From: Alphaproteobacteria bacterium
GTDB taxonomy: Bacteria; Pseudomonadota; Alphaproteobacteria; UBA6615
Length of the DNA: 64,000 bases
Assembly: GCA_039980135.1 (NCBI GenBank)
Contig: JBDXCV010000006.1
Span: forward strand, 1-64,000
Direction of reading: 5' to 3'
Part shown: one piece after another, positions 1-64,000 of the stretch
Layout of the letters: each line of letters begins with the position of its first letter
Numbering within the stretch: the stretch's first letter is position 1
Notes under the pieces: generated by a model
Seen by the model: only the letters and a program-made list of their open reading frames with translations
Databases searched by the model: none
What the model was told of the DNA's origin: nothing
Program-made: the position numbers and the translations under genes

Positions 1-32
1 GGGCCGCACCGGCGACGGTGCGGCCCTTTTTC
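1..32 (+). terminator. Intrinsic terminator of a gene off the left edge
   Basis: A perfect 10-bp stem (GGGCCGCACC with GGTGCGGCCC, loop GGCGAC) is followed at once by TTTTTCTTT. The T-run is on the + strand, so it ends a + strand transcript that lies outside the window. Confidence 0.85.
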
Positions 33-72
33 TTTGGGTGTTTGTCTGATTCATGGCGAGTGATCATGAAAT

Positions 73-174
73 GCGGGCGGGTCGCAGACCCGCCCCTACA
101 GGGTCGGCCGTATGTGGCCGCGAACAGTGGAAGTCCGCGTCCGGGTGCAGGGGCGGGTTTCAAACTCGCCCGCG
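73..174. repeat. Palindromic intergenic repeat, family C
   Basis: Two arms at 73-103 and 144-174 are imperfect reverse complements of each other, and each arm itself holds a short palindrome (GGCGGGTCGCAGACCCGCC; GGCGGGTTTCAAACTCGCC). The arms are separated by about 40 bp. This is the form of a REP-like palindromic element. Only one copy is seen in the window. Confidence 0.6.
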
Positions 175-203
175 ACAGAATTCGAAGAGATACCCGGATC
201 AAG

Positions 204-280
204 CCCGCGAAGGCGGGCATCCATAAACACCGTGTCAAACGAGGCACCCGCAGGTGGTTATGGGTTCCCGCCTTCGCGGG
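204..280. repeat. 77-bp palindromic repeat, family A, copy 1
   Basis: The element is bounded by perfect 14-bp inverted repeats, CCCGCGAAGGCGGG at 204-217 and CCCGCCTTCGCGGG at 267-280, with conserved inner flanks CATCCATAAACACC and GGTTATGGGTT that extend the pairing. A second copy of exactly the same length lies at 8040-8116; the ends match and only the centre differs. This looks like a mobile REP/MITE-type hairpin. Confidence 0.8.
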
Positions 281-303
281 AACGACGATTGTGTGGATGG
301 TCG

Positions 304-409
304 CGCCTTTCGAGACGAGCCGGCTTCTTCGAAGCCGTCCCTCCTCAGGGTGAGGACAGAACAAGTCACCTCATGCTGAGGAGCCGACGCAGGCGGCGTG
401 TCGAAGCAT
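304..409. repeat. Palindromic intergenic repeat, family B, both arms
   Basis: The left arm (304-355, from CGCCTTTCGAGACG to CAGGGTGAGG) and right arm (369-409, from CCTCATGCTGAGG to GTCGAAGCAT) are imperfect reverse complements around a 13-base loop. A single left-type arm recurs at 7946-7997. The motif CTTCGAGACG...CTCAGGGTGAGG is a recognisable alphaproteobacterial dispersed repeat. Confidence 0.7.
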
Positions 410-429
410 TGGCGGAATTGCGTGAGTTA

Positions 430-1311
430 CTACTCTTCCTCGACAGCGCGGATGATACCGGCCTGGTCGAGGTCGGCCCAGCCGCGGTCCAACATCTTCT
501 GCCAGAGTTCGAGATTGGTGTTCAGAGACACCAGATCGATGCCGACCTGCTCGGCCAGCTCGAGCGCCTGGAGGATGTCCTTGTGGTGCACCGAGGCGCG
601 GCCATGGGGCTCGAACGCCCGTTCGACCATCCGGCCGCCATGCAGATCCAGAACACGTGATTCGGCGAAGCCGCCGAGCAATGCCTGGCGGACCTTGGCG
701 GGATCGACCCCCGCGCGGTCGGCCAGGGTGAGCCCTTCGGCAACGGCGGCCAGGGTCATGCCGACGATGGCCTGGTTCGCGGTCTTGGTGACCTGTCCGG
801 CCCCGACAGCGCCGATATGGGTAATGTTCTGGCCGAGCGTCTCGAATACCGGCATGACGCGCGGCACGATTTCGTCGTCCGCACCGACCATGATGGTGAG
901 TTTCCCGGCTTCGGCGCCCACGGTGCCACCGGACACCGGCGCGTCCACATAATGCGCGCCGAGTGCCTCTGTCTCCGCGGCCCAAGCACGCGTCTCGCGG
1001 ACCTTGGTGGTGCCCATGTCGATGACGATCTCGTCAGCAGACAAACCGGCGAAGACGCCATTCTCACCATGCAGGACCGTATCCACCGACGGTGTGTCGG
1101 TGACCATGAGGATGGTGATGTCGCTCGCCGCGGCCACATCGCGTGGGGTGGTGGCGGTGTTGAGGCCCAGCGCCGCCATCTCTTCCGCAGGGCCCGGGCT
1201 GCGGCTGGTAACCGTAACCGACGCGCCGCCGGTATGCAGATTGCGCGCCATCGGCTTGCCCATCAGGCCGAGGCCGATGAAGCCGATTTTCGTGCCGTTG
1301 AGGTCCGCCAA
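430..1311 (-). CDS. NAD-binding 3-hydroxyisobutyrate dehydrogenase family protein
   Basis: A 293-residue soluble beta-hydroxyacid dehydrogenase that should oxidise or reduce a short 3-hydroxy acid or tartronate-semialdehyde-type substrate with NAD(P). The N-terminus has the Rossmann glycine motif FIGLGLMGKPMARNL (residues 11-25), followed by the family substrate motif DAPVSGGTVGAEAGKL (123-138) and the catalytic-lysine region GAGQVTKTANQ with Lys176. Length and domain order (Rossmann, then all-helical C-terminal domain) are usual for the family. It lies 19 bp downstream of the TerB-like gene, so the two may be co-transcribed. The exact substrate cannot be read from sequence; GarR/GlxR-like and MmsB-like activities are both possible. 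Confidence 0.9.
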   Translation of the reverse strand: MADLNGTKIGFIGLGLMGKPMARNLHTGGASVTVTSRSPGPAEEMAALGLNTATTPRDVAAASDITILMVTDTPSVDTVLHGENGVFAGLSADEIVIDMGTTKVRETRAWAAETEALGAHYVDAPVSGGTVGAEAGKLTIMVGADDEIVPRVMPVFETLGQNITHIGAVGAGQVTKTANQAIVGMTLAAVAEGLTLADRAGVDPAKVRQALLGGFAESRVLDLHGGRMVERAFEPHGRASVHHKDILQALELAEQVGIDLVSLNTNLELWQKMLDRGWADLDQAGIIRAVEEE

Positions 1312-1330
1312 GATGCGCTCCGGGGTCAGG

Positions 1331-1735
1331 TCAGATGGTCGCGTAACGCGCGCGCGCGGTCCGCTCGATGGCGGCGGCGGTCAGGCGTTCGACGTTGAGC
1401 GTGTGGCGCAGCATCTCGAGCAGCCGAAGTTCTTCCTGGCTGGCCTTCTCGTCCGCCGTGGCGATGTCGCAGGCCAGCACATAGGCGGTGTCGCGCAGGC
1501 GCTCGGGCAGCGCGTCGCGGATCTGGGATAGCGCGTCGTCGAGCCCGTCTTCTTTCGTCAGAAGATCGGCGCAGTCGCGCGCAATGTCGGTGAGCTGTTC
1601 GGTATCGAAACCGGAGAAGACCGGCAACTGGCTGACCATCTCGCCGATCCGGCCGATTTCGGAATCGGTCATCTCGCTGTCGGCGGCGGAGACCATGACC
1701 ATGGTGTAGACAAGGGCGGTCTGGGGTTCGATCAT
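1331..1735 (-). CDS. TerB-like helical protein
   Basis: A 134-residue all-helical protein with the TerB-family pattern: an N-terminal acidic helix turn (AADSEMTDSEI) and a second one (DIATADEKASQEE) about 80 residues on, as in the metal-binding TerB fold. It has no signal peptide or membrane segment. In many alphaproteobacteria such a gene is a stand-alone housekeeping gene and there are no other ter genes here, so a role in tellurite resistance should not be assumed. An internal start at the second Met is possible. It is the first gene of a probable two-gene unit with the dehydrogenase. Confidence 0.8.
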   Translation of the reverse strand: MIEPQTALVYTMVMVSAADSEMTDSEIGRIGEMVSQLPVFSGFDTEQLTDIARDCADLLTKEDGLDDALSQIRDALPERLRDTAYVLACDIATADEKASQEELRLLEMLRHTLNVERLTAAAIERTARARYATI

Positions 1736-1859
1736 ATCGAATACTTCCTTACTGGTGCGGGGTTCGTTAAAGCGTTCGGGAGGGGTGGCGTCAAGCCGTC
1801 ATCGGTGGGGGCGCCCAAAGTCCGTCGACACGTTTTGGGACCCCCAATAGGTTGGTCTT

Positions 1860-2798
1860 ATGTCTGCCGTAATCAATGTCGCCATTCCCGTTTTTGCGAT
1901 CATGCTCGCCGGCTATCTCGCCGGTCGCTTCCGCATTCTCGGCGAATCGAGCTCCGAGGCGCTGAACGCCTTCGTCTACTGGTTCGCCCTGCCGCCGGTG
2001 ATGTTCCTGTCGATCGCCACCGTCCCGTTATCGGCGGTATTCAACTGGCCGTTCATCTGGACGCTTATGGCCGGGATGGCCGCGGTGGCGATCCCGACCT
2101 TCGTACTCGCCCGGTTTCTGTTTCCCAACTCGCTGGCCGGGCTGACCCTGCACAGCCTGACCGGCATATTCGCCAACACGGGCTATATGGGCATTCCGCT
2201 GTTTCTGGCGGCATTCGGGCCGGACGGGGCGCTGCTCGCCGTGATCGCAACGGCGATCAACAATGTCGTCGTGCTGGGGCTGACGATCTTGATTATCGAG
2301 TTTCGCGGTGACAGCGGGTCCTCGCCGTTCCGGGTTTTAGTCGATGCGGTATGGGCTGTCGTCAGGGGGCCCCTGTTCCTCGCACCGATGGCCGGCGTGG
2401 TCTGGTCCTGGTCGGGGCTGGAACTGCCGGTACCCGCGTCGAGCTTTCTCGCCCTCATGGGCGCGGCGGCCGGACCGTGCGCCTTGTTTGCGATCGGTCT
2501 ATTTATGGTCGGCAAGCCGCTGGCGGCCGGGGCTGGTGAGGTGGGCTGGCTGGTTGCGTTGAAACTCATCCTGCAACCGGTGGTCACCTGGTGGTTTGCG
2601 GTTTGGGTTTTCGGGCTGGACGCGGAGCTTGTGCGCGGCGCGGTGCTTCTGGCGGCGCTGCCGACCGGTGCGTTGGTGTTCGTGATTGCGCAGAAATACG
2701 GGATATTCGTCCAGCGTTGCTCGGCGGCGATCCTGGTCTCGACGGTCCTGTCTATCGTGACCGTCAGCGCGCTGCTCGCCTGGTTCGGGACGGGTTAG
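1860..2798 (+). CDS. AEC family transporter (auxin efflux carrier-like permease)
   Basis: A 312-residue integral membrane protein with about ten hydrophobic segments spread evenly along the chain and the AEC-family features: a first segment starting VINVAIPVFAIMLAGYLAGR, a conserved Asn-rich turn in the fourth segment (GIFANTGYMGIPL) and a mirrored second half ending LLAALPTGALVFVIAQKYG. Bacterial members export or exchange malate, malonate and similar dicarboxylates; the substrate here is unknown. It is transcribed alone, divergent from the TerB-like gene and convergent with the helicase gene. Confidence 0.88.
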   Translation: MSAVINVAIPVFAIMLAGYLAGRFRILGESSSEALNAFVYWFALPPVMFLSIATVPLSAVFNWPFIWTLMAGMAAVAIPTFVLARFLFPNSLAGLTLHSLTGIFANTGYMGIPLFLAAFGPDGALLAVIATAINNVVVLGLTILIIEFRGDSGSSPFRVLVDAVWAVVRGPLFLAPMAGVVWSWSGLELPVPASSFLALMGAAAGPCALFAIGLFMVGKPLAAGAGEVGWLVALKLILQPVVTWWFAVWVFGLDAELVRGAVLLAALPTGALVFVIAQKYGIFVQRCSAAILVSTVLSIVTVSALLAWFGTG

Positions 2799-2852
2799 GG
2801 TTTGCCTATGGCATGACCCGGCACCGGCCCGCTTCCCCGGCCGGGGCAGATA

Positions 2853-5672
2853 CTAACTTCCCAAAAATTCCTCCGTCGCCTCGATCGCGTCCACCAGCCC
2901 GACCCGTTCGGGCACCACGCCTTCTGGAAACGCGCCGAACAAACGCGTCGGCGTCGCGGCATCGAGGATGACGAACACGCCCCTGTCACCGTTGCGCCGG
3001 ATCAGCCGGCCATAGGCCTGGGAGAGACGCAGCCGGGCGAGCAGGTCGTCATGCTCGCGGCCGCCGAAGGCGTCGCGCCGGGCCTTGTGTAGGATCGTCG
3101 GGCGGGGCCAGGGGATGCGGTCGAAAGCGAGCATGCGCAAAGAGCGCCCGGGCACATCGACGCCGTCGCGCACCGCGTCAGTGCCGAGCAGGCAGGCATC
3201 GGTCTCAGCCCGGAATATATCGATCAGGGTGGCCACGTTCAGGGAATCCACATGCTGCGCGTAGAGCGGCAACTCGGCCGCATCGAGCGCGTCGGCCATC
3301 CGCGCATGGACCTGGCGCAGGCGGGCGATCGACGTGAACAGGCCGAGCCCGCCGCCGCCGGACGCGACGAACAGCTCGCGCATGGCGGCCGCCATCTGGT
3401 CGGCATCGTTGCGCCGTACATCCGCGACCACGAACACTTTTGTCTGGGCGGCATAATCGAAGGGTGACGCGACGCGGGCGTGCACCGCCGGTGACGGGAA
3501 ATGTACCGCCCCCGTACGCGCGTCAGCGCTGGTCCAGTCGGTGTCCGGCGCGGCGTTCGTGTCGCGATTGTCGTCGATTTCCGCAGCGGCGTTGCCGGTG
3601 CGGTCGGTCAGGGTGGCGGAGGTGAAGACCATGCCGTGGGCGATCGGCGCCATCGCCTCGGCGAACGGCATCGTCGGGTCCACCCAGTGGCGATAAAGCC
3701 CGGCGTCGAGTTCGCGGCCGTCGATCCGCTCGACCTCGATCCAGTCCACGAAGGCGGCCGACACCGGTTCGTTGATCGCGTCGAGCATGTCGATCCAGGC
3801 GCCGATGAGCATTTCCGCGCGGCGCTGGAGGGCGCGGGCGACCGCCTCGATGCGCACCCGCGTGGCGCTGTCGAGCTCGTCGGCGTCGGCATCGAGCCGC
3901 TGGATCAGCCGGGTGCAGAGCTTGCGCAGCGGCGTGGCCAGCGCGACGAGCTGTTCGCGCAGCGCTAGCGCCGCGTCAGGCATGCCGTCGGAAGGCGGGC
4001 GTACTTCCGTCTCCAGTGAATACGGGCCGTCGCTGGCCCTGGCGCGGGCGAAGACCTGTTCGCGGACTTCGGCCAGGAACGCCTCCGCCGGCCCCTCGGT
4101 CATCGCGCCCGAGAGACGGTTCAGCCAACCCGGAGCGGGGAGAATCTGCGCGGCATCGAGTGCGGCCGCGAGGGCGTCGGCGGCGTCGGAATCTTCGGCG
4201 GCGATCAGGTCTTCGGCCCGCTCGCGCAGGCCCCGCGAGCGCCCGCCCGGCCGCCGCCGACCGCTGCCTTCATTGCCCAGCAGCCAGCGGCGCAGTTCGG
4301 CCATCTCGCGGCCGCTCAGATGCGCGGCGAACGCGGAATCGGCGGCATCGAAGACATGATGCCCCTCGTCGAACACGTAGCGCGATGGGATGTTGGCGCC
4401 ATCGCCCGCGCCGTCTCCGGCGCCGAGCGCAGCCTGGATCATGACCAGCGCATGGTTGGCGACGACCAGCCGGGCCTTGCGAGCCTTGCGTACGCTGGCC
4501 TCAACGAAGCAGCGGCTATAATGGCTGCACGCGGAATAGATGCACTCGCCGCGCCGGTCGGACAGGCCCAGGGTCGGCGCGACCCCGACCAGATCGACCA
4601 GCCAGGCCGGGAAATCGCCGCCCAGATCGCCGTCGCGCGTGGCCTGCACCCAGCGCGCGGTGAGCGCCACGCCGAGCGCGTTGCGGCGCTGCAGGGTGGT
4701 GAAGCGCCCGGCCGCATCTTCCAGGTTCAGCAAGCAGAGATAATTCTCCCGCCCCTTGCGGATCACCACATGGCGGGCCTTCTCGTCCGGGTTGGGATAG
4801 AGGCGGCTCAGCTCCTGATCGATCTGTTGCTGCAGGTTGCGGGTGTAGGTGCTGATCCAGACCGGCCCGGCGTTCTTCTCGGACCAGATGCTGGCCGGGG
4901 CGATGTAGCCGAGGGTCTTGCCCGTGCCCGTGCCCGCTTCGGCCAGCACGATGTTGGGCCTGTCGGGCGCGGGACGTGGCGCGAAGGCTTCAGCCGTGAC
5001 GGCCGCGTAGTCGCGCTGGCCCGCGCGGCTCTCAGCGTCGGCGCCCAGCAGGAAGGCCAGCCGGTCGCGGGCTTCGTCGGCCGATACGGGTTCGTTGCCG
5101 GGCGGGGGTTCCGGCGCGGTCTCACCCCATTCAGGCACCTCGCGCCAGACGGCCAGCGCACCGACGACACGGCTGTCGTTGCCGTCCGGCCAACCCGCGG
5201 TGTTGAGGGCCGCCAGTACGAAGGGCGCCCACAGCCAGCCGGCGCGTTGCAGGGCGCGCGCGATGGCGGCGGCGTCTTCGTAGCCCTGCCGGTCCTCCGC
5301 CAGGTCGGTGAGCAGACGATCGGCGATCGCGATGAGCGCGTCGGCGTCTTCGGGTCCTGTGATTCCGAGGGTGCGGGCGAGCCCCCGGATGGTGGGCAGG
5401 GTGAATTCCGCCGGCCGGACGAAGGCGAACAGCTCCAGCACGTCATAACCGTCGATATGATCGGTTCCCAGGCGCCGGGCCGTGGCCGGGCCATGACATA
5501 GCACGGGCGGCTGGGCGCGGGCCCGGCGGACGGCCTCGTCGCTGCCCAGCGCGTCGCGGGTGCCGTCCGCCTCGCGCCAGGTCGCGAAGCTGCGGCCGGC
5601 GACAAGCGCGGGCAGGTCGACGGCGCGGACGTCACGGGGCGGGCGGTCGGCGGAGAAGGGCGGCTCACTCAT
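2853..5672 (-). CDS. DinG/XPD-like ATP-dependent DNA helicase
   Basis: A 939-residue superfamily 2 helicase of the Rad3/XPD/DinG type, expected to unwind DNA 5'-3' with ATP. Walker A is AEAGTGTGKT near residues 244-253, the Walker B/DEAH-type box reads FDEGHHVFD, and four cysteines between them (GRENYLC; RRGECIYSACSHYSRC) have the spacing of an iron-sulfur cluster. A C-terminal motif VI-like segment reads QAYGRLIRRNGDRG. About 240 residues precede the first motif, a long extension common in alphaproteobacterial members but without a domain I can name. The promoter region contains three phased repeats (see 5749-5801). Confidence 0.9.
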   Translation of the reverse strand: MSEPPFSADRPPRDVRAVDLPALVAGRSFATWREADGTRDALGSDEAVRRARAQPPVLCHGPATARRLGTDHIDGYDVLELFAFVRPAEFTLPTIRGLARTLGITGPEDADALIAIADRLLTDLAEDRQGYEDAAAIARALQRAGWLWAPFVLAALNTAGWPDGNDSRVVGALAVWREVPEWGETAPEPPPGNEPVSADEARDRLAFLLGADAESRAGQRDYAAVTAEAFAPRPAPDRPNIVLAEAGTGTGKTLGYIAPASIWSEKNAGPVWISTYTRNLQQQIDQELSRLYPNPDEKARHVVIRKGRENYLCLLNLEDAAGRFTTLQRRNALGVALTARWVQATRDGDLGGDFPAWLVDLVGVAPTLGLSDRRGECIYSACSHYSRCFVEASVRKARKARLVVANHALVMIQAALGAGDGAGDGANIPSRYVFDEGHHVFDAADSAFAAHLSGREMAELRRWLLGNEGSGRRRPGGRSRGLRERAEDLIAAEDSDAADALAAALDAAQILPAPGWLNRLSGAMTEGPAEAFLAEVREQVFARARASDGPYSLETEVRPPSDGMPDAALALREQLVALATPLRKLCTRLIQRLDADADELDSATRVRIEAVARALQRRAEMLIGAWIDMLDAINEPVSAAFVDWIEVERIDGRELDAGLYRHWVDPTMPFAEAMAPIAHGMVFTSATLTDRTGNAAAEIDDNRDTNAAPDTDWTSADARTGAVHFPSPAVHARVASPFDYAAQTKVFVVADVRRNDADQMAAAMRELFVASGGGGLGLFTSIARLRQVHARMADALDAAELPLYAQHVDSLNVATLIDIFRAETDACLLGTDAVRDGVDVPGRSLRMLAFDRIPWPRPTILHKARRDAFGGREHDDLLARLRLSQAYGRLIRRNGDRGVFVILDAATPTRLFGAFPEGVVPERVGLVDAIEATEEFLGS

Positions 5673-5748
5673 CGCAGGACATTAGCGGGGACACCCCGAA
5701 TCCCGAAAGCGATCCCTAAAGCTTTGTGCAAATGCGGCACATATTTAT

Positions 5749-5801
5749 CGAAAATCACCCGCGTCTTTGCCGAAAATCATGCAGGTTTTTGACGAAAATC
5801 A
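5749..5801. promoter_or_regulatory. Three phased direct repeats CGAAAATCA (putative operator array)
   Basis: CGAAAATCA occurs at 5749-5757, 5771-5779 and 5793-5801, start-to-start 22 and 22 bp, each preceded by TT two or three bases upstream; two of the three are followed by a CGCG a few bases on. The array sits between the helicase gene (- strand, starts at 5672) and the small + strand ORF at 5925, where a regulator could control either. A spacing of two helical turns would put three protein units on one face of the DNA. The regulator is unknown. Confidence 0.5.
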
Positions 5802-5924
5802 CTCGCGATCCCGGGTGACCAAAGCGGCCGGATAGGCCAGGTTTAAGCGCTGGCCAATCCCTTTGCGTCGCCGTTCCGCAGCGCCGTATCGGGGGTGGCG
5901 CGAATTGCCCAGGATGGAGCAAGG

Positions 5925-6200
5925 ATGATGGATTTCAATTCCACGAGTCAGGTATCGACGTTGATCCGGGAACCGGCGCCCAGCCCAGTGGCCAAACCGG
6001 CCGCTGCGGTTGAGGTGCCGGCCCCGGCGACCGGCACGACGGGCCCCCGGATTCCCGGTGAGCCGGTCGACCAGGTCCAGGTGTCGCAAGGTGCGGAAAG
6101 CGCGCCCGAACCATGGGTGGACCGCACGCCGACGGAGCCGGCGGTTGATCGCACCGTGCCGGAACCCGATCGCGGGGCGCGGTTCGACTCATCTGTTTGA
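5925..6200 (+). CDS. Small proline-rich hypothetical protein
   Basis: A 91-residue protein, very rich in Pro, Ala, Val and acidic residues, with no hydrophobic segment, no cysteine and no recognisable domain; probably disordered. The start was set at the first of two adjacent ATG codons because GGAG at 5916-5919 precedes them by 5 and 8 bases; the longer reading from 5895 lacks such a site. It lies alone between the helicase promoter region and lysK. I do not recognise a family. Codon use looks like its neighbours, which favours a real gene, but it could be spurious. Confidence 0.5.
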   Translation: MMDFNSTSQVSTLIREPAPSPVAKPAAAVEVPAPATGTTGPRIPGEPVDQVQVSQGAESAPEPWVDRTPTEPAVDRTVPEPDRGARFDSSV

Positions 6201-6331
6201 CCGCGTCGATTTCTGAACGCCCGGCTGTCTGACCGCGTCGTGGAACGACGAAGCGGCGGTTGACCTGATTCCGGAATGCTCTAGGTTCCGCGGCACGAAA
6301 TCGCGCGGACGAACAAGGGCAAAACGGGTAG

Positions 6332-7930
6332 ATGGCAAACGATCAGGACATGCTGGGCGCGGCCAAGGCGTGGCCATTCCAGGAGGCGCGGTCGATCCTC
6401 GATCGGCTGGGCGGCGAAGCCGCGCAGACGCCCGAGAAGGGTTACGTGCTGTTCGAGACGGGTTACGGGCCGTCCGGGCTGCCCCATATCGGGACCTTCG
6501 GCGAGGTGGCCCGGACCACGATGGTGCGCCGTGCCTTCGCGGCGATGTCCGACATCCCCACGCGCCTGATCGCCTTTTCCGACGACATGGACGGGCTTCG
6601 CAAGGTGCCGCCGAACCTGCCCGAGCAGGAGATGCTCAACAATCATCTCGGCAAACCGCTGACGGCGGTGCCCGATCCGTTCGGCACCCATGACAGTTTC
6701 GCCGCCCACAACAATGCGCGCCTGCAGGCGTTCCTCGACACCTTCGGGTTCGACTATGAGTTCTACAGCTCGACCGAGTGTTACAAGGCCGGGCTGTTCG
6801 ACGACACGCTGCGCCTCATGCTGTCCCATTACGACGCGATCATGGGGGTTATCCTGCCGACCCTGGGCGCGGAACGCCAGGCGACCTACAGCCCGTTCCT
6901 GCCGGTCTGCCCGCGCACGGGCGTGGTGCTGCAGGTGCCGATGGTCGCGACGGATCCCGCGGCCGGTACAGTGACCTACGCGGATCCCGAGACGGGCGAC
7001 ACCGTGGAGACGCCGGTGACGGGCGGGCAGTGCAAGCTGCAGTGGAAGGCCGACTGGGCGATGCGCTGGGCGGCATTGTCGGTCGATTACGAGATGTCGG
7101 GCAAGGACCTGATAGATTCCGTGAACCTGTCGGGCAAGATCTGCCGCATCCTCGGCGCGAAGCCGCCGGTGGGGCTGACCTATGAGCTGTTCCTCGACGA
7201 GAATGGCGAGAAGATATCCAAGTCGCGCGGCAACGGGCTGACGATCGAGGAGTGGCTGACCTATGGCCCGCCCGAGAGCCTGTCCCACTACATGTTCGGC
7301 AAGCCGAAATCCGCCAAGCGTCTGCATTTCGACGTGATCCCCAAGTCGGTCGACGAATATCTGAGCCATGTGGCGAAGTATGCCGCGCTGGACGCCGACA
7401 AGCAGATCGAGAGCCCTGCCTGGCATATCCATGGCGGCGACGTGCCGGCGGCTGGGGCGGACCTTTCCTTCGGGCTGTTGCTCAACCTGGCCGCAGCGTG
7501 CAACTCCGAAGACCCGGCGGTGCTGTGGGGCTTCATCGAAAACTATTCCCGGGGTGCAACGCCCGAGAACAGCCCGTTCCTCGACCGGCTCGTCGGCCAC
7601 GCAATCGCCTATTACCGGGACTTCGTGAAGCCGTCGAAGCAGTATCGCGCGCCCGACGACAAGGAACGCGCCGCGCTCGCCGACCTTGCGGAACGGTTTG
7701 CGATGATGCCGGACGATGCGGACGGCGAGGCGCTGCAGAACGAGGTCTATGCCGTGGGCAAGGCGCATGAGTTCGAGCCGCTGCGCGACTGGTTCCGGGC
7801 GCTGTATGAGGTCCTGTTCGGCCAGAGCCAGGGGCCGCGGTTTGGCTCCTTTGCGGCGCTGTATGGCCGGGGCGCGACGGTCGATCTGCTGCGCCGCGCG
7901 CTGGATGGCGAGGATCTGAGCGCGGCTTAG
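6332..7930 (+). CDS. lysK: Lysyl-tRNA synthetase, class I
   Basis: A 532-residue enzyme that charges tRNA-Lys with lysine in the cytoplasm. It is the class I (archaeal-type) form: a Rossmann active site with the HIGH-type motif PHIGT (residues 51-55) and the KMSKS loop KISKS (294-298), and a C-terminal anticodon-binding helix bundle. Length is typical for LysRS1. Most bacteria use the unrelated class II enzyme; class I is widespread in alphaproteobacteria. No class II lysS is in this window. It is transcribed alone; a weak GGGT precedes the ATG. Confidence 0.95.
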
Positions 7931-7945
7931 ATGCCGTGGGTGCCT

Positions 7946-7997
7946 CGCCCTTCGAGACGGGCCGGCGTCTTCGAAGCCGCCTCTCCTCAGGGTGAGG
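7946..7997. repeat. Family B palindromic repeat, single arm
   Basis: Matches the left arm at 304-355 almost base for base (CGCCCTTCGAGACGGGCCGG..., ending CTCAGGGTGAGG). It lies directly behind lysK, in the gap before the convergent aminotransferase gene. Confidence 0.7.
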
Positions 7998-8039
7998 TTT
8001 TTTAGGCAGGGCTGTTCTCGCTTCCCTTCATTCGTCATG

Positions 8040-8116
8040 CCCGCGAAGGCGGGCATCCATAAACACCATGCCCTACAAGGCGGACGCTCTTGGTTATGGG
8101 TTCCCGCCTTCGCGGG
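8040..8116. repeat. 77-bp palindromic repeat, family A, copy 2
   Basis: Same boundaries (perfect 14-bp inverted repeats at 8040-8053 and 8103-8116) and same total length as copy 1 at 204-280, with a diverged centre. Together with the family B arm it fills most of the 257-bp gap 7931-8187. A further fragment, CCGAGCCTGTCGAAGCAGG near 8160-8180, resembles another common dispersed repeat. Confidence 0.8.
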
Positions 8117-8187
8117 AACGACGGGCTGGTGCGCATGTTGGTGTCACTCTGGCCCTCGTGCCGAGCCTGTCGAAGCAGGCGGCCGCG

Positions 8188-9033
8188 CTAGACCTTTGCG
8201 TGGGCGAAGTCCCAGTAGAGCCGCCGCGCCCGGCGGTAGACCGGTCCCGGCTGCAGTGCCCGATCTTCATACCGGATCACCGGCTGGACCTTGCCGTAAT
8301 TGCCGGAATTGAAGATCTCGTCCGCGTCGAGCAGTTCGCCGGTCTCGATCGTGCGCTCCTGCACCTCGATGCCGTCGTCACGTATCAACTGAATAAGCCG
8401 CTGGCGGGTGATGCCGTTGAGGAAAGAGCCGTTCGGCGCGGGCGTGATCGCCACGCCGTCGCGCACGATCCAGATGTTGGCGGTGGCGAACTCCGCGACA
8501 TGGCCCAGCGCATCGCGCATGACCGGGTTGTCGAAGCCGCGATCGCGGGCATCGATGATGGCGCGGGACGAGTTGGGGTAATGGCACGACGCCTTGGCGT
8601 CGGTCGGGGCGAGCTCGGGTCCGGGCCGGCGATAGGGGCTGAGGCAGCAGGAAAACCCGCCGCCGGCGGGCATGGGCGCCTCGAAAACGGTCAAAACGAA
8701 CCGGGTGCTGTCCGGGTCGGGCGCGAGCAGGCCCATCCCGGCATCCGCGTAGAGCATGGGGCGTATATAAAGCTCGGCGTCGCGGCCGAAGCGGGCCACA
8801 CCGTCGAGCGCGACCTGCTGGATGTCGCCGGCCGAGAGCGGCGCGTTCATGTGCAGGGCGGCGGCTGAATTGACCACCCGCTGACAGTGGCGGTCGAGAT
8901 CGGGGGTGACCCCCTCGAAGGCGCGGGCACCGTCAAACGCGATCGAGCCGAGCCAGATGGCATGGGAGGTGGCGCCGATCACCGGCACGTTGCCGTCCTG
9001 CCAGTCGCCGTCGATAAAGGTGAGTGCGGCCAA
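8188..9033 (-). CDS. Class IV (branched-chain type) aminotransferase
   Basis: A 281-residue fold-type IV PLP enzyme. The PLP lysine is probably Lys147 in TDAKASCHYPNSSRAI, and the phosphate-binding and substrate loops appear as LNGITRQRLIQL and FNSGNYGKVQPV. Length and motif order fit IlvE-like enzymes, which transfer the amino group between glutamate and branched-chain 2-oxo acids; related D-amino acid and aromatic transaminases share the fold, so substrate is not certain. The usual GT...G near the second phosphate contact is replaced by SGNYGKV, which points to a divergent subgroup rather than the canonical biosynthetic IlvE. Confidence 0.85.
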   Translation of the reverse strand: MAALTFIDGDWQDGNVPVIGATSHAIWLGSIAFDGARAFEGVTPDLDRHCQRVVNSAAALHMNAPLSAGDIQQVALDGVARFGRDAELYIRPMLYADAGMGLLAPDPDSTRFVLTVFEAPMPAGGGFSCCLSPYRRPGPELAPTDAKASCHYPNSSRAIIDARDRGFDNPVMRDALGHVAEFATANIWIVRDGVAITPAPNGSFLNGITRQRLIQLIRDDGIEVQERTIETGELLDADEIFNSGNYGKVQPVIRYEDRALQPGPVYRRARRLYWDFAHAKV

Positions 9034-9160
9034 CGGTCGCTCCGGATCGGGAAAGTGAGGCGACAGGATAGCGCCATCGCTCGGGCGGGCGCGAGACTTC
9101 TCTTGCCCCCGTCATGGCCGGGGCCTTTACGAAGCCGGGCGGTGAACGCATATTCCGCCT

Positions 9161-9742
9161 ATGGCGATATTGAAAATAGCCCGCATGGGCCACCCGATTC
9201 TGCGCACCCGCGCCGCCGAGGTCCCTGACCCGACCGCGCCCGAGGTCGCGCGGCTGGTCGATGCGATGATCGAGACCATGGACGATGCCGACGGGACCGG
9301 GCTGGCCGCGCCCCAGGTGCATATGCCCTGGCGGATCGTGGTCTACAAGGTCGAGGCCGGCCGGGTGGCGGCGGACGAAGAGGAAGAGGGCGAGGCCGGC
9401 GGCGTGCCCCTGACGGTGCTGGTAAACCCCGTGGTCACGCCGGTGGGCGAGGAGACCAATCTGGATTTCGAGGCCTGCCTGTCGGTGCCGGGCATGGCAG
9501 GTGTCGTGCGCCGCCACGACAACGTGCAGGTGACCTATCAGACATTGGCGGGCGAGGAGATATCCTTCGACGCGGAAGGTTTCCACGCCCGGGTGATCCA
9601 GCATGAATGCGACCATCTCGACGGGGTTCTGTATCCCAGCCGGATCGAGGACATGTCCCAGTTCGGCTTCGTCGAGGAGCTGAGCAAGGGGCAGGCGGAA
9701 GAAACGGGCGAAAGCGATGCGGGCGGCGAGAATGCCAACTGA
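9161..9742 (+). CDS. def: Peptide deformylase
   Basis: A 193-residue metalloenzyme that removes the formyl group from the N-terminal Met of new proteins. All three family motifs are present: GTGLAAPQ (45-52), EACLS (104-108, with the metal ligand Cys106) and HECDH (148-152). A small departure is Ala105, where most members have Gly. A charged insertion (ADEEEEGEAGG, about 71-81) before the second motif and an acidic tail are unusual but do not touch the active site. The stop overlaps the start of the COQ9 gene by 11 bases, which suggests translational coupling. Confidence 0.95.
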   Translation: MAILKIARMGHPILRTRAAEVPDPTAPEVARLVDAMIETMDDADGTGLAAPQVHMPWRIVVYKVEAGRVAADEEEEGEAGGVPLTVLVNPVVTPVGEETNLDFEACLSVPGMAGVVRRHDNVQVTYQTLAGEEISFDAEGFHARVIQHECDHLDGVLYPSRIEDMSQFGFVEELSKGQAEETGESDAGGENAN

Positions 9743-10403
9743 CGCGCCGCATATGGCAGCCGAACGCCGCGCCATCCTTGACGCGCTGCTGCCCCATGTA
9801 CCCTTCGACGGCTGGTCGGCGAAGTCGCTGCGGCGCGCCGGCGGAGATGCCGGGCTCGACCCGGCTATCGTGAAACTCGCCTTCCCCGGCGGGATGACGG
9901 AGATCATCGGGCACTGGAGCGAGGCGGCCGACCGGACGATGGTCGCCGCCTATGCGGACGAGAACGGCGACGAGATGCGGTTCCGCGAGCGGATCACGTT
10001 TCTGGTGCACGCGCGGATCGCGGCCGTGGCCGAGCACCGCGAAGCGGTCCGCCGCGCGCTCACATATCTGACGCAACCCCAACATGGCGGCACGGGGCTG
10101 CGCCTGCTTTACCGGACGGTGGACGAGATGTGGTACGCGGCGGGCGACCGGGCGACCGATTTCAATTTCTATACCAAGCGGCTGACCCTGGCCGGGGTCT
10201 ATTCCTCGACGTTGCTGTACTGGATCGATGACGCGTCCGACGACAGCGAGGCGACCTGGAAGTTCCTCGATCGGCGCATCGCGGGTGTGATGCGCATTCC
10301 CAAGCGGCGCGAAAATCTACGCCGCGCGGGTTCCTATCTGCCGAACCCGAAGCGCTTCGCCCGGCTGGTGTCGGAACGCCTGCGCGAGGGCGGGGTCGGC
10401 TGA
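9732..10403 (+). CDS. COQ9 family ubiquinone biosynthesis protein
   Basis: A 223-residue protein of the COQ9 family, lipid-binding helical proteins with a TetR-like fold that help the COQ7/UbiF-type hydroxylation step of ubiquinone synthesis at the membrane. The N-terminal region carries a degenerate TetR-like helix-turn-helix (GWSAKSLRRAGGDAGLDPA), and the conserved RTVDEMWYAAGDRATDFNFYTKR block is the family hallmark. The start at 9732 is inside the end of def; the earlier GTG/ATG at 9717 is less likely. Pairing with def is probably by convenience of transcription. Confidence 0.9.
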   Translation: MPTDAPHMAAERRAILDALLPHVPFDGWSAKSLRRAGGDAGLDPAIVKLAFPGGMTEIIGHWSEAADRTMVAAYADENGDEMRFRERITFLVHARIAAVAEHREAVRRALTYLTQPQHGGTGLRLLYRTVDEMWYAAGDRATDFNFYTKRLTLAGVYSSTLLYWIDDASDDSEATWKFLDRRIAGVMRIPKRRENLRRAGSYLPNPKRFARLVSERLREGGVG

Positions 10404-10434
10404 TTCGGTACGGGATATCCTGAATCCGGATCGT

Positions 10435-10450
10435 CACGGTTTCGACCGTG
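10435..10450 (+). terminator. UUCG-capped hairpin after the COQ9 gene
   Basis: CACGGT-TTCG-ACCGTG is a perfect 6-bp stem with a very stable UUCG tetraloop, 32 bases after the COQ9 stop. There is no T-run behind it, so it may protect the 3' end or slow RNA decay instead of ending transcription. Confidence 0.4.
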
Positions 10451-10507
10451 CCGATATCGGCTCCCTCGCTGGTGCGGGAATCGTCGAAGAAATTTCTCTG
10501 GCGACTG

Positions 10508-10621
10508 ATGTCGATCAACCCGCTGTGCCGGTTTACCTGCGAGTCTTGTGGGAAGGTTGCTCATGCCCATATTCGCAAGCATGCCCATCTTGAGGCGAAC
10601 GCCAACAAACCCGGACGCTGA
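10508..10621 (+). CDS. Possible 37-residue Cys/His-rich small protein
   Basis: A short reading frame (ATG at 10508, TGA at 10619-10621) codes for a basic peptide with three cysteines (CRFTCESCGK) followed by four evenly spaced histidines (AHAHIRKHAH), a composition that could bind a zinc or iron ion. The same frame is open upstream to a stop at 10421, with GTG codons at 10448 and 10472 as possible earlier starts (FLWRLMSINPLC would then precede). No strong ribosome binding site is visible. It ends 57 bases before the Sel1-repeat gene. I do not recognise a family, and chance is possible at this length. Confidence 0.35.
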   Translation: MSINPLCRFTCESCGKVAHAHIRKHAHLEANANKPGR

Positions 10622-10678
10622 GACTTGTCCGGCAACGGCTGCATCAAGTGTCTGGATGCCTACAGGGAGCCCCGACAG

Positions 10679-11509
10679 ATGATCACAATCCGGCGTCTTG
10701 CTCTGGTTCTCGTATTGGCGCTATTGGCCGGCAGCCTTGTCGGTGCGTCTGTCCCGGATCAGGCCGCGCAGGCCCAGAGCGGTCAGGCGGTGCCAGCGCC
10801 CGGCGCGCGCTCGCCGCTCAGCCCGCCCGAGACCGACAAGGAACAGGCCGCGGCCTTCAAACGCGGATACGAGGCCTATTATCGCGGTGAATACGAACAG
10901 GCGGCGGCGATCTGGGCCCGGCTGGCCGATCAGGGTCACGTCAAATCGATGAACAACATCGGCACCATGTACGCCCAGGGCAAGGGCGTGAGCCGGAATT
11001 ATTCGCTCGCGGCCTTCTACTACCGGCGCGCGGCCGCCCTGAACGATGCCCGCGCGGCCTATAATCTTGCCATCGCCTACGAACGCGGGCGGGGCGTCGT
11101 GCAGGACGACGCCGAGGCCGTCGCCTGGTATCGCAAGGCTGCCGATCGCGGTCTCGTCGAGGCGATGAATGCGATGGCCTGGATCTATGCCACGTCGCCC
11201 GATCTTAAGGTCCGCGATGGCGCCGAGGCCGTCCGTTGGGCGCAGCGTGCGCTGCAGCGCAAGACATCATCGAAAAGCCTGGCGACCCTGGCCGCCGCGC
11301 AAGCGGAACTCGGCGAATATCGCCGGGCCGTGGCCACCATCGATCAGGCGATTGCCTATATGCGGCGCGAGGAAAGCCGCGCCGGACTGCTCGGGGCCTC
11401 GGAGTACGAGTTCATCGGTCTGCTGCGCCAGGTCGGGCGCACCGATGACCTGTTCGACCTTCTCGAACGGCGGGAGTTCTACGCCAACGGCCAGGCGACC
11501 CGGGACTAG
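10679..11509 (+). CDS. Secreted Sel1-repeat (TPR-like) protein
   Basis: A 276-residue protein with an N-terminal signal peptide (ITIRRLALVLVLALLAGSLVGAS, then an Ala/Gln-rich cleavage region) and a series of Sel1-like repeats between about residues 70 and 200 (MYAQGKGVSRNYSLAAFYYRRAA; AYERGRGVVQDDAEAVAWYRKAA). Such helical repeats are periplasmic protein-protein scaffolds. The ATG at 10679 was chosen because GGGAG at 10665-10669 sits 9 bases before it; a TTG at 10625 would add 18 residues before the signal peptide. Function is otherwise unknown. Confidence 0.85.
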   Translation: MITIRRLALVLVLALLAGSLVGASVPDQAAQAQSGQAVPAPGARSPLSPPETDKEQAAAFKRGYEAYYRGEYEQAAAIWARLADQGHVKSMNNIGTMYAQGKGVSRNYSLAAFYYRRAAALNDARAAYNLAIAYERGRGVVQDDAEAVAWYRKAADRGLVEAMNAMAWIYATSPDLKVRDGAEAVRWAQRALQRKTSSKSLATLAAAQAELGEYRRAVATIDQAIAYMRREESRAGLLGASEYEFIGLLRQVGRTDDLFDLLERREFYANGQATRD

Positions 11510-11561
11510 GGCGCTGACGGGCACGATCCTCTCAAACGCTCTTACGCAGGCACGTGTCCTG

Positions 11562-12797
11562 TTACCCGGCCGCCTGCAGCCGCGTCACCGGCCGGTCGTC
11601 GATCGACATGTGGATCGCCGCTGAGATGAAACCCAGCGCGATCGCGATCCACCAGACGGTTTCGTAGGAGCCGGTCGCGTCGAACACGCGCCCGCCGAGC
11701 CAGACGCCGAGGAATGCGCCGATCTGGTGGCTGAGGAAGACGATCCCGAACAAGGTTGCCATATAGCGGGTGCCGAAGATCTGCGCGACGAGGCCGCTCG
11801 TGAGCGGCACCGTCCCGAGCCAGAGAAAGCCGATGGCCGCCGCGAAGATCATCACGCCGGCCGTGCTGGGGGGCGTGATGACGAAGGCGAGGATCGCCAC
11901 AGAGCGCATCGTGTAGAGGCCGGAAAGCAGGTGCTTCTTGCGGTAGCGGCCGCCGAGCCAGCCGAACCCCCACGAGCCGATGCCGTTGCACACGGCGATG
12001 ACGACCAGCGCGGTCGCCGCCAGCCTGGGCGTGAAGGCCAGGTCGCCGAGATAGGCCGGCAGGTGGACGGCGATGAAACGGACGTGGAAGCCGCAGACGA
12101 AGAACCCGACGATCAACAGGATATAGCCGGAATTGCTGCGCGCCTCGATGAGCGCTTCGCCGAGTTTCTGCGTCGATGGTGCCTCCACGCTGGTGCTGCT
12201 CATCCGTCGGATGGCCAGCGCCAGCGGGACGATGAAGCTGACGATGCAGGCGACCGCGATCAGCGCGACGGGCCACCCATAGGCGGAGATCATCTGCTGG
12301 CTGAAGGGCACGATGAGGAACTGGCCGAGCGTGCCGCAGGCCGTCACCGTGCCGAGCCACACGCTGCGCTTCTCGGCGCTGACATTGCGACTGACGATCG
12401 ACAGGACCAGCGGCATGCCGGTCGCGGCTGCGGCGATGCCGACCAGGAACCCGGCGTTCACGAACATCGTCACCGGTGTGACCGATTGGGACATCAGCGC
12501 GAGGCCGACGACGTACAGCAGGCCGCCCGCCCCCAGCACCCGGGGTGCCCCCCATTTGTCCGCGACCGCCGCGACGAATGGCGTCGTCAGGCCGATGATG
12601 AGCGCCTGCCCGGCGAGCGCCAGCGATAGAATCTCGCGACCCCACCCCTGTTCGACACTGATCGGCAACATGTACAGGCCGAAGGTCTGCTGGATGCCGG
12701 CGGAAATGACGATGACAGCCAGTGCACTGGCGAGAATGATCCAGGTCGCGCGACCCCGCGCGGCGCCGCTGTCAGGCGTTGCGGCGTTCCCGGTCAT
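11562..12797 (-). CDS. MFS transporter (monocarboxylate/OFA-like)
   Basis: A 411-residue major facilitator superfamily permease with twelve hydrophobic segments, N-terminal half roughly 20-200 and C-terminal half 230-400, split by a charged loop (RRMSSTSVEAPSTQK). The MFS loop 2-3 motif appears as ADKWGAPRVLG and its C-terminal counterpart as GWLGGRYRKKH. The opening GIQQTFGLYMLPISVEQGWGRE is typical of the MFS branch that includes oxalate/formate and monocarboxylate carriers. The substrate is not predictable. It lies 49 bp downstream of purK on the same strand but is unlikely to be functionally linked. Confidence 0.88.
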   Translation of the reverse strand: MTGNAATPDSGAARGRATWIILASALAVIVISAGIQQTFGLYMLPISVEQGWGREILSLALAGQALIIGLTTPFVAAVADKWGAPRVLGAGGLLYVVGLALMSQSVTPVTMFVNAGFLVGIAAAATGMPLVLSIVSRNVSAEKRSVWLGTVTACGTLGQFLIVPFSQQMISAYGWPVALIAVACIVSFIVPLALAIRRMSSTSVEAPSTQKLGEALIEARSNSGYILLIVGFFVCGFHVRFIAVHLPAYLGDLAFTPRLAATALVVIAVCNGIGSWGFGWLGGRYRKKHLLSGLYTMRSVAILAFVITPPSTAGVMIFAAAIGFLWLGTVPLTSGLVAQIFGTRYMATLFGIVFLSHQIGAFLGVWLGGRVFDATGSYETVWWIAIALGFISAAIHMSIDDRPVTRLQAAG

Positions 12798-12846
12798 TTC
12801 ACTGATCGATTCGCGAGCCGGCCAACGCCGGGAAAGCTGTTTGCAA

Positions 12847-13956
12847 TCATCCGCTGAACGTCTTCCCCAACCGCGTCACATGGCCCATCTTGCGGCCGGG
12901 ACGGGTCTCGGTCTTGCCGTAGAGGTGCAGCCGCGCCTGCGGGTCGGCGACAATCTCCTGCCAACTCTCCACATCGTCGCCGATGAGGTTCTTCATCACC
13001 GCGTCGCAGCGCCGCGTCGGGTCGCCGAGCGGCAGGCCGCAGATGGCGCGGACGAGCTGCTCATACTGGCTTGTGCGCCCGGCATCGATGCTCCAGTGGC
13101 CCGAATTATGCGGCCGGGGGGCGACCTCGTTGACCAATACATCGCCGCCGGCTGTGACAAACATCTCGACCGCCAGCAGGCCGATCACGCCGAGGCCTTC
13201 GCAGAGCCGGATGGAGATATCGCGCGCCTTGTCGGAGACGGCTTCGGGGATCATAGCCGGGACGATGGTCTCGTCGAGGATGTGGTTGCGGTGACGGTTC
13301 TCGACCGGCACGAAGGCCGCCGTCTCGCCGCTCATGGTGCGGGCGACGATGACCGAGATTTCCATGTCGAAATCGACGAAGCCTTCGAGGATGCCGCCGT
13401 CTGTATTCGGTCCCGCACCGCTGTCGGCCCAGGCCTGTTCGGGGTCGGTGGCCGCGTCGATGCCGACCTGCCCCTTGCCGTCATAGCCGAAGCGCACGGT
13501 CTTCAGGACCGAGGGCGCGCCGATCTCGGCGATGGCGTCCTTGAGTTCGGCCGCATTTGTGGCGGCGCGGAAGGGCGCCGTGGCGATGCCCAGTTCGTTG
13601 GCGAAGGTCTTTTCGCGGAGACGGTTCTGGGCCACGGCCTGCACGGACGGAGAGGGGTGCACGGGCGCTTGGCCGGCGATCCGTTCGAGGGTCGCGATGG
13701 GCACGTTCTCGAACTCGAGCGTTGCGACGTCGATGTCGGCGGCGAACGCATTCAGCGCTTCCGTGTCGTCGAAGGCGGCGATGGTTGTCCGGGTCGCGAT
13801 CTGGGCGGCGGGTTCGTCCGCGCTTTGGCAGAAGATGTGGCAACGGTAGCCGAGATTGGCCGCCGCGAGCACCGTCATGCGGCCGAGCTGGCCACCGCCG
13901 AGAATGCCGATTGTGGCGCCCGGCAAGACCGGTGCGTTTTTATCAGCAGCCGGCAC
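12847..13956 (-). CDS. purK: N5-carboxyaminoimidazole ribonucleotide synthase
   Basis: An ATP-grasp enzyme (369 residues from the chosen start) that joins bicarbonate to 5-aminoimidazole ribonucleotide in purine synthesis, feeding PurE. The N-terminus begins with the nucleotide motif TIGILGGGQLGRM, and the central ATP-grasp region includes PSVLKTVRFGYDGKGQ and the C-terminal NEVAPRPHNSGHWSID. The start is uncertain: a GTG 4 bases after the purE stop gives a usual-length N-terminus, whereas an ATG at 14019 would overlap purE by 59 bases and add 21 Arg/Pro-rich residues. The purE-purK order is canonical. Confidence 0.93.
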   Translation of the reverse strand: MPAADKNAPVLPGATIGILGGGQLGRMTVLAAANLGYRCHIFCQSADEPAAQIATRTTIAAFDDTEALNAFAADIDVATLEFENVPIATLERIAGQAPVHPSPSVQAVAQNRLREKTFANELGIATAPFRAATNAAELKDAIAEIGAPSVLKTVRFGYDGKGQVGIDAATDPEQAWADSGAGPNTDGGILEGFVDFDMEISVIVARTMSGETAAFVPVENRHRNHILDETIVPAMIPEAVSDKARDISIRLCEGLGVIGLLAVEMFVTAGGDVLVNEVAPRPHNSGHWSIDAGRTSQYEQLVRAICGLPLGDPTRRCDAVMKNLIGDDVESWQEIVADPQARLHLYGKTETRPGRKMGHVTRLGKTFSG

Positions 13957-13960
13957 GATT

Positions 13961-14455
13961 TCAGGCGGAGTCGGTCGGCGCGTCGGCAACCGCGTCGGTC
14001 TGTTTCGCGCGCCACGCATCGAGGGCTTTCGTCACAGCCTGGTCTTCGAGACCGACAACGGAAGCGGCCAGCAATGCGGCGTTGATTGCGCCCGCGCGGC
14101 CGATGGCCAATGTGCCGACAGGGACGCCGGCGGGCATCTGGACGATGGACAGCAGGCTGTCCATGCCGGAAAGCGCCTTGCTCTCCACCGGCACACCGAA
14201 CACCGGCAGGCTGGTCATCGCGGCGGTCATGCCGGGTAGATGGGCGGCCCCGCCTGCGCCGGCGATGATCACCTTCAGGCCGCGTTCGCGCGCGGCCCTG
14301 GCATATTCGGTCATGCGGTCAGGGGTGCGATGGGCGGAGACGATCCGGACCTCGTGCGCGACCCCAAGGGCCTCGAGGGTCTCGGCGGCGTGGCGCATGG
14401 TCTCCCAGTCGGACTGGCTTCCCATGATGATCCCGACAACCGGCGCATCGGCCAT
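13961..14455 (-). CDS. purE: N5-carboxyaminoimidazole ribonucleotide mutase
   Basis: A 164-residue class I PurE, which moves the carboxyl group of N5-CAIR to C4 in purine synthesis. Family motifs are at the N-terminus, [12 protein letters not shown] (9-20) and [10 protein letters not shown] (39-48), followed by the glycine-rich [11 protein letters not shown]; all are in the usual positions. The C-terminal 15 residues (VADAPTDSA) are a short extension. It is the first gene of the purEK unit and its leader faces that of the divergent GGDEF gene. Confidence 0.96.
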
Positions 14456-14671
14456 GATTCGCTCCTTTTGGGGGCTTGGGCCCCGGAAAGGCGGGGATTA
14501 TAGGAGTGCGGACCGGTGTGGCAAGCGCGCCGAAGCCGATTTGGGCTTATTCGGCGGTTTCGCGACATAACGCAAAGATTTGTTAACCACTTTCGGAATA
14601 GTGTCGGGCAGCGTATTTTTGTGGCAATCCAGTTATTTGCCGGCCTTTGGTATCTCCCCGACGGGGTTTGG

Positions 14672-15421
14672 ATGAAGATCGAACGCACGCAATCCGGCCG
14701 CACCAACGCGGCGAAACCGGTCCGCGCCACGGAGCAGGCGGCGCAGGCCGCGCAGGCTTACGGTGCCGCGGGTGCCGAACAGGCCGATGGGCCGCGACCG
14801 TCCGGCGATGTCGCGACGATTGCCGGGCTGACCGAGGCGGACCTCACGCCGAAGGTTCGCCAGGCTCTCGATCTGCTGATGACCGAAGTCCAGCGGATGC
14901 GCGAGGAACTGAGCCAGGCGCGGCACCGGATCAACTATCTCGAGAAGCTGGCGGATGAAGACACTCTGGTGCCGGTGGCAAACCGCCGCGCCTTCGTGCG
15001 AGAGATGAGCCGCATGGTGGCCTATGCCGAGCGTTACGGTTCGGGTTCAAGCGTCCTCTACTTCGATATCGACGGGTTCAAGGAAATCAACGATCAGCAC
15101 GGCCACGCGGCGGGCGACGCCGCGTTGCGGCAGATCGCCGAATTGCTGGCCGAGAATGTGCGCGAGTCCGATATCGTCGGCCGGCTCGGCGGCGACGAGT
15201 TCGGCGTGATCCTTGCCCAGGCCTCCCCCGAGGTCGCGGCCGAGAAGGCCGCCTCCCTGTCGGCCCTGATCGCCACCACGCCGGTGGATTGGGAGGGCAC
15301 TGCGATCAAGTTGTCGGTATCCTACGGCGTCTATTCCTTCTCCGGTTCGGAGGATGCGGGCGAGGCGCTGCAGCGCGCCGACCAGGCGATGTACGAACAA
15401 AAGCAGGGCCGCGCCTCGTAA
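14672..15421 (+). CDS. Diguanylate cyclase (GGDEF domain)
   Basis: A 249-residue soluble protein that should make cyclic di-GMP from two GTP. The C-terminal GGDEF domain is complete, with the active-site motif GGDEF intact and the inhibitory I-site RxxD (RESD) exactly five residues before it, so feedback inhibition by c-di-GMP is expected. A coiled coil (KVRQALDLLMTEVQRMREELSQARHRI region) precedes it and could set the dimer. The first 50 residues are Ala/Gln-rich and have no known domain. Start chosen at ATG 14672; the open frame extends to 14516 without a better site. It may supply the signal for LapG-type control at 25 kb, but this is inference. Confidence 0.92.
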   Translation: MKIERTQSGRTNAAKPVRATEQAAQAAQAYGAAGAEQADGPRPSGDVATIAGLTEADLTPKVRQALDLLMTEVQRMREELSQARHRINYLEKLADEDTLVPVANRRAFVREMSRMVAYAERYGSGSSVLYFDIDGFKEINDQHGHAAGDAALRQIAELLAENVRESDIVGRLGGDEFGVILAQASPEVAAEKAASLSALIATTPVDWEGTAIKLSVSYGVYSFSGSEDAGEALQRADQAMYEQKQGRAS

Positions 15422-15423
15422 TC

Positions 15424-15450
15424 TGTCCCGTGTGCGGGACATGTGATTTT
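15424..15450 (+). terminator. Weak hairpin terminator after the GGDEF gene
   Basis: TGTCCCG-TGTG-CGGGACA is a perfect 7-bp stem at 15424-15441 just behind the GGDEF stop, followed after five bases by TTTT. It lies in the short gap between two convergent genes. The T-run is short, so termination is only possible. Confidence 0.4.
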
Positions 15451-15668
15451 CAGGCGATGATATCCGGCAGCAGCTCGTTCTCGATCTGCAGGATTTCGTC
15501 TTTCAGACCGAGTTTTCTCTTTTTCAGGCGCTGCACCTGCAGTTGGTCGAACGGCTGCTCGTCGGTGATGCGGGCGATCACGTCGTCCAGGTCCCGGTGC
15601 TCGCTCAACAATTCGCCGAGGCGGTGGCGCAGGGCGTCCTGGTCCGGGGTGGTGTTGTCGTCCGACAC
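15450..15668 (-). CDS. DUF465 (YdcH-like) small coiled-coil protein
   Basis: About 72 residues from a GTG start at 15668, with the DUF465 pattern: a helix ending HRDLDDVIARI, a short acidic/aromatic turn (DEQPFDQLQ) and a lysine-rich helix LKKRKLGLKDEILQIE. The family is small, cytoplasmic and of unknown role. The open frame continues to 15773, but the extra N-terminal residues are Arg-rich and unlike the family, so the GTG is preferred; its ribosome site is weak. A second DUF465 gene is divergent, 225 bp away. Confidence 0.75.
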   Translation of the reverse strand: MSDDNTTPDQDALRHRLGELLSEHRDLDDVIARITDEQPFDQLQVQRLKKRKLGLKDEILQIENELLPDIIA

Positions 15669-15893
15669 GTTGCGCGTCCGATTTCTGCGGGTTTTGGCTG
15701 TCTCCGAGTGGAGAGTATAGCAGGACGGTGCCCGCCATGTGCGGGCGCGTGGCGAACGCTTCTCCACAATCATCCCAGCTGCGGTCCGGCATCGTGCCTT
15801 TTCAAGCCGGGGTGAATCGGCCTAGCATTCGACTGTCATTGAAATGACATTTCGGCTTCGAGACCCTCTGAACAAGACCGGGAGAAGTGATAC

Positions 15894-16061
15894 ATGCCCA
15901 TGGATGCCAGGATCGACAACCTCAAGCGCAAGCACGCCAATCTGGATCAGGAAATCGGCGGCGAGGAGCAGCGCCCCATTCCCGATCAGGCCACGATATC
16001 CGAGTTGAAGAAGGAAAAGCTCAAGCTGAAGGATGCGATCACGAGCCTCGAGGAGGCTTGA
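15894..16061 (+). CDS. DUF465 (YdcH-like) small protein, second copy
   Basis: A 55-residue protein (MPMDARIDNLKRKHANLDQE at the N-terminus, ISELKKEKLKLKDAITSLEE near the C-terminus) with the same helix-turn-helix coiled-coil pattern as the copy on the other strand. GGGAGAAG at 15880-15887 precedes the ATG by six bases, a strong ribosome site. Its own intrinsic terminator follows 25 bases after the stop, so it is a single-gene transcript. Function unknown. Confidence 0.85.
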   Translation: MPMDARIDNLKRKHANLDQEIGGEEQRPIPDQATISELKKEKLKLKDAITSLEEA

Positions 16062-16085
16062 CCGGTTTCAAAACAGGTTAGGTAA

Positions 16086-16116
16086 AAAGGCGGCTCGTGA
16101 GAGCCGCCTTTTTTTT
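16086..16116 (+). terminator. Bidirectional intrinsic terminator
   Basis: AAAGGCGGCTC-GTGA-GAGCCGCCTTT (11-bp perfect stem) followed by five more Ts. The A-run on the left arm makes it work on the - strand too, so it serves both the + strand DUF465 gene and the - strand acyl-CoA synthetase that ends at 16139. Confidence 0.9.
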
Positions 16117-16138
16117 GGGGACTGCCGTCCGAGATGCG

Positions 16139-17776
16139 CTACTGCGCGGCGTTTGCCAGTTCGTTCGCCTGATCGCGCAGCTTGAACTTCTGGATCTTGC
16201 CGGTCGAGGTCTTGGGCAGAGGCCCAAAGACGATGTGCCGGGGGCATTTGAAGTGGGCGAGGTTGTCGCGGCAATGGCGGATGATGTCGTCTTCCGTCGC
16301 CTCGGCGCCGGGCTTCAGCTCGATGAAGGCGCAGGGAGTCTCGCCCCATTTCTCGTCGGGCCAGGCAACGACGCCGACCGCCGAGACCGCGGCGTGCTTG
16401 TACAGGGTGTCCTCGACCTCGATCGACGAGATGTTCTCGCCACCCGAGATGATGATGTCCTTGGAGCGGTCCTTGAGCTCGATATAGCCGTCGGGATGCC
16501 AGACCCCGAGGTCGCCGGTGTGGAACCAGCCGCCGGCAAACGCGTCGTTCGTGGCCGTCGGGTTTTTCAGATAGCCTTTCATGGTGACGTTGCCGCGGGT
16601 GAAGACCTCTCCCATGGTCTTGCCGTCCTGGGGGACGGGGGCCAGGGTCTCGGGATCGGCGACCATCATGTCTTCCAGGACCTCGTAGGGTACGCCCTGG
16701 CGCGATTGCAGACGCGCGCGTTCATCAAGCGGCAGCGCGTCCCACTCGTCCTGCCATGCGCAGATGATGGCGGGGCCGTAGATCTCGGTCAGGCCGTAGA
16801 CATGTGTGACGTTGATGCCCTCTTCGGACATCGCCGCCAGCACGGCGGCCGGCGGCGGGGCGGCGGCGGTCATGAACTCGACCTGCTGATCGAAGGTCCG
16901 GCGGTCCGCGTCGGCCGCGTTGACGATCATCTGCATGACGATCGGGGCGCCGCAAAGATGGGTGATGCCCTTGCTCTCGATCGCTTCGTAGATCGAGGCG
17001 GAACTCACATCGCGCAGGCAGACATTGGTGCCGGCCACGGCGGTCACGCCCCAGGTGAAGCACCAGCCGTTGCAGTGGAACATCGGCAGGGTCCAGAGAT
17101 AGACCGGGCCGCCGGTTGCCCCCCAGGTGAAGACGTTGCCGATGGCGTTGAGATAGGCACCGCGGTGATGGAAAACCACGCCCTTGGGGTTGCCCGTCGT
17201 GCCGGAGGTGTAGTTGAGCGCGATCGCGTCCCATTCGTCGTCGGGGAACGACCACTCGAATTCCGGGTCGCCGGTGGCGATGAAGGCCTCGTAATCCATC
17301 TCACCGAGTTTTTCGCCGCCGGGGCCCTCCGGGTCGTCGATGTCGATGACGATGGGGTCGACCGTGGCCAGCGCCAGCGCCTCCTTGATGACCGGTGCGA
17401 ACTCGGTGTCGGTGAGCAGCACCTTGGCTTCGCCGTGGTCGAGGATGAAGGCGATGGCCTTGGCATCGAGGCGGTAGTTGAGCGCGTTGATGACGCCGCG
17501 GGTCATGGGCACGCCGAAATGGGCTTCGAGCATGGGCGGCGTGTTGGGCGACATGATCGCCACGCAGTCACCGACGCCGATCCCGCGTTGGGCGAGCGCC
17601 GAGGCGAGGCGCCGCGTGCGGGCATAGAACTCCGCATAGGTGAAGCGCGTGTCGCCATGCACCACCGCGGCCCGGTTAGGGTAGACCTTCGCCGAGCGGC
17701 GAATGAAGCTGAGTGGGGACAGGGGCGTGAAATTCGCCGCGTTCTTGTCCAAGTCAGTTTCGAAATGATTGACCAT
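16139..17776 (-). CDS. AMP-forming acyl-CoA synthetase
   Basis: A 545-residue member of the ANL superfamily that activates a carboxylic acid to its acyl-adenylate and then the CoA thioester. The P-loop-like motif YTSGTTGNPKG, the YGLTE motif (VYGLTEIYG), the hinge TGDLGVWHPDGYIELKDRSKD and the C-terminal lysine in KTSTGKIQKFKLR are all present. Overall features (CNGWCFTWGVTAVAGTNVC) resemble the medium-chain/DmdB-like group, but the acid cannot be named. Start set at the ATG behind GGAGGAAAGC; an ORF start 33 bases upstream lacks this site. It is 56 bp downstream of the DUF1192 gene. Confidence 0.92.
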   Translation of the reverse strand: MVNHFETDLDKNAANFTPLSPLSFIRRSAKVYPNRAAVVHGDTRFTYAEFYARTRRLASALAQRGIGVGDCVAIMSPNTPPMLEAHFGVPMTRGVINALNYRLDAKAIAFILDHGEAKVLLTDTEFAPVIKEALALATVDPIVIDIDDPEGPGGEKLGEMDYEAFIATGDPEFEWSFPDDEWDAIALNYTSGTTGNPKGVVFHHRGAYLNAIGNVFTWGATGGPVYLWTLPMFHCNGWCFTWGVTAVAGTNVCLRDVSSASIYEAIESKGITHLCGAPIVMQMIVNAADADRRTFDQQVEFMTAAAPPPAAVLAAMSEEGINVTHVYGLTEIYGPAIICAWQDEWDALPLDERARLQSRQGVPYEVLEDMMVADPETLAPVPQDGKTMGEVFTRGNVTMKGYLKNPTATNDAFAGGWFHTGDLGVWHPDGYIELKDRSKDIIISGGENISSIEVEDTLYKHAAVSAVGVVAWPDEKWGETPCAFIELKPGAEATEDDIIRHCRDNLAHFKCPRHIVFGPLPKTSTGKIQKFKLRDQANELANAAQ

Positions 17777-17832
17777 GCTTTCCTCCACGCCCCGTTGACG
17801 GGCGCTCATTCTCGTAACTACGCGTTTGAACT

Positions 17833-18030
17833 CTAGCTCTTGAATAAAGCGTCGGCGTCACCGCGCAAGGCTTCCCGCCCGGCGATCTCGGCCTCGGCGC
17901 GCGCGATTTCCTTTGTGGCATGCTCGATATAGGCCTTCAGCTCCTCGATCGATAGCGCCTCGACCTTCATCTCGCTGAAATCGCCCGGGTGTCCCTGAAA
18001 TGTCGGTTCCAGATCGTCTTCCGCGCTCAT
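17833..18030 (-). CDS. DUF1192 family protein
   Basis: A 65-residue acidic protein ending in a helix (SIEELKAYIEHATKEIARAE then IAGREALRGDADALFK) characteristic of DUF1192, a small alphaproteobacterial family of unknown role. GGAGGGGAAA precedes the ATG. The family is often found beside an NAD(P)H-quinone oxidoreductase gene and TrcR, and that arrangement is present here, with the oxidoreductase divergent. Confidence 0.88.
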   Translation of the reverse strand: MSAEDDLEPTFQGHPGDFSEMKVEALSIEELKAYIEHATKEIARAEAEIAGREALRGDADALFKS

Positions 18031-18075
18031 TTTCCCCTCCCTGCCGCTGCCGCCTGTTCGTTGTACGGCTTGTCG

Positions 18076-18104
18076 TTGTGCATCAAGTTTGACCCGCCTA
18101 GATT
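18076..18104 (+). promoter_or_regulatory. Possible sigma-70-type promoter for the quinone oxidoreductase gene
   Basis: TTGTGC at 18076-18081, 17-bp spacer, TAGATT at 18099-18104, about 40 bp before the start codon. The matches to consensus are partial (TTG and TA-A-T). Confidence 0.4.
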
Positions 18105-18151
18105 GCGCCCGCAACCATCAGAAAGAACGAGACACCAAACGGAGGGTGATC

Positions 18152-19162
18152 ATGGCGTTGCCGGAAACAATGCGAGCGATGGAAATTTCCGAGCCGGGTG
18201 GGCCGGAGGTGTTGACGCTCACGGATCGTCCCGTGCCGTCGCCGGGCGATGGCGAGGTGTTGATCCGGGTCGCGGCGGCGGGGGTGAACCGACCCGACGT
18301 AGCACAGCGCAAGGGGCTCTATCCCGCACCGCCGGGCGCGTCAGACCTGCCGGGGCTGGAGGTCTCGGGCGAAATCGTCGCGCTGGGATCCGGCGTGGAT
18401 GGCTGGCAAGAGGGTGACGAGGTCTGCGCGCTGGTCTCCGGCGGCGGCTATGCCGAATATGTCGCGGTTCCCGGGTCCCAGACCCTGCCGGTGCCCAAAG
18501 GCCTCGACATGGTGCAGGCGGCCGGTGTGCCCGAGACGTTCTTCACGGTCTGGACCAATGTTTTCGATCGCGGGCGTTTTGCGGTGGGCGAGCGATTCCT
18601 GGTGCATGGCGGCTCGAGCGGCATCGGCACCACGGCGATCCAGCTCTGCAAGGCGTTCGGCGCATCCGCGATTTACACCACGGTCGGCACGGCGGAGAAG
18701 GCAGTCTTCTGCGAGACGCTCGGCGCGACGAAGGCCATCAACTACAGGACCGAGGCCTTCGAAGAGGTGATCGCGGCCGACACCGCCGAAACGGAAGGCG
18801 GCAAGGGCGTCGATGTGATCCTCGATATGGTGGGCGGCGATTATACGCCGCGCAACATCGCGTCCCTGCGGCCCGACGGGCGGATCGTGCAGATTGCCCT
18901 GATGGGCGGGGCCAAGACCGAGATCAACCTCGCGAAGATCATGATGAACCGGCTGACCCTGACCGGTTCGACCCTGCGGCCGCAATCGGTGGCGACGAAG
19001 GCGGGAATCGCCGCGTCGTTGCGTGAAAATGTCTGGCCGAAATTCGCGGCCGGCGAACTGGCGCCCGTGATCCACGCGACATTCCCGCTCGATCAGGCGC
19101 CGGCGGCCCACGAATTGATGGAAACCAGCACCCATATCGGCAAGATCATCCTCGAGCTGTGA
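18152..19162 (+). CDS. NAD(P)H-quinone oxidoreductase (PIG3/Qor-like, MDR family)
   Basis: A 336-residue medium-chain dehydrogenase/reductase without the zinc ligands of alcohol dehydrogenases. The N-terminal GroES-like domain carries GVNRPDVAQRKGLYPAPPGA and the Rossmann domain the motif VHGGSSGIGTTAIQL, with ADTAETEGGKGVDVILDMVGG typical of the TP53I3/PIG3-like quinone reductase subgroup. It should reduce small quinones with NADPH. CGGAGG lies 6-7 bases before the ATG chosen; the frame is open 63 bases farther upstream. It precedes trcR by 133 bp. Confidence 0.92.
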   Translation: MALPETMRAMEISEPGGPEVLTLTDRPVPSPGDGEVLIRVAAAGVNRPDVAQRKGLYPAPPGASDLPGLEVSGEIVALGSGVDGWQEGDEVCALVSGGGYAEYVAVPGSQTLPVPKGLDMVQAAGVPETFFTVWTNVFDRGRFAVGERFLVHGGSSGIGTTAIQLCKAFGASAIYTTVGTAEKAVFCETLGATKAINYRTEAFEEVIAADTAETEGGKGVDVILDMVGGDYTPRNIASLRPDGRIVQIALMGGAKTEINLAKIMMNRLTLTGSTLRPQSVATKAGIAASLRENVWPKFAAGELAPVIHATFPLDQAPAAHELMETSTHIGKIILEL

Positions 19163-19187
19163 TCGTTGCGTCGGCGGTCGATGTGCT

Positions 19188-19216
19188 TTGCATTTCGGCG
19201 TATCGCCGCATATATA
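19188..19216 (+). promoter_or_regulatory. Sigma-70-type promoter for trcR
   Basis: TTGCAT at 19188-19193, exactly 17 bp, then TATATA at 19211-19216. It lies just after the oxidoreductase stop and 80 bp before trcR, so trcR has its own promoter. Confidence 0.65.
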
Positions 19217-19295
19217 GTGGCGCAACCCCCACAGGGATGATGAATTGGCCCGGTTTGGCCGCGCGCGGCGCGGATGACCGGCGAAAGGAGAATTC

Positions 19296-19952
19296 ATGGC
19301 ACCTCCGTTGATGCCGAAGGCCACGGCGGTCTGGCTCGTGGAAAATACGTCGCTGTCGTTCGCACAGATCGCGGACTTCACCGGTATGCACCAGCTCGAG
19401 ATCCAGGGCATCGCCGACGGCGAGGTCGGGGTCGGAATGCACGGGCTCGATCCGGTGGCCAACGGCCAGGTCGAGGCGGACGAGATCGAACGCTGCCAGG
19501 CCGATCCCGCAGCGCGTCTCGTGCTCCAGGAATCGGACAATCCCGCACCGGTCAAGCGCACCAAGGGGCCGCGCTACGTGCCTGTCTCGAAGCGCCAGGA
19601 CAAACCCGACGGTATCGCCTATCTGGTCCGCTACTATCCGGAACTCAGCGACGCCCAGATCGGCAAGCTGATCGGCACCACGAAGCCGACAATCACCGCC
19701 ATTCGCGATCGGACCCATTGGAACTCCTCGCAGATCCAGCCCCGCGACCCGGTGACCATCGGGCTGTGCCGGCAGGTCGATCTCGACGAGGCGATCGAGA
19801 AGGGCCGCAAGGCGGGCCGCGCGCCGGCCGCCGACGATCGCCGCCCGATTAGTGCGGACCTGATCCCCGAGGAAGAGCCCGCGCAGAGCCGGATTCCCGA
19901 CTGGATGGCCGATGTGCGGATCGGCGGCGGGAATAATCAGGGCGACAACTAA
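19296..19952 (+). CDS. trcR: TrcR/DUF1013 cell-cycle transcriptional regulator
   Basis: A 218-residue member of DUF1013, an alphaproteobacterial family described as cell-cycle regulators. The sequence has two helix-turn-helix-like stretches, SLSFAQIADFTGMHQLEIQG (near residue 20) and LSDAQIGKLIGTTKPTITAI (near residue 115), followed by an invariant-looking RDRTHWNSSQIQPRDPV block. AAAGGAG lies 7 bases before the ATG. A promoter and a strong terminator flank it, so it is a single-gene unit. CtrA-type sites occur elsewhere in the window (20038, 25116), consistent with a CtrA-type cell-cycle circuit in this organism. Confidence 0.9.
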   Translation: MAPPLMPKATAVWLVENTSLSFAQIADFTGMHQLEIQGIADGEVGVGMHGLDPVANGQVEADEIERCQADPAARLVLQESDNPAPVKRTKGPRYVPVSKRQDKPDGIAYLVRYYPELSDAQIGKLIGTTKPTITAIRDRTHWNSSQIQPRDPVTIGLCRQVDLDEAIEKGRKAGRAPAADDRRPISADLIPEEEPAQSRIPDWMADVRIGGGNNQGDN

Positions 19953-19981
19953 GCCACTGATATAAAGTGATTAATACAAGA

Positions 19982-20008
19982 ACGGGGTCCGGTTTCGGGC
20001 CCCGTTTT
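19982..20008 (+). terminator. Intrinsic terminator of trcR
   Basis: ACGGGG-T-CC, loop GGTTTC, GG-G-CCCCGT followed by TTT; the stem is 9 bp with one G-U pair. It begins 29 bases after the trcR stop. Confidence 0.85.
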
Positions 20009-20037
20009 CGTGTGCGGTCTGGTTCGCGTTCGCCGCG

Positions 20038-20069
20038 TTAACCATTCTTTAGACATTGCCTGCGATATT
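20038..20069 (+). promoter_or_regulatory. Near-consensus CtrA box with an extended -10
   Basis: TTAA-CCATTCT-TTAG at 20038-20052 matches the CtrA site TTAA-N7-TTAA at seven of eight conserved bases and includes the half-site TTAACCAT. It covers the -35 position of a possible promoter whose extended -10 is TGC-GATATT at 20061-20069, giving a predicted start near 20076. An alternative reading is -35 TTAGAC at 20049-20054 with TGTGAT at 20073-20078, but that start would fall inside the hairpin described next. Confidence 0.45.
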
Positions 20070-20101
20070 GCGTGTGATGGCTCCTCCCATAGACCATCTT
20101 T

Positions 20102-20126
20102 GGATCTTACCCAGATCCTCTTTTTT
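20102..20126 (+). terminator. Terminator 1 of the trcR-metY spacer
   Basis: GGATCT-TACCC-AGATCC followed by TCTTTTTT. The stem is only 6 bp but perfect and the T-run is strong. No protein gene ends before it except trcR, which has its own terminator 95 bp earlier. Confidence 0.65.
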
Positions 20127-20147
20127 GCCTCCCTGTTTGACTTCGAG

Positions 20148-20183
20148 CCGCTTCGGATCCCCCTTCCGAAGCGGTTTTCTTTT
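20148..20183 (+). terminator. Terminator 2 of the trcR-metY spacer
   Basis: CCGCTTCGGA-TCCCCCT-TCCGAAGCGG, a perfect 10-bp stem, followed by TTTTCTTTT. It lies 85 bp before metY, which must therefore be read from a promoter in 20184-20267 or by read-through. Confidence 0.85.
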
Positions 20184-20267
20184 GTCGCGTGTACCCGTGC
20201 CGGTTCAAGCCCGCGCCTCGTTGGGATAAGTTCCGCGGCGAGTTCCTATCGCTGCCGGACAAGACCC

Positions 20268-21572
20268 ATGATCGATCCCAAGCATCTGAAATTCGCGACG
20301 CTGAGCCTGCATGCGGGTCAGCATCCCGACCCGGTGACCGGCGCGCGCGCCGCACCGATCTATCAGTCGACCTCCTACGTGTTCCCCGATGTCGAATATG
20401 CCGCGAGCCTGTTCAACCTCGAACGGGCCGGGCACATCTATTCGCGGATTTCGAACCCCACGGTGGCGGTGTTCGAGGAGCGCATGGCCGCGCTCGAGGG
20501 CGGGGTCGGTGCGATCGCGACGGCCAGCGGACAGGCGGCCATGAGCCTCGCGGTGATGACCCTGATGGGGGCGGGCGGGCACATCGTTGCCTCGCGAAAC
20601 ATCTATGGCGGCACCCACAACCTGTTCGTGCACACATTGCCGCGGTTCGGGATTACCACGACATTCGTCGATCCGCGTGATCCGGAGGCCTTCAGGTCCG
20701 CCATCCGCGACGAGACGCGTCTGGTCTTCGCCGAGACGATCGGCAATCCGGGTCTTGAGGTGCTGGATATCTCTGCCGTGTCGGCGGTGGCGCACGCCGC
20801 CGGCCTGCCTCTGCTGGTGGACGCCACATTCTCGACCCCCGCATTGCTCTACCCGTTCGAGCACGGGGCCGACCTGATCATGCATTCGGCGACCAAGTGG
20901 ATCGGCGGGCACGGCGTCGCGATCGGCGGCGTGCTGATCGACGGCGGCAGATTCGACTGGGAAAGCTCGGACAAGTTTCCGGGCATGACCGAGCCCTATG
21001 CGGGCTATCACGGGCTGGACTTCGCCGAGGAGTTCGGTCCGGCCGCCTTCATCATGCGCGCGCGCGCCGAGGGCTTGCGCGATTTCGGCGCCTGCATGGC
21101 CCCTCAGACGGCGTTCTACCTGTTGCAGGGGCTCGAGACCCTGCCGATCCGCATGGCGCGGCATGTGGCGAACGCGCTGGTGGTGGCGCAATTCCTCGAA
21201 GCCGCCGACGAGGTGGCCTGGGTGACCTATCCGGGGCTGGAGAGCCATCCAGACCATGTGTTGGCGCAGAAGCTCTTGCCTGACGGGGCGGGCGCCATCG
21301 TCACCTTCGGGGTCAAGCCCGGCATCGCCGGTCCGCGGCGCGCGGGTGCCAAATTCATCGAGGCGCTGGAGCTGTTCTCCCATCTGGCCAATGTGGGAGA
21401 TGCGAAATCGCTGGTGATCCACCCGGCCAGCACGACCCATCAGCAGATGAGCGCGGAGGATCTGGCGGCGGCGGGGGTCGGCGAAGACATGGTGCGCCTG
21501 GCGATCGGCCTCGAGGATCCCGGTGACATCGTCGCGGACTTGAAGCAGGCGCTGCGCGCCTCGCAGAAATAG
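20268..21572 (+). CDS. metY: O-acetylhomoserine sulfhydrylase (Cys/Met PLP enzyme)
   Basis: A 434-residue Cys/Met-metabolism PLP enzyme that should make homocysteine from O-acetyl-L-homoserine and sulfide. The PLP lysine is Lys210 in HSATKWIGGHG; the N-terminus reads TLSLHAGQHPDPVTGARAAP, typical of the MetY group and longer than MetZ/MetB. ASGQAA (86-91) is the cofactor-stacking region. Start taken at ATG 20268 because the open frame upstream runs through terminator 2. The next gene, a hydrolase, begins 11 bp after the stop, so they are probably co-transcribed. No SAM-II riboswitch consensus is seen in the leader. Confidence 0.93.
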   Translation: MIDPKHLKFATLSLHAGQHPDPVTGARAAPIYQSTSYVFPDVEYAASLFNLERAGHIYSRISNPTVAVFEERMAALEGGVGAIATASGQAAMSLAVMTLMGAGGHIVASRNIYGGTHNLFVHTLPRFGITTTFVDPRDPEAFRSAIRDETRLVFAETIGNPGLEVLDISAVSAVAHAAGLPLLVDATFSTPALLYPFEHGADLIMHSATKWIGGHGVAIGGVLIDGGRFDWESSDKFPGMTEPYAGYHGLDFAEEFGPAAFIMRARAEGLRDFGACMAPQTAFYLLQGLETLPIRMARHVANALVVAQFLEAADEVAWVTYPGLESHPDHVLAQKLLPDGAGAIVTFGVKPGIAGPRRAGAKFIEALELFSHLANVGDAKSLVIHPASTTHQQMSAEDLAAAGVGEDMVRLAIGLEDPGDIVADLKQALRASQK

Positions 21573-21583
21573 GGGCGACGGGC

Positions 21584-22399
21584 ATGGATATGAATGTCGA
21601 CGGTGAGACCGTCTTCGTCCACACCGGCGGGCGGGAATTCGACGCCGAAAAGCCGACGCTCGTGCTCGTTCATGGCGGCGGCAACGACCACAGCGCCTGG
21701 GGCCTGCAAACGCGTTACTTCGCCCATCACGGCTATAACGTGCTGGTCCCCGATCTGCCCGGGCACGGGCGCTCGGGCGGCGCGACGCCCTCATCGATTG
21801 AGGATTTCGCCGCCTGGCTCTGGCGGTTCGTGGATGCTGCGGGAACCGATGGAGACCGTGTCGAGACGGTGCATCTCGCCGGCCATTCGATGGGCTCGCT
21901 CATTGCGTTAGCGGCGGCGGCACAGATGCCGGTGCGGACGTCCTCGCTGATCCTGATCGGCCCGTCGGGCCATATGCAGGTGCATCCCGATCTGCTGACC
22001 GCCACGGCGGCCAACGATCCGGTGGCCTGGGAGATGATCACCGACTGGGGCTTCGGCAAGCCGGCGCACAAGGGCGGTCATCAGGCGCCGGGACTGTGGT
22101 TGCGCGGCGGTGGTCGGGCGCTGCTGGCCTCGTGCCCGGCGGATGTTCTCGGGAGCGATCTTGCGGCCTGTAACGACTGGACCGGGGCGCTGGAGGCTGC
22201 CGCGAAGGTTGCCTGCCCCACATTGTTCCTGATGGCTTCCGGCGACCGCATGACCCCGGTCGGGGCGTCGAAGGGGCTCCGTGCCGCAATCGAGGATGCG
22301 CGGTCGGAGATACTCCCCGACACGGGGCATATGATCATGGTCGAGCGGCCGAACGAGACGATCGACCTTATTTCTGGATTTCTGGACGATATACGATGA
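21584..22399 (+). CDS. Alpha/beta hydrolase
   Basis: A 271-residue alpha/beta-hydrolase fold protein. The oxyanion-hole motif is LVLVHGGGNDHSAW (26-39), the nucleophile elbow is AGHSMGS with Ser102, and the C-terminal histidine is in DTGHMIMVERP. It has no signal peptide. The substrate, an ester or a carbon-carbon bond, cannot be told. Its stop overlaps the start of the thioesterase by 4 bases (ATGA), so the two are translationally coupled in a metY-hydrolase-thioesterase unit. Confidence 0.9.
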   Translation: MDMNVDGETVFVHTGGREFDAEKPTLVLVHGGGNDHSAWGLQTRYFAHHGYNVLVPDLPGHGRSGGATPSSIEDFAAWLWRFVDAAGTDGDRVETVHLAGHSMGSLIALAAAAQMPVRTSSLILIGPSGHMQVHPDLLTATAANDPVAWEMITDWGFGKPAHKGGHQAPGLWLRGGGRALLASCPADVLGSDLAACNDWTGALEAAAKVACPTLFLMASGDRMTPVGASKGLRAAIEDARSEILPDTGHMIMVERPNETIDLISGFLDDIR

Positions 22400-22845
22400 G
22401 CGACAAGAAAAACGAGCGCGACGAGCGGCGCGACAACTACCCCCATTTCCTGCAGATCCCGACCCGCTGGATGGACAATGACGTCTACGGCCACGTTAAC
22501 AACGTGACCTACTATTCCTACTTCGACACGGCAGTGAACGAGTTCCTGATCCGCTTCACCGGGCTCGATTATCGCCAGAGCGCGCCGGTCGGGATGGTGG
22601 TCGAGACAGGCTGCCGTTTTCATAGCGAGATTGCCTTCCCCGATATCCTGGATGTGGGAGTGCGGGTGCGCCGGCTGGGCAACTCATCAGTGACCTACGA
22701 GATCGCGATCTTCAAGGCAGGCGCCGACACGCCTTCGGCGACCGGCCATTTCGTGCATGTGTATGTGCGGCCGGGTGAGATGAAGCCGATCCCGGTGCCC
22801 GACCAGGTCCGCGCCGGGCTGGCGCCGCTGCTGGTGGACGAATAG
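22396..22845 (+). CDS. Hotdog-fold acyl-CoA thioesterase
   Basis: A 149-residue single hotdog domain of the 4-hydroxybenzoyl-CoA thioesterase type. The catalytic motif is RWMDNDVYGHVNNVTYYSYFDT, with the Asp and GHVNN of the family. It should hydrolyse a short or aromatic acyl-CoA in the cytoplasm. Coupled by ATGA to the hydrolase upstream; it ends 4 bp before the end of the convergent phosphofructokinase gene. The physiological acyl-CoA is unknown. It is distinct from the ybgC-type thioesterase at 48.3 kb. Confidence 0.9.
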   Translation: MSDKKNERDERRDNYPHFLQIPTRWMDNDVYGHVNNVTYYSYFDTAVNEFLIRFTGLDYRQSAPVGMVVETGCRFHSEIAFPDILDVGVRVRRLGNSSVTYEIAIFKAGADTPSATGHFVHVYVRPGEMKPIPVPDQVRAGLAPLLVDE

Positions 22846-22849
22846 GCGC

Positions 22850-24001
22850 CTAGCGCCCGAACATGGGCATGCCCTCGAGCGCCGCGATGCGGGGCAGATA
22901 GCCCTCGGGATCGTACATGTTCGCGACGTCGACGCGGCGGTCGCCTTTGGTGGAAATATCCGCCGGTGCCGTGGTGTAGTGTCCGTCCTGCACCGCCATC
23001 ATCAGGCCCGTCCGGCCCTCCTCGATACAGCGCACGGCCATGGTTGCGTAGTTGCGTGGCACAAGCTGATCCACCGCGTCGGGGGCGCCTGCGCGGAGCA
23101 GGTAGGCGAGTGACTGGACCATCACGCCCACACCGGTCGCCTGCTTGAGATGTTCGCCGACCAACTGGCCGATGCCGCCGAGTTTGCGGTGTCCATAGGC
23201 GTCGGGATCGCCGGATTCGAGTATGTCCTGACCGGCAACCTGTGCACCCTCGGAGACGACCACCACGGCGTAGTTGGAGGGGTTGGCGCGTCGGTCCTCG
23301 GTGAGGAACGCGGTGGCCCGGTCGAGGTCGAACGGCACCTCGGCGATCAGTGTGCGATCGGCGCCGGCGAGGTAGCCGGCCATCAGCGCCGTCTGCCCGC
23401 AATTGCGCCCGAACAGCTCGACCACGAGGAAGCGTTCGTGGCTGCCCACGGGCGTACGCAACCGGTCGATGAGTTCGACCGAGCGGGTCACACAGGTCGA
23501 ATAGCCGATGCAATACTCGGTGCCGAATACGTCATTGTCCATGGTCTTGGGAATGCAGATGGTCGGCATGCCCGCGCCGTGGATGCGCGCGGCATAGGAC
23601 AGGGTGTCGTCGCCGCCGATCGCGATCAGGACGTCGATGCCGAGCGCCGCGAACACCGACAGGACGTGATCCGTGCAGTCGATAATATCGTCAGGTGACT
23701 GCGCGGCGGTGCGCAGGAATTCGGGCAGATCCTTTGCGCGCATCTTCGAGGGCTGGGTACGCGACGTATGCAGCACGGTGCCGCCGGTGCGGTCGATGGC
23801 GTGCACGCCCTTGACCGACAGGGGCATGATGAATGCCTCCGAACCCTCCGGGTCGGCGGGATTGTAGTTCAGGGGGCCGGCCCAGCCGCGACGAAACCCC
23901 GTGACCCGCCAGCCGCGCCGGTCGGCCTCGTTGACGACGGTCTTGATGGCGGGATTGAGCCCCGGCACGTCGCCGCCGCCGGTCAGAATACCCAGATGCA
24001 T
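22850..24001 (-). CDS. 6-phosphofructokinase, probably pyrophosphate-dependent
   Basis: A 383-residue phosphofructokinase that converts fructose 6-phosphate to the 1,6-bisphosphate. The phosphate loop is LTGGGDVPGLN (6-16). At the phosphoryl-donor site it reads IGGDDT with Asp132 where E. coli ATP-PFK has Gly104, and at IPKTMDND it has Lys152 where E. coli has Gly124; Asp plus Lys at these two sites is the established pattern of PPi-dependent enzymes. VGSHERFLVVELFGRNCGQTA gives the substrate site. It stands alone, starting 174 bp before the end of the LuxR-type gene. Donor use is inference from residues. Confidence 0.85.
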   Translation of the reverse strand: MHLGILTGGGDVPGLNPAIKTVVNEADRRGWRVTGFRRGWAGPLNYNPADPEGSEAFIMPLSVKGVHAIDRTGGTVLHTSRTQPSKMRAKDLPEFLRTAAQSPDDIIDCTDHVLSVFAALGIDVLIAIGGDDTLSYAARIHGAGMPTICIPKTMDNDVFGTEYCIGYSTCVTRSVELIDRLRTPVGSHERFLVVELFGRNCGQTALMAGYLAGADRTLIAEVPFDLDRATAFLTEDRRANPSNYAVVVVSEGAQVAGQDILESGDPDAYGHRKLGGIGQLVGEHLKQATGVGVMVQSLAYLLRAGAPDAVDQLVPRNYATMAVRCIEEGRTGLMMAVQDGHYTTAPADISTKGDRRVDVANMYDPEGYLPRIAALEGMPMFGR

Positions 24002-24175
24002 TCCGTAACTCCTGTGGAATGGGTTTTAGCATCATCCAGGCGACGTTCTCGTCGGGCATCTCGATCACGTTTGCGCCGGGATGTGGTGACGGTCAGGATG
24101 CGCTGAACCCGGCCTGATGGCCACCCCGTCAGCCGCTTTTTTGGCGGCCGGCCGACCCGGTGAGAAGGCTCAGGC

Positions 24176-24895
24176 TCAGTCGAGGCCGAACTTGTAGGCT
24201 TCGCGGGCGGCTTCGGTCCGGTTGGAAACATCGAGCTTGCGGAATACGCTTGTGACATGGGTCTTGATCGTCGCTTCCTGCAAGCCCAGGTCGCGGGCGA
24301 TTTCCTTATTAGACTTGCCTCGCGCGAGGAGACCGAGGACCGCGGTTTCCCGCTCCGAGAGGTCCGGGCCAGCACGGTTTTTGGATGCCGGTTCGCGCAA
24401 CGCCGTGTCCGCGGGACGCGAACAGTCGGGCGTCAGCAGCACAGACGGAACATAACGTTCGCCGGACAGGACCAGACGCAGCGCATTGGTCAGGGACTGG
24501 CCGCCCATCGTTTTCGGGAAGTATCCGGCGGCCCCGTGATCGAGCGCACCCATGATATCGGCGTGGTCAATCGAGCCCGACAGTATGACCACCGGCGTTT
24601 CCGGATAGACGGCGTGCAGCTTGTCGAGCCCTTCCATGCGGTTCATGCCGGGCATATTGAGATCAAGGATGATCAGATCGATGCCTTCGTCATTGCTCAG
24701 GATGCCGGCCGCTTCGTCGAATGTCTCGGCCTCGATGATCTGGGTGTTCGGCTCGACGACCTGGATGTAGTTCTTCAGCCCATCACGAACCATGGCGTGA
24801 TCGTCGGCAAGCAGTATCCGCAAATTTCGATCCTCCGGAAGGTTCTCTCGGCCGATGCTTCGGACCGAGGCTTCGCCTTCCATGCTCTTCAACAT
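24176..24895 (-). CDS. NarL/FixJ-family response regulator (LuxR HTH)
   Basis: A 239-residue two-component regulator. The receiver domain (about 25-145) has the acidic pair in LLADDHAMVRDGL, phospho-acceptor Asp78 in LIILDLNMPGM and the lysine-containing segment AAGYFPKTMGG. The C-terminal LuxR-type HTH is LSERETAVLGLLARGKSNKE...IKTHVTSVFRKLDV. No histidine kinase is adjacent. It is divergent from the transglutaminase-like protease gene and shares a 460-bp intergenic region with a perfect CtrA box, so cell-cycle control is possible. The start may instead be the Met at residue 5, which has a GAAGAG before it. Confidence 0.92.
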   Translation of the reverse strand: MLKSMEGEASVRSIGRENLPEDRNLRILLADDHAMVRDGLKNYIQVVEPNTQIIEAETFDEAAGILSNDEGIDLIILDLNMPGMNRMEGLDKLHAVYPETPVVILSGSIDHADIMGALDHGAAGYFPKTMGGQSLTNALRLVLSGERYVPSVLLTPDCSRPADTALREPASKNRAGPDLSERETAVLGLLARGKSNKEIARDLGLQEATIKTHVTSVFRKLDVSNRTEAAREAYKFGLD

Positions 24896-25355
24896 TGTTC
24901 GCGGCCATGATGGTTGATGTTCGACTTTCGGAGGATGGAACGGCGCATGTCCGGCGCACAGTGACGGTGGTCACACACAGGTCGGGTGCCGGGTGTCGTA
25001 TGTCGCCGAGGCGGACCGGAATCGCCTGAATACGATGGTGCCATAAATTTTCTCCTCAGAAAAAATCCTTATAAGACAAATACATAGGACGAAATTTATA
25101 ATCGGACCCAAATGGTTAACGAAAGGTTAACGAGGTTGGTAGCGCTGTGTGCGGTTGCAAAAAAATGGTGAGGCGCTTCATCCGATTGGCCAGAGCACCC
25201 GCCAAACGGGTGAGTGGGTCTCCTCCAACGGTCGTAGTAAAAACAAACAAAAAAATTAATAAATACTAATGGAACGATAACGATACCGATGCGGGAGCGA
25301 ATTAATTTCCGCGTGTTCGTAGCCTTTTCTCCGTCGACAGGAGAAAGGCAGAGAC
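24896..25355. promoter_or_regulatory. 460-bp divergent regulatory region with AT-rich core
   Basis: No protein gene fits here. The part 25040-25290 is markedly AT-rich compared with the rest of the window. It contains a perfect -10 (TATAAT, 25097-25102) with -35 AAGACA 17 bp upstream, the CtrA box (25116-25131), a 6-bp hairpin CACCCG-CCAAA-CGGGTG at 25196-25212 and a CTCCTCC anti-SD run at 25220-25226, then an A-rich tract. The layout suggests a long, regulated leader for the protease gene, or a promoter firing toward the LuxR gene. Confidence 0.5.
25116..25131. promoter_or_regulatory. Perfect CtrA binding site
   Basis: GGTTAACGA is directly repeated with an 11-bp period, producing TTAA-CGAAAGG-TTAAC, an exact match to the CtrA consensus TTAA-N7-TTAA(C). 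On the - strand a TATAAA lies about 15 bp past the box, the spacing of a CtrA-activated promoter for the LuxR-type gene; on the + strand the box would overlap the start region of the TATAAT promoter and could repress it. Confidence 0.7.
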
Positions 25356-26078
25356 ATGGGCGGTATTCGAGCGTTCTTCCGACCTATTTGGGAAGAATAT
25401 TCGTTCAGTCAGGCAATAATATCTATCCTGACTATTCTGTTTTTCTTGATTATATCGACGGGCAGCGTTGTTGCGGCCGGGAATGCGGCCGGGCGCACGG
25501 CCTTTGAAGGGAAGATCACCTCGATCAAGGCGGTTCACCTCGCCCGTGCCAAGCCACCCCAGAAACTCAACGATGTGATTGCCAGGCACACCGCTCAGGT
25601 GGCCGCGCGTGGTGCGAAGCTTGCGGGGGTCTCGAAGCCCGCTGTTGTCGTTGGTGATTGGCAGAAGTTGATCGCGCGGCTGAAGGGGCTGTCACGTCGA
25701 GACCGGGTGCTGGAGGTCGAACGTTACTTCGGGGCGTTCCGCTATGTGAGCGACATGAAAGGCTGGCGGAAGAAAGACTACTGGGCCAGTCCGTACGAGT
25801 TCATCGCGCGGCGCCAGGGCGACTGCGAGGACTTTGCCATCGCCCGCTACATGGCGCTGCGCGAGGCGGGTTTCGATGACAAGGACCTGAATCTGATGGG
25901 TGTTACCGACCGGCGCTCGCGGCTGTTCCACATGGTGCTCGCGGTGAACGTGGATGGCGAGGTTCTGGTGCTCGACAACCAGGCCAAGCACCCGGTCGCG
26001 ACCCTTGATCTCAGACGCTACGAACCCGCCTACGCGATCAATCAGAACAACCGCTGGATCACCAGGCGTGCCGGCTGA
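25356..26078 (+). CDS. LapG-like transglutaminase-type cysteine peptidase
   Basis: A 240-residue bacterial transglutaminase-like cysteine peptidase. An N-terminal hydrophobic segment (residues 19-41, AIISILTILFFLIIS) exports or anchors it, and the catalytic triad is clear: Cys157 in RRQGDCEDFA, His192 in SRLFHMVLAV and Asp207 in VLVLDNQAK. Family members such as LapG sit in the periplasm and cut large adhesins from the surface under c-di-GMP control through LapD. No LapD or adhesin gene is nearby. AGGAGAAAGG precedes the ATG. A receiver gene follows 35 bp later, probably in the same transcript. Confidence 0.9.
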   Translation: MGGIRAFFRPIWEEYSFSQAIISILTILFFLIISTGSVVAAGNAAGRTAFEGKITSIKAVHLARAKPPQKLNDVIARHTAQVAARGAKLAGVSKPAVVVGDWQKLIARLKGLSRRDRVLEVERYFGAFRYVSDMKGWRKKDYWASPYEFIARRQGDCEDFAIARYMALREAGFDDKDLNLMGVTDRRSRLFHMVLAVNVDGEVLVLDNQAKHPVATLDLRRYEPAYAINQNNRWITRRAG

Positions 26079-26113
26079 AGCAAAACCATGAACAGACAAG
26101 AAGGAGAAGGAGA

Positions 26114-26569
26114 ATGATGCCAACAGACGGAGAGCCCATGGCCCCCGATACGCGCCCCGCAGCACTCAAGCCGGCCGCCCGAACGATCCTCGTGGTCGAT
26201 GACGATCCGATACAGCGGGCGTTGCTGGTACACGCCTTTTGGGACATTGACGCAGTATTTCACCAGGCCGGGGACGGCGAGGAGGCACTGTCAGTGATCA
26301 TGTCCGAGCGCCCGGACCTCGTCATCATGGATGCCCGGATGCCAAACGTGAGCGGCCCCGAAGTGCTTGCGGCGCTGGTTCGCGCGGATCATCCGGCCAA
26401 GCTGGTCCTGACAAGCGGCAACGCGCCGGAATTCGGCTCGACGGCCGAAAGCCTGGAGAATGTGGTGGCGGTCATCAGCAAACCGGTTCACCTGAAACAT
26501 TTGCGTGAGGTGGTGTTCCGGGCCCTCGATGTCGGCGACGCCGCCGAAGATGTCGGGGAACGGTGTTGA
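26114..26569 (+). CDS. Stand-alone response regulator receiver protein
   Basis: A 151-residue single-domain receiver (CheY-like fold) without an output domain. The acidic cluster is VVDDDP (28-33), the phospho-acceptor Asp73 is in VIMDARMPNVS, and Lys123 is in ISKPVH. The first 22 residues are a Pro/Ala-rich tail. GAAGGAGAAGGAGA stands just before two adjacent ATG codons. It follows the LapG-like gene by 35 bp, so it may relay a phospho-signal in the same process; the partner kinase is unknown. Confidence 0.9.
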   Translation: MMPTDGEPMAPDTRPAALKPAARTILVVDDDPIQRALLVHAFWDIDAVFHQAGDGEEALSVIMSERPDLVIMDARMPNVSGPEVLAALVRADHPAKLVLTSGNAPEFGSTAESLENVVAVISKPVHLKHLREVVFRALDVGDAAEDVGERC

Positions 26570-26596
26570 CGGAGGCGTACCGCCCGAGAACCGGTG

Positions 26597-27742
26597 TCAG
26601 CCCCACAAACGTCCGGAGGCGATTTCCGAGCCCCGGACCAAGGACTTGAACTTCTCGACGGCGATGTCCGGGTCCACCTTGCCGATACCGGCGAAAGTCG
26701 CGAAGCCGCAATCGGCGCCCGCCATGACCCGTTCCCGGCCCACCAAATTGGCGTAATTGCAGATGCGGTCGGCGACGACGCCGGGATGCTCGATATAGTT
26801 GGTCACGCTGTCGATCACGCCCGGGATGATGATCTTGTCATCGGGAAGCTTCTTGTCCTCGAACACGCGCCATTCATGGGCGTGGCGCGGGTTGGAGGAT
26901 TCGACCAGCATGCCCTGCGGTTTGGCCTTCATCACGACGTCAAAGATCGCCTCGAACGGAATATCGAGATGGTGGGGGCCTTCGTAATTGCCCCAGCAGA
27001 TGTGCATGCGCACCCGGTCGGCGGGAATGTTCGCCAGGGCGGCGTTCAGCGCCTCGATCTGCATCTCGGCATGTTTCAGGAAGTCCGCGTCCGATAGTTC
27101 GCGATATTCGGTGTGGCGGCCCATGGCCAAGTCGGGACAATCGATCTGCAGAACGAAGCCGGCATTCGCGATCGCCTCATATTCCTCACGCATGACGCCC
27201 GAAAGCGCCTCGAGATAGGCGTCGTCGCTGGGGTAGAACTCGTTGTGCTGGAACACCGTGATGACGCCGGGCGAAGCTGCGTTCATGAAGAACTCGGTGG
27301 CGTCGCTGCCTTCACGGACGGCTGCGAGATTTTCCAGATCCTTGCGCATCGGTTCGCGGTCGCGGATGACGACCTCGCTGGTGCAGCAGGGACGGTTCAG
27401 GCGTCGTGTTTCGGCCATGCGGGCGAGCATCTTGCGGTAGCCGGGGAAACCCGAGAGGTCGTCGAAGCGTACCGACGGGCTGTCACCGGAAAACCCGTCC
27501 AGGCGCTGCTGGATATAGGTGGCGTAGCCGGTCTTGCTCATCTCCCCATCATTGATGACGTCGAGGCCCCATTCGCGCTGTGCGGCCACGATGTCGGCGA
27601 CCGCGCGGGTCACGGTCGCATCGAATGATTTCGGGTCGTACGCCTCGCCGAACTCCACCTTGTAGAGGAGATCTTCGAGATCCTGGGGGCGGGGCAGGCT
27701 GCCCACATGGGTCGTCAGGATGCGGTCTTTACTGTGTTGCAT
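26597..27742 (-). CDS. MetE C-terminal domain-like methyltransferase
   Basis: A 381-residue protein corresponding to the catalytic C-terminal half of cobalamin-independent methionine synthase, without the N-terminal half. The zinc ligands appear as His247 and Cys249 (MHICWGNYEGPHH) and Cys345 (AGADCGFATF); the N-terminus is TTHVGSLPRP, with INDGEMSKTGY following. Related proteins act as core methionine synthases with a small methyl donor or in unrelated alkyl transfer (epoxyalkane:CoM), so the reaction is not certain. Transcribed alone, convergent with the receiver gene. Confidence 0.88.
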   Translation of the reverse strand: MQHSKDRILTTHVGSLPRPQDLEDLLYKVEFGEAYDPKSFDATVTRAVADIVAAQREWGLDVINDGEMSKTGYATYIQQRLDGFSGDSPSVRFDDLSGFPGYRKMLARMAETRRLNRPCCTSEVVIRDREPMRKDLENLAAVREGSDATEFFMNAASPGVITVFQHNEFYPSDDAYLEALSGVMREEYEAIANAGFVLQIDCPDLAMGRHTEYRELSDADFLKHAEMQIEALNAALANIPADRVRMHICWGNYEGPHHLDIPFEAIFDVVMKAKPQGMLVESSNPRHAHEWRVFEDKKLPDDKIIIPGVIDSVTNYIEHPGVVADRICNYANLVGRERVMAGADCGFATFAGIGKVDPDIAVEKFKSLVRGSEIASGRLWG

Positions 27743-27816
27743 GGGGACTCCCCGGAAATTTCTCGTGTCGGTTTTGAACTGACCGCATTGAGATGTTTAT
27801 ACACCGCCCGAATATG

Positions 27817-27844
27817 AAAAGGGCCCGCCGTTTCCGGCGGGCCC
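27817..27844 (-). terminator. Intrinsic terminator of the hsp20 gene
   Basis: GGGCCCGCCG-TTTC-CGGCGGGCCC, a perfect 10-bp stem; read on the - strand it is followed by TTTTC. It starts 24 bases after the hsp20 stop. Confidence 0.85.
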
Positions 27845-27867
27845 TCGTTCTGGAATGTCAGGCGGTG

Positions 27868-28332
27868 CTAGGCCGCCTTCTTCTCATGATCGAGCGTTTG
27901 CGGCGCATCGCCGGAGGCGATTTCGATCTTCCGCGGCTTCAGCGCCTCCGGCACCTCGCGATTGAGATCGATGACCAGCAAGCCGTTCACCAGATCGGCC
28001 TTGGTCACGTTCACATGCTCGGCGAGGTCGAACTGGCGCTCGAAGGCGCGCGTGGCAATACCGCGATGGAGGAACGTCTCCCCATCATCGGTTTTGCCCT
28101 GTTCGCCCTTCACGACCAGCGAGTTGTTGGTCTGGGTGATGTCGATATCGTCAATGCCGAAGCCTGCGATCGCCATCGTCACGCGGTATTTGTCGTCGGC
28201 CAATTTTTCGATGTTGTAGGGCGGATAGGTCGGCGCTTCGCTGTTGAAGGCCGAATCCAGCATTTGTCCGACCCGGTCGAAACCGACCGAAGAACGGAAC
28301 AATGGGGTCAAATCGAGATTGTAGGTACGCAT
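27868..28332 (-). CDS. Small heat shock protein Hsp20/IbpA
   Basis: A 154-residue alpha-crystallin-domain chaperone that binds unfolding proteins in the cytoplasm. The N-terminus MRTYNLDLTPLFRSSVGFDR and the region YPPYNIEKLADDKYRVTMAI match class A bacterial Hsp20 (IbpA type); the C-terminal part includes the GLLVIDLNREVPEALKPRKIEI block with the IxI-like anchor. Start set at the ATG behind AAGGAGGAC. Its leader carries an RpoH-type promoter and a ROSE-like thermometer, and an intrinsic terminator follows, so this is a single-gene heat-shock transcript. Confidence 0.95.
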   Translation of the reverse strand: MRTYNLDLTPLFRSSVGFDRVGQMLDSAFNSEAPTYPPYNIEKLADDKYRVTMAIAGFGIDDIDITQTNNSLVVKGEQGKTDDGETFLHRGIATRAFERQFDLAEHVNVTKADLVNGLLVIDLNREVPEALKPRKIEIASGDAPQTLDHEKKAA

Positions 28333-28440
28333 TTCACTTGTCCTCCTTAAAGAGCAACTGTGACGTCGGCGCTCCCGCAACAGGCCGGGAGGCGCCGGGT
28401 GGACGCGGTCCGGAACCCGAATTCGGCATTCCCCGCGATA
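28333..28440 (-). ncRNA. ROSE-type RNA thermometer in the hsp20 leader
   Basis: The leader of about 108 bases ends in a hairpin (28339-28358) that pairs TTGCTCT with the ribosome site GGAGGA across the loop TTAA. The pairing has C-G, U-A, C-G and U-G pairs and a G opposite G, which is the conserved UYGCU-against-SD arrangement of ROSE elements. Upstream is a strong hairpin (28367-28397, CGGCGCCTCCCG against CGGGAGCGCCG with one bulge), as in ROSE leaders, which have two to four hairpins. Heat would melt the last hairpin and free the ribosome site. Confidence 0.75.
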
Positions 28441-28446
28441 ATCTCG

Positions 28447-28474
28447 ATATAGGTGGAGGTTTTCCCCGTTCAAG
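28447..28474 (-). promoter_or_regulatory. RpoH (sigma-32)-type promoter for hsp20
   Basis: On the - strand CTTGAA (28474-28469), a 16-bp spacer, then CTATAT (28452-28447, preceded by C), matching the alphaproteobacterial heat-shock promoter CTTGAA-N16to18-CYTATAT. Predicted start about 28440, giving a leader of the size usual for ROSE. Confidence 0.7.
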
Positions 28475-28506
28475 GGGTTGAATACGCGGTTTCCGATCCC
28501 GCAATC

Positions 28507-28534
28507 AAAACGGGCGCTGCAACTGCAACGCCCG
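28507..28534 (-). terminator. Intrinsic terminator of rpmE
   Basis: CGGGCG...CGCCCG with an inner TGCA/TGCA pairing; read on the - strand it is followed by TTTT. It lies 30-57 bases behind the rpmE stop. Confidence 0.75.
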
Positions 28535-28563
28535 GGAAACGCTCGATTTTTCTGGGGTCTGGC

Positions 28564-28785
28564 TCAGCCGAGGCCCAGGCCTTCGTAGCGCTTGTTGAAT
28601 TTTGCGACCTGGCCGCCCGTGTCGACGAGGCGGTGCTGCCCGGTCCATGCCGGGTGGGTCTTGGGATCGATGTCCAGACGCAGCGTGTCGCCCGGCTCGC
28701 CATAGGTCGAGCGGGTCTTGAATTCGCTGCCGTCGGTCATGACGACCGTAATCTCGTGATACTCGGGATGAATGTCTTTTTTCAT
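28564..28785 (-). CDS. rpmE: 50S ribosomal protein L31
   Basis: A 73-residue ribosomal protein of the large subunit ([20 protein letters not shown] at the N-terminus; the family segment [30 protein letters not shown]). It has no cysteine, so it is the zinc-free (C-minus) form. AGAGAG lies before the ATG. It is divergent from the ABC transporter gene, an arrangement common in alphaproteobacteria. Confidence 0.97.
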
Positions 28786-28936
28786 CGCATGCTCTCTGGG
28801 CTTTGAAGGCGGTGGTTATAACCAAGCCGGCGCCTGACCGCAAGAGGCGACGCGACGCACCGGCAATGGCGGATTCGCCGCGCACGAAGGCGTTTCTTGG
28901 CGGGGTTTGCCGGGCCTGCTAAACCCTGTCCCCAAG

Positions 28937-30766
28937 ATGGCACTGCAACCCCGATCGAAGCGCGCGTCTGCCGGCTCCGAAGAGACCGAGACCCAGCCGC
29001 CGAAACGCAGCCTGCGCGAACTTCGCCGGCTCGGCGGTTTCCTGCGCCCCTACCGTCTGGCGATCGTCGGGGCCGTTCTTGCCCTGACGATCGCCGCCGG
29101 CACGGTGCTGGTGATCGGCCAGGGTCTGCGCCGGCTCGTCGATGAGGGATTCGCCGCGGGCAATATCGGGTTGCTGGACGATGCATTGGTCGCGCTTCTG
29201 GTCGTCGTGGTGCTGCTCGCCGGAGCGACCTATTCGCGATTCTTCCTGGTGTCTTGGATCGGTGAGCGGGTGATGGCCGACCTGCGCAAGGCGGTGTTCG
29301 AACACACATTGCGCCTCGACCCGGCCTTCTATGAGACCATGCGGATCGGTGAGGTGATGTCTCGCCTCACCGCCGACACGACGTTGATCCAGGCCGTCGT
29401 CGGCACCTCGGCGTCGATGGCGTTGCGCAATGTGTTGCTGGCCTTCGGGGGGCTCGTGATGCTGGGAATCACCAGCCCGCGGCTCACCCTGCTGGTGCTG
29501 GTCGTCGTGCCGCTCGTGCTGGTGCCCATCCTCGTCTTCGGCCGTCAGGTGCGCCGGCTCAGCCGCGAGAGCCTCGACCGGCTGGCCGATGTCAGCGCCT
29601 ATGTCGATGAATCGATCTCGAACATCCGTACGGTCCAGGCCTTCGGCCACGAAGACCTCGACCGGGTGCGTTTCGCCGAGCGGGTGGAAGAAACGTTTGC
29701 GACCTCGGTCCGGCGCATACGCGCCCGCGCGCTGCTGACCGCCATCGTCATCCTGCTCATCTTCGGCGCCATCGGGATCATCCTGTGGATCGGCGGCCGC
29801 GACGTCATCTCCGGACGGTTGAGCGCGGGCGACCTGTCGGCATTTGTTTTCTATGCGGTGATCGTCGCCACCTCGGTTGGCGCGATCTCGGAGGTGATCG
29901 GCGAGTTGCAACGCGCCGCCGGGGCGACCGAACGGCTGTTCGAACTGATGGAGGTCACACCGGCGATTGTCGCGCCCGCAGATCCGAAATCCCTGCCCGA
30001 CCGGGCCATGGCGCGGGTCACAATGGACGGGGTGACGTTCAGATACCCCTCGCGTCCCGAACATCCCGCCTTGGCGGCGTTCTCTCTCGATGTGGCACCG
30101 GGCGAAACGGTGGCGCTGGTGGGACCGTCGGGCGCGGGCAAGACCACAGTCTTCCAGCTGCTCCTGCGTTTCTACGATCCGAACGAAGGGCGCTTGAGTT
30201 TCGACGGGATAGACCTGCGTGACCTGGCGCCCGGGGAATTGCGCCGGCATGTCGGCCTGGTGCCCCAGGAGCCGGTGATTTTCTCGGCCGATGCCTGGGA
30301 GAACATTCGTTACGGGCGTCCGGACGCGAACGATGACGAGGTGCGCGCCGCCGCGGATGCGGCCTCGGCCCTGGCATTCATCGAGGCGTTGCCCGACGGC
30401 TTCGACACGTTTCTGGGCGAGAAAGGCGTGCGCCTATCGGGCGGTCAGCGGCAGCGCGTGGCCATTGCACGGGCCATATTGCGCGACCCGGAACTGTTGC
30501 TCCTCGATGAGGCAACCAGCGCACTCGACGCCGAATCCGAACGCGCGGTGCAGTCCGCGATGACCGGGCTGATGCGCGACCGCACGACGCTTGTGATCGC
30601 CCACCGTCTGGCGACGGTCATCGCCGCCGACCGGATCGTGGTGATCGACGAGGGCCGGGTTGTCGCCGAAGGTACCCATCAGGAACTGATCGGTCAGGGC
30701 GGACTCTATGCTCGCCTTGCCGAACTCCAGTTTGATGTTGAAGGATCGAGCGCCGCCGCCCAGTAA
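28937..30766 (+). CDS. ABC exporter (fused permease and ATPase)
   Basis: A 609-residue half-transporter that should work as a homodimer in the inner membrane. Six membrane segments lie between about residues 30 and 300, followed by the ATPase domain: Walker A GPSGAGKTT (about 395-403), signature LSGGQRQRVAIARA, Walker B LLLLDEATSAL and H-loop VIAHRLAT. It belongs to the lipid/multidrug exporter group (MsbA-like by layout). The substrate is unknown. ATG 28937 was chosen; a start at 28907 would add ten residues. It is convergent with the MotB-like gene. Confidence 0.92.
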   Translation: MALQPRSKRASAGSEETETQPPKRSLRELRRLGGFLRPYRLAIVGAVLALTIAAGTVLVIGQGLRRLVDEGFAAGNIGLLDDALVALLVVVVLLAGATYSRFFLVSWIGERVMADLRKAVFEHTLRLDPAFYETMRIGEVMSRLTADTTLIQAVVGTSASMALRNVLLAFGGLVMLGITSPRLTLLVLVVVPLVLVPILVFGRQVRRLSRESLDRLADVSAYVDESISNIRTVQAFGHEDLDRVRFAERVEETFATSVRRIRARALLTAIVILLIFGAIGIILWIGGRDVISGRLSAGDLSAFVFYAVIVATSVGAISEVIGELQRAAGATERLFELMEVTPAIVAPADPKSLPDRAMARVTMDGVTFRYPSRPEHPALAAFSLDVAPGETVALVGPSGAGKTTVFQLLLRFYDPNEGRLSFDGIDLRDLAPGELRRHVGLVPQEPVIFSADAWENIRYGRPDANDDEVRAAADAASALAFIEALPDGFDTFLGEKGVRLSGGQRQRVAIARAILRDPELLLLDEATSALDAESERAVQSAMTGLMRDRTTLVIAHRLATVIAADRIVVIDEGRVVAEGTHQELIGQGGLYARLAELQFDVEGSSAAAQ

Positions 30767-30784
30767 CGCGTCCGGGCCGCAGGC

Positions 30785-31951
30785 TCAGCGCTGGTCGAGT
30801 TTGAACTCGATCCGCCGGTTGCGCCGATAGGAATTCTCGTCCTGGCCGCCGTCGATCGGCTGGAACTGGCCGAACCCGGCCGCCACGAGATTCTCCGGCG
30901 GGATGCCTGACCGGACAAGGAACTTGACGACCGAGATGGCGCGCGCCGAGGCGAGCTCCCAGTTGGACGGGAACCGCGCCGTGCTGATCGGGCGTTCGTC
31001 GGTATGGCCGTCGACCCGCAAGATCCAGCTGATGTCGTCGGGTATTTCCCCGGCAATCTCAACCAGGGTCTGGGCCAACTGCTGGAGTTGTCCTTCACCT
31101 TCGGGGTTCAGGATGGCCTCGCCGGACTCGAACAACACCTCGGATTGAAAGACGAACCGGTCGCCCTCGATGCGGATATCTGCCCGATTGCCCAGAACTT
31201 CGCGTAGGCGGCCGAAGAACTCGGACCGATAACGCGCGAGCTCCTGGACCTTGGTCGCGAGCGCCGCATTCAGCCGCGCGCCCAGGTTGACGATCTGGGC
31301 TTCCTGCGCCTTGTTTTTTGCTTCCGATGCTTCCAGCGCTTCGTTGAGTGCCGCCAGCTGGCTGCGCAGCGCGGCAAGCTGCAGGTTGAGCAGCGCCACC
31401 TGGTCCTGTGCCTCGCGTGATATCTCGCGCTGCTCGAGGAATGAGGTCTCGGCGGTTTCGGCCCGCTCCGTGAGCTCGGCCAGTCGGGCTTCGCGGGTCG
31501 CGATATCGGCTTCGAGCCGGGCCAGATCGCGGCCTTGTGCGTCGATCTTCTGCTGGTCGGCGTCCACCTGCGCGCGCAGGGCTGCCAGTTGGTCGGCGTT
31601 TTCCTGGCGGGCCGATTTGAGGAGGCTTTCCATGAAGGACAGGCGGTTGGTCAGCGAGTCACGATCGGAAATCGAATTCTGCAGCTGGGCCGAAAGCTGC
31701 GAGATGGACAGTCGCAATTCAGTGTTGGCGGAACGCTCGAGATCGAGCATACGGGCCAGCTCGTCGACCTGCCGGTTCAGCTTCGTCAACGCATCGTCGC
31801 GTCCCGACAAGGCATCCGACAGGAAGAACTGCGCGAGCGCGAACACCATGATCAGGAACACCACCACAACCAGCAGCGCGGCGAGTGCATCGACAAAACC
31901 CGGCCAATAATTGATGGCCGAGTGACGCCGTCGCGAGGAAGAGCCGGCCAC
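30785..31951 (-). CDS. MotB-like OmpA-domain motor protein
   Basis: A 388-residue inner-membrane protein with one membrane segment near the N-terminus (FVDALAALLVVVVFLIMVF) that carries Asp21 in the position of the proton-binding Asp of MotB. A long coiled coil (about residues 50-230, many Glu/Leu/Gln) follows, then an OmpA/MotB peptidoglycan-binding domain with VDGHTDERP, NWELASARA and RRNRRIEFKL. Unlike flagellar MotB it has a very long stalk. It is 12 bp behind the MotA-like gene, a stator-like pair; no flagellar gene is near. Its role is unknown. Confidence 0.88.
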   Translation of the reverse strand: MAGSSSRRRHSAINYWPGFVDALAALLVVVVFLIMVFALAQFFLSDALSGRDDALTKLNRQVDELARMLDLERSANTELRLSISQLSAQLQNSISDRDSLTNRLSFMESLLKSARQENADQLAALRAQVDADQQKIDAQGRDLARLEADIATREARLAELTERAETAETSFLEQREISREAQDQVALLNLQLAALRSQLAALNEALEASEAKNKAQEAQIVNLGARLNAALATKVQELARYRSEFFGRLREVLGNRADIRIEGDRFVFQSEVLFESGEAILNPEGEGQLQQLAQTLVEIAGEIPDDISWILRVDGHTDERPISTARFPSNWELASARAISVVKFLVRSGIPPENLVAAGFGQFQPIDGGQDENSYRRNRRIEFKLDQR

Positions 31952-31963
31952 CGGGAATTCCGC

Positions 31964-33103
31964 TTAGCGACCGTCGTCTTCGGCAAGCGCGGCAATGGTG
32001 CGTGCCAGAAGTCGAATCTCGGAGCGGATTTCCTGAACGATCTGGTTCCGCCCGCTCACCTGGTCTTCGAGCATGCGCGCCATGTAGCCATCGATGTTCC
32101 GGATGTGATTCCGTGTCGCTTCATCGAAATCGTCGCTGTGACGCGGCTCGGCCAGCCGCTGCAGAACCGGGCGCAACTCGGCCTGATTTTCCGCCAGCCG
32201 GACCATCAGCTCCTGCTCGGTGCGCATCTGGTCAGTCATCGTCGACAATCGTTCGGTCAGCATCTGCAGGCTTTGATCGCCATGGCTGCGCGAGGACTCG
32301 GCCTGGGCGACCGTGCGCTGCAGGTTGTCGAGGGAGTCTGCCGTGGTTTCGAGCAAGGCCTGGATATAGGCCGGGACCGAATCGCCGTCGCCGCCGCTCA
32401 ACGTGCCGGCGCTCGACACGCGCGTCGCGCTGCTCAGCCAGTCCTCCAGATCGTTGTAGAACCGGTTCTGTGCCGCGCTGGCCTGCAGGTCGAGAAAGCC
32501 GAGGAGCAGGGAGCCCGCCAAACCGAAGAGGGATGAACTGAAGGCCGTTCCCATGCCCGACAGCGGCGCTTCGAGTCCGCTTTTCAGGTCGGTGAATATC
32601 TGGGTCGAATCGCCGCCGCCGACCTGCAGGCCGGAGATGACCGCAGCAACCGACCCGACCGTCTGGAGAAGCCCCCAGAATGTGCCGAGAAGACCGAGGA
32701 AGATCAGGAGCCCGATCATGTAGCGCGAGATGTCGCGCGATTCATCGAGCCGTGCGCTGATCCCGTCCAGGATCGACCGCAGGGATGTCGTGTTCAGGCG
32801 CAAATGGCCCTGGCGATCCCCGATCATGGCGGCCATCGGCGCCAGCAGATGCGGCGGGTCGGCGACCGATCCCCCCGGCTGCTGGCTGCGGTAGGTCTCG
32901 ATCCAGCGGACCTCGATATTGAGCATCAGGACCTGGCGAAACACGAACAGCAAGCCGAACAGGAGAACCAGAATGATGATGCCGTTGATCGCCGGGTTGG
33001 CGAGGAATGCGCTGATCAACTGTTGATGCAGCGCGCCGGCGGCGGCAACGGCGAGCGCCAGGAAGATACCCATGCGGGTGAGGTAGGTGCGCGGGTTGGT
33101 CAT
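31964..33103 (-). CDS. MotA/TolQ-like motor protein with long cytoplasmic tail
   Basis: A 379-residue inner-membrane protein of the MotA/TolQ/ExbB group. Two membrane segments are near the N-terminus (15-60), and the conserved paired segments YMIGLLIFLGLLGTFWGLLQTV and LEAPLSGMGTAFSSSLFGLAGSLLLGFL give the ion channel. Beyond about residue 210 comes a 170-residue, largely helical soluble tail, much longer than in TolQ. With the following MotB-like gene it should make a 5:2 ion-driven rotary motor. It begins 148 bp after the OmpA-like gene. Function unknown. Confidence 0.88.
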   Translation of the reverse strand: MTNPRTYLTRMGIFLALAVAAAGALHQQLISAFLANPAINGIIILVLLFGLLFVFRQVLMLNIEVRWIETYRSQQPGGSVADPPHLLAPMAAMIGDRQGHLRLNTTSLRSILDGISARLDESRDISRYMIGLLIFLGLLGTFWGLLQTVGSVAAVISGLQVGGGDSTQIFTDLKSGLEAPLSGMGTAFSSSLFGLAGSLLLGFLDLQASAAQNRFYNDLEDWLSSATRVSSAGTLSGGDGDSVPAYIQALLETTADSLDNLQRTVAQAESSRSHGDQSLQMLTERLSTMTDQMRTEQELMVRLAENQAELRPVLQRLAEPRHSDDFDEATRNHIRNIDGYMARMLEDQVSGRNQIVQEIRSEIRLLARTIAALAEDDGR

Positions 33104-33251
33104 GGCTTTTCTACCCGGTTGCGCAAACGGCTGATTCTGTTCGCCCGATCATGAGAATCTCCCGATAGGGCGCCGCGAGACGATGTGCACTGTCATTCCA
33201 GGACGGTGCCGAATCTATGTGACGACTTTAGGGCGACGGCGGCGAGTCCGG

Positions 33252-34193
33252 CTATCGCCGAACGATGACGGCATCGACCCGGTCGGCCGGTCCACCTTCC
33301 GCCTTGACGCCGAGCGCGCGGACATCCATGCGGGTACTGCGCACGCCCTGGTCGATCAGGTGCGAGCGGACCTTGAGGGCGCGCGAAAGAGACAGACGAC
33401 GCGCGTCGGGCGCCGTTTCATCCGTGCCGGCGGCATAGGCCTGCAGCTGGACCCGGATGTCGGCATCGGCCTTGAGCTGTGATGCGAGTCCATTCAGTTC
33501 GGCCTTGGCCGCGTCGGTCAGGGTGGCCGACCCCGCGTCGAAGACAATTCGGGTCTCGCCATCGGTCGCGGAAGCGCTCGGCCGGGACGCGGTCTGGGTC
33601 GGTGCGGGCGGCGGCGGCGGGGATTCGGCGGAGGCCGTGGCGGTTGGTGCCGGCGGCGGTGGTGGCGCTGTGACCGTGGGAGCCGCCGGGACCTGGGGCG
33701 CGGGCGGCGTCGCCGCGGCGGGGGCCGGTGCGGGCGCGGGTTTCGGTGCCGGTGGGCTTGCCGGTGCTGCGGTAACCGGTGCCGGCGCCTGAACGACGGG
33801 TGGTTTTGGCGCCGCGGCGGGCGCCGGCGCCACAACCGGGGCGGCGGATGCCGTCCGGTTTGTCGGCAGGGATGTGCGGCTGGTCGGTGGCGTGAGTGTC
33901 AGGCTGCGATTGACGAGCGGGCCTTCGAGACGCGAGACCGGCTTTTGTGCCGGGGGAAACTGTCCGAACCCGCCGCCGGCGCGCGGCGCAAACTGGCCGC
34001 CGGCGCCCGTCGGGAGCCGCCCGCCGCCGCCGTCGAGCACGCTGAGGTCTATGACCACCCCGCTACTGCCCTGAAACCGCTGTTGAGCTTCGGCGGGCGC
34101 CGTTGCGATCAGTCCGCCCGCGACACTTGCGACCGAAGCGATCATCGCACTGCGGATGGCCTTCTTGGCCGCACTCGTTTGTTGCCGTGTCAT
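33252..34193 (-). CDS. OmpA-domain protein with Pro/Ala-rich linker
   Basis: About 313 residues: a signal peptide (AIRSAMIASVASVAGGLIAT, ending APAEAQQ), a glycine-rich stretch, a very low-complexity Pro/Ala linker of about 110 residues, and a C-terminal OmpA-like domain (IVFDAGSATLTDAAKAELNG; RRLSLSRALKVRSHLIDQGV). The domain's GHTD loop is replaced by AYAAGTDETAP, so peptidoglycan binding is uncertain. Start placed at the second Met (34193); the frame extends to 34253. It lies between suhB and the motor pair and may be their periplasmic partner. Confidence 0.8.
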   Translation of the reverse strand: MTRQQTSAAKKAIRSAMIASVASVAGGLIATAPAEAQQRFQGSSGVVIDLSVLDGGGGRLPTGAGGQFAPRAGGGFGQFPPAQKPVSRLEGPLVNRSLTLTPPTSRTSLPTNRTASAAPVVAPAPAAAPKPPVVQAPAPVTAAPASPPAPKPAPAPAPAAATPPAPQVPAAPTVTAPPPPPAPTATASAESPPPPPAPTQTASRPSASATDGETRIVFDAGSATLTDAAKAELNGLASQLKADADIRVQLQAYAAGTDETAPDARRLSLSRALKVRSHLIDQGVRSTRMDVRALGVKAEGGPADRVDAVIVRR

Positions 34194-34297
34194 ATCGCCC
34201 AGCCCGTTATTTGCCCAAATGGACCGCATCGGCCCTATTGCGGTTGCGAACATACCGTAACGTTGACGAAATCGACAACCGCTTCTGAATCAGGCGT

Positions 34298-35116
34298 TTA
34301 ACTGGCCTTTGCGCTGGCTGTCGGCCCGGGGTCTGCCTCGCGCAGGCATTTGCGCAGCTTTTCCTGGATCTTGTCGTTGCCGGCGACCACTTCGCCGGTC
34401 TTCAACGCGTTGTCGCGGCCGGCGATATCGCTGACGAACCCGCCGGCTTCACGCACAATCAGGATGCCAGCGGCGATATCCCAGATCTTGAGATCGAACT
34501 CCCAGAAACCGTCGAAACGGCCGGCCGCGAGATAGGCCAGGTCGAGCGCCGCAGAGCCGTAGCGGCGGATGCCGGCGACTTCGCCCATGACCGCTTTCAG
34601 GGTCTCGAGATAGCGCGCATGGTCGCCATGCCCGAGGAACGGCATGCCGGTCGCAATCAGGCTTTCCGACATATGCTGCCGTGCGGACACGCGCAGGCGC
34701 GTGTCATTGAGGAATGCGCCGGTACCGCGTTCGGCCCAGAAGAGCTCATCGTTCAGCGGGTTGTAGACGATGCCTGCAACGATCTGGCCGCGCTCCTCGA
34801 GCGCAATGGAGACCGCGAACTGCGGCAGGCCGTGCAGGAAATTCGTGGTCCCGTCGAGCGGGTCGACGATCCAGCGATGGATGCCGTCGCCCTCGGCCTG
34901 GGTGCCGCCTTCCTCGCCGATGAACCCGAAGTCGGGGCGCGCACGCATCAACTCGTAACGCACCGTCTCCTCGGCGCGCCGGTCGGCGGCGGTGACGAAA
35001 TCAGCGGCCCCCTTGCGTGACACCTGGAGCTGCTCGACTTCGCCGAAGTCGCGCGACAGGTCGCGCCCGGCACGGCGAGCGGCCTTGTCCATGACATTGA
35101 TAATAGCTGGGCGCAT
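34298..35116 (-). CDS. suhB: Inositol-1-monophosphatase family protein
   Basis: A 272-residue magnesium-dependent sugar-phosphate phosphatase. The metal motif is WIVDPLDGTTNF (82-93), Glu68/Glu69 lie in FIGEEGG, and the second motif is IWDIAAGILIVREAGG (C-terminal). It should hydrolyse myo-inositol 1-phosphate and related compounds. The symbol reflects family naming; an extra role in RNA processing as in E. coli SuhB is not shown. It follows efp by 57 bp. Confidence 0.92.
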   Translation of the reverse strand: MRPAIINVMDKAARRAGRDLSRDFGEVEQLQVSRKGAADFVTAADRRAEETVRYELMRARPDFGFIGEEGGTQAEGDGIHRWIVDPLDGTTNFLHGLPQFAVSIALEERGQIVAGIVYNPLNDELFWAERGTGAFLNDTRLRVSARQHMSESLIATGMPFLGHGDHARYLETLKAVMGEVAGIRRYGSAALDLAYLAAGRFDGFWEFDLKIWDIAAGILIVREAGGFVSDIAGRDNALKTGEVVAGNDKIQEKLRKCLREADPGPTASAKAS

Positions 35117-35173
35117 GGATAGCTCTATCCGCGAGAGGTGAACGGGAACGGCGTGGGATACGGCGTCAACAGC

Positions 35174-35743
35174 CTAGTCCCGAGCCCGTTCGACATAGGT
35201 GGCATCCGCCGTGTTGACCACCACCGACGTGCCTGCTTCGACATGGGGCGGCACCTGAATCCGGACTCCGTTCTCAAGGGTCGCGGGCTTGTAGGACGAT
35301 GTGGCCGTCTGGCCCTTGACCACCGGGTCGGCCTCGACGATCTCCAGGGTCACCCGTTCGGGAAGCGCGACGCCGATCGGCTCTTCCTCATAGGACTCGA
35401 TCTGCACGACCATGCCGTCCTGCAGGAAGCGTGATTGATCCGGCTCGATGATGTTTTCGTCGAGCGTGACCTGCTCGAAGTTTTCCTGATCCATGAATGT
35501 ATGGGACGTGCCGTCGCTGAACAGGAACTGATATTCCTTCTGGTCGAGGCGCACCCGCTCGACGGTTTCTGCAGAGCGAAAACGCTCGTTGAGCTTGGTG
35601 CCGTCGCGAATATCCTTGAGTTCGACCTGCAGGAACGCGCCGCCCTTGCCGGGTTTGACGTGCTGGGTTTTCACCGCGCGCCAGAGGCGGTCCTGATGCT
35701 CGATCACGTTGCCGGGTCGAATTTCGTTGCCATCGATCTTCAT
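35174..35743 (-). CDS. efp: Elongation factor P
   Basis: A 189-residue translation factor that rescues ribosomes stalled at proline stretches. It starts [20 protein letters not shown], and the modification-site loop VKPGKGGAF carries Lys33 in the position modified by EpmA in other bacteria; no epmA or epmB is visible here. Three beta-barrel domains fit the length. A GGCGAC run precedes the ATG and a four-copy 14-bp tandem repeat lies just upstream. The proline-rich TolA and OmpA-like proteins of this window are likely clients. Confidence 0.95.
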
Positions 35744-35747
35744 GGTC

Positions 35748-35803
35748 GTCGCCTGTGAAATAAGGCCTTTGAAATAGGGCCTGTGAAACGGGGCCTGTGG
35801 CGT
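35748..35803. repeat. 14-bp tandem repeat x4 upstream of efp
   Basis: Four consecutive 14-mers, consensus AGGGCCTGTGAAAT, run from 35748 to 35803 with one to four changes per unit. They sit directly in front of the efp start codon (- strand), in its leader. The period is not a codon multiple and no gene covers it. Confidence 0.7.
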
Positions 35804-35888
35804 TGCGCTGTCGCGCGACGCCCGCAAACCGGGTGTACGGCGCGGTCTCTAGCAGGTGCGGGCGACCTTTTCCAGCCCGGCCGGTCGG

Positions 35889-36587
35889 TTAGGAACAGGC
35901 CGCGTTGAAAGCGCGCACCGCGGCCCCCGGGCCGTCCGGGTGCGCCCAGACCCCGGCCGACACGGCGAGGAAATCCGCGCCGGCCTCGACAATGGGCGCG
36001 CAATTGCCGGCGGTGATGCCGCCGATGGCGACGCACGGCACCTCGGTGATGTCCGACCACCAGGTCAGGACATCCCTGCCGGCGCGGCTCTTGGGGGTTT
36101 TGGTCCCGGTGTCGAAGAAGGCGCCGAACGCGACATAGTCCGCGCCGGCCTCGGCCGCCTCGAGCGCGAGGTGCCGGGAATCATGACAGGTCACGCCGAC
36201 GATGGCGTCGTCCCCCAGAATGCGTCTTGCATCCGCATAGGAGGCGTCCTCCTGGCCGACATGGACGCCGTCACAGCCAAGTTCGGCGGCAAGATCCGGC
36301 CGGTCGTTCAAGATGAACGCGACATCATGCTCTTGGGTCACGGGAAGCAGGCGCGCGACCGCGCGGCGGATTTCGTCGTCCGGCACCGGCGTCTCGTCGG
36401 CCCCTTTGAGGCGGAGCTGCAGGCAGGCGACATCGCCGGCGGCGAGCGCCGTGTCCAGCGCGCCGGCGAACGCCGTCAGCTTGTCAGCCGAGAGGTCGGC
36501 GGGGCTGACCAGATAGAGCCGGCAACGCGGGTCGGCGTCGCCCTCTCCGGTCCGGTCCGCGGGCCCGTCTGGATCGGGGGTGCTCAG
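35889..36587 (-). CDS. thiE: Thiamine-phosphate synthase
   Basis: A 232-residue TIM-barrel enzyme (from the proposed CTG start) that joins HMP-pyrophosphate and thiazole phosphate. The first strand is RLYLVSP, the pyrophosphate site LQLRLKG, then [28 protein letters not shown] and the phosphate loop [10 protein letters not shown] canonical start is missing: the first ATG/GTG/TTG in frame is the GTG at 36386, past two conserved strands. CTG at 36587 overlaps the aldolase stop as CTGA, the usual coupling geometry, so it is preferred. A base-calling error is possible. Confidence 0.85.
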
Positions 36588-37504
36588 AACTTGCCCTGAT
36601 AAATCTTGATGACGTTGGAGAGCAATTCGAGCGCGTCCTCGCGGGACCGCTGGAAGCTGTTGCGCCCGATGATCGAACCGTTTGCACCGCCATCGCGGAG
36701 CTGCCGGATTTCCTCATACACCGCATCCGTGCCCTTGGCCGCACCGCCGGAGAAGACGACAAGGCGCCGTCCACCGAAGGACGATTCCATGACATGCGCG
36801 ATGCGCGAAGAGAGGCTCGAGATATCGATCTTCTCGGCGTCGTAGACCTTCTGCGCATCCGGGCTTTCGATGAAGTCGGTCGGCGGCTTGACCTTGATGA
36901 TATTGGCGCCGAGTTGGGCGGCCATGTGGGCGGCATATGCGCAGACGTCGATGGCCGTCTCGCCATCTTTGGAAATATCGCCGCCGCGCGGATAGGACCA
37001 GATAACCACGGCCAGGCCGACGGATTTCGCCTCGAGGGTAATTTCGCGGATCTCCTCGATCATTTCGAACTGATGTTCGGAGCCCGGATAGACCGTGAAA
37101 CCGACGGCCGAGCAGCCAATGCGCAATGCATCTTCGACCGAGCCGGTGATCGCCTGATCCTTGGACACGGCGTGGGAGTTGGCCGAGTTGACCTTCAGGA
37201 TCAACGGCACCGAGCCGGCGAAGCTGTCGGCGGCCGCCTCGAGCTGCCCCAGGGGTGCAGCATAGGCGTTGAGGCCGGCGTCGATTGCGAGTTGGGGGAA
37301 GTAATGCGGGTCGTAGGCGGGCGGGTTCGGCGCAAAACTACGGGCCGGCCCGTGCTCCCAGCCCTGATCCACCGGAAGGATCACCATCTTGCCGGTGCCG
37401 GCAAGCTTGCCCGTCATCAGAATGCGGGCGAGGTTCGTTTTGGTGCCGGGGTTGTCGCTCTCATACCAGGAGAGAATTTTTCGGACGCGCTGCGTGACTT
37501 TCAT
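36584..37504 (-). CDS. Class I fructose-bisphosphate aldolase (DhnA-type)
   Basis: A 306-residue Schiff-base aldolase of the archaeal/DhnA type that cleaves or forms fructose 1,6-bisphosphate. The early segment [15 protein letters not shown] and the barrel strand [10 protein letters not shown] (Lys204 or Lys206) are characteristic; [15 protein letters not shown] and [11 protein letters not shown] bind the phosphate. It is unrelated to the zinc class II enzymes. Its stop overlaps thiE. In many alphaproteobacteria the gene follows pgk, which is absent here. Confidence 0.9.
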
Positions 37505-37582
37505 GTCGCTGTTTCCCGTTGTCGGAGCCGGTCCATCACGCCGCGCAGCCAGGTCACGGGCAGGACTTTGAACATCAGTGAA

Positions 37583-38047
37583 TTAGCCGAGGGCGCCCGG
37601 ATTTGCAACGCCGTCCGGGTTGTTCGAGAGATAGAGTTCGCATTCTCGCTGTGGATTGTTTGCGCCGGCCAGATCGAGCGCGCCGGTACGATCGACCCGC
37701 ACGATGCGGGCATCGTAACCGGCGGCGATCTGCGCCACGCGTGACCAGACCGGCTCGTCGGCGTCCAGCGCAATCGTCCCGACTCCCTCGCGCAGCGCGG
37801 CGAGCGCCAAGCCGGGTTCGTCGCCGCAATCGAGAATCCATTCGGCCGCCTGATCGGGGATGACGTCGCGGGCCTGCGCAACCAGTTCGCGCCACCATCC
37901 CGCGCCGGCCGAACGCACCGCACCGGCGGCGCTGAGGAAGATGACCGCGCGGTCTTGGCTCTGGGCTGCGGTCAACGCGGCCAGCGCATGGCCGAACTCG
38001 TGAATCACGATCCGGGCGGGGGCGTTTCTGGAATATTCTTCGGCCAT
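37583..38047 (-). CDS. Conserved hypothetical protein upstream of the aldolase gene
   Basis: About 154 residues from the ATG at 38047, which has GGAG 11 bases before it; the frame is open to 38164. I recall similar proteins beside the aldolase gene in Rhodospirillales but know no function. It shows an HEFGH sequence (IVIHEFGHALAAL) that fits the zinc-protease pattern HExxH, though no third ligand stands out, then alternating strand-helix segments (ILDCGDEPGLALAALREGV; GYDARIVRVD). It lacks signal peptide and membrane segments. Likely co-transcribed with the aldolase, 78 bp apart. Confidence 0.65.
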   Translation of the reverse strand: MAEEYSRNAPARIVIHEFGHALAALTAAQSQDRAVIFLSAAGAVRSAGAGWWRELVAQARDVIPDQAAEWILDCGDEPGLALAALREGVGTIALDADEPVWSRVAQIAAGYDARIVRVDRTGALDLAGANNPQRECELYLSNNPDGVANPGALG

Positions 38048-38211
38048 CGGCCGGCGGTCTCCGTCGCTTGCGTGGCTGTTCATGATTTCTGTGCTGCGCA
38101 CCCAGAGAAATGCCGCAGCGTTGCCGGAATATTTGTCGTCGGAGCGCATTGTCGCGGACATCAATACTGGTTACAAGAATTGTGCCGTACTGGAATATAT
38201 GGGTGAACGAA

Positions 38212-39123
38212 ATGGACACGCTGACATCAATGGACCTATTTGTTAAAGCCGTCGAATCTGGCAGCTTCTCGGCCACGGCCCGGTCGATGAACCTGACCCC
38301 GTCTGCCGTGAGCAAGCAGATATCCCGGCTCGAAGACCGACTCGGGGCCCGGCTGTTCAACCGGACCACCCGCCAGCTGGCGCCGACCGAAGAGGGCCGC
38401 GCCTATTATGAGCGCTGCCAGCAGATCCTGGCCGATATCGTTGAAGCCGAGGCGGCGGTCACGGAGCTGAACACCGAGCCGCGCGGCGCGCTGCGGGTCA
38501 ACATGCCGGTGGTGTTCGGGCGCCGGCACATCGTCCCGATCATCGGTGAGTTCCTCGACAGTCACCCGTTTGTCTCGATGGAACTGTCGATGTCGGACCA
38601 GTTCGTCGATCCCATCGCCGAGGGTGCGGACATGCTGATCCGGGTTGGCGAGCTCAAGGATTCGAGCCTGATTGCGCGGAAGCTGGCTGAGGCACGTCGC
38701 GTCGTCGCGGCAACGCCGGGCTATTGGAAGAAGACCAGTATACCCAAGAAACCGGAAGACCTGCGGGCCCACAATTGTCTGTCATATTCCTACCTGTCGA
38801 GCGGGAACACCTGGCGCATGACCGACGCGAAGGGCAAGGAGCATGTGATCCAGGCGACAGGCAATCTCGCGTCGAACAACGGCGAGGCCCTGCTCGAGGC
38901 TGCCGTCGAAGGGCTGGGCGTGGTCAATCTGCCGACATGGATGGTGGGGCCGGATCTGGAATCCGGGCGTCTGGTCGAGGTGCTGGAGGAATATGCCCAG
39001 CCCGAGCCGTCGGTGCATGTCATCTATCCGCCGGGCCGGCACCTGTCGGCCAAGGTGCGCGCGTTCGTCGATTTCTTGGCCGGACATTTCAAGGAGCGTC
39101 CGCTTGGCTCCACCGAGAAGTAG
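38212..39123 (+). CDS. LysR family transcriptional regulator
   Basis: A 303-residue LysR regulator. The N-terminal winged HTH reads MDLFVKAVESGSFSATARSM then LTPSAVSKQISRLEDRLGAR; the C-terminal periplasmic-binding-like domain binds an effector. The region after the HTH (NMPVVFGRRHIVPIIGEFL) is of the CrgA/DmlR-like subgroup that often has few targets beside its own gene. Start set at ATG 38212; the open frame to 38110 overlaps the divergent gene. It interrupts the sugar-phosphate cluster between gapA and the aldolase gene and may be an insertion. Confidence 0.9.
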   Translation: MDTLTSMDLFVKAVESGSFSATARSMNLTPSAVSKQISRLEDRLGARLFNRTTRQLAPTEEGRAYYERCQQILADIVEAEAAVTELNTEPRGALRVNMPVVFGRRHIVPIIGEFLDSHPFVSMELSMSDQFVDPIAEGADMLIRVGELKDSSLIARKLAEARRVVAATPGYWKKTSIPKKPEDLRAHNCLSYSYLSSGNTWRMTDAKGKEHVIQATGNLASNNGEALLEAAVEGLGVVNLPTWMVGPDLESGRLVEVLEEYAQPEPSVHVIYPPGRHLSAKVRAFVDFLAGHFKERPLGSTEK

Positions 39124-39142
39124 CAATACGGACATGTCGTTG

Positions 39143-39174
39143 GAAAAAGAACGGCCCGGGCAGAGCCCGGGCCG
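39143..39174 (-). terminator. Second terminator behind gapA
   Basis: CGGCCCGGGC-AGA-GCCCGGGCCG is a perfect 10-bp stem (39152-39174); read on the - strand it is followed by TTCTTTTTCC. It lies near the LysR stop but has no T-run on the + strand. Confidence 0.7.
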
Positions 39175-39260
39175 AGGAAAGATCGTTTCAGGGAGGAATC
39201 GATCGGAATATCGCGCCAGCGTAGCGACAATATAGAACCTGCTTTCCCTGGAATAAATAG

Positions 39261-39305
39261 ATGCAAAAAGAAACCCACATGTTCCTATATGGAACATGTG
39301 GGTTT
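39261..39305 (-). terminator. Main terminator behind gapA
   Basis: AAACCCACATGTTCC and its exact reverse complement (15-bp stem, loop TATAT) are followed on the - strand by CTTTTTG. It starts about 60 bases behind the gapA stop, and with 39143-39174 makes a tandem terminator. Confidence 0.85.
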
Positions 39306-39366
39306 CTTGAATCCCGGAATCATGGCCGCCACCGATCGTGACGGGAAACAGTCCGAAACAAGACGA

Positions 39367-40392
39367 TCAGACGAGACGCCCCATTTGGACCGCCGTGTCG
39401 CTCATGCGGTTAGAGAAGCCCCATTCATTGTCGTACCAGCTCAGGATGCGGACCATGCGGCCGTCCGTAACTTGCGTCTGGGTCAGGTCGAACACCGAGC
39501 TCGCCGGATCGTGGTTGAAGTCCGACGACACGAGCGGCGCACTATTAACTGTGAGGATGCCCTTCATGGGGCCCTTCTCGGCGGCCCTGGTCATGGCCGC
39601 GTTCACCGCCTCGACGGTGGTGGCCTTCTTGGCCTCGATCACGAGATCGACCATGGAGACGTTGGCGGTCGGCACGCGTACGGCGGTGCCGTCGAGCTTG
39701 CCCGCCAGTTCGGGCAGCACGAGACCGACCGCGCGGGCGGCACCCGTGGAGGTCGGGATGATGGACATCGCCGCCGCGCGGGCCCGGTGCAGATCCTTGT
39801 GCATGGTGTCATGTACCGGCTGATCGCCGGTATAGGCGTGCACGGTAGTCATGAAGCCATGTTTGATGCCGACGGTCTTGTCGAGGACGGCCGCGACGGG
39901 TGACAGGCAGTTGGTGGTGCAGGACGCGTTGGAGACGACCGTGTGAGACTTGCGCAGCTTCTTGTCGTTGACGCCCTGGACGATCGTCAGGTCGGCGTTC
40001 GTCGCCGGGGCCGAAATCAGCACCTTCTTGGCGCCGGCCTGAATGTGGGCGCCGGCGGATTCTTTCGACGTAAAGATGCCGGTGCATTCGAGCACCACGT
40101 CGATGCCCAGATCACCCCAGGGCAGATCGGCCGGATTGCGCTCGGCGAACACCTTGACCGAGCGGCCGATGGTCGATTTGGCGCCGAGATTGATCGACGA
40201 CTTGCCGGCCTTCACGGTGCCGGGGAAACGGCCGTGGATCGAATCATACTGCAGCAGGTGCGCGTTGGTATCGACCGGACCCAGATCGTTAATCGCCACG
40301 AAGGTGATGTCCTTGCGGCCCGATTCATATGCCGCCCGCATCACCAGGCGTCCAATGCGCCCGAACCCGTTGATTGCTACCCGAACTGCCAT
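39367..40392 (-). CDS. gap: Glyceraldehyde-3-phosphate dehydrogenase, type I
   Basis: A 341-residue NAD-dependent enzyme making 1,3-bisphosphoglycerate. The nucleotide site starts [10 protein letters not shown] (6-15), the residue after the second strand is Asp36 (AINDLGPV), which favours NAD over NADP, and the active-site Cys158 is in [10 protein letters not shown]. Length is normal. It follows tkt by 62 bp on the same strand and ends in a tandem terminator. Confidence 0.96.
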
Positions 40393-40454
40393 CGTCTTCT
40401 CCTTGTTACTCGCAAACTAGATTGTTCTGAAACCGGCGCTTGTCCACCCCAAGG

Positions 40455-42467
40455 TCAGGACTTCGCCGCCTTGACGCGGTCGGCGACGGCGGCCGCGGTT
40501 ATGCCGAAATGCTCGTAGACCTCGGGCGCGGGGGCCGACGCGCCGAAGCTGCGCATGCCCACCACATCGGCCTCGGCCACGCCGTAGCGCGACCAGCCGA
40601 AGGTGACGCCCGCCTCGACCGCGACGCGCAGATTGTCGCCACCATCGTCGCCGAGTGTTTCGGCACGGTAGCCCGCGTCCTGCGCGTCGAACAATTCCCA
40701 GCATGGCATCGACACGACCGCCGTGGGGATGCCGTCGGCCTGCAGCGCGTCGCGCGCCGCGAGCGCGATCTCGACCTCCGAGCCGCTCGCCAGGATCGTC
40801 GCCGCGCGGTCGCCGTCGGCCGGCGCGAGGACATAGCCGCCGCGCGCGCAGAGATTCTCGTCGGTGTGATCATGCCGCACGGTCGGCAGCCCCTGGCGGG
40901 TCAGCGCAAGGACGGACGGCGTGGTCGTGCTCTGCAGCGACAGCGTCCAGCATTCGGCGGTCTCGACGGCGTCGGCCGGCCGGTAGACGTTGACGTTGGG
41001 CATGGCGCGCAGGCTCGCGACATGTTCGATCGGCTGATGGGTGGGGCCGTCTTCGCCCAGCCCGATCGAGTCATGGGTCATCACATAGATCACCCGCAGA
41101 CCCATCAGCGCCGACAGGCGGATCGACGGGCGGCAGTAATCGGTGAAGGTCAGGAAGGTGCCCGAATAGGGAATGAAGCCGCCATGCAGCGCCATCCCGT
41201 TCATCGCGGCAGCCATGCCATGCTCGCGCACGCCGTAATAGATGTAACGCCCGTCGAAGGCGCCGGCCTGGACCGGGTCCATGCAGGCGGTCTTGGTGTT
41301 GTTCGAGCCGGTCAGGTCGGCCGAGCCGCCGATCATGGTCTCGACCATCGGCGTGATGACCTCGAGCGCTTCCTGGCTGGATTTGCGCGTCGCCCATTTC
41401 GGTGCGTCGGCCGAGAGTTGCTTCTTGTACGCGTTGACCGTGGCCATGAATTCATCGGGCAGGGCCCCCGCAACAGCATCATCGAATGCCTGGCGGCGCT
41501 CGGCCGGAAGCGCATTGTGGCGCTCGGCCCATGCGGCGCGTTCGGCCTTGCCGCGCGCGCCGGCGGCACGCCAATCGGCGAGGATGTCGTCGGGGATTTC
41601 AAACGGGGCGTGGCTCCAGCCGAGCTGGGCGCGGGTAGCGGCGATCTCCTCGTCGCCGAGCGGCGCACCATGGGTCGCGGACGTGCCCTGCTTGTTGGGC
41701 GAGCCATAGCCGATGATCGTGCGGCACGCGATCAAGGACGGCCGGTCGCTGGCCTTGGCGGTGGTCAGTGCCGCGTCGATTGCCTTGGGGTCATGTCCGT
41801 CGATGCGCGCGACGTCCCAGCCGCAGGCGGCGAACCGGCCCAGCTGATCGTCGGAGACGGAAAGGTCGGTGCCGCCGTCGATGGAGATGTCGTTGTCGTC
41901 GAACAGCACGATCAGGCGCGACAGCCTGAGATGGCCGGCCAGCGAAATGGCTTCGTGGCTGATGCCTTCCATCAGACAACCGTCCCCGGCGAAGACATAG
42001 GTGTGATGGTCCACGATGTCGTCGCCGTAGCGGGCATTCATCATGCGTTCGGCGAGCGCCATCCCGACGGCATTGGCGATGCCCTGGCCGAGGGGGCCGG
42101 TGGTCGTCTCCACACCCGCGGCATGTCCGTATTCGGGATGGCCCGGCGTGCGGCTGCCGAGCTGGCGGAAATTCCGGATCTCGTCGAGCGTCATATCCGG
42201 CGAGCCCGTGAGATAGAGCAGCGAATAGAGCAACATCGACGCGTGGCCGTTCGACAGGATGAACCGGTCGCGATCCGGCCAGTCGGGGTTGGCGGCGTCG
42301 AATTTGAGGTGACGGGTGTAGAGCACGGTCGCCATGTCGGCCATGCCCATCGGGGCGCCGGGGTGACCGGAATTGGCGGCCTGCACCGCGTCCATCGACA
42401 GGGCGCGGATGGCATTGGCCAGTTGCGCGTGTGCGCTTTTGGCGGAATGGGATGCGGCGTTGGTCAT
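40455..42467 (-). CDS. tkt: Transketolase
   Basis: A 670-residue thiamine-diphosphate enzyme of the pentose-phosphate (or Calvin) cycle. [14 protein letters not shown], the ThDP/metal motif [13 protein letters not shown] with following DNDISIDG, the transketolase motif region [12 protein letters not shown] and the C-terminal [14 protein letters not shown] are all in the usual order. Length is typical. It is the first gene of the tkt-gap unit. Confidence 0.96.
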
Positions 42468-42679
42468 ATTTTCAGGCGCCTTCGGACACGGCGGAATGAT
42501 GGGGATGGCGGCAAATGCCGCGCGGGGTCACGCGGCGGCAACATGCCGTTCCCCCCGCGGGCCGTCAACGCCTACTTCTGGGGGTTTTCCACCGCGGATT
42601 TACAGGGGTTTGAAGACCCCCCTCCTGTTGACCGTGCGACTCGTGCCCGCGTACGATGCGCGCGGCTGGAGACAGGGTC

Positions 42680-42922
42680 ATGTCAAAACTCAATGAAGCA
42701 AATGATCGCCTCGACGCGGCACTGGCGCGGCTTGAAGCCGCCGTCACGAAGCGTCGCGAGGCCGACGGGCGGGCCGCGGGTGCGGCGGCTGACAACACGC
42801 GCCTGCAGGATGAGCTCACAAAATTGCGTGCGGATTTCGTGACCCTGCAGGAAACGTCGGGCACGGTTTCGAACCGCCTTGACGATGCCATCGGTCGTTT
42901 GCGAAACATGCTCGCGCAGTAG
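42680..42922 (+). CDS. DUF4164 small coiled-coil protein
   Basis: An 80-residue protein that is nearly all coiled coil (SKLNEANDRLDAALARLEAA; RLQDELTKLRADFVTLQET). GGAGACAGGG precedes the ATG. The family is known only by its place before zapA in alphaproteobacteria, which suggests a part in cell division, but no function is established. It is 12 bp before zapA. Confidence 0.82.
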   Translation: MSKLNEANDRLDAALARLEAAVTKRREADGRAAGAAADNTRLQDELTKLRADFVTLQETSGTVSNRLDDAIGRLRNMLAQ

Positions 42923-42934
42923 CTGGGATACGAA

Positions 42935-43276
42935 GTGGCGCAGGTCGAGATCAAGATTAACGGACGGGACTACCGCATTGCTTGCGAGGACGGTCAGGAA
43001 TCGCATCTTTCGAATCTGGCGAAATATCTCGACGGCAAGGTGAACGAACTGGTCGAGGAAGTCGGCCAGATCGGCGATACCAGTCTGATGGTGATGGCCG
43101 GCCTGTTGATCACCGACGAGTTGTCCGACACGCGCGACGAACTTGAAGAGGCGCGCAACGAGACGGCGCGGGAGACCCAGTCCGCCATCGACACGACCGA
43201 AGAGCGCGTGGCCGCGCAGGTCGAAGCGCTGTCCGAGCGGATCGAAAAACTCGCCGCCGTTCTGGCCGACGATTGA
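42935..43276 (+). CDS. zapA: Cell division protein ZapA
   Basis: A 113-residue FtsZ-ring stabiliser with an N-terminal beta-rich head (MAQVEIKINGRDYRIACEDG) containing EIKINGRDYRI and a C-terminal coiled coil (EARNETARETQSAIDTTEER). The start is GTG at 42935, with GGGATACGAA before it. Length and order (coiled-coil gene, zapA, 6S RNA, fau) are the classic proteobacterial arrangement. Confidence 0.93.
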   Translation: MAQVEIKINGRDYRIACEDGQESHLSNLAKYLDGKVNELVEEVGQIGDTSLMVMAGLLITDELSDTRDELEEARNETARETQSAIDTTEERVAAQVEALSERIEKLAAVLADD

Positions 43277-43370
43277 CGGGCGGGCGGCAGATATCCGCCG
43301 CGCGGATTCGGGGATGGGCGCGGTGGTGGTTGCAGACCGGCCAGCGCGAGCCTAGTTTCATAACCGGACG

Positions 43371-43567
43371 GTCTGCTGGGTGTCGCGTCAGGCGGCAATT
43401 AGTCCCGGAGACCTTACTAATCCACTAGGGAGCTGTCCCTGCCGGGATCGAGGTCTCGGTACTTACGGCGCCCACCTGCTTTTAGCAGGTCTCGGTGGAC
43501 TTCCCGTTCGTCGACCCTCACCTGGCGCCGTCCACTTCCACCTTTTCCGTTGCCACCCAGCTTTTTT
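43371..43567 (+). ncRNA. ssrS: 6S RNA
   Basis: About 190-195 bases. The closing stem pairs GCTGGGTG (43375-43382) with CACCCAGC (43554-43561), directly followed by TTTTTT. Inside, long arms face each other (GGAGACC near 43417 with GGTCTCGG near 43469), leaving a central bubble, and GGCGCCCACC/GGTGGAC segments form the outer arms. This is the open-promoter mimic that binds sigma-70 RNA polymerase. The position between zapA and fau is diagnostic. A possible -10 (CATAAC, 43359-43364) fits a start near 43371. The exact ends are inferred. Confidence 0.85.
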
Positions 43568-43581
43568 GAAAGGCCCCTCCG

Positions 43582-44184
43582 ATCAACGATTCGACCGGCG
43601 ATACCGATGCGCGCAAGGCCGAGATACGCACCGCGGCGCGCGCCGTGCGCGATGCGCTGGCCTCGGGCCTGGGCGCCGCTGCCGCCACCGGTGTTGCGGC
43701 GCGGTTCATGTCGTCGCCGCTGCCCGGGCCGGCGGTGGGCTCGGTCGTGGCCGGCTACATGCCGATGCGCAGCGAGATCGACCCGCGGTTGCTGATGGAC
43801 CGGCTCGCCGCCGCCGGGTCGGTACTGTGTCTGCCTGACGTCGTGGCCGAGGACACGCCGCTGGAATTCCGGCGCTGGACGCCCGACGACCCGCTGGACA
43901 GCGGGCGCTTCGGAATCGCCGTGCCGTCGCCGGCCGCCGACGTGCTGGTGCCAGACCTGGTGCTGGTGCCGATGCTGGCCTTCGATCGCCAGGGGCACCG
44001 GATGGGATATGGCGGCGGCTATTATGATCGGACCATTGCCCGTTTGCGCCATGCGGGGGATGTTCTGGCAGTCGGACTTGCCTTTTCGGGCCAAGTCCGT
44101 GACGACTTACCCGTCGGGCCGTATGACATGCGTCTCGACTGGATTGTCACCGAATCCGCTGCGCTGCCCGTCACCGACCTTTAG
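43582..44184 (+). CDS. fau: 5-formyltetrahydrofolate cyclo-ligase
   Basis: An ATP-dependent enzyme that recycles 5-formyl-THF to 5,10-methenyl-THF. The phosphate loop/catalytic region is MGYGGGYYDRTIARL and the first helix ARKAEIRTAARAVR holds the conserved Lys/Arg. No ATG, GTG or TTG exists in frame between the TGA at 43567 and GTG 43645, which would cut off that helix. ATC at 43582, with GAAAGG 8 bases before, gives 200 residues and is preferred, but is a guess. The ORF follows the 6S RNA by about 15 bases. Confidence 0.85.
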   Translation: MNDSTGDTDARKAEIRTAARAVRDALASGLGAAAATGVAARFMSSPLPGPAVGSVVAGYMPMRSEIDPRLLMDRLAAAGSVLCLPDVVAEDTPLEFRRWTPDDPLDSGRFGIAVPSPAADVLVPDLVLVPMLAFDRQGHRMGYGGGYYDRTIARLRHAGDVLAVGLAFSGQVRDDLPVGPYDMRLDWIVTESAALPVTDL

Positions 44185-44217
44185 AAAATGCCCGTTACGG
44201 GCCTGTAGGAACTTGCG

Positions 44218-45057
44218 ATGAAAATACTATTTTGCGGCGACCTTGTGGGACGCGCAGGCCGCGATGTGGTCCTGGAGCATTTGCCCGCCCTGCGCGCCGA
44301 GATGGGGCTGGATTTTGTCGTCGTGAATGCCGAGAACGCGGCGCATGGTTTCGGCCTGACGCAGAAAATCTGCGAGGATCTGTTCGAGGCGGGCGCGGAT
44401 GCCATCACGACCGGCAATCATGCCTGGGACCAGCGCGAAATCATTCCGTTCATCGACGCCGACCATCGCGTTCTGCGCCCGCTGAACTACACCGCCGGCA
44501 CGCCGGGGCGCGGCGCGTCCGTGATCAAGGCCCGCGACGGCCGTTCGGTGCTCGTCGTCAATGTGATGTGCCGCTTGTTCATGGAGTTACTCGACGATCC
44601 TTTTGTGGCGGTGGATGCAGTCTTGAAGAATCATCCCGTCGGTGGCGCGGTCGATGCCGTTCTCATCGATGTGCATGGCGAGGCGACGTCCGAAAAGATG
44701 GCGCTCGGGCATGTCTGCGACGGCCGGGCGAGCCTGGTCGTGGGCACCCACACACATATTCCCACCGCAGATGCACAGGTCCTGCCGGGCGGCACGGCCT
44801 ACCAGTCGGATGCGGGCATGTGCGGGGACTATGATTCGGTCATCGGCATGAAGAAGGAAACCGCGATCGCCAAGTTCCGGACGAAGATCGTGACCGAGCG
44901 CCTTTCGCCGGCGCGTGGGCCCGCCAGCCTGTGCGGGGTTTATGTCGAGACCGACGATGCGACAGGGCTGGCGGCCCGGGTCGCGCCGGTGGTTCTGGGC
45001 GGCCGGCTGCATCCGGCCTGGCCGACGTTCCTGCCGCCGCGCGCCGCGACGGCCTGA
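44218..45057 (+). CDS. YmdB-like metallophosphoesterase (TIGR00282)
   Basis: A 279-residue two-metal phosphoesterase. Metal ligands can be seen in FCGDLVGRAGR, VVNAENAAHGFGL, ITTGNHAWDQ, LIDVHGEATSEK and GTHTHIPTAD. Family members hydrolyse 2',3'-cyclic or 3',5'-cyclic nucleotides in the cytoplasm, affecting RNA turnover in Bacillus; the substrate here is unknown. It lies 33 bp after fau, a conserved pair in alphaproteobacteria. The name should not be confused with the E. coli macrodomain YmdB. Confidence 0.92.
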   Translation: MKILFCGDLVGRAGRDVVLEHLPALRAEMGLDFVVVNAENAAHGFGLTQKICEDLFEAGADAITTGNHAWDQREIIPFIDADHRVLRPLNYTAGTPGRGASVIKARDGRSVLVVNVMCRLFMELLDDPFVAVDAVLKNHPVGGAVDAVLIDVHGEATSEKMALGHVCDGRASLVVGTHTHIPTADAQVLPGGTAYQSDAGMCGDYDSVIGMKKETAIAKFRTKIVTERLSPARGPASLCGVYVETDDATGLAARVAPVVLGGRLHPAWPTFLPPRAATA

Positions 45058-45248
45058 TGGCGGTCGCGGATCGGGGCATCGCGGCGGAAATCAGGGCTTC
45101 TCGACGCGGGCGACAATCCGGTAAACCGGGATATTGAAATTGCAGTGACCCATACAATCGGCGCCGCCAATCGACAGTTGGGCGTGTTTGTTGCCGGGTT
45201 GGGCTGCACGGATCAATTTGGTTTTGCGGACATTCGGAGAACTCGGGC

Positions 45249-45995
45249 ATGGCAGGCCATTCCCAATTCAAGAACATTATGCACCGCAAGGGTGCACAGG
45301 ATGCGAAACGCGCGAAGGCGTTTGCCAAACTGGCGCGCGAAATCGAGGTCGCGGCTCGGAGCAGCCCGGACCCCGACCAGAACCCGCGTCTGCGCACGGC
45401 GATTGCGGCGGCACGTGGCGCCAATATGCCCAACGACCGCATCAAGCGCGCCATCGACAAGGCGACAGGTGGCGGTGAGGCGGATAGTTACGAAGAGATC
45501 AGATATGAGGGCTACGGCCCGGGCGGGGTCGCGGTGATCGTCGAGGCGCTGACCGACAACCGCAACCGGACGGCCTCGGAAGTCCGGTCCGCGTTCGCCA
45601 AGCATGGCGGCAATCTCGGCGAGACGAACAGCGTATCGTTCATGTTCGACCAGATTGGACAGATCATTTACCCGGCCGATGTGGCCAGCGCCGACGACAT
45701 GTTCGAGGCCGCGCTCGAAGCGGGCGCCGAAGATGTCGCCAGCACCGACAGTGGGCACGACATTACTTGTGCACCCGATGATTTCGGCCAGGTGGTCGAG
45801 GCCCTCGATGGCCGTTTTGGCGCACCGGAATCGGCCAGCCTCACATGGAAGCCGCAAACCTCGGTCGATCTGGATTCGGATTCGGCACGCACGCTGCTGA
45901 AACTGATCGACACACTCGACGACAGCGACGATGTGCAACGGGTCTCCGCCAACTTCGAGGTCAGCGACGACGTCATGGCGGAACTCACGGGCTGA
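45249..45995 (+). CDS. yebC: YebC/PmpR family DNA-binding regulator
   Basis: A 248-residue three-domain protein with the family N-terminus [20 protein letters not shown] and the central [20 protein letters not shown]. Members act as transcriptional regulators or help translation of proline motifs. The ATG at 45249 follows GGAGAA at 45237. It comes before ruvC, as in most proteobacteria. A 191-bp gap separates it from the ymdB-like gene; I see nothing special in that gap. Confidence 0.94.
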
Positions 45996-46031
45996 TATGG
46001 ACTGCGGACCGACCGGCGGCGGGGATTGAAC

Positions 46032-46523
46032 ATGCGGCTGTTGGGCGTTGATCCGGGTCTGCGTTTCACCGGCTGGGGTGTCGTGGATATTGACGGGAAC
46101 CGGCTGCGCCATGTCGCGAACGGCGTCGTGAAATCGGGAAAAGGCGAACTTGCGCAGCGGCTGGTGCGGTTGCATCAGGGGCTGTCCGAGGTGCTGGCCA
46201 CCCACCACCCCGACGGTGCCGCCGTCGAGGAAACATTCGTCAACAAGGACGGCCAGTCCACACTGAAGCTTGGCCAGGCCCGCGGCATCGCACTGCTGGT
46301 GCCGGCGCTGGCCGGCATTCCGGTCGCGGAATATGCCGCCAATAGTGTGAAGAAATCCGTGGTCGGCTATGGCCATGCGGACAAGGAACAGATCGGTCAC
46401 ATGATCGGCGTGTTGCTGCCGGGTGCACTGGTCGAATCACCCGATGCGGCGGACGCGCTAGCGGTCGCCATCTGCCACGCGCACCACATAAGCGCCCAGG
46501 CGCTTTACGAGGCCGCGCAATGA
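46032..46523 (+). CDS. ruvC: Holliday junction endonuclease RuvC
   Basis: A 163-residue resolvase that cuts four-way junctions. The four acidic catalytic residues are in place: Asp7 (GVDPG), Glu66 (AAVEETFV), Asp138 and Asp141 (SPDAADALA). A TTG six bases upstream is an alternative start; the ATG at 46032 gives the standard N-terminus MRLLGVDPG. The stop overlaps ruvA by 4 bases (ATGA). Confidence 0.96.
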
Positions 46524-47158
46524 TCGCGCGCCTGAAGGGCCTTCTCGACGAGGTCGGTCCGGACTGGATTGTCATCGACGTCGCGGGCGTCGGCTACCAG
46601 GTGTTCTGCCCGGCCCGGGTGATCGCCGCACTGCCGGCGGTCGGCGATCCGCTGTCGCTGCATATCGAGACCCATGTGCGCGAGGACCATATCCATCTCT
46701 TCGGCTTTGCCACGGCGCGCGAGCGCGAATGTTTCCGGATGCTGACGACCGTCCAGGGGGTCGGTGCGAAGGTTGGCCTGGGCATATTGGGCACGCTGTC
46801 CGTCGATGATCTGACCACCGCCATCGTGGCCGAGGACAAGGCGCTGCTGACCCGCGCGGATGGCGTCGGCCCCCGCCTGGCGGCGCGCCTGATGACCGAA
46901 TTGAAGGACAAGATCCTGTCGCTGGACGGCGCGTTTGCACCGTCGCTTTCCGTGTCCGCACCCCCGGCCGCCGGTGCGGTGGACGCGGCGGGAGAAGGGG
47001 GCGGCACGGTTTCCTCGGACGCGGTTTCGGCGCTGGTCAACCTCGGTTACGGCCGCGCCGAGGCGTTCAGCGCGGTCAACCGTGCAGCCCAGACGCTGGG
47101 TGATGCGTCCGATCTGGATCAGCTCATCCCTGCGGCGCTGAAGGAGCTGAGCCAGTGA
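46520..47158 (+). CDS. ruvA: Holliday junction helicase subunit RuvA
   Basis: A 212-residue junction-binding protein. Domain I reads [20 protein letters not shown], domain II has the helix-hairpin-helix repeats [15 protein letters not shown] and [17 protein letters not shown], and domain III ([20 protein letters not shown]) binds RuvB. A Gly/Pro/Ala linker separates II and III. Coupled on both sides by 4-base overlaps to ruvC and ruvB. Confidence 0.97.
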
Positions 47159-48258
47159 GCGACGGCGCTGAAGCCCCGGACCGGCTGGTCGACCCGGCGG
47201 CCCACGACGACGACCGCGTCGACACGGCATTGCGGCCCCAGGCGCTCGATGGCTTCATCGGCCAGGCGGCCGTGCGCGAAAACCTGTCGGTCTTCATCGC
47301 CGCCGCGCGCCAACGTGGTGAGGCCATCGATCATGTGCTGTTTCACGGTCCCCCGGGGCTGGGCAAGACGACCCTGGCGCGGATCGTGTCCCAGGAGCTG
47401 GGGGTCGGGTTCCGCGCCACATCCGGCCCGGTCATCACGAAGGCGGGGGACCTGGCCGCCGTGCTGACCAACCTGCAGCCGCGCGACGTGTTGTTCGTTG
47501 ATGAAATCCACCGTCTCAACCCGGCGGTCGAGGAAGTGCTGTATCCCGCGATGGAGGATGGCGAACTCGACCTGATTATCGGCGAGGGGCCGGCGGCGCG
47601 CTCGGTGCGGATCGAATTGCCGCCGTTCACGCTGGTCGGTGCCACCACGCGGCTCGGCCTGCTGACAACGCCGCTGCGCGAACGTTTCGGCATCAACCTG
47701 CGGCTCGAATTCTATTCGCCGGAAGACCTGACGACAATCGTGCGCCGAGGTGCGGCGTTGCTCGAACTGGAGATGAGCGAGGACGGTGCCACGGAGGTCG
47801 CGCGACGCGCCCGGGGTACGCCGCGCATCGCCGGACGCCTGCTGCGCCGAGTGCGGGATTTCGCGCTCGTGGAGGACAGCCTGCCGGTCGACCGCAAGGT
47901 GGCGGACCACGCGCTGTCGCGGCTCGATGTCGATGACCGCGGCCTCGACACGATGGACCGGCGCTATCTGCGGCACATCGCGGAGGTGCATTTCGGGGGG
48001 CCGGTCGGTATCGACACCCTCGCCGCGGCGCTCTCAGAGGAGCGCGACACGCTTGAGGATGTCGTCGAGCCGTACCTGATTCAGCAGGGGTTCATCCAGC
48101 GCACGCCGCGGGGGCGGATGCTGACGCCGCGCGCCTACGGGCATCTGGGGCTGGATGTTCCCAAGGGTGCGCAACAGGACCTTCTGTCCGGCCATACGGT
48201 CGCCACAAATGATCCCCAGAATTCAAACTTGGACGACAATGGTGCAGACGGATCATGA
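47155..48258 (+). CDS. ruvB: Holliday junction branch-migration motor RuvB
   Basis: A 367-residue AAA+ ATPase. Walker A is HGPPGLGKT (64-72), Walker [11 protein letters not shown], sensor 1 in [15 protein letters not shown], and the C-terminal winged helix carries [14 protein letters not shown], which contacts DNA. The last 20 residues ([16 protein letters not shown]) are a variable tail. The downstream ybgC gene starts at or inside its end. Confidence 0.97.
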
Positions 48259-48262
48259 CGCC

Positions 48263-48739
48263 ATGAGCGCGCATGGAGCGGAGAACGCGAATGTTTCCGG
48301 ATGGTTTGAGGGTGTTCGCCATGTTTATCCGGTGCGGGTCTATTACGAGGACACGGACGCGGCCGGCATTGTCTACCACGCCAACTATCTCCGATTTGCG
48401 GAGCGGGCGCGGACGGAGATGATGAGATGCCTGGGGACCGAACACCGGGTGCTGATGCAAAGCGACGACGTCGCTTTCGCGGTGCGTAGCCTCGATACGG
48501 AGTTCTTTCTGCCTGCGCGACTGGACGACCCGTTGACGGTGGAGACCCGGGTCGATGCGGTGGGGGGCGCCAGCATGCGGCTGACGCAGATCGTGCTCGG
48601 CCGTACCGGGGAAGCCGGGGCGCCGGTCCCGCTGGTGCGGATGGCCGTTCGGCTGGCATGCATCGATGCGGGCTTGCGCCCGGCGCGGCTGCCGGGGGCG
48701 GTACGGGCCGCGCTGACGGAACTGGTGAAGGATCAATGA
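48263..48739 (+). CDS. ybgC: Tol-Pal-associated acyl-CoA thioesterase YbgC
   Basis: A 158-residue hotdog thioesterase with the catalytic segment YYEDTDAAGIVYHANYLRFAER. It hydrolyses short acyl-CoA or acyl-ACP and is always the first gene of the tol-pal cluster. ATG 48263, just after the ruvB stop, is chosen; a Met at 48239 inside ruvB would add eight residues. tolQ follows 62 bp later. Confidence 0.92.
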   Translation: MSAHGAENANVSGWFEGVRHVYPVRVYYEDTDAAGIVYHANYLRFAERARTEMMRCLGTEHRVLMQSDDVAFAVRSLDTEFFLPARLDDPLTVETRVDAVGGASMRLTQIVLGRTGEAGAPVPLVRMAVRLACIDAGLRPARLPGAVRAALTELVKDQ

Positions 48740-48801
48740 GCGCCGCGCCGGCCTGGACGCGGTCTCGAACGACAAAACAATAACGAGAGGCATTTCAATC
48801 C

Positions 48802-49533
48802 ATGGAATCCAATATTGTCGAAACGATCGCCGTGACCGGGGGCGCCGGGATCGCGGATTTTTCGGTCTACGGACTGTTTCTACGCTCCGACCTCGTCATC
48901 AAGCTGGTCATGATCATCCTGTTCGTGGCCTCATTCTGGTCGTGGACCATCATCGTCGATAAGTGGATCAAGCTGCGTCGGCTGTCGGGGGATGCGGCGC
49001 GCTTCGAGGAGAATTTCTGGTCCGGCGGTTCGCTCGAGGAACTCTATGAGCGACTCGGTAACAAGCCGTCGGACCCGATGGCGGCCGTGTTCGCGGCGGC
49101 CATGTCGGAATGGCGACGAAGTTCGTCGCGCGGGTTGGCGGCGACCGATGCGTTGCGGGCCAATCTGCAGGAACGGATCGAGCGGGTGATGGAGGTCTCC
49201 GTGACCCGGGAAATGGAACGCATCGAACGCTACATGGTCTTCCTGGCATCGGCCGGGGCGACGGCACCTTTTATCGGCCTGTTCGGGACCGTGTGGGGCA
49301 TCATGAACAGCTTCCAGGCGATTGCGGTGGCCAAGGACACCAATCTTGCCGTGGTTGCGCCGGGGCTCGCGGAAGCCTTGTTTACCACGGCCATGGGGCT
49401 GATCGTCGCGATCCCGTCGGTCGCGGCCTACAACAAGTTCAGTGCCGATATGGGACGCTATTCGCAGCGGCTCGAGGGATTTGCCGCCGAATTCAGCGCC
49501 ATCCTGTCGCGTCAGCTCGAGGAGTCGAAATAA
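48802..49533 (+). CDS. tolQ: Tol-Pal proton channel subunit TolQ
   Basis: A 243-residue inner-membrane protein with three segments: LVIKLVMIILFVASFWSWTI, FLASAGATAPFIGLFGTVWG and ALFTTAMGLIVAIPSVAAYN. The TolQ/ExbB/MotA motif is in the second and third. With TolR it uses proton flow to drive the envelope-constriction machine during division. AACGAGAGG precedes the ATG by 11 bases. Confidence 0.97.
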   Translation: MESNIVETIAVTGGAGIADFSVYGLFLRSDLVIKLVMIILFVASFWSWTIIVDKWIKLRRLSGDAARFEENFWSGGSLEELYERLGNKPSDPMAAVFAAAMSEWRRSSSRGLAATDALRANLQERIERVMEVSVTREMERIERYMVFLASAGATAPFIGLFGTVWGIMNSFQAIAVAKDTNLAVVAPGLAEALFTTAMGLIVAIPSVAAYNKFSADMGRYSQRLEGFAAEFSAILSRQLEESK

Positions 49534-49536
49534 GCC

Positions 49537-49983
49537 ATGGCCCTTAGCTCTGACAGTATGCGGCTACGCCGCCGTTTGCGCGGCGGGCCGATGACCGAGA
49601 TCAACGTCGCGCCGTTCGTCGATGTGATGCTTGTGCTGGTGGTCATTTTCATGATCGCGGCACCGCTGCTGACGGTCGGGGTTCCGGTGGACCTGCCGAA
49701 GGCCGCGGTCGACCCCCTCAACGAAGACAAGGAACCGCTGATCATCACCGTGGATGCGGAAGGCCGCGTCTATCTTCAGGAATCGGAGATCAAGGAGAGC
49801 GTCCTCATTCCCCGTCTGGTGGCCGTCTCCGAGGCGAACCCGGATTTACGGGTCTTCGTGCGCGGTGACCGGGCGATCAATTACGGCCGGGTGATGGAGG
49901 TGATGGGGATGGTCTCCGAGGCGGGCTTCGCGAAGGTCGCGCTGATCGCCGAGGTTCCGATCCCGAAAACTCCGGGTCAGTAG
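49537..49983 (+). CDS. tolR: Tol-Pal proton channel subunit TolR
   Basis: A 148-residue protein with a single membrane segment that carries the essential ion-binding Asp29 (EINVAPFVDVMLVLVVIFMI) and a periplasmic domain starting at VGVPVDLPKA that ends VMEVMGMVSEAGFAKVALI. The ATG is 3 bases after the tolQ stop (TAAGCC ATG). Confidence 0.97.
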   Translation: MALSSDSMRLRRRLRGGPMTEINVAPFVDVMLVLVVIFMIAAPLLTVGVPVDLPKAAVDPLNEDKEPLIITVDAEGRVYLQESEIKESVLIPRLVAVSEANPDLRVFVRGDRAINYGRVMEVMGMVSEAGFAKVALIAEVPIPKTPGQ

Positions 49984-50003
49984 CGGGCTGTCGGCGGTCG
50001 AAC

Positions 50004-50891
50004 ATGCGGGTAAACTGGTCACAATTCAAAACGGGCGGCGCGATGTCGGCGGTGGGGCATCTGGCCCTCATCGTCGTTGCCCAGTTTGGATTGCCGTTTC
50101 TGTTTACGTCGCCCCAGGTGACCGCGACGGTGATTCCGGTGGAGGTGGTGCGCATCGACGATGTGACGCGCCCGCCGGCCGCCGCAACCCCGGAACCGGA
50201 TCCCGAACCGACCCGGACCGCATCGCCGCAGCCGCCGCCGAAACCGCCGCAGCCGGTCCCCGAGCCGCCGAAACAGGCGCAACCCGAGAAGGTCGCAGCG
50301 CTCCCTGAACCGGCGCCGCCGGCGATCAAGCCCGCACCGCCGAAGGAAAAAACACCGGAACCGAAGCCGGAACCCGCGCCACAGGTCGCCAAGGTGCAGC
50401 CGAAGGCCAAGCCGAAACCGCCCGCGCCGTCGCGGAGTTTCGACAATATCCTGAAGGATCTCGCGGCGGACGATAAACCGGTCAAGACGGCGGAGCGTGC
50501 GCGCAAGCCGGAGTCGGTGCGCGAGAAGGGCAAGGAGGCTCCGCAGCAATCACAGATTGCCGAACATGCGAGTATTGCCGAACTCGATCTGCTGCGGCAG
50601 CTGATCCGCCGGCAGATTCAGGAATGCTGGAGCCCGCCGGTCGGCGCGCGCGATGCCGAGGACCTGATCGTCACGGTGCTTATCCGGGTCGATCCGCAGG
50701 GTATGGTGCGCGAGGCCACGGTTGTCGACGCACCGTTGATGGGGCTCGACCGTTACTTTCAGTCGGCGGCCGAGGCCGCGCGCCGCGCCGTGTTGAACGA
50801 CAGATGCCAACCCTTGCAGTTGCCGGCCGACAAATACGAGATCTGGAAAGAAATCCGGTTCAACTTCGACCCAAGTAAAATGCTGAGCTAG
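50004..50891 (+). CDS. tolA: Tol-Pal periplasm-spanning protein TolA
   Basis: A 295-residue protein anchored by one segment (SAVGHLALIVVAQFGLPFLF), with a periplasmic linker of about 130 residues that is Pro/Glu/Lys-rich (EPDPEPTRTASPQPPPKPPQ) rather than the long alpha-helix of E. coli TolA. The C-terminal domain (LLRQLIRRQIQECWSPPVGA) binds TolB/Pal. It starts 20 bp after tolR. Short polyproline runs make it an EF-P client. Confidence 0.93.
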   Translation: MRVNWSQFKTGGAMSAVGHLALIVVAQFGLPFLFTSPQVTATVIPVEVVRIDDVTRPPAAATPEPDPEPTRTASPQPPPKPPQPVPEPPKQAQPEKVAALPEPAPPAIKPAPPKEKTPEPKPEPAPQVAKVQPKAKPKPPAPSRSFDNILKDLAADDKPVKTAERARKPESVREKGKEAPQQSQIAEHASIAELDLLRQLIRRQIQECWSPPVGARDAEDLIVTVLIRVDPQGMVREATVVDAPLMGLDRYFQSAAEAARRAVLNDRCQPLQLPADKYEIWKEIRFNFDPSKMLS

Positions 50892-50894
50892 CCG

Positions 50895-52247
50895 ATGATG
50901 ATGACCAAACCCGCCATCCGAATGTTCCTCGCTACACTCTTCGGGGCGATGATCTTGGCGCTGCCGGCGCTTCCCGCACGGGCCGAGCTGACGGTGGACA
51001 TTACTCAGGGAAATATCGAGCCGCTGCCGATCGCGGTGCCGAACTTTATCGCGTCCGAAGATGTCGCGCGCCGGTTCAGCATCGATATCGCCCAGGTCAT
51101 TTCGGACAATCTGGAGCGTTCGGGACTGTTCCGGCCGATCGACAAACAGGCCTTCATTTCCCAGCCGCAAAGCCTGGGTGTGAACCCGCGCTTCGCCAAC
51201 TGGAAACCTCTGAATGCCCAGGCGCTGGTCGTTGGCGAGGTCAACATCGAGCCGAACGGCGCCCTGCGCGCCTCGTTCAGGCTTTGGGATGTGTTTGCGG
51301 AAAACCAGATGACGGGGCTGAGCCTGACCACCACCCAGGCGAACTGGCGCCGAGTGGCGCACATCATCTCCGATACGATCTATGAGCGGATCACGGGCGA
51401 GGCCGGCTATTTCGACACGCGCATCGTGTATATCGCCGAGAACGGTCCGTCCGACCGACGGGTCAAGCGCCTGTCGATCATGGACCAGGACGGCGCCAAT
51501 CACCGCTTCCTGACCGATGGCCAGACGCTCGTGCTCACGCCGCGCTTCTCGCCGACCCAGCAGGAAATCACCTATCTCGCCTATTTCAACGATCAGCCGC
51601 GCGTGTATCTGTTCAACATCGACACCGGCGAGCAGGAACTGCTGGGCGATTTTCCGGGCATGACCTTTGCGCCGCGATTCTCTCCCGACGGTGACAGCGT
51701 GATCATGAGTTTCGCCCAGGACGGGAATTCCGATATCCATGTCATGGACCTGCGCACCCGCCGGGTGCGACGGCTGACCGATAATCCGGCGATCGATACC
51801 GGGCCTTCCTATGCGCCGGACGGGCGCAAGATCGTCTTCGAATCCGACCGCGGCGGCAGCCAGCAACTCTATGTCATGGATTCCGACGGCGGCGGGCAGC
51901 AACGAATCAGTTTCGGCGACGGCCGCTACGGCACACCTGTCTGGTCGCCGCGCGGTGACCTCATCGCCTTCACCAAGATTTTCCGGGGCACATTCCACAT
52001 CGGCGTAATGCGCCCGGACGGCACCGGCGAGCGTCTGTTGACCCGGGGCTTCCTGGTCGAGGGGCCAACCTGGGCACCGAACGGCCGGGTTCTCATGTTC
52101 TTTCGTCAGGAAAAAAGCGATGCGCGCGGCCTGGGGGGCACGCCACGCCTGTTTTCGATCGATCTGACCGGCTTCAATGAACGCGAACTGGGGACCCCGG
52201 TCGGCGGTTCGGATCCCGCATGGTCTCCCGGGCCTCTCCGCCAATAG
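50895..52247 (+). CDS. tolB: Tol-Pal periplasmic beta-propeller TolB
   Basis: A 450-residue periplasmic protein: signal peptide ([20 protein letters not shown], then PARAEL), an N-terminal alpha/beta domain with IAVPNFIA, and a six-bladed beta-propeller with repeated motifs ([38 protein letters not shown]). It links TolA and Pal. ATG 3 bases after the tolA stop. Confidence 0.96.
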
Positions 52248-52311
52248 TCTCAGAACGACGAAAGTGACTGAAAATACTTGTCAATTTGCGTGAATATCGC
52301 TGCGCGAAAGC

Positions 52312-52340
52312 TTGATTCCAAAAAAACAGCGACGTATAGT
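52312..52340 (+). promoter_or_regulatory. Sigma-70-type promoter for pal
   Basis: TTGATT (52312-52317), exactly 17 bp, TATAGT (52335-52340). Predicted start about 52347, giving a 150-base leader before pal. The 248-bp tolB-pal gap has no gene. Pal is the most abundant member of the complex, so a separate promoter makes sense. Confidence 0.65.
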
Positions 52341-52495
52341 TCGGCAGTCTGCGGGCGTGGCTTCATTGGGCCAGTCAGTGGTTGCGCAATTATTCTGCAC
52401 CGTCAGGTGTGACGCACGATATCAGGTTGTTCCGTTTATCGGGATTCCGTCATGGGCGGCTTGTGATCGTGACATTTCGGCTTAAGGAGTCACCC

Positions 52496-53008
52496 ATGCG
52501 ATTTAACATTCCCGGCCTGGTGGTAGCGGCCTTCGTTCTTGCCGCCTGTTCCTCTACGGGCGACGAAAGTGCCAACACGGGCAGCACCGGCGCATCCAGC
52601 TCCGGCGGCGGCAATCAGACCGCCACGGCACCGACCGGTCCCAAGCCCGGTTCCCAGATCGATCTCGAGGTCAATGTCGGCGACCGCGTCTTCTTCGATT
52701 TCGACAAGTCGAACCTGTCGGCCGATGCCCGCACCGCGGTTGAGCGCTGGGCAGCCTGGCTCAAGACCTATCCCGCGAACAAGGTCGTGGTCGAGGGGCA
52801 TGCGGACGAACGCGGTACGCGCGAATACAACCTGGCGCTCGGCGAGCGTCGTGCAGATTCGGCGCGCGACTATCTGGTCTCCCTCGGGATCGACCCGAAC
52901 CGGGTGCGGATTGTGAGCTTCGGCAAGGAACGTCCTGTCGTTCCGGGCTCGAACGAAAGCGCGTGGGCGCAGAACCGCCGCGCGGTCGTGGTGATCAGCA
53001 CCAACTAG
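52496..53008 (+). CDS. pal: Peptidoglycan-associated lipoprotein Pal
   Basis: A 170-residue outer-membrane lipoprotein. The lipobox is VLAAC with Cys18, followed by a Ser/Thr/Gly-rich tether and an OmpA-like domain (VFFDFDKSNLSADARTAVE; VVVEGHADERGTREYNLALG; RVRIVSFGKERPV) that binds meso-diaminopimelate. TTAAGGAG precedes the ATG by 7 bases; the frame is open 114 bases upstream but the signal peptide fixes this start. Confidence 0.96.
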   Translation: MRFNIPGLVVAAFVLAACSSTGDESANTGSTGASSSGGGNQTATAPTGPKPGSQIDLEVNVGDRVFFDFDKSNLSADARTAVERWAAWLKTYPANKVVVEGHADERGTREYNLALGERRADSARDYLVSLGIDPNRVRIVSFGKERPVVPGSNESAWAQNRRAVVVISTN

Positions 53009-53034
53009 CGTTCGCCTGTTCGTTCCAAAACGAT

Positions 53035-53060
53035 ACGCCCCGGGTCATCCGGGGCGTTTT
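53035..53060 (+). terminator. Intrinsic terminator of pal
   Basis: ACGCCCCGG-GTCAT-CCGGGGCGT followed by TTTCGTTTT; a 9-bp perfect stem 27 bases after the pal stop. It isolates pal from cpoB. Confidence 0.88.
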
Positions 53061-53217
53061 CGTTTTCCCGGTATGTTTTCGTTTCCGGGGCGCCATGCCA
53101 TAGTTTCGCCGAATTGGGTGGCGATTCTTGGCGCAGTGAAATTGCGGCAAAGGTTGCCGGGGCCCGCACGGGCCAGCGATACCCTTCCACCCGTCAACAT
53201 CAACGGACCGCGTCGTC

Positions 53218-54234
53218 ATGTTGAAGCCTCTTCGGATTATTGTGCCCGCCGGCCTTTCGCTGCTGCTCGTCCTGTCGAGCGGCGCGGCGCTGGCCCAGTC
53301 CAACGATGTGCGTGGACTGGCCGATACGGTCTCGCGCCTGGAACGCCAACTGCAGGCCCTGGAACGCAACGTGTATCGCGACGGGCCGCCCCCGGCGACG
53401 CCATCGGGACCCCCGACAGCCGGTGCGCCATCCGTCGCTCCGCCGTCGGGGACGGCATTGTCCAACCTTCAGGTCACGACAGACGGTCTGGAAGAGCAGT
53501 TGCGCCGGCTGACCGGACAGGTCGAGCAGCTGGATTTCCAGGTCCGCCAGATGAACCAGCGCATGGACCGGCTGGTGTCGGACGTCGATTTCAGGCTCCG
53601 CGCTCTCGAAGGGGGTACCGGTGAGGCGACCGCGACCGGTTCGACGGCACCTGTCGCCCCTGCCGCGCCGCGTTCACCGGGCGAGGTGACGGTCGAGCGC
53701 GGCGGCAACCCGGGCGCCCCCCGGGTGTTCGGCACTCTGACCGAGACGCAATTGCGCAATGCGGGGGTCGAGACCGCGCCGGTCGGCGCGCAGACCGCCA
53801 GCGCCGATCCCGCCGCGCAAGTGCCGTCGCCGGCCAGCTTGCCGGCGGGCAGCCCGCGTGATCAGTATGACTTCGCCTACAAGTTCCTGCTGCAACGCGA
53901 TTTCGAGAGCGCCGAGACCGCGCTCAGCTCGTTTGTCGCGGCAAATCCCGAAGATTCGCTGGCCGGGAACGCGCAGTACTGGCTGGGTGAGACCTATTAT
54001 GTGCGCGGTGATTACCCGACCGCCGCCCGCGCCTTTGCCGAGGGTTTCCAGCGCTATCCCGACAGCGCCAAGGCGCCCGACAACCTGCTGAAATTAGGCA
54101 TGTCCCTGGCGCAGCTCCAACAGAATTCGGATGCCTGTATCACGCTGAAGAAATTGCGGGTGGAATATCCCGACGCGCCCACCAGCATTGTCCAGCGTGC
54201 CGATCGGGAGATCGGCCGGCTGCAGTGCCCGTAG
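53218..54234 (+). CDS. cpoB: Tol-Pal accessory protein CpoB (YbgF)
   Basis: A 338-residue periplasmic protein. Signal peptide PLRIIVPAGLSLLLVLSSGA; a coiled coil (LEEQLRRLTGQVEQLDFQVR) that trimerises; a flexible stretch; and C-terminal TPR repeats beginning DQYDFAYKFLLQRDFESAET and NAQYWLGETYYVRGDYPTAA. It coordinates cell-wall synthesis with outer-membrane constriction. The stop overlaps the tilS start by 10 bases. Confidence 0.93.
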   Translation: MLKPLRIIVPAGLSLLLVLSSGAALAQSNDVRGLADTVSRLERQLQALERNVYRDGPPPATPSGPPTAGAPSVAPPSGTALSNLQVTTDGLEEQLRRLTGQVEQLDFQVRQMNQRMDRLVSDVDFRLRALEGGTGEATATGSTAPVAPAAPRSPGEVTVERGGNPGAPRVFGTLTETQLRNAGVETAPVGAQTASADPAAQVPSPASLPAGSPRDQYDFAYKFLLQRDFESAETALSSFVAANPEDSLAGNAQYWLGETYYVRGDYPTAARAFAEGFQRYPDSAKAPDNLLKLGMSLAQLQQNSDACITLKKLRVEYPDAPTSIVQRADREIGRLQCP

Positions 54235-55613
54235 CCGCTCGACCCGTTTCTCCGAACCCGGTGGCGCACGCCACCGATGGTAGCGCCGCGCCGATCCGTG
54301 CTGACGATTTCGCGGCCCGCATGCTGCGCCTGGGGCCGTTCGAGAAACGCCCGCATCTGGCGCTCGGCGTATCGGGCGGGCGCGACAGCCTGGCGATGGC
54401 CTTGCTGGCCGCCGACTGGGCGGCCGCGCGACAGGGCCGGGTGACCGCGGTCACGCTCGACCATGGCCTACGTGCCGAATCGGCTGCCGAAGCCGAGCAA
54501 GTCGCTACCTGGATGGCGCGACGCGGAATCCCCCACCACACGCTCACCTGGGCGGGATCGCCGGGCGGCGGTGCCAGCGAGGCCGCTGCTCGGACCGCGC
54601 GCTACGCGCTGCTTGAGGCGTTCTGCCGGGAACACGGCATTCTGCATCTGCTCGTCGGCCATCATCGCGACGACCAGCTGGAAACACGGGCGATGCGCCG
54701 TGCGCGCGCGAGCGGCGCGTTCGGCCGGGCCGGGATGCCGTCGGTTCGGGAACTGGCGCATGCGCGGGTCCTGCGGCCGTTGCTCGAGGTGCCGCGCGTG
54801 CGGATCACCGCGACATTGCAGGCATATGGTCAGGACTGGGTCGAGGACCCGAGCAACCGGGACACGCGGTTTGCCCGCGCCCGCATGCGGATGGGTCGAT
54901 CAGCCATGGCGTCCGGTGCGCGCGAAGAGGACGGGGAAGCGGCCCGGGCGCGGGTCGGGATGGAACGCGCGCTCTCCCGGATCGCGGGACGGGCCGTTGC
55001 CGTTCATCCCGCCGGCTTTGCGACGCTCGATCCCGCGTCGCTCGATACCACCGACCGGGAGACAGGTGTGCGGCTGATCGCCAACCTGGTGACCTGCATC
55101 GGCGGACGCGTCTACGCGCCGCGGGGCGCGGGTCTCAAGCGGCTGGCGGAAAGATTGACGGGCGACGGCCTCAACGGCGGCGCGACCCTGGGCGGCTGTA
55201 TCGTGCGACCGGCCCGTGACGGGCGGGTGTGTTTCATGCGTGAACCGGCGGTGATCGAGGCGCCTCGCCAGTTGATGGGTGCGGAGCCTACGGATGGGGC
55301 GCTGGATTGGGACGGGCGTTTTCGGCTGTCGTTTCCCGCGCGCGATGATGCGGGAGCGGCGACGGCGTGCGGCGGGGAAATGCAGCTCGGCAGCGTCGGG
55401 CAATTTGTGTCGCAGGGCGTACCGGCGCACCCGGAATCGCCGCGTTTTGACACGCTACCCCACGCCGTCCGGGCGACCCTGCCAGCCATTTGCCGTGACG
55501 GTCATTTCCATAAGTGCGGGATGGCATATTCGCGAGAAACCGGTCTCAGTCTGGCAAATGCCCGCTTTGCACCGCAAAATCCGGTCGCGGGGGCCGTTTT
55601 CGCAACAAGTTGA
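54225..55613 (+). CDS. tilS: tRNA(Ile)-lysidine synthetase
   Basis: A 462-residue ATP-pyrophosphatase that converts cytidine 34 of tRNA-Ile(CAU) to lysidine. The PP-loop is LGVSGGRDSLAM (47-58); TLDHGLRAES and HHRDDQLETRAMR are the family motifs. The C-terminal region is long and Gly/Arg-rich. Start is a GTG inside cpoB; in-frame alternatives (GTG 54261) exist and the ribosome site is weak. Confidence 0.92.
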   Translation: MPVAARPVSPNPVAHATDGSAAPIRADDFAARMLRLGPFEKRPHLALGVSGGRDSLAMALLAADWAAARQGRVTAVTLDHGLRAESAAEAEQVATWMARRGIPHHTLTWAGSPGGGASEAAARTARYALLEAFCREHGILHLLVGHHRDDQLETRAMRRARASGAFGRAGMPSVRELAHARVLRPLLEVPRVRITATLQAYGQDWVEDPSNRDTRFARARMRMGRSAMASGAREEDGEAARARVGMERALSRIAGRAVAVHPAGFATLDPASLDTTDRETGVRLIANLVTCIGGRVYAPRGAGLKRLAERLTGDGLNGGATLGGCIVRPARDGRVCFMREPAVIEAPRQLMGAEPTDGALDWDGRFRLSFPARDDAGAATACGGEMQLGSVGQFVSQGVPAHPESPRFDTLPHAVRATLPAICRDGHFHKCGMAYSRETGLSLANARFAPQNPVAGAVFATS

Positions 55614-55637
55614 TAATCTTCACACTCGTATTATAGG
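55610..55637 (+). promoter_or_regulatory. Possible promoter for ftsH
   Basis: TTGATA (55610-55615), 16-bp spacer, TATAGG (55632-55637), starting over the tilS stop and 140 bp before ftsH. It resembles a sigma-70 promoter; a heat-shock promoter could also be present but I see no good RpoH match. Confidence 0.5.
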
Positions 55638-55776
55638 GGCGTTTTTCGCATTGCCCTCGGGGGCTTGGCGCACCATGTTAGTGGCTGTAAAGGTTCCAAT
55701 GTAATTCACAGCAGCTGAGGTCGCCGGGCGTATTCGGCGACGCTGGTCCAGATGGTCATTTGATCGGAGAAGGTCT

Positions 55777-57705
55777 TTGAACAATTTCGGTAGAAACATC
55801 GCGCTGTGGGTCATCATCGCCTTGCTGGTCGTGGCGCTGTTCAACCTGTTCCAGAGTTCGGGCCGCCAGGGCGCCGAACAGCAGCTGGCCTTCTCTGACT
55901 TCATGGGCCAGGTCGAGACCGATCAGGTCGCGGATGTCACCATCCAGGGCAATGACATCAAGGGCACGCTGCGCAACGGGACCGCTTTCACGACCTATGC
56001 GCCGAACGACCCGAATCTCGTATCGACCCTTTCCGAACATGGCGTTCGCATCACCGCCGCGCCGCAGGAAGAAGCGAACTTCCTGGTCCGTACGCTGCTG
56101 AGCTGGCTGCCGTTCATTGTCATCGTCGGCATCTGGGTGTTTTTCATGCGCCAGATGCAGGGTGGCAGCGGCCGCGCGATGGGCTTCGGCAAGTCGCGCG
56201 CCAAGATGCTGACCGAGAAGACCGGCCGCGTCACATTCGAGGATGTTGCGGGTGTCGAGGAGGCCAAGCAGGAGGTCGAGGAGGTCGTCGAATTTCTGCG
56301 CGACCCCCAGAAGTTCCAGCGGCTCGGCGGGCAGATCCCCAAGGGCGTGTTGCTGGTCGGCCCTCCGGGCACGGGCAAGACATTGCTGGCGCGCGCGATC
56401 GCGGGCGAGGCGAATGTTCCCTTCTTCACCATCTCCGGCTCCGACTTCGTCGAGATGTTCGTCGGCGTCGGTGCCAGCCGCGTCCGCGACATGTTCGAAC
56501 AGGGCAAGAAGAATGCGCCCTGCATCATCTTCATCGACGAACTCGACGCCGTGGGTCGCCATCGCGGTGCGGGCCTGGGCGGCGGCAACGACGAGCGTGA
56601 ACAGACTCTGAACCAGCTGCTCGTCGAGATGGATGGCTTCGAGACCAATGAAGGTGTGATCCTGGTGGCGGCGACGAACCGTCCGGACGTGCTCGATCCG
56701 GCGCTTTTGCGTCCGGGCCGGTTCGACCGTCAGGTCGTGGTGCCGAACCCGGATATCATCGGCCGCGAGAAAATTCTCAAGGTGCATATGCGCAAGGTGC
56801 CGCTGGCGCCCGACGTGAACGCCAAGACCATCGCCCGCGGCACGCCGGGGTTCTCTGGCGCCGATCTGGCGAACCTGGTGAACGAGGCGGCGCTGATCGC
56901 GGCGCGCAAGAGCCGGCGCATGGTGACCATGGCCGAGTTCGAGGACGCCAAGGACAAGGTGCTGATGGGCGCCGAACGCCGTTCGATGGTGATGACCGAG
57001 GACGAAAAGAAGCTCACGGCCTATCACGAGGCCGGACATGCGCTGGTCGGCATGCACATGGATGGCTGCGACCCGCTGCACAAGGTCACGATTATCCCGC
57101 GCGGACGGGCCCTGGGCGTCACCATGTCGCTGCCCGAGCGAGATCGCTACACCTACTCGATCTACGAACTGAAGGCGAAGCTGGCCATGATGTTCGGCGG
57201 ACGTGCCGCGGAGGAGATCATTTTCGGCAAGGAACACGTCACGACCGGTGCCGGCAACGACATCAAGGAAGCGACCAACCTGGCCCGCCGAATGATCACG
57301 GAGTACGGGTTCAGCGAGAAGCTTGGCCCGCTGCGTTACGAGGACAATCAGGAAGAGGTCTTCCTCGGCCATTCGGTGTCCCAGCACAAGAACGTCTCGG
57401 ACGCGACCGCGAAGGTCATCGACGAGGAAATCCGGGCGCTCATCGACGCGGCGGAATCGGACGCGATGCGAATTCTGACCGAACAGATCGAGGATTTGCA
57501 CACGATTTCCAACGGCCTGCTCGAATATGAGACCTTGTCGGCCGATGAGGTGAATGCGCTCCTCCGGGGCGACAGCATCGACCGGTCGGACGACGAAGAG
57601 GATTCCGCGGGAAGCCCGCGTTCGTCGGTTCCGACGAGCGGTACGGCGAACAAGAAAGACCGGCCGAGCGGCGGCATGGAGCCGGAGCCGCAGCCTCAGG
57701 GCTAG
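55777..57705 (+). CDS. ftsH: ATP-dependent zinc metalloprotease FtsH
   Basis: A 642-residue membrane-bound AAA protease for quality control and turnover of regulators. Two membrane segments (about 8-25, 107-126), Walker A GPPGTGKT (195-202), Walker [12 protein letters not shown], the second region of homology [18 protein letters not shown], and zinc site HEAGH at 417-421. The start is TTG at 55777 behind GGAGAAGG; the N-terminus [20 protein letters not shown] is standard. C-terminal tail is Ser/Asp/Pro-rich. Confidence 0.97.
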
Positions 57706-57726
57706 GCCGGTATCGGGGGCAGGCAG

Positions 57727-58893
57727 ATGCCGAACGGCCCGATCGAGACACAATCCCTGGGGGCTTTCACGGCGAAGCGAGAGCCCCTGTTGGAATCCGC
57801 CACAGGCACGAGCCGCCTGCGCCTGACCCCGACCGGACTGGTATCCGGCGATCCCGCGATCAGATTGTGCGACGCCGGGGCCGGGCTTGCGCTGGCCGGC
57901 GGTCCCCTCGGATTTACGCATGCGCACATCACGGGCACGGACGCGCCCGAGGCGTCGGAGGGCGGCCGGCCCTTGTCCGCCTCCGAACTCCTGCGCTGGG
58001 CGACCCAGGCGGCGCGCGAAGGCGCGGAAGGCCCGGCGGCGCTGATCGCACGGGTATCGCGACCGCGACCGGATGTTGCAGGCCTCGCATTGAGTGGCGG
58101 CGGCGCGCGGACGCGGATCATGGCGGTGTGCAATGTCACGCCCGACAGCTTCTCGGATGGCGGTGATCATGCCACGCCGGAACGGGCGATCGGGTTTGCC
58201 CGGGCGCAGATGGCGGACGGCGCGGACATCATCGATGTCGGGGGAGAATCGACGCGGCCGGGCGCGGCGCCGGTCGGCCTGGACGAAGAACTCTCGCGGG
58301 TGATGCCGGTCATCGACGCGCTGGTCGCACACGGCATTCCCGTCTCGGTCGATACGCGGCGCGCCGGGGTGATGCGCGCGGCCATCGACGCCGGGGTGTC
58401 CCTCATCAACGATGTGAGCGCGCTGGGCGACGACCCGGATGCGCTGGCGGTTGTCGCGGCGTCGGACACGCCGGTGATCCTGATGCACATGCAGGGGCAG
58501 CCGGGGGATATGCAGGACGATCCGACCTATGCGGATGTGGTGCACGAGGTCTATGACGCGCTGGCGGCGCGTGTGGATGCCTGTCTCGACGCGGGAATTG
58601 CGCCCGACCGGATCACGATCGACCCGGGTTTCGGGTTCGGCAAGACCGTCGATCATAATGCCGCGTTGCTGGCGGGGCTGGCCCAGTTCCACGGGCTTGG
58701 GTGTCCGATCGCGGTCGGGCTGTCGCGCAAGAGTTTCATCGGGGCCCTCACAGGCGTGGAAGACCCCCGGGACCGGGTTCCGGGTTCAATTGCGGCGGCG
58801 CTGTTGGCGATCGACCGGGGCGCGCAGATCGTGCGGGTGCATGATGTGGCGGCGACCCGGCAAGCCTTCGATGTATGGCGGGCGGCGCTCTAG
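57727..58893 (+). CDS. folP: Dihydropteroate synthase with N-terminal extension
   Basis: A 388-residue folate enzyme joining p-aminobenzoate and dihydropterin pyrophosphate. The TIM-barrel core starts at about residue 130 with IMAVCNVTPDSFSDGG; then IIDVGGESTRPGA, SVDTRRAGVM, LINDVSALG, IDPGFGFGKT and the AVGLSRKSF loop. About 125 residues before the core have no domain I recognise, although such extensions occur in related bacteria. It follows ftsH by 21 bp. Confidence 0.92.
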   Translation: MPNGPIETQSLGAFTAKREPLLESATGTSRLRLTPTGLVSGDPAIRLCDAGAGLALAGGPLGFTHAHITGTDAPEASEGGRPLSASELLRWATQAAREGAEGPAALIARVSRPRPDVAGLALSGGGARTRIMAVCNVTPDSFSDGGDHATPERAIGFARAQMADGADIIDVGGESTRPGAAPVGLDEELSRVMPVIDALVAHGIPVSVDTRRAGVMRAAIDAGVSLINDVSALGDDPDALAVVAASDTPVILMHMQGQPGDMQDDPTYADVVHEVYDALAARVDACLDAGIAPDRITIDPGFGFGKTVDHNAALLAGLAQFHGLGCPIAVGLSRKSFIGALTGVEDPRDRVPGSIAAALLAIDRGAQIVRVHDVAATRQAFDVWRAAL

Positions 58894-58909
58894 CGACGAT
58901 ATGACAAGA

Positions 58910-58940
58910 TTGTTAACGGTCGCGGGCACGGTGCTATAAG
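58910..58940 (+). promoter_or_regulatory. Possible promoter for glmM
   Basis: TATAAG (58935-58940) is a good -10; TTGTTA (58910-58915) lies 19 bp upstream, or TTAACG with 16 bp. It lies in the 77-bp folP-glmM gap. Confidence 0.45.
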
Positions 58941-58970
58941 TCGGGTCTTCGATATGTTCGGGATTTGACG

Positions 58971-60320
58971 ATGGCACGAAAGCTTTTCGGCACCGACGGC
59001 ATCCGCGGCAAGGCCAATCACGAGCCGATGACCGCCGAGACCGCGTTACACGTTGCGATGGCGGCTGGCCATCGCTTTACACGTGGCGATCACCGCCACC
59101 TCGTGATCATCGGCAAGGACACGCGGCTGAGCAACTACATGCTCGAGCCGGCGATGCAGGCCGGGTTTACGGCGATGGGGATGGACGTCGTGCTGGTCGG
59201 CCCGATGCCGACCCCGGCGGTCGCCATGCTGACGCGGACCCTGCGCGCCGATCTCGGGGTCGTGTTGTCGGCCTCGCATAATCCATTCGAGGACAACGGC
59301 ATCAAACTTTTCGGTCCGGACGGCTTCAAGCTTTCCGACACGGTGGAGGAAGAGATCGAGGCGCTGGTCGAGAACGGGTTGCTCGATCACCTGGCCGATG
59401 CCAGCAGCCTCGGACGCGCGCGGCGACTGGAAGATGCGCCGGGCCGCTACATCGAATTCGTCAAACACACTTTCCCGCGTGGCCTGCGTCTCGACGGCCT
59501 CAAGCTGGTTGTCGATTGCGCAAACGGCGCGGCCTATAAGGTGGCACCCTCGGTGTTTCACGAGCTGGGCGCCGACGTCGTGCCGGTCGCGATCGATCCG
59601 GACGGGACCAACATCAACCGCGACTGCGGCGCCACGGCGACGCAAACCCTGCAGGAACAAGTGGTAGCCCATGGCGCCCATCTGGGGATCGCGCTCGACG
59701 GGGATGCCGACCGGGTGATCCTGTGCGATGAGCATGGCGAGGTCGTCGATGGCGACCAGGTAATGGCCGTTATCGCCCGGTCCTGGCAGGCGACCGGCCG
59801 GTTGCAGGGCGGCAAGGTCGTTGCAACGGTGATGTCCAACCTCGGTTTCGAGCGCTACCTGGAAACCATCGATCTGTCGATGGAACGGGCGAAGGTGGGC
59901 GACCGCTATGTCCTCGAGCGGATGCGCGCCGGCGGGTTCAATCTGGGCGGAGAGCAGTCGGGCCACATCATCCTGAGTGACTACTCGACGACCGGCGACG
60001 GGCTGATCGCTGCGCTTCAGGTGCTTGCCGCACTGGTGGAATCCGGCGTGGCCATGAGCACGCTGACAAACGTGTTCGAATCCTTTCCGCAATTGTTGCG
60101 CAATGTGCCGGCGGTCGGCACGAACGCAATGGAGCATGCGAGCGTCAAGTCCGCCGTTTCGGCGGCCGAGGAAAAACTCGGGAATGACGGGCGCGTGCTG
60201 ATCCGGCCATCGGGTACCGAGCCGGTCATTCGGGTGATGGCCGAAGGCCTCGACGCGGAGATTGTGGTTTCCGTGGTCGACGATATTGCCGGCGCAATCG
60301 CCGACGTTCCGGCCGCATAG
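58971..60320 (+). CDS. glmM: Phosphoglucosamine mutase
   Basis: A 449-residue phosphohexomutase that makes glucosamine 1-phosphate for peptidoglycan and lipopolysaccharide. The phosphoserine is Ser102 in SASHNP; the metal loop is [10 protein letters not shown]; the sugar loop GGEQSGHI and phosphate loop [11 protein letters not shown] are intact. The start at ATG 58971 is preferred to a TTG 6 bases before. Confidence 0.97.
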
Positions 60321-60339
60321 CGCGAGGCCCGATCTCAAC

Positions 60340-61149
60340 ATGGACGGACGCGTATTGATCGTCGCCGGCTCGGATTCCGGCGGAGGTGCGGGCATTCAGG
60401 CCGACATCAAGGCCGTCACCGCGCTGGGCGGGTTCGCGATGACCGCCGTGACGGCACTGACCGCGCAGAATACCCAGGGCGTACACGGTATCTTCGGGGT
60501 TGAGACGAGCTTCATCGCCCAGCAGATGCGGGTCGTGCTGGACGATCTCGGCGCCGACAGCCTGAAAACAGGCATGCTGCACAGTGTCGACGTTATCGAG
60601 ACGGTAGTCGCGACGATTTCCGATCTCGACGCCGAAATTCCCCTGGTCGCCGATCCGGTCATGGTCGCCAAGGGCGGCGCGAAGTTGCTCGATGACAGCG
60701 CTCATTCTGCCCTGCTGTCGCTGCTCATCCCGCGTGCCAGCCTGCTGACGCCCAATGCGCCCGAAGCCGCGGCCCTGACGGGTGTCGATGTGGATGACGA
60801 GGACGGCCAGCACCGGGCGGGAGAGAGATTGCTCGAACACGGTGCCGGCGCGGCCCTGGTCAAGGGTGGGCATATCGCCGGCCCGGAGGTGGTGGATTTG
60901 CTGGTCACGCCGGGCGAGACAATCAGGTTTGCCGATCCGCGCATCGAGACCCGTCACACCCACGGTACCGGCTGTACGCTCGCGTCAGCGATCGCGGCAG
61001 GGTTGGCCCAAGGCATGGCATTGCGGGACGCGGTGACCCGCGCGCGATCTTATGTGCGAAAAGCGATCGCCGCGGCGCCCGGCTACGGCCAGGGCCACGG
61101 CCCGCTCGATCATGGGGTGACGTTCGACCCGGGTCGCCTGGATAGCTGA
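60340..61149 (+). CDS. thiD: Hydroxymethylpyrimidine/phosphomethylpyrimidine kinase
   Basis: A 269-residue ribokinase-fold enzyme that phosphorylates HMP and HMP-phosphate for thiamine. N-terminal VLIVAGSDSGGGAGIQADIK, central LVADPVMVAKGG and C-terminal anion-hole THGTGCTLASAIAAGLA are classic. Together with thiE at 36.3 kb the window holds two steps of thiamine synthesis. 19 bp after glmM. Overlap to 60262 in the open frame is ignored. Confidence 0.95.
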   Translation: MDGRVLIVAGSDSGGGAGIQADIKAVTALGGFAMTAVTALTAQNTQGVHGIFGVETSFIAQQMRVVLDDLGADSLKTGMLHSVDVIETVVATISDLDAEIPLVADPVMVAKGGAKLLDDSAHSALLSLLIPRASLLTPNAPEAAALTGVDVDDEDGQHRAGERLLEHGAGAALVKGGHIAGPEVVDLLVTPGETIRFADPRIETRHTHGTGCTLASAIAAGLAQGMALRDAVTRARSYVRKAIAAAPGYGQGHGPLDHGVTFDPGRLDS

Positions 61150-61162
61150 CGTTGGCGCCCGC

Positions 61163-62071
61163 ATGACCCAATCGTCCAACTCGCAACCCGCGACCGTGGG
61201 ATTCTTCTCCGTCGCGACTGCCGGCGCGCTCGTCACCGTGTTCGTGTGGGGCGGCACACCCATCATCACCAAGTTCGGTGTCGAATCGGTGGATGTCCTG
61301 TCCTTGGCGCTTCTGCGCACGGTCATGGCACTGCCGCTCGCAGTCCTGATCCTCGCTGTCTTGCGCTGTCCGCTTCCGTGGCGCGGCAAGGACAAATGGC
61401 TGGTCCTCGCATTCGGAATTGTCGGCGTTGTCGGGTTCCCGGTCCTGTTCACGCTCGGCGTGGGCCGGACGTCGGCCGGTCATGCGGCAGTCGTGACGGC
61501 TGCGACGCCGGTCTTTGTCGGATTTCTGGAAGCGTTGGTCAGCCGCAAGCTGCCGCCGCCGCGCTGGTGGATCGGCGTGTCGGTTGCCTTCGTCGGCGCG
61601 GTGATCCTGATTGCCGAGGCGGTCGGTCTCGATTCCATCGACGCGACATGGCAGGGCGATCTGCTGGCGGCCGCGGGCGGATTCTCGGCGGCCCTGAGTT
61701 TTGTGATCGGTGCGCGACTGACCCCGCGCTATGGCCCCGTGGGCGTGACCATGTGGAGCGTGGTCATTGCCGCCATCGTCCAGTTGCCGTTCGTGCTTCT
61801 GCGTATGGACGCGGCGGCATGGTCTGCAATCGAGCCGCTCGGCTGGACGGCGATCGTCTATCTCTCGGTGGGGTCGACGGTCGTGGCCTATATCACCTGG
61901 ATTTTTGCACTGACGCGCGGCGGGATCGGGCGCATGAGCGTGTGGCAATTCGCGCTGCCGGTCGTGGGGGTCGCAGGGGCGGCGATATTCCTTGCCGAAC
62001 CGTTGACGCCGCTGCTCGTCGCGGCCACGGTGATTATTCTTTTCGGCGTCGGGCTCGTGCAACGGCGTTGA
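61163..62071 (+). CDS. EamA/DMT family transporter, copy 1
   Basis: A 302-residue drug/metabolite transporter with ten membrane segments in two EamA repeats (first repeat from ALVTVFVWGGTPIITKFG, second from GGFSAALSFVIGARLTPRYG). Substrates in this family include amino acids, sugars and S-adenosylmethionine, and cannot be named here. It is 13 bp after thiD and 16 bp before its paralogue, so thiD and the two transporters may be one unit. Confidence 0.88.
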   Translation: MTQSSNSQPATVGFFSVATAGALVTVFVWGGTPIITKFGVESVDVLSLALLRTVMALPLAVLILAVLRCPLPWRGKDKWLVLAFGIVGVVGFPVLFTLGVGRTSAGHAAVVTAATPVFVGFLEALVSRKLPPPRWWIGVSVAFVGAVILIAEAVGLDSIDATWQGDLLAAAGGFSAALSFVIGARLTPRYGPVGVTMWSVVIAAIVQLPFVLLRMDAAAWSAIEPLGWTAIVYLSVGSTVVAYITWIFALTRGGIGRMSVWQFALPVVGVAGAAIFLAEPLTPLLVAATVIILFGVGLVQRR

Positions 62072-62087
62072 AGCCTCGCGAGCGCCG

Positions 62088-62975
62088 ATGTCCGAGATTA
62101 ACCGCACCCGCCTCTACACCTTCGCGCTGATCGCGGTCTTCATCTATGGCGTGACCCCGGTCTTCACCAAGATCGGGACCCTGACCGCGGACGGCATCAC
62201 GGTCGGCGCGTTGCGCGCGGTCGTCGCGGCGCCGGTGGCCGCAATGGTGATCGCGATCATGGGATGCCGGATCCCGTTGCGTCGGGATGCGATTGTCCTG
62301 CTGTTGGTGTCGGGCCTGGGCGGGTTGGTCCTGTTCCCCGTCATCTTCAGTTGGGGCGTACAGTTTACCACCGCCGGGCACGCCGCCGCGGGCACGGGAG
62401 CAGGCGCGGTGATGGCGGGTGCGATCATGGCCGTGGTGAACCGCCGGATGCCGGGCTGGGCCTGGTGGATCGGCGTGGCAGTCGGGTCGGCGGGGGCGCT
62501 GTTGCTGATCCAGGAGGCGCTCGGCCTGACGGTGGCCGGTGTGACCTGGCAGGGCGATGCGCTGGTGTTTCTCGGCATGTTCATGGGGGTCGTGGGCTAT
62601 GTCGCGGGGGCCAGACTTACGGCCGAACTCGATGCCCTGACGGTCACCATGTGGTCGGTCCTCGTGGCTGCCATCTTCCTCGCGCCGGTGGTCGTGTTTC
62701 ACGCCGGCGTCGCGACTCTCACGGCGATCGATATGCGGGGCTGGCTCGCAATCTGTTCACTGGCCTGGGGGACGACGATTCTCGCCTATCTCCTGTGGAA
62801 CCGGGCGCTTGCCGACGGCGGGGTCGCCCGCATCGGAGCCTTGCAACTCCTGCAGCCCGTTATCGGGATCGGCCTGGCACCGGTCATCCTCGGCGAGCCG
62901 CTGACCCCGACATTGCTGCTGGCGACCTTCGTGATCCTGGCCGGTGTGGTGCTGGTGCAGCGCGAGCGGGCATAG
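62088..62975 (+). CDS. EamA/DMT family transporter, copy 2
   Basis: A 295-residue paralogue of the preceding gene with the same layout (FALIAVFIYGVTPVFTKIG; VGYVAGARLTAELDALTVTM). Segments such as TVTMWSV in both proteins show the duplication is recent enough to align by eye. Some small exporters act as heterodimers and the tandem arrangement allows this, but DMT proteins of this length normally act alone. Substrate unknown. Confidence 0.88.
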   Translation: MSEINRTRLYTFALIAVFIYGVTPVFTKIGTLTADGITVGALRAVVAAPVAAMVIAIMGCRIPLRRDAIVLLLVSGLGGLVLFPVIFSWGVQFTTAGHAAAGTGAGAVMAGAIMAVVNRRMPGWAWWIGVAVGSAGALLLIQEALGLTVAGVTWQGDALVFLGMFMGVVGYVAGARLTAELDALTVTMWSVLVAAIFLAPVVVFHAGVATLTAIDMRGWLAICSLAWGTTILAYLLWNRALADGGVARIGALQLLQPVIGIGLAPVILGEPLTPTLLLATFVILAGVVLVQRERA

Positions 62976-63094
62976 CGGCGCTCCGTTTTGCGCAAGAACC
63001 GGGTGGGGCCGACCGATGCGGCCGCCTAGTTTGATGCGCGTGCGAAACGGATCGCACAGACCCGCCGGCCGGGTGTAAAAAGGAGATGCGGAAG

Positions 63095-63994
63095 ATGGCC
63101 ATGATCGACACATTCGAGCCCGAAACACTCGATAACAGTTTTGACGATGACTACGGCTTCGCCCTGGTCGGCCGCCTGCTCACCTGGCTGAGCGAGAATT
63201 ATCGCGATCAGCCCAGTCTCGAGCGAATCGCCGCTGAGGCGGGCCTGAGTGCCTTTCACCTGCAGCGGCTGTTCACCCGCTATGTCGGCGTCAGCCCCAA
63301 GAAATACGTCCAGTACCTGACCCTCGAACACGCCAAGCGGGCGCTCAACGAATCCCGAAATGTCCTCGACGTGGCCTTCGAGACCGGGTTGTCGGGCGCG
63401 GGGCGTCTGCATGATCTGTTCGTGACCCATGAGGCGGTCACGCCGGGGGACTGGAAGCGCCGCGGCGAGGGGCTGGAGCTGCGCTATGGCTGGCATGACA
63501 GCCCGTTCGGCGAGTGCCTGATCGTGGCGGGTGCGCGCGGGGTATGCGGGCTGGCGTTCAATGGTATTGGCGACCGCGCCGCGACCCTGGCCGACCTGTG
63601 CGGGAGTCTCGATGCGGCCGCGCTGGTCGAGGACCCGGACGTGACCCGCGCCTATGCGGCGGCGGCGTTTGGCGAAGGCGACATCCACCTGATGCTGCGG
63701 GGAACACCGTTTCAGCTCAAGGTCTGGGAAGCGCTCCTGTGCATCCCGGAGGGCGCGGTCCTGACTTATTCGGATCTCGCGGAACGTATCGGTGCGCCGG
63801 GCGCGGCCCGCGCGGTGGCCGGGGCGGTGGCGCGTAACCCCGTGTCCTGGCTGATCCCGTGCCACCGGGTGATCCGGAACGGCGGCGGCATCAGCGGGTA
63901 CCGCTGGCACCCTGACAAGAAGCGCCTGATCCTGGCCTGGGAGGCCGCCCGGTCGGAGGCAACGCCAACCGTCCCGGGGCCGCCCGTGGCCTGA
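63095..63994 (+). CDS. AraC-type regulator fused to O6-methylguanine-DNA methyltransferase
   Basis: About 299 residues: an AraC-type HTH (LERIAAEAGLSAFHLQRLFT; TLEHAKRALN) from 35 to 130, and a DNA repair methyltransferase with the acceptor cysteine in PCHRVIRNGG. It is an Ada-like protein without the N-terminal zinc domain that reads methyl-phosphotriesters, so it should repair O6-methylguanine but sense damage differently or not at all. The ATG at 63095 lies 9 bases after AAAGGAG; an ATG at 63086 is too close to it. The final 6 bases of the window follow the stop. Confidence 0.93.
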   Translation: MAMIDTFEPETLDNSFDDDYGFALVGRLLTWLSENYRDQPSLERIAAEAGLSAFHLQRLFTRYVGVSPKKYVQYLTLEHAKRALNESRNVLDVAFETGLSGAGRLHDLFVTHEAVTPGDWKRRGEGLELRYGWHDSPFGECLIVAGARGVCGLAFNGIGDRAATLADLCGSLDAAALVEDPDVTRAYAAAAFGEGDIHLMLRGTPFQLKVWEALLCIPEGAVLTYSDLAERIGAPGAARAVAGAVARNPVSWLIPCHRVIRNGGGISGYRWHPDKKRLILAWEAARSEATPTVPGPPVA

Positions 63995-64000
63995 CGCCGG

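Follow-up and report, generated by a model that had tools for sequence, protein, structure and literature searches.

We find that positions 20038-20184 of the window, i.e. the whole stretch of 64 kb analysed here, hold a real, conserved small-RNA gene. The RNA appears to be related to, but diverged from, the BjrC1505 type (RF02356, a Bradyrhizobium sRNA family), a small RNA known from the Alphaproteobacteria. We give a probability of about two in three to the following reading: the gene is an independent small-RNA gene near trcR, a probable ortholog of the BjrC1505-type RNAs, activated by phosphorylated CtrA, and its RNA would repress several mRNAs by pairing with their ribosome-binding sites. 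For this explanation the promoter layout, the predicted structure, the conservation and the synteny were computed, while we infer transcription, CtrA binding, the role of Hfq and the targets.

The gene lies on the forward strand between trcR (19296-19952, Pfam TrcR PF06242, 213 bits) and metY, which encodes O-acetylhomoserine aminocarboxypropyltransferase (20268-21572, NF006004, 743 bits), both on the same strand. An earlier interpretation made from the letters alone (the sequence-only reading) had placed a small-RNA candidate here; the Pfam match confirms that it adjoins trcR, and the computations support a gene for an RNA of about 108 nt in the intergenic space, with motifs of the anti-Shine-Dalgarno (anti-SD) type. 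Two syntenic neighbours are found on the other side of trcR, a zinc-binding NAD(P)H quinone oxidoreductase (QOR, 18149-19162, forward strand, TIGR02824, 474 bits) and a DUF1192 gene (17833-18033, reverse strand, PF06698, 50.7 bits). They are preceded by an AMP-binding ligase (16139-17809, reverse strand, PF00501, 263 bits), a gene that adjoins the RNA in some other genera.

All the elements listed in the sequence-only reading are present in the sequence, but the hairpin behind trcR, visible near 19982-20009, is not called by our terminator rule. The gene begins with a CtrA-type box, TTAA-CCATTCT-TTAG (TTAACCATTCTTTAG, 20038-20052), followed by a -10 element GATATT with TGC immediately 5' of it (20064-20069). 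The predicted RNA, about 108-109 nt long, covers 20076-20184, its 5' end being placed about 7 nt past the -10. Single-sequence folding gives a first hairpin, SL1 (20076-20098, stem GATGG/CCATC), with the anti-SD-type sequence CTCCTCCC in its loop (20081-20088). A second predicted hairpin, SL2 (20102-20118, GGATCT-TACCC-AGATCC), is followed by TCTTTTTT. The motif GCCTCCCTGTT (20127-20137) is constant across the class, near-invariant in alignment A2 and predicted to be single-stranded, with an unpaired probability of 0.97 for CCUCCC. The gene ends with an intrinsic terminator and its T tract (20145-20184), graded strong, with 13 pairs in the hairpin 20145-20177. Between this terminator and metY a further conserved element, CCGGTTCAAGCCCG...GGTTG(C/G)GATAAGTT (20200-20235), is seen in 11 of 12 aligned family rows; it is perhaps the promoter or leader of metY.

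For the RNA of 109 nt the predicted folding energy is -35.6 kcal/mol (z -6.1 compared with shuffles). The 8-mer CTCCTCCC is unremarkable by itself, as 2.3 occurrences are expected in 64 kb and one is found. For the free motif, the mean unpaired probability of CCUCCC is 0.88 over 13 family rows and 0.85 over 27 genera, and it is at least 0.8 in 10/13 and 19/27, respectively. The part 5' of this motif folds better than shuffles (z < -1.5) in 10 of the 13 family rows and 21 of the 27 genera. Between genera the stem sequences diverge strongly and the hairpins persist in most; in this single-fold survey the end rule clipped the terminator in at least L125, L186, L197 and L161. RNAalifold did not recover SL1 and SL2 on alignment A1 because the alignment shifts there, so the support for these two hairpins rests on single folds. 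Compensatory changes, which the sequence-only reading had named as support, were seen in the terminator stem (both-side changes in three pairs) but not in the SL1 stem, since this stem is nearly invariant in the family.

Conservation was assessed in a sample of 24 genomes of the family, with positions 20020-20190 as blastn query. The unit is matched in 10 of them at E <=4e-12 and in G023 at E 0.055. Two further carriers were identified, G008 via trcR and RF02356 and G012 via a covariance model described below (R2), i.e. at least 13/24 family genomes carry the unit. The rows found by blastn are not blind to the CtrA box, because the query contained it; two loci, L114 and L248, were retrieved independently of that query. 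Nine of the 11 closer rows retain the CTCCTCCC loop; in the other two, L008 and L010, it is changed, and the more distant L114 and L248 do not have it. The box, the structure and the terminator are conserved in the family, and the constant part across the class is GCCUCCCUGUU rather than the SL1 loop.

To which RNA family does the gene belong? An Rfam search of the 64 kb window gave no match at the gathering level. Four matches lie below the cut-offs, suhB/mmgR (RF00519, 23.1 bits, gathering score 41), ctRNA_p42d (20.0 bits), ar14 (RF02344, 17.2 bits, gathering score 58.8) and BjrC1505 (RF02356, 15.3 bits, gathering score 50), and no CcsR family is among these four. The sequence-only reading had favoured an RNA of the ar14 and CcsR type. 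An assignment to ar14 fails in the covariance search, where the score is far below the cut-off, and the three CCUCCUCCC hairpins are missing; we rejected an ar14 identity, the RNA having one anti-SD loop (CUCCUCCC) and one free motif, with TACCC in the SL2 loop and TCCCCCT in the terminator loop.

Two models of our own were applied to the relation with the BjrC1505 type. R1 was built from 11 family RNAs, with the box excluded and the window sequence included, and gives 123 bits on the window. In 43 other loci, BjrC1505-type and others, it has 33 matches at E <=1, of which 18, including L114, are below E 0.01 (best 35.4 bits). In 31 mmgR loci R1 finds nothing below E 0.18 (best 16.7 bits), and the mmgR of the window's own genome is absent from its matches. 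RF02356 itself matches 40 of 386 genomes of the class at E <=0.001, 17 of them above the cut-off, and gives 42.9 bits for L114, the trcR-linked RNA of G008. R2 was built from 33 BjrC1505-like RNAs, none from the family. As the consensus of RF02356 takes in the box region (positions 8-22), these RNAs were trimmed to start 60 nt 5' of CCTCCC; in two seed rows, L155 and L159, the final box base still falls inside the cut. R2 gives 51 bits for L114, 29.5 bits for the window (E 7e-5 in 104 kb) and 28.6 bits for the own-genome mmgR. It scores the latter two nearly alike, and so fails to separate them, and it also picks up mmgR loci in other genomes; the 3' module of BjrC1505-type RNAs is also common to aR8/mmgR. 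The low window score to RF02356 and this overlap with mmgR count against a BjrC1505 assignment. Judged by the selectivity of R1 and the common gene neighbourhood, the nearest relatives of the window RNA are nevertheless the RNAs of the BjrC1505 type.

Positions 8-22 of RF02356 seem to hold the CtrA box as RNA. As the model counts the box as RNA, its 5' end may sit too far upstream; if that 5' end is right, it conflicts with a promoter role of the box there. An ordinary mmgR/suhB RNA is present elsewhere in the same genome (L119, G000:C6:220771-220842, 50.7 bits, above the cut-off).

The neighbourhood was compared in the genomes with R2 hits of at least 44 bits. All 44 have trcR. In 34 of them the gene and the RNA are no more than 10 kb apart, in eight the two are on different contigs, and in two (G281, G351) they share a contig but are distant. 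In 19 of the 34 linked genomes the distance is 1.4-1.9 kb, and the RNA is usually oriented away from trcR. With tblastn, QOR was found within 1.5 kb of the RNA in 20 of 30 loci (L171-L200) and a short DUF1192 in six. Alternative orders are MetY-RNA-DUF1192-QOR (L113) and AMP ligase-RNA-DUF1192-QOR (L255). In named genomes, 16 of 18 box-bearing RNAs are at most 3.6 kb from trcR, taking contig coordinates at face value; the exceptions are Pelagibius (about 30 kb) and the BBD 1991-14 MAG (about 16 kb). In these two loci (L269 from Pelagibius marinus and L270 from the MAG, 16-30 kb from trcR) the 5' part of the RNA also contains runs of CCCTCCCC and TCCTCCC, and the CtrA box is perfect.

The window has the same set of genes, in the order AMP ligase-DUF1192-QOR-TrcR-RNA-MetY, with the RNA on the opposite side of trcR. 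In most genera the RNA lies upstream of trcR, and its 3' position here counts against the BjrC1505 assignment. The window-like side is also found in L248, whose order QOR-TrcR-RNA-MetY is that of the window, and in L114, which adjoins trcR. Among 80 trcR loci, searched up to 900 bases downstream (three shorter), box and motif occur together only in L033, L034, L035 and L039, so the 3' placement is a trait of the window's family.

The sequence-only reading had also proposed that the box is a CtrA site. The CtrA motif is given as TTAA-N7-TTAA (PMC12403871), and most CtrA-activated promoters are described as having a single CtrA site at -35 (PMC11264516), each in the part of the paper available. 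At the window locus the sequence has this layout, a site of the TTAA-N7-TTAA type at the -35 position with a -10 downstream. TTAA-N7-TTAR is expected 0.07 times per 64 kb window and is seen at 20038-20052 and at one other, palindromic site. Among the 13 family loci the box scores 8/8 in 11, 7/8 in L248 and 6/8 in L008, i.e. 12/13 score at least 7/8 compared with 0.9/13 expected from shuffles. Each of the 12 family rows scored has A at box+27 and T at box+31. The box is thus conserved in the family and placed like a CtrA -35 site, as proposed. A promoter search of 19900-20300 returned no sigma-70 consensus, which fits an activator-dependent promoter without demonstrating one. A chance occurrence of the box is ruled out by the expectation of 0.07 and by the family and class-wide counts above shuffles.

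Across the class, R2 has 49 hits of at least 44 bits in 44/386 genomes, among matches listed down to 3.8e-4. A box was counted when it scored 7 or 8 of 8 and lay between -120 and -65 from CCTCCC. It is found in 44 of the 48 scored hits and in 26 of 28 genera, where shuffles give 9.7 hits, and it is perfect in 28 of the 48, where 0.9 are expected. The 48 consist of 43 rows scored first, 40 of them with a box, to which the second copy of L154 and the loci L128, L139, L140 and L215 were added; the 49th hit, the first L154 copy, is too close to a contig end and was left unscored. The four misses are L233, L236, L237 and L215, the last of which (G099:C148) is an mmgR hit. In the first 40 boxes the median offset is -90.5 (quartiles -93 and -88), compared with -90 in the window. 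Aligned at the box, the promoters of 25 genera read CG-TTAACC-N5-TTAA, with T and A at +26 and +27 in 80% and 84% and the -10 11 bp downstream. In the mmgR control, 30 RF00519 loci, a box is found in 0/30 (1.6 expected), and again in 0/30 when the range is widened to run from -150 to -25.

Most of these genomes with R2 hits were first found by RF02356, a model that sees the box, and the class counts should be read with this selection in mind. Among the eight genomes found by R2 alone, five have the box (L231, L232, L234, L235, L240) and three do not (L233, L236, L237). Below 44 bits, four of ten further loci score at least 7, two of these 8. In named genomes the box is present in 18 of 19 hits of at least 44 bits, the miss being Pontibrevibacter (L267); this count omits L268, the same locus as L114, and L278 and L280, which are without CTCC in the expected span. 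Eight weaker hits in named genomes, Rhodobacterales RNAs with ACCUCCCUGUUGGACUU and mmgR-like RNAs, have no CtrA box. Seven loci, mostly Rhodobacterales (L267, L271-L274, L276, L277), lack a CtrA box and have ACCUCCCUGUUGGACUU, or a sequence close to it, ahead of the terminator; they form a separate family. Tandem BjrC1505-type RNAs about 200 bases apart occur in L153, L154 and L172 (G365, G216), and both copies in G365 have their own box.

These results bear on two other views of what the RNA is. It could belong to the aR8/mmgR (SisA-type) or ar14-type anti-SD RNAs, its likeness to BjrC1505 being that of the 3' module alone and the CtrA box acquired separately. The order of the Rfam scores, with suhB/mmgR first, ar14 next and BjrC1505 last, and the mmgR RNAs picked up by R2 point in this direction. 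However, the genome has its separate, above-cut-off mmgR, no box is found at the 30 mmgR loci, R1 finds BjrC1505-type loci but none of the 31 mmgR loci below E 0.18, and the neighbour genes match those of BjrC1505-type loci, with L114 and L248 as bridges; we regard such an origin as unlikely. A leader or attenuator of metY instead of a free RNA appears very unlikely. The RNA does have the orientation of metY and lies about 85 nt 5' of it, and one open frame runs from 20010 into the gene, but a strong terminator stands in between, the promoter-like element at 20200-20235 is conserved past this terminator, the RNA adjoins other genes elsewhere and no riboswitch family was matched in Rfam. The frame is also stopped in 10 of 11 readable relatives, and on this ground we rejected both an N-terminal extension of MetY and a metY leader.

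A third alternative concerns the box, which could be the site of another regulator, a CtrA paralog or a protein of the MucR or SciP type, with CtrA not being the activator. It draws on the CtrA status of the 13 carriers. The window's own genome has an intact CtrA (NF045991, 423 bits), as do four others, i.e. 5/13 in total (G000, G004, G022, G008, G012), but no intact match was found in the other eight, which are fragmented drafts, so that single absences can be gaps. G006 retains only ctrA residues 165-238 beside a broken chpT, while pieces of chpT, but no adjoining ctrA, were found in G001, G002, G011, G020 and G021. Neither ctrA nor chpT was found in G003 and G023, and chpT was not found in G008 either. 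Seven of these eight carriers have a perfect box (G002, G003, G006, G011, G020, G021, G023). Against another regulator stand the class-wide pattern CG-TTAACC-N5-TTAA with its -10 11 bp downstream, which is the CtrA-promoter consensus, and the degenerate box (6/8) in G001, a genome with chpT pieces only. In addition, the chpT remnants are still 68-96% identical in their best pieces, and the losses of ctrA and chpT therefore look recent. Control by another regulator thus seems quite unlikely. Recent loss of CtrA may explain the retained boxes, with another binder as the alternative.

In the window's family, ctrA and the neighbouring chpT are broken or deleted in G006, G011, G021, G002, G020 and G001 (L352, L366, L368-L373) and intact in other members. 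To judge from the sequences, the master cell-cycle regulator has apparently been lost repeatedly and recently in this family.

Among known systems the window RNA is most like BjrC1505 (RF02356). Shared traits are the free GCCUCCCUGUU ahead of the terminator, a pair of 5' hairpins (found in most BjrC1505 RNAs), a CtrA-type box at the same distance and the neighbourhood of trcR, QOR and DUF1192; the box distance and the neighbourhood are traits found in this analysis and not published criteria. The window RNA differs in scoring below the cut-off, in its stem sequences, in the CUCCUCCC of SL1 and in its position 3' of trcR. The aR8/mmgR/SisA-D RNAs (RF00519) share the single-stranded CCUCCCU core 5' of the terminator but have no CtrA box. 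In Caulobacter SisA the CCUCCCU seed upstream of the terminator is described as pairing with an mRNA leader, and, in the part of that paper available, sisA-D have no promoter motif in common (PMC12559287). In ar14/NfeR1 (RF02344) an anti-SD motif of the CUCCUCCC type is also found in a hairpin loop; ar14 is described with three hairpins, each with CCUCCUCCC, whereas the window RNA has one such loop and one free motif, and the CCUCCUCCC motifs of NfeR1 are reported to silence ntrB (PMC10746234).

Two small RNAs connected with the cell cycle were also compared. Caulobacter CcnA has a CtrA box, is presumably activated by CtrA and has a C-rich loop with a proposed action at ribosome-binding sites, as in the window, but it is described as 182 nt long, located at the replication origin and targeting ctrA and gcrA (PMC8959179); this comparison is by description. 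A CcnA-like pairing with ctrA was sought by eye in the 60 nt before the ctrA of the window's own genome, where only GGAG and no extended complement was found. Caulobacter CCNA_R0025 and R0171 are listed with complete CtrA sites in a published table (PMC5988900, Table 3). EcpR1 of Sinorhizobium is likewise a conserved sRNA acting on the cell cycle, but has the GC-rich loop UCCGCCGCAUCU, lies downstream of divK/pleD and is described with a sigma-70 promoter and induction by stress (PMC4414408). By analogy with CtrA-activated promoters, SisA and NfeR1, the window RNA would be a CtrA-driven anti-SD RNA.

In the mechanism we propose, binding of phosphorylated CtrA to the box, which overlaps the -35 region, would switch on transcription from 20076, giving an RNA of about 108 nt that stops at the terminator 20145-20184. 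The exposed GCCUCCCUGUU, aided by CUCCUCCC in the first loop, would then lower the translation of several mRNAs by pairing in trans with ribosome-binding sites of the GGGAGG type, and Hfq would possibly be engaged at the U-rich stretches. Sites of the form ACAGGGAGG-N2-12-ATG occur in 21 of the 24 family genomes. In the 18 stretches that we read, such sites precede pdhB-like genes (G000, G003), a gene of the 2Fe-2S xanthine-dehydrogenase type (G000) and one for a binding protein of the TAXI type (G003, G006), the names being a reading of the protein sequences rather than the result of a family search. No target is claimed from these sites because plain Shine-Dalgarno use explains them. The pdhB-like genes of G000 and G003 (L311, L317) start behind ACAGGGAGG, which is complementary to the free motif of the RNA, and look-alikes are seen in G002 and G004.

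In a bacterial class, CtrA has the central role in cell-cycle regulation, and most of its known outputs are genes for proteins. The sequence-only reading had regarded possible cell-cycle control as new for an RNA of this kind. A CtrA-linked RNA has a precedent in CcnA (PMC8959179, as described in the part available), but for BjrC1505-type RNAs no report of a CtrA box or of linkage to trcR was found in the open literature searched; as the founding BjrC1505 and TrcR papers were not covered, this is no proof. In the literature searched, both the CtrA box about 90 nt before CCUCCC and the linkage to trcR seem unreported for BjrC1505-like RNAs. TrcR is described as an RNA-polymerase-associated factor (PMC12864828).

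We put at even odds a broader proposal, in which the CtrA regulon of the Alphaproteobacteria has an ancestral RNA arm formed by the BjrC1505-type RNAs: a CtrA-activated anti-SD RNA near trcR in many lineages, which would link the cell-cycle oscillator to the translation of many mRNAs and has been kept in the window's family even after the apparent recent loss of ctrA and chpT. If true, the conserved CtrA-promoted RNA would connect cell-cycle state with translation in a way open to direct test in many species, including the culturable Thalassospira, Labrenzia, Roseibium and Bosea. The BjrC1505 family would gain a regulator, and the trcR neighbourhood would be marked as a cell-cycle locus.

The second CtrA-type site of the window, the palindromic TTAACGAAAGGTTAA at 25116-25130, is located upstream of a BTLCP transglutaminase-type protease gene (25356-26078), which gives 88 bits with the LapG model, below the LapG cut-off.
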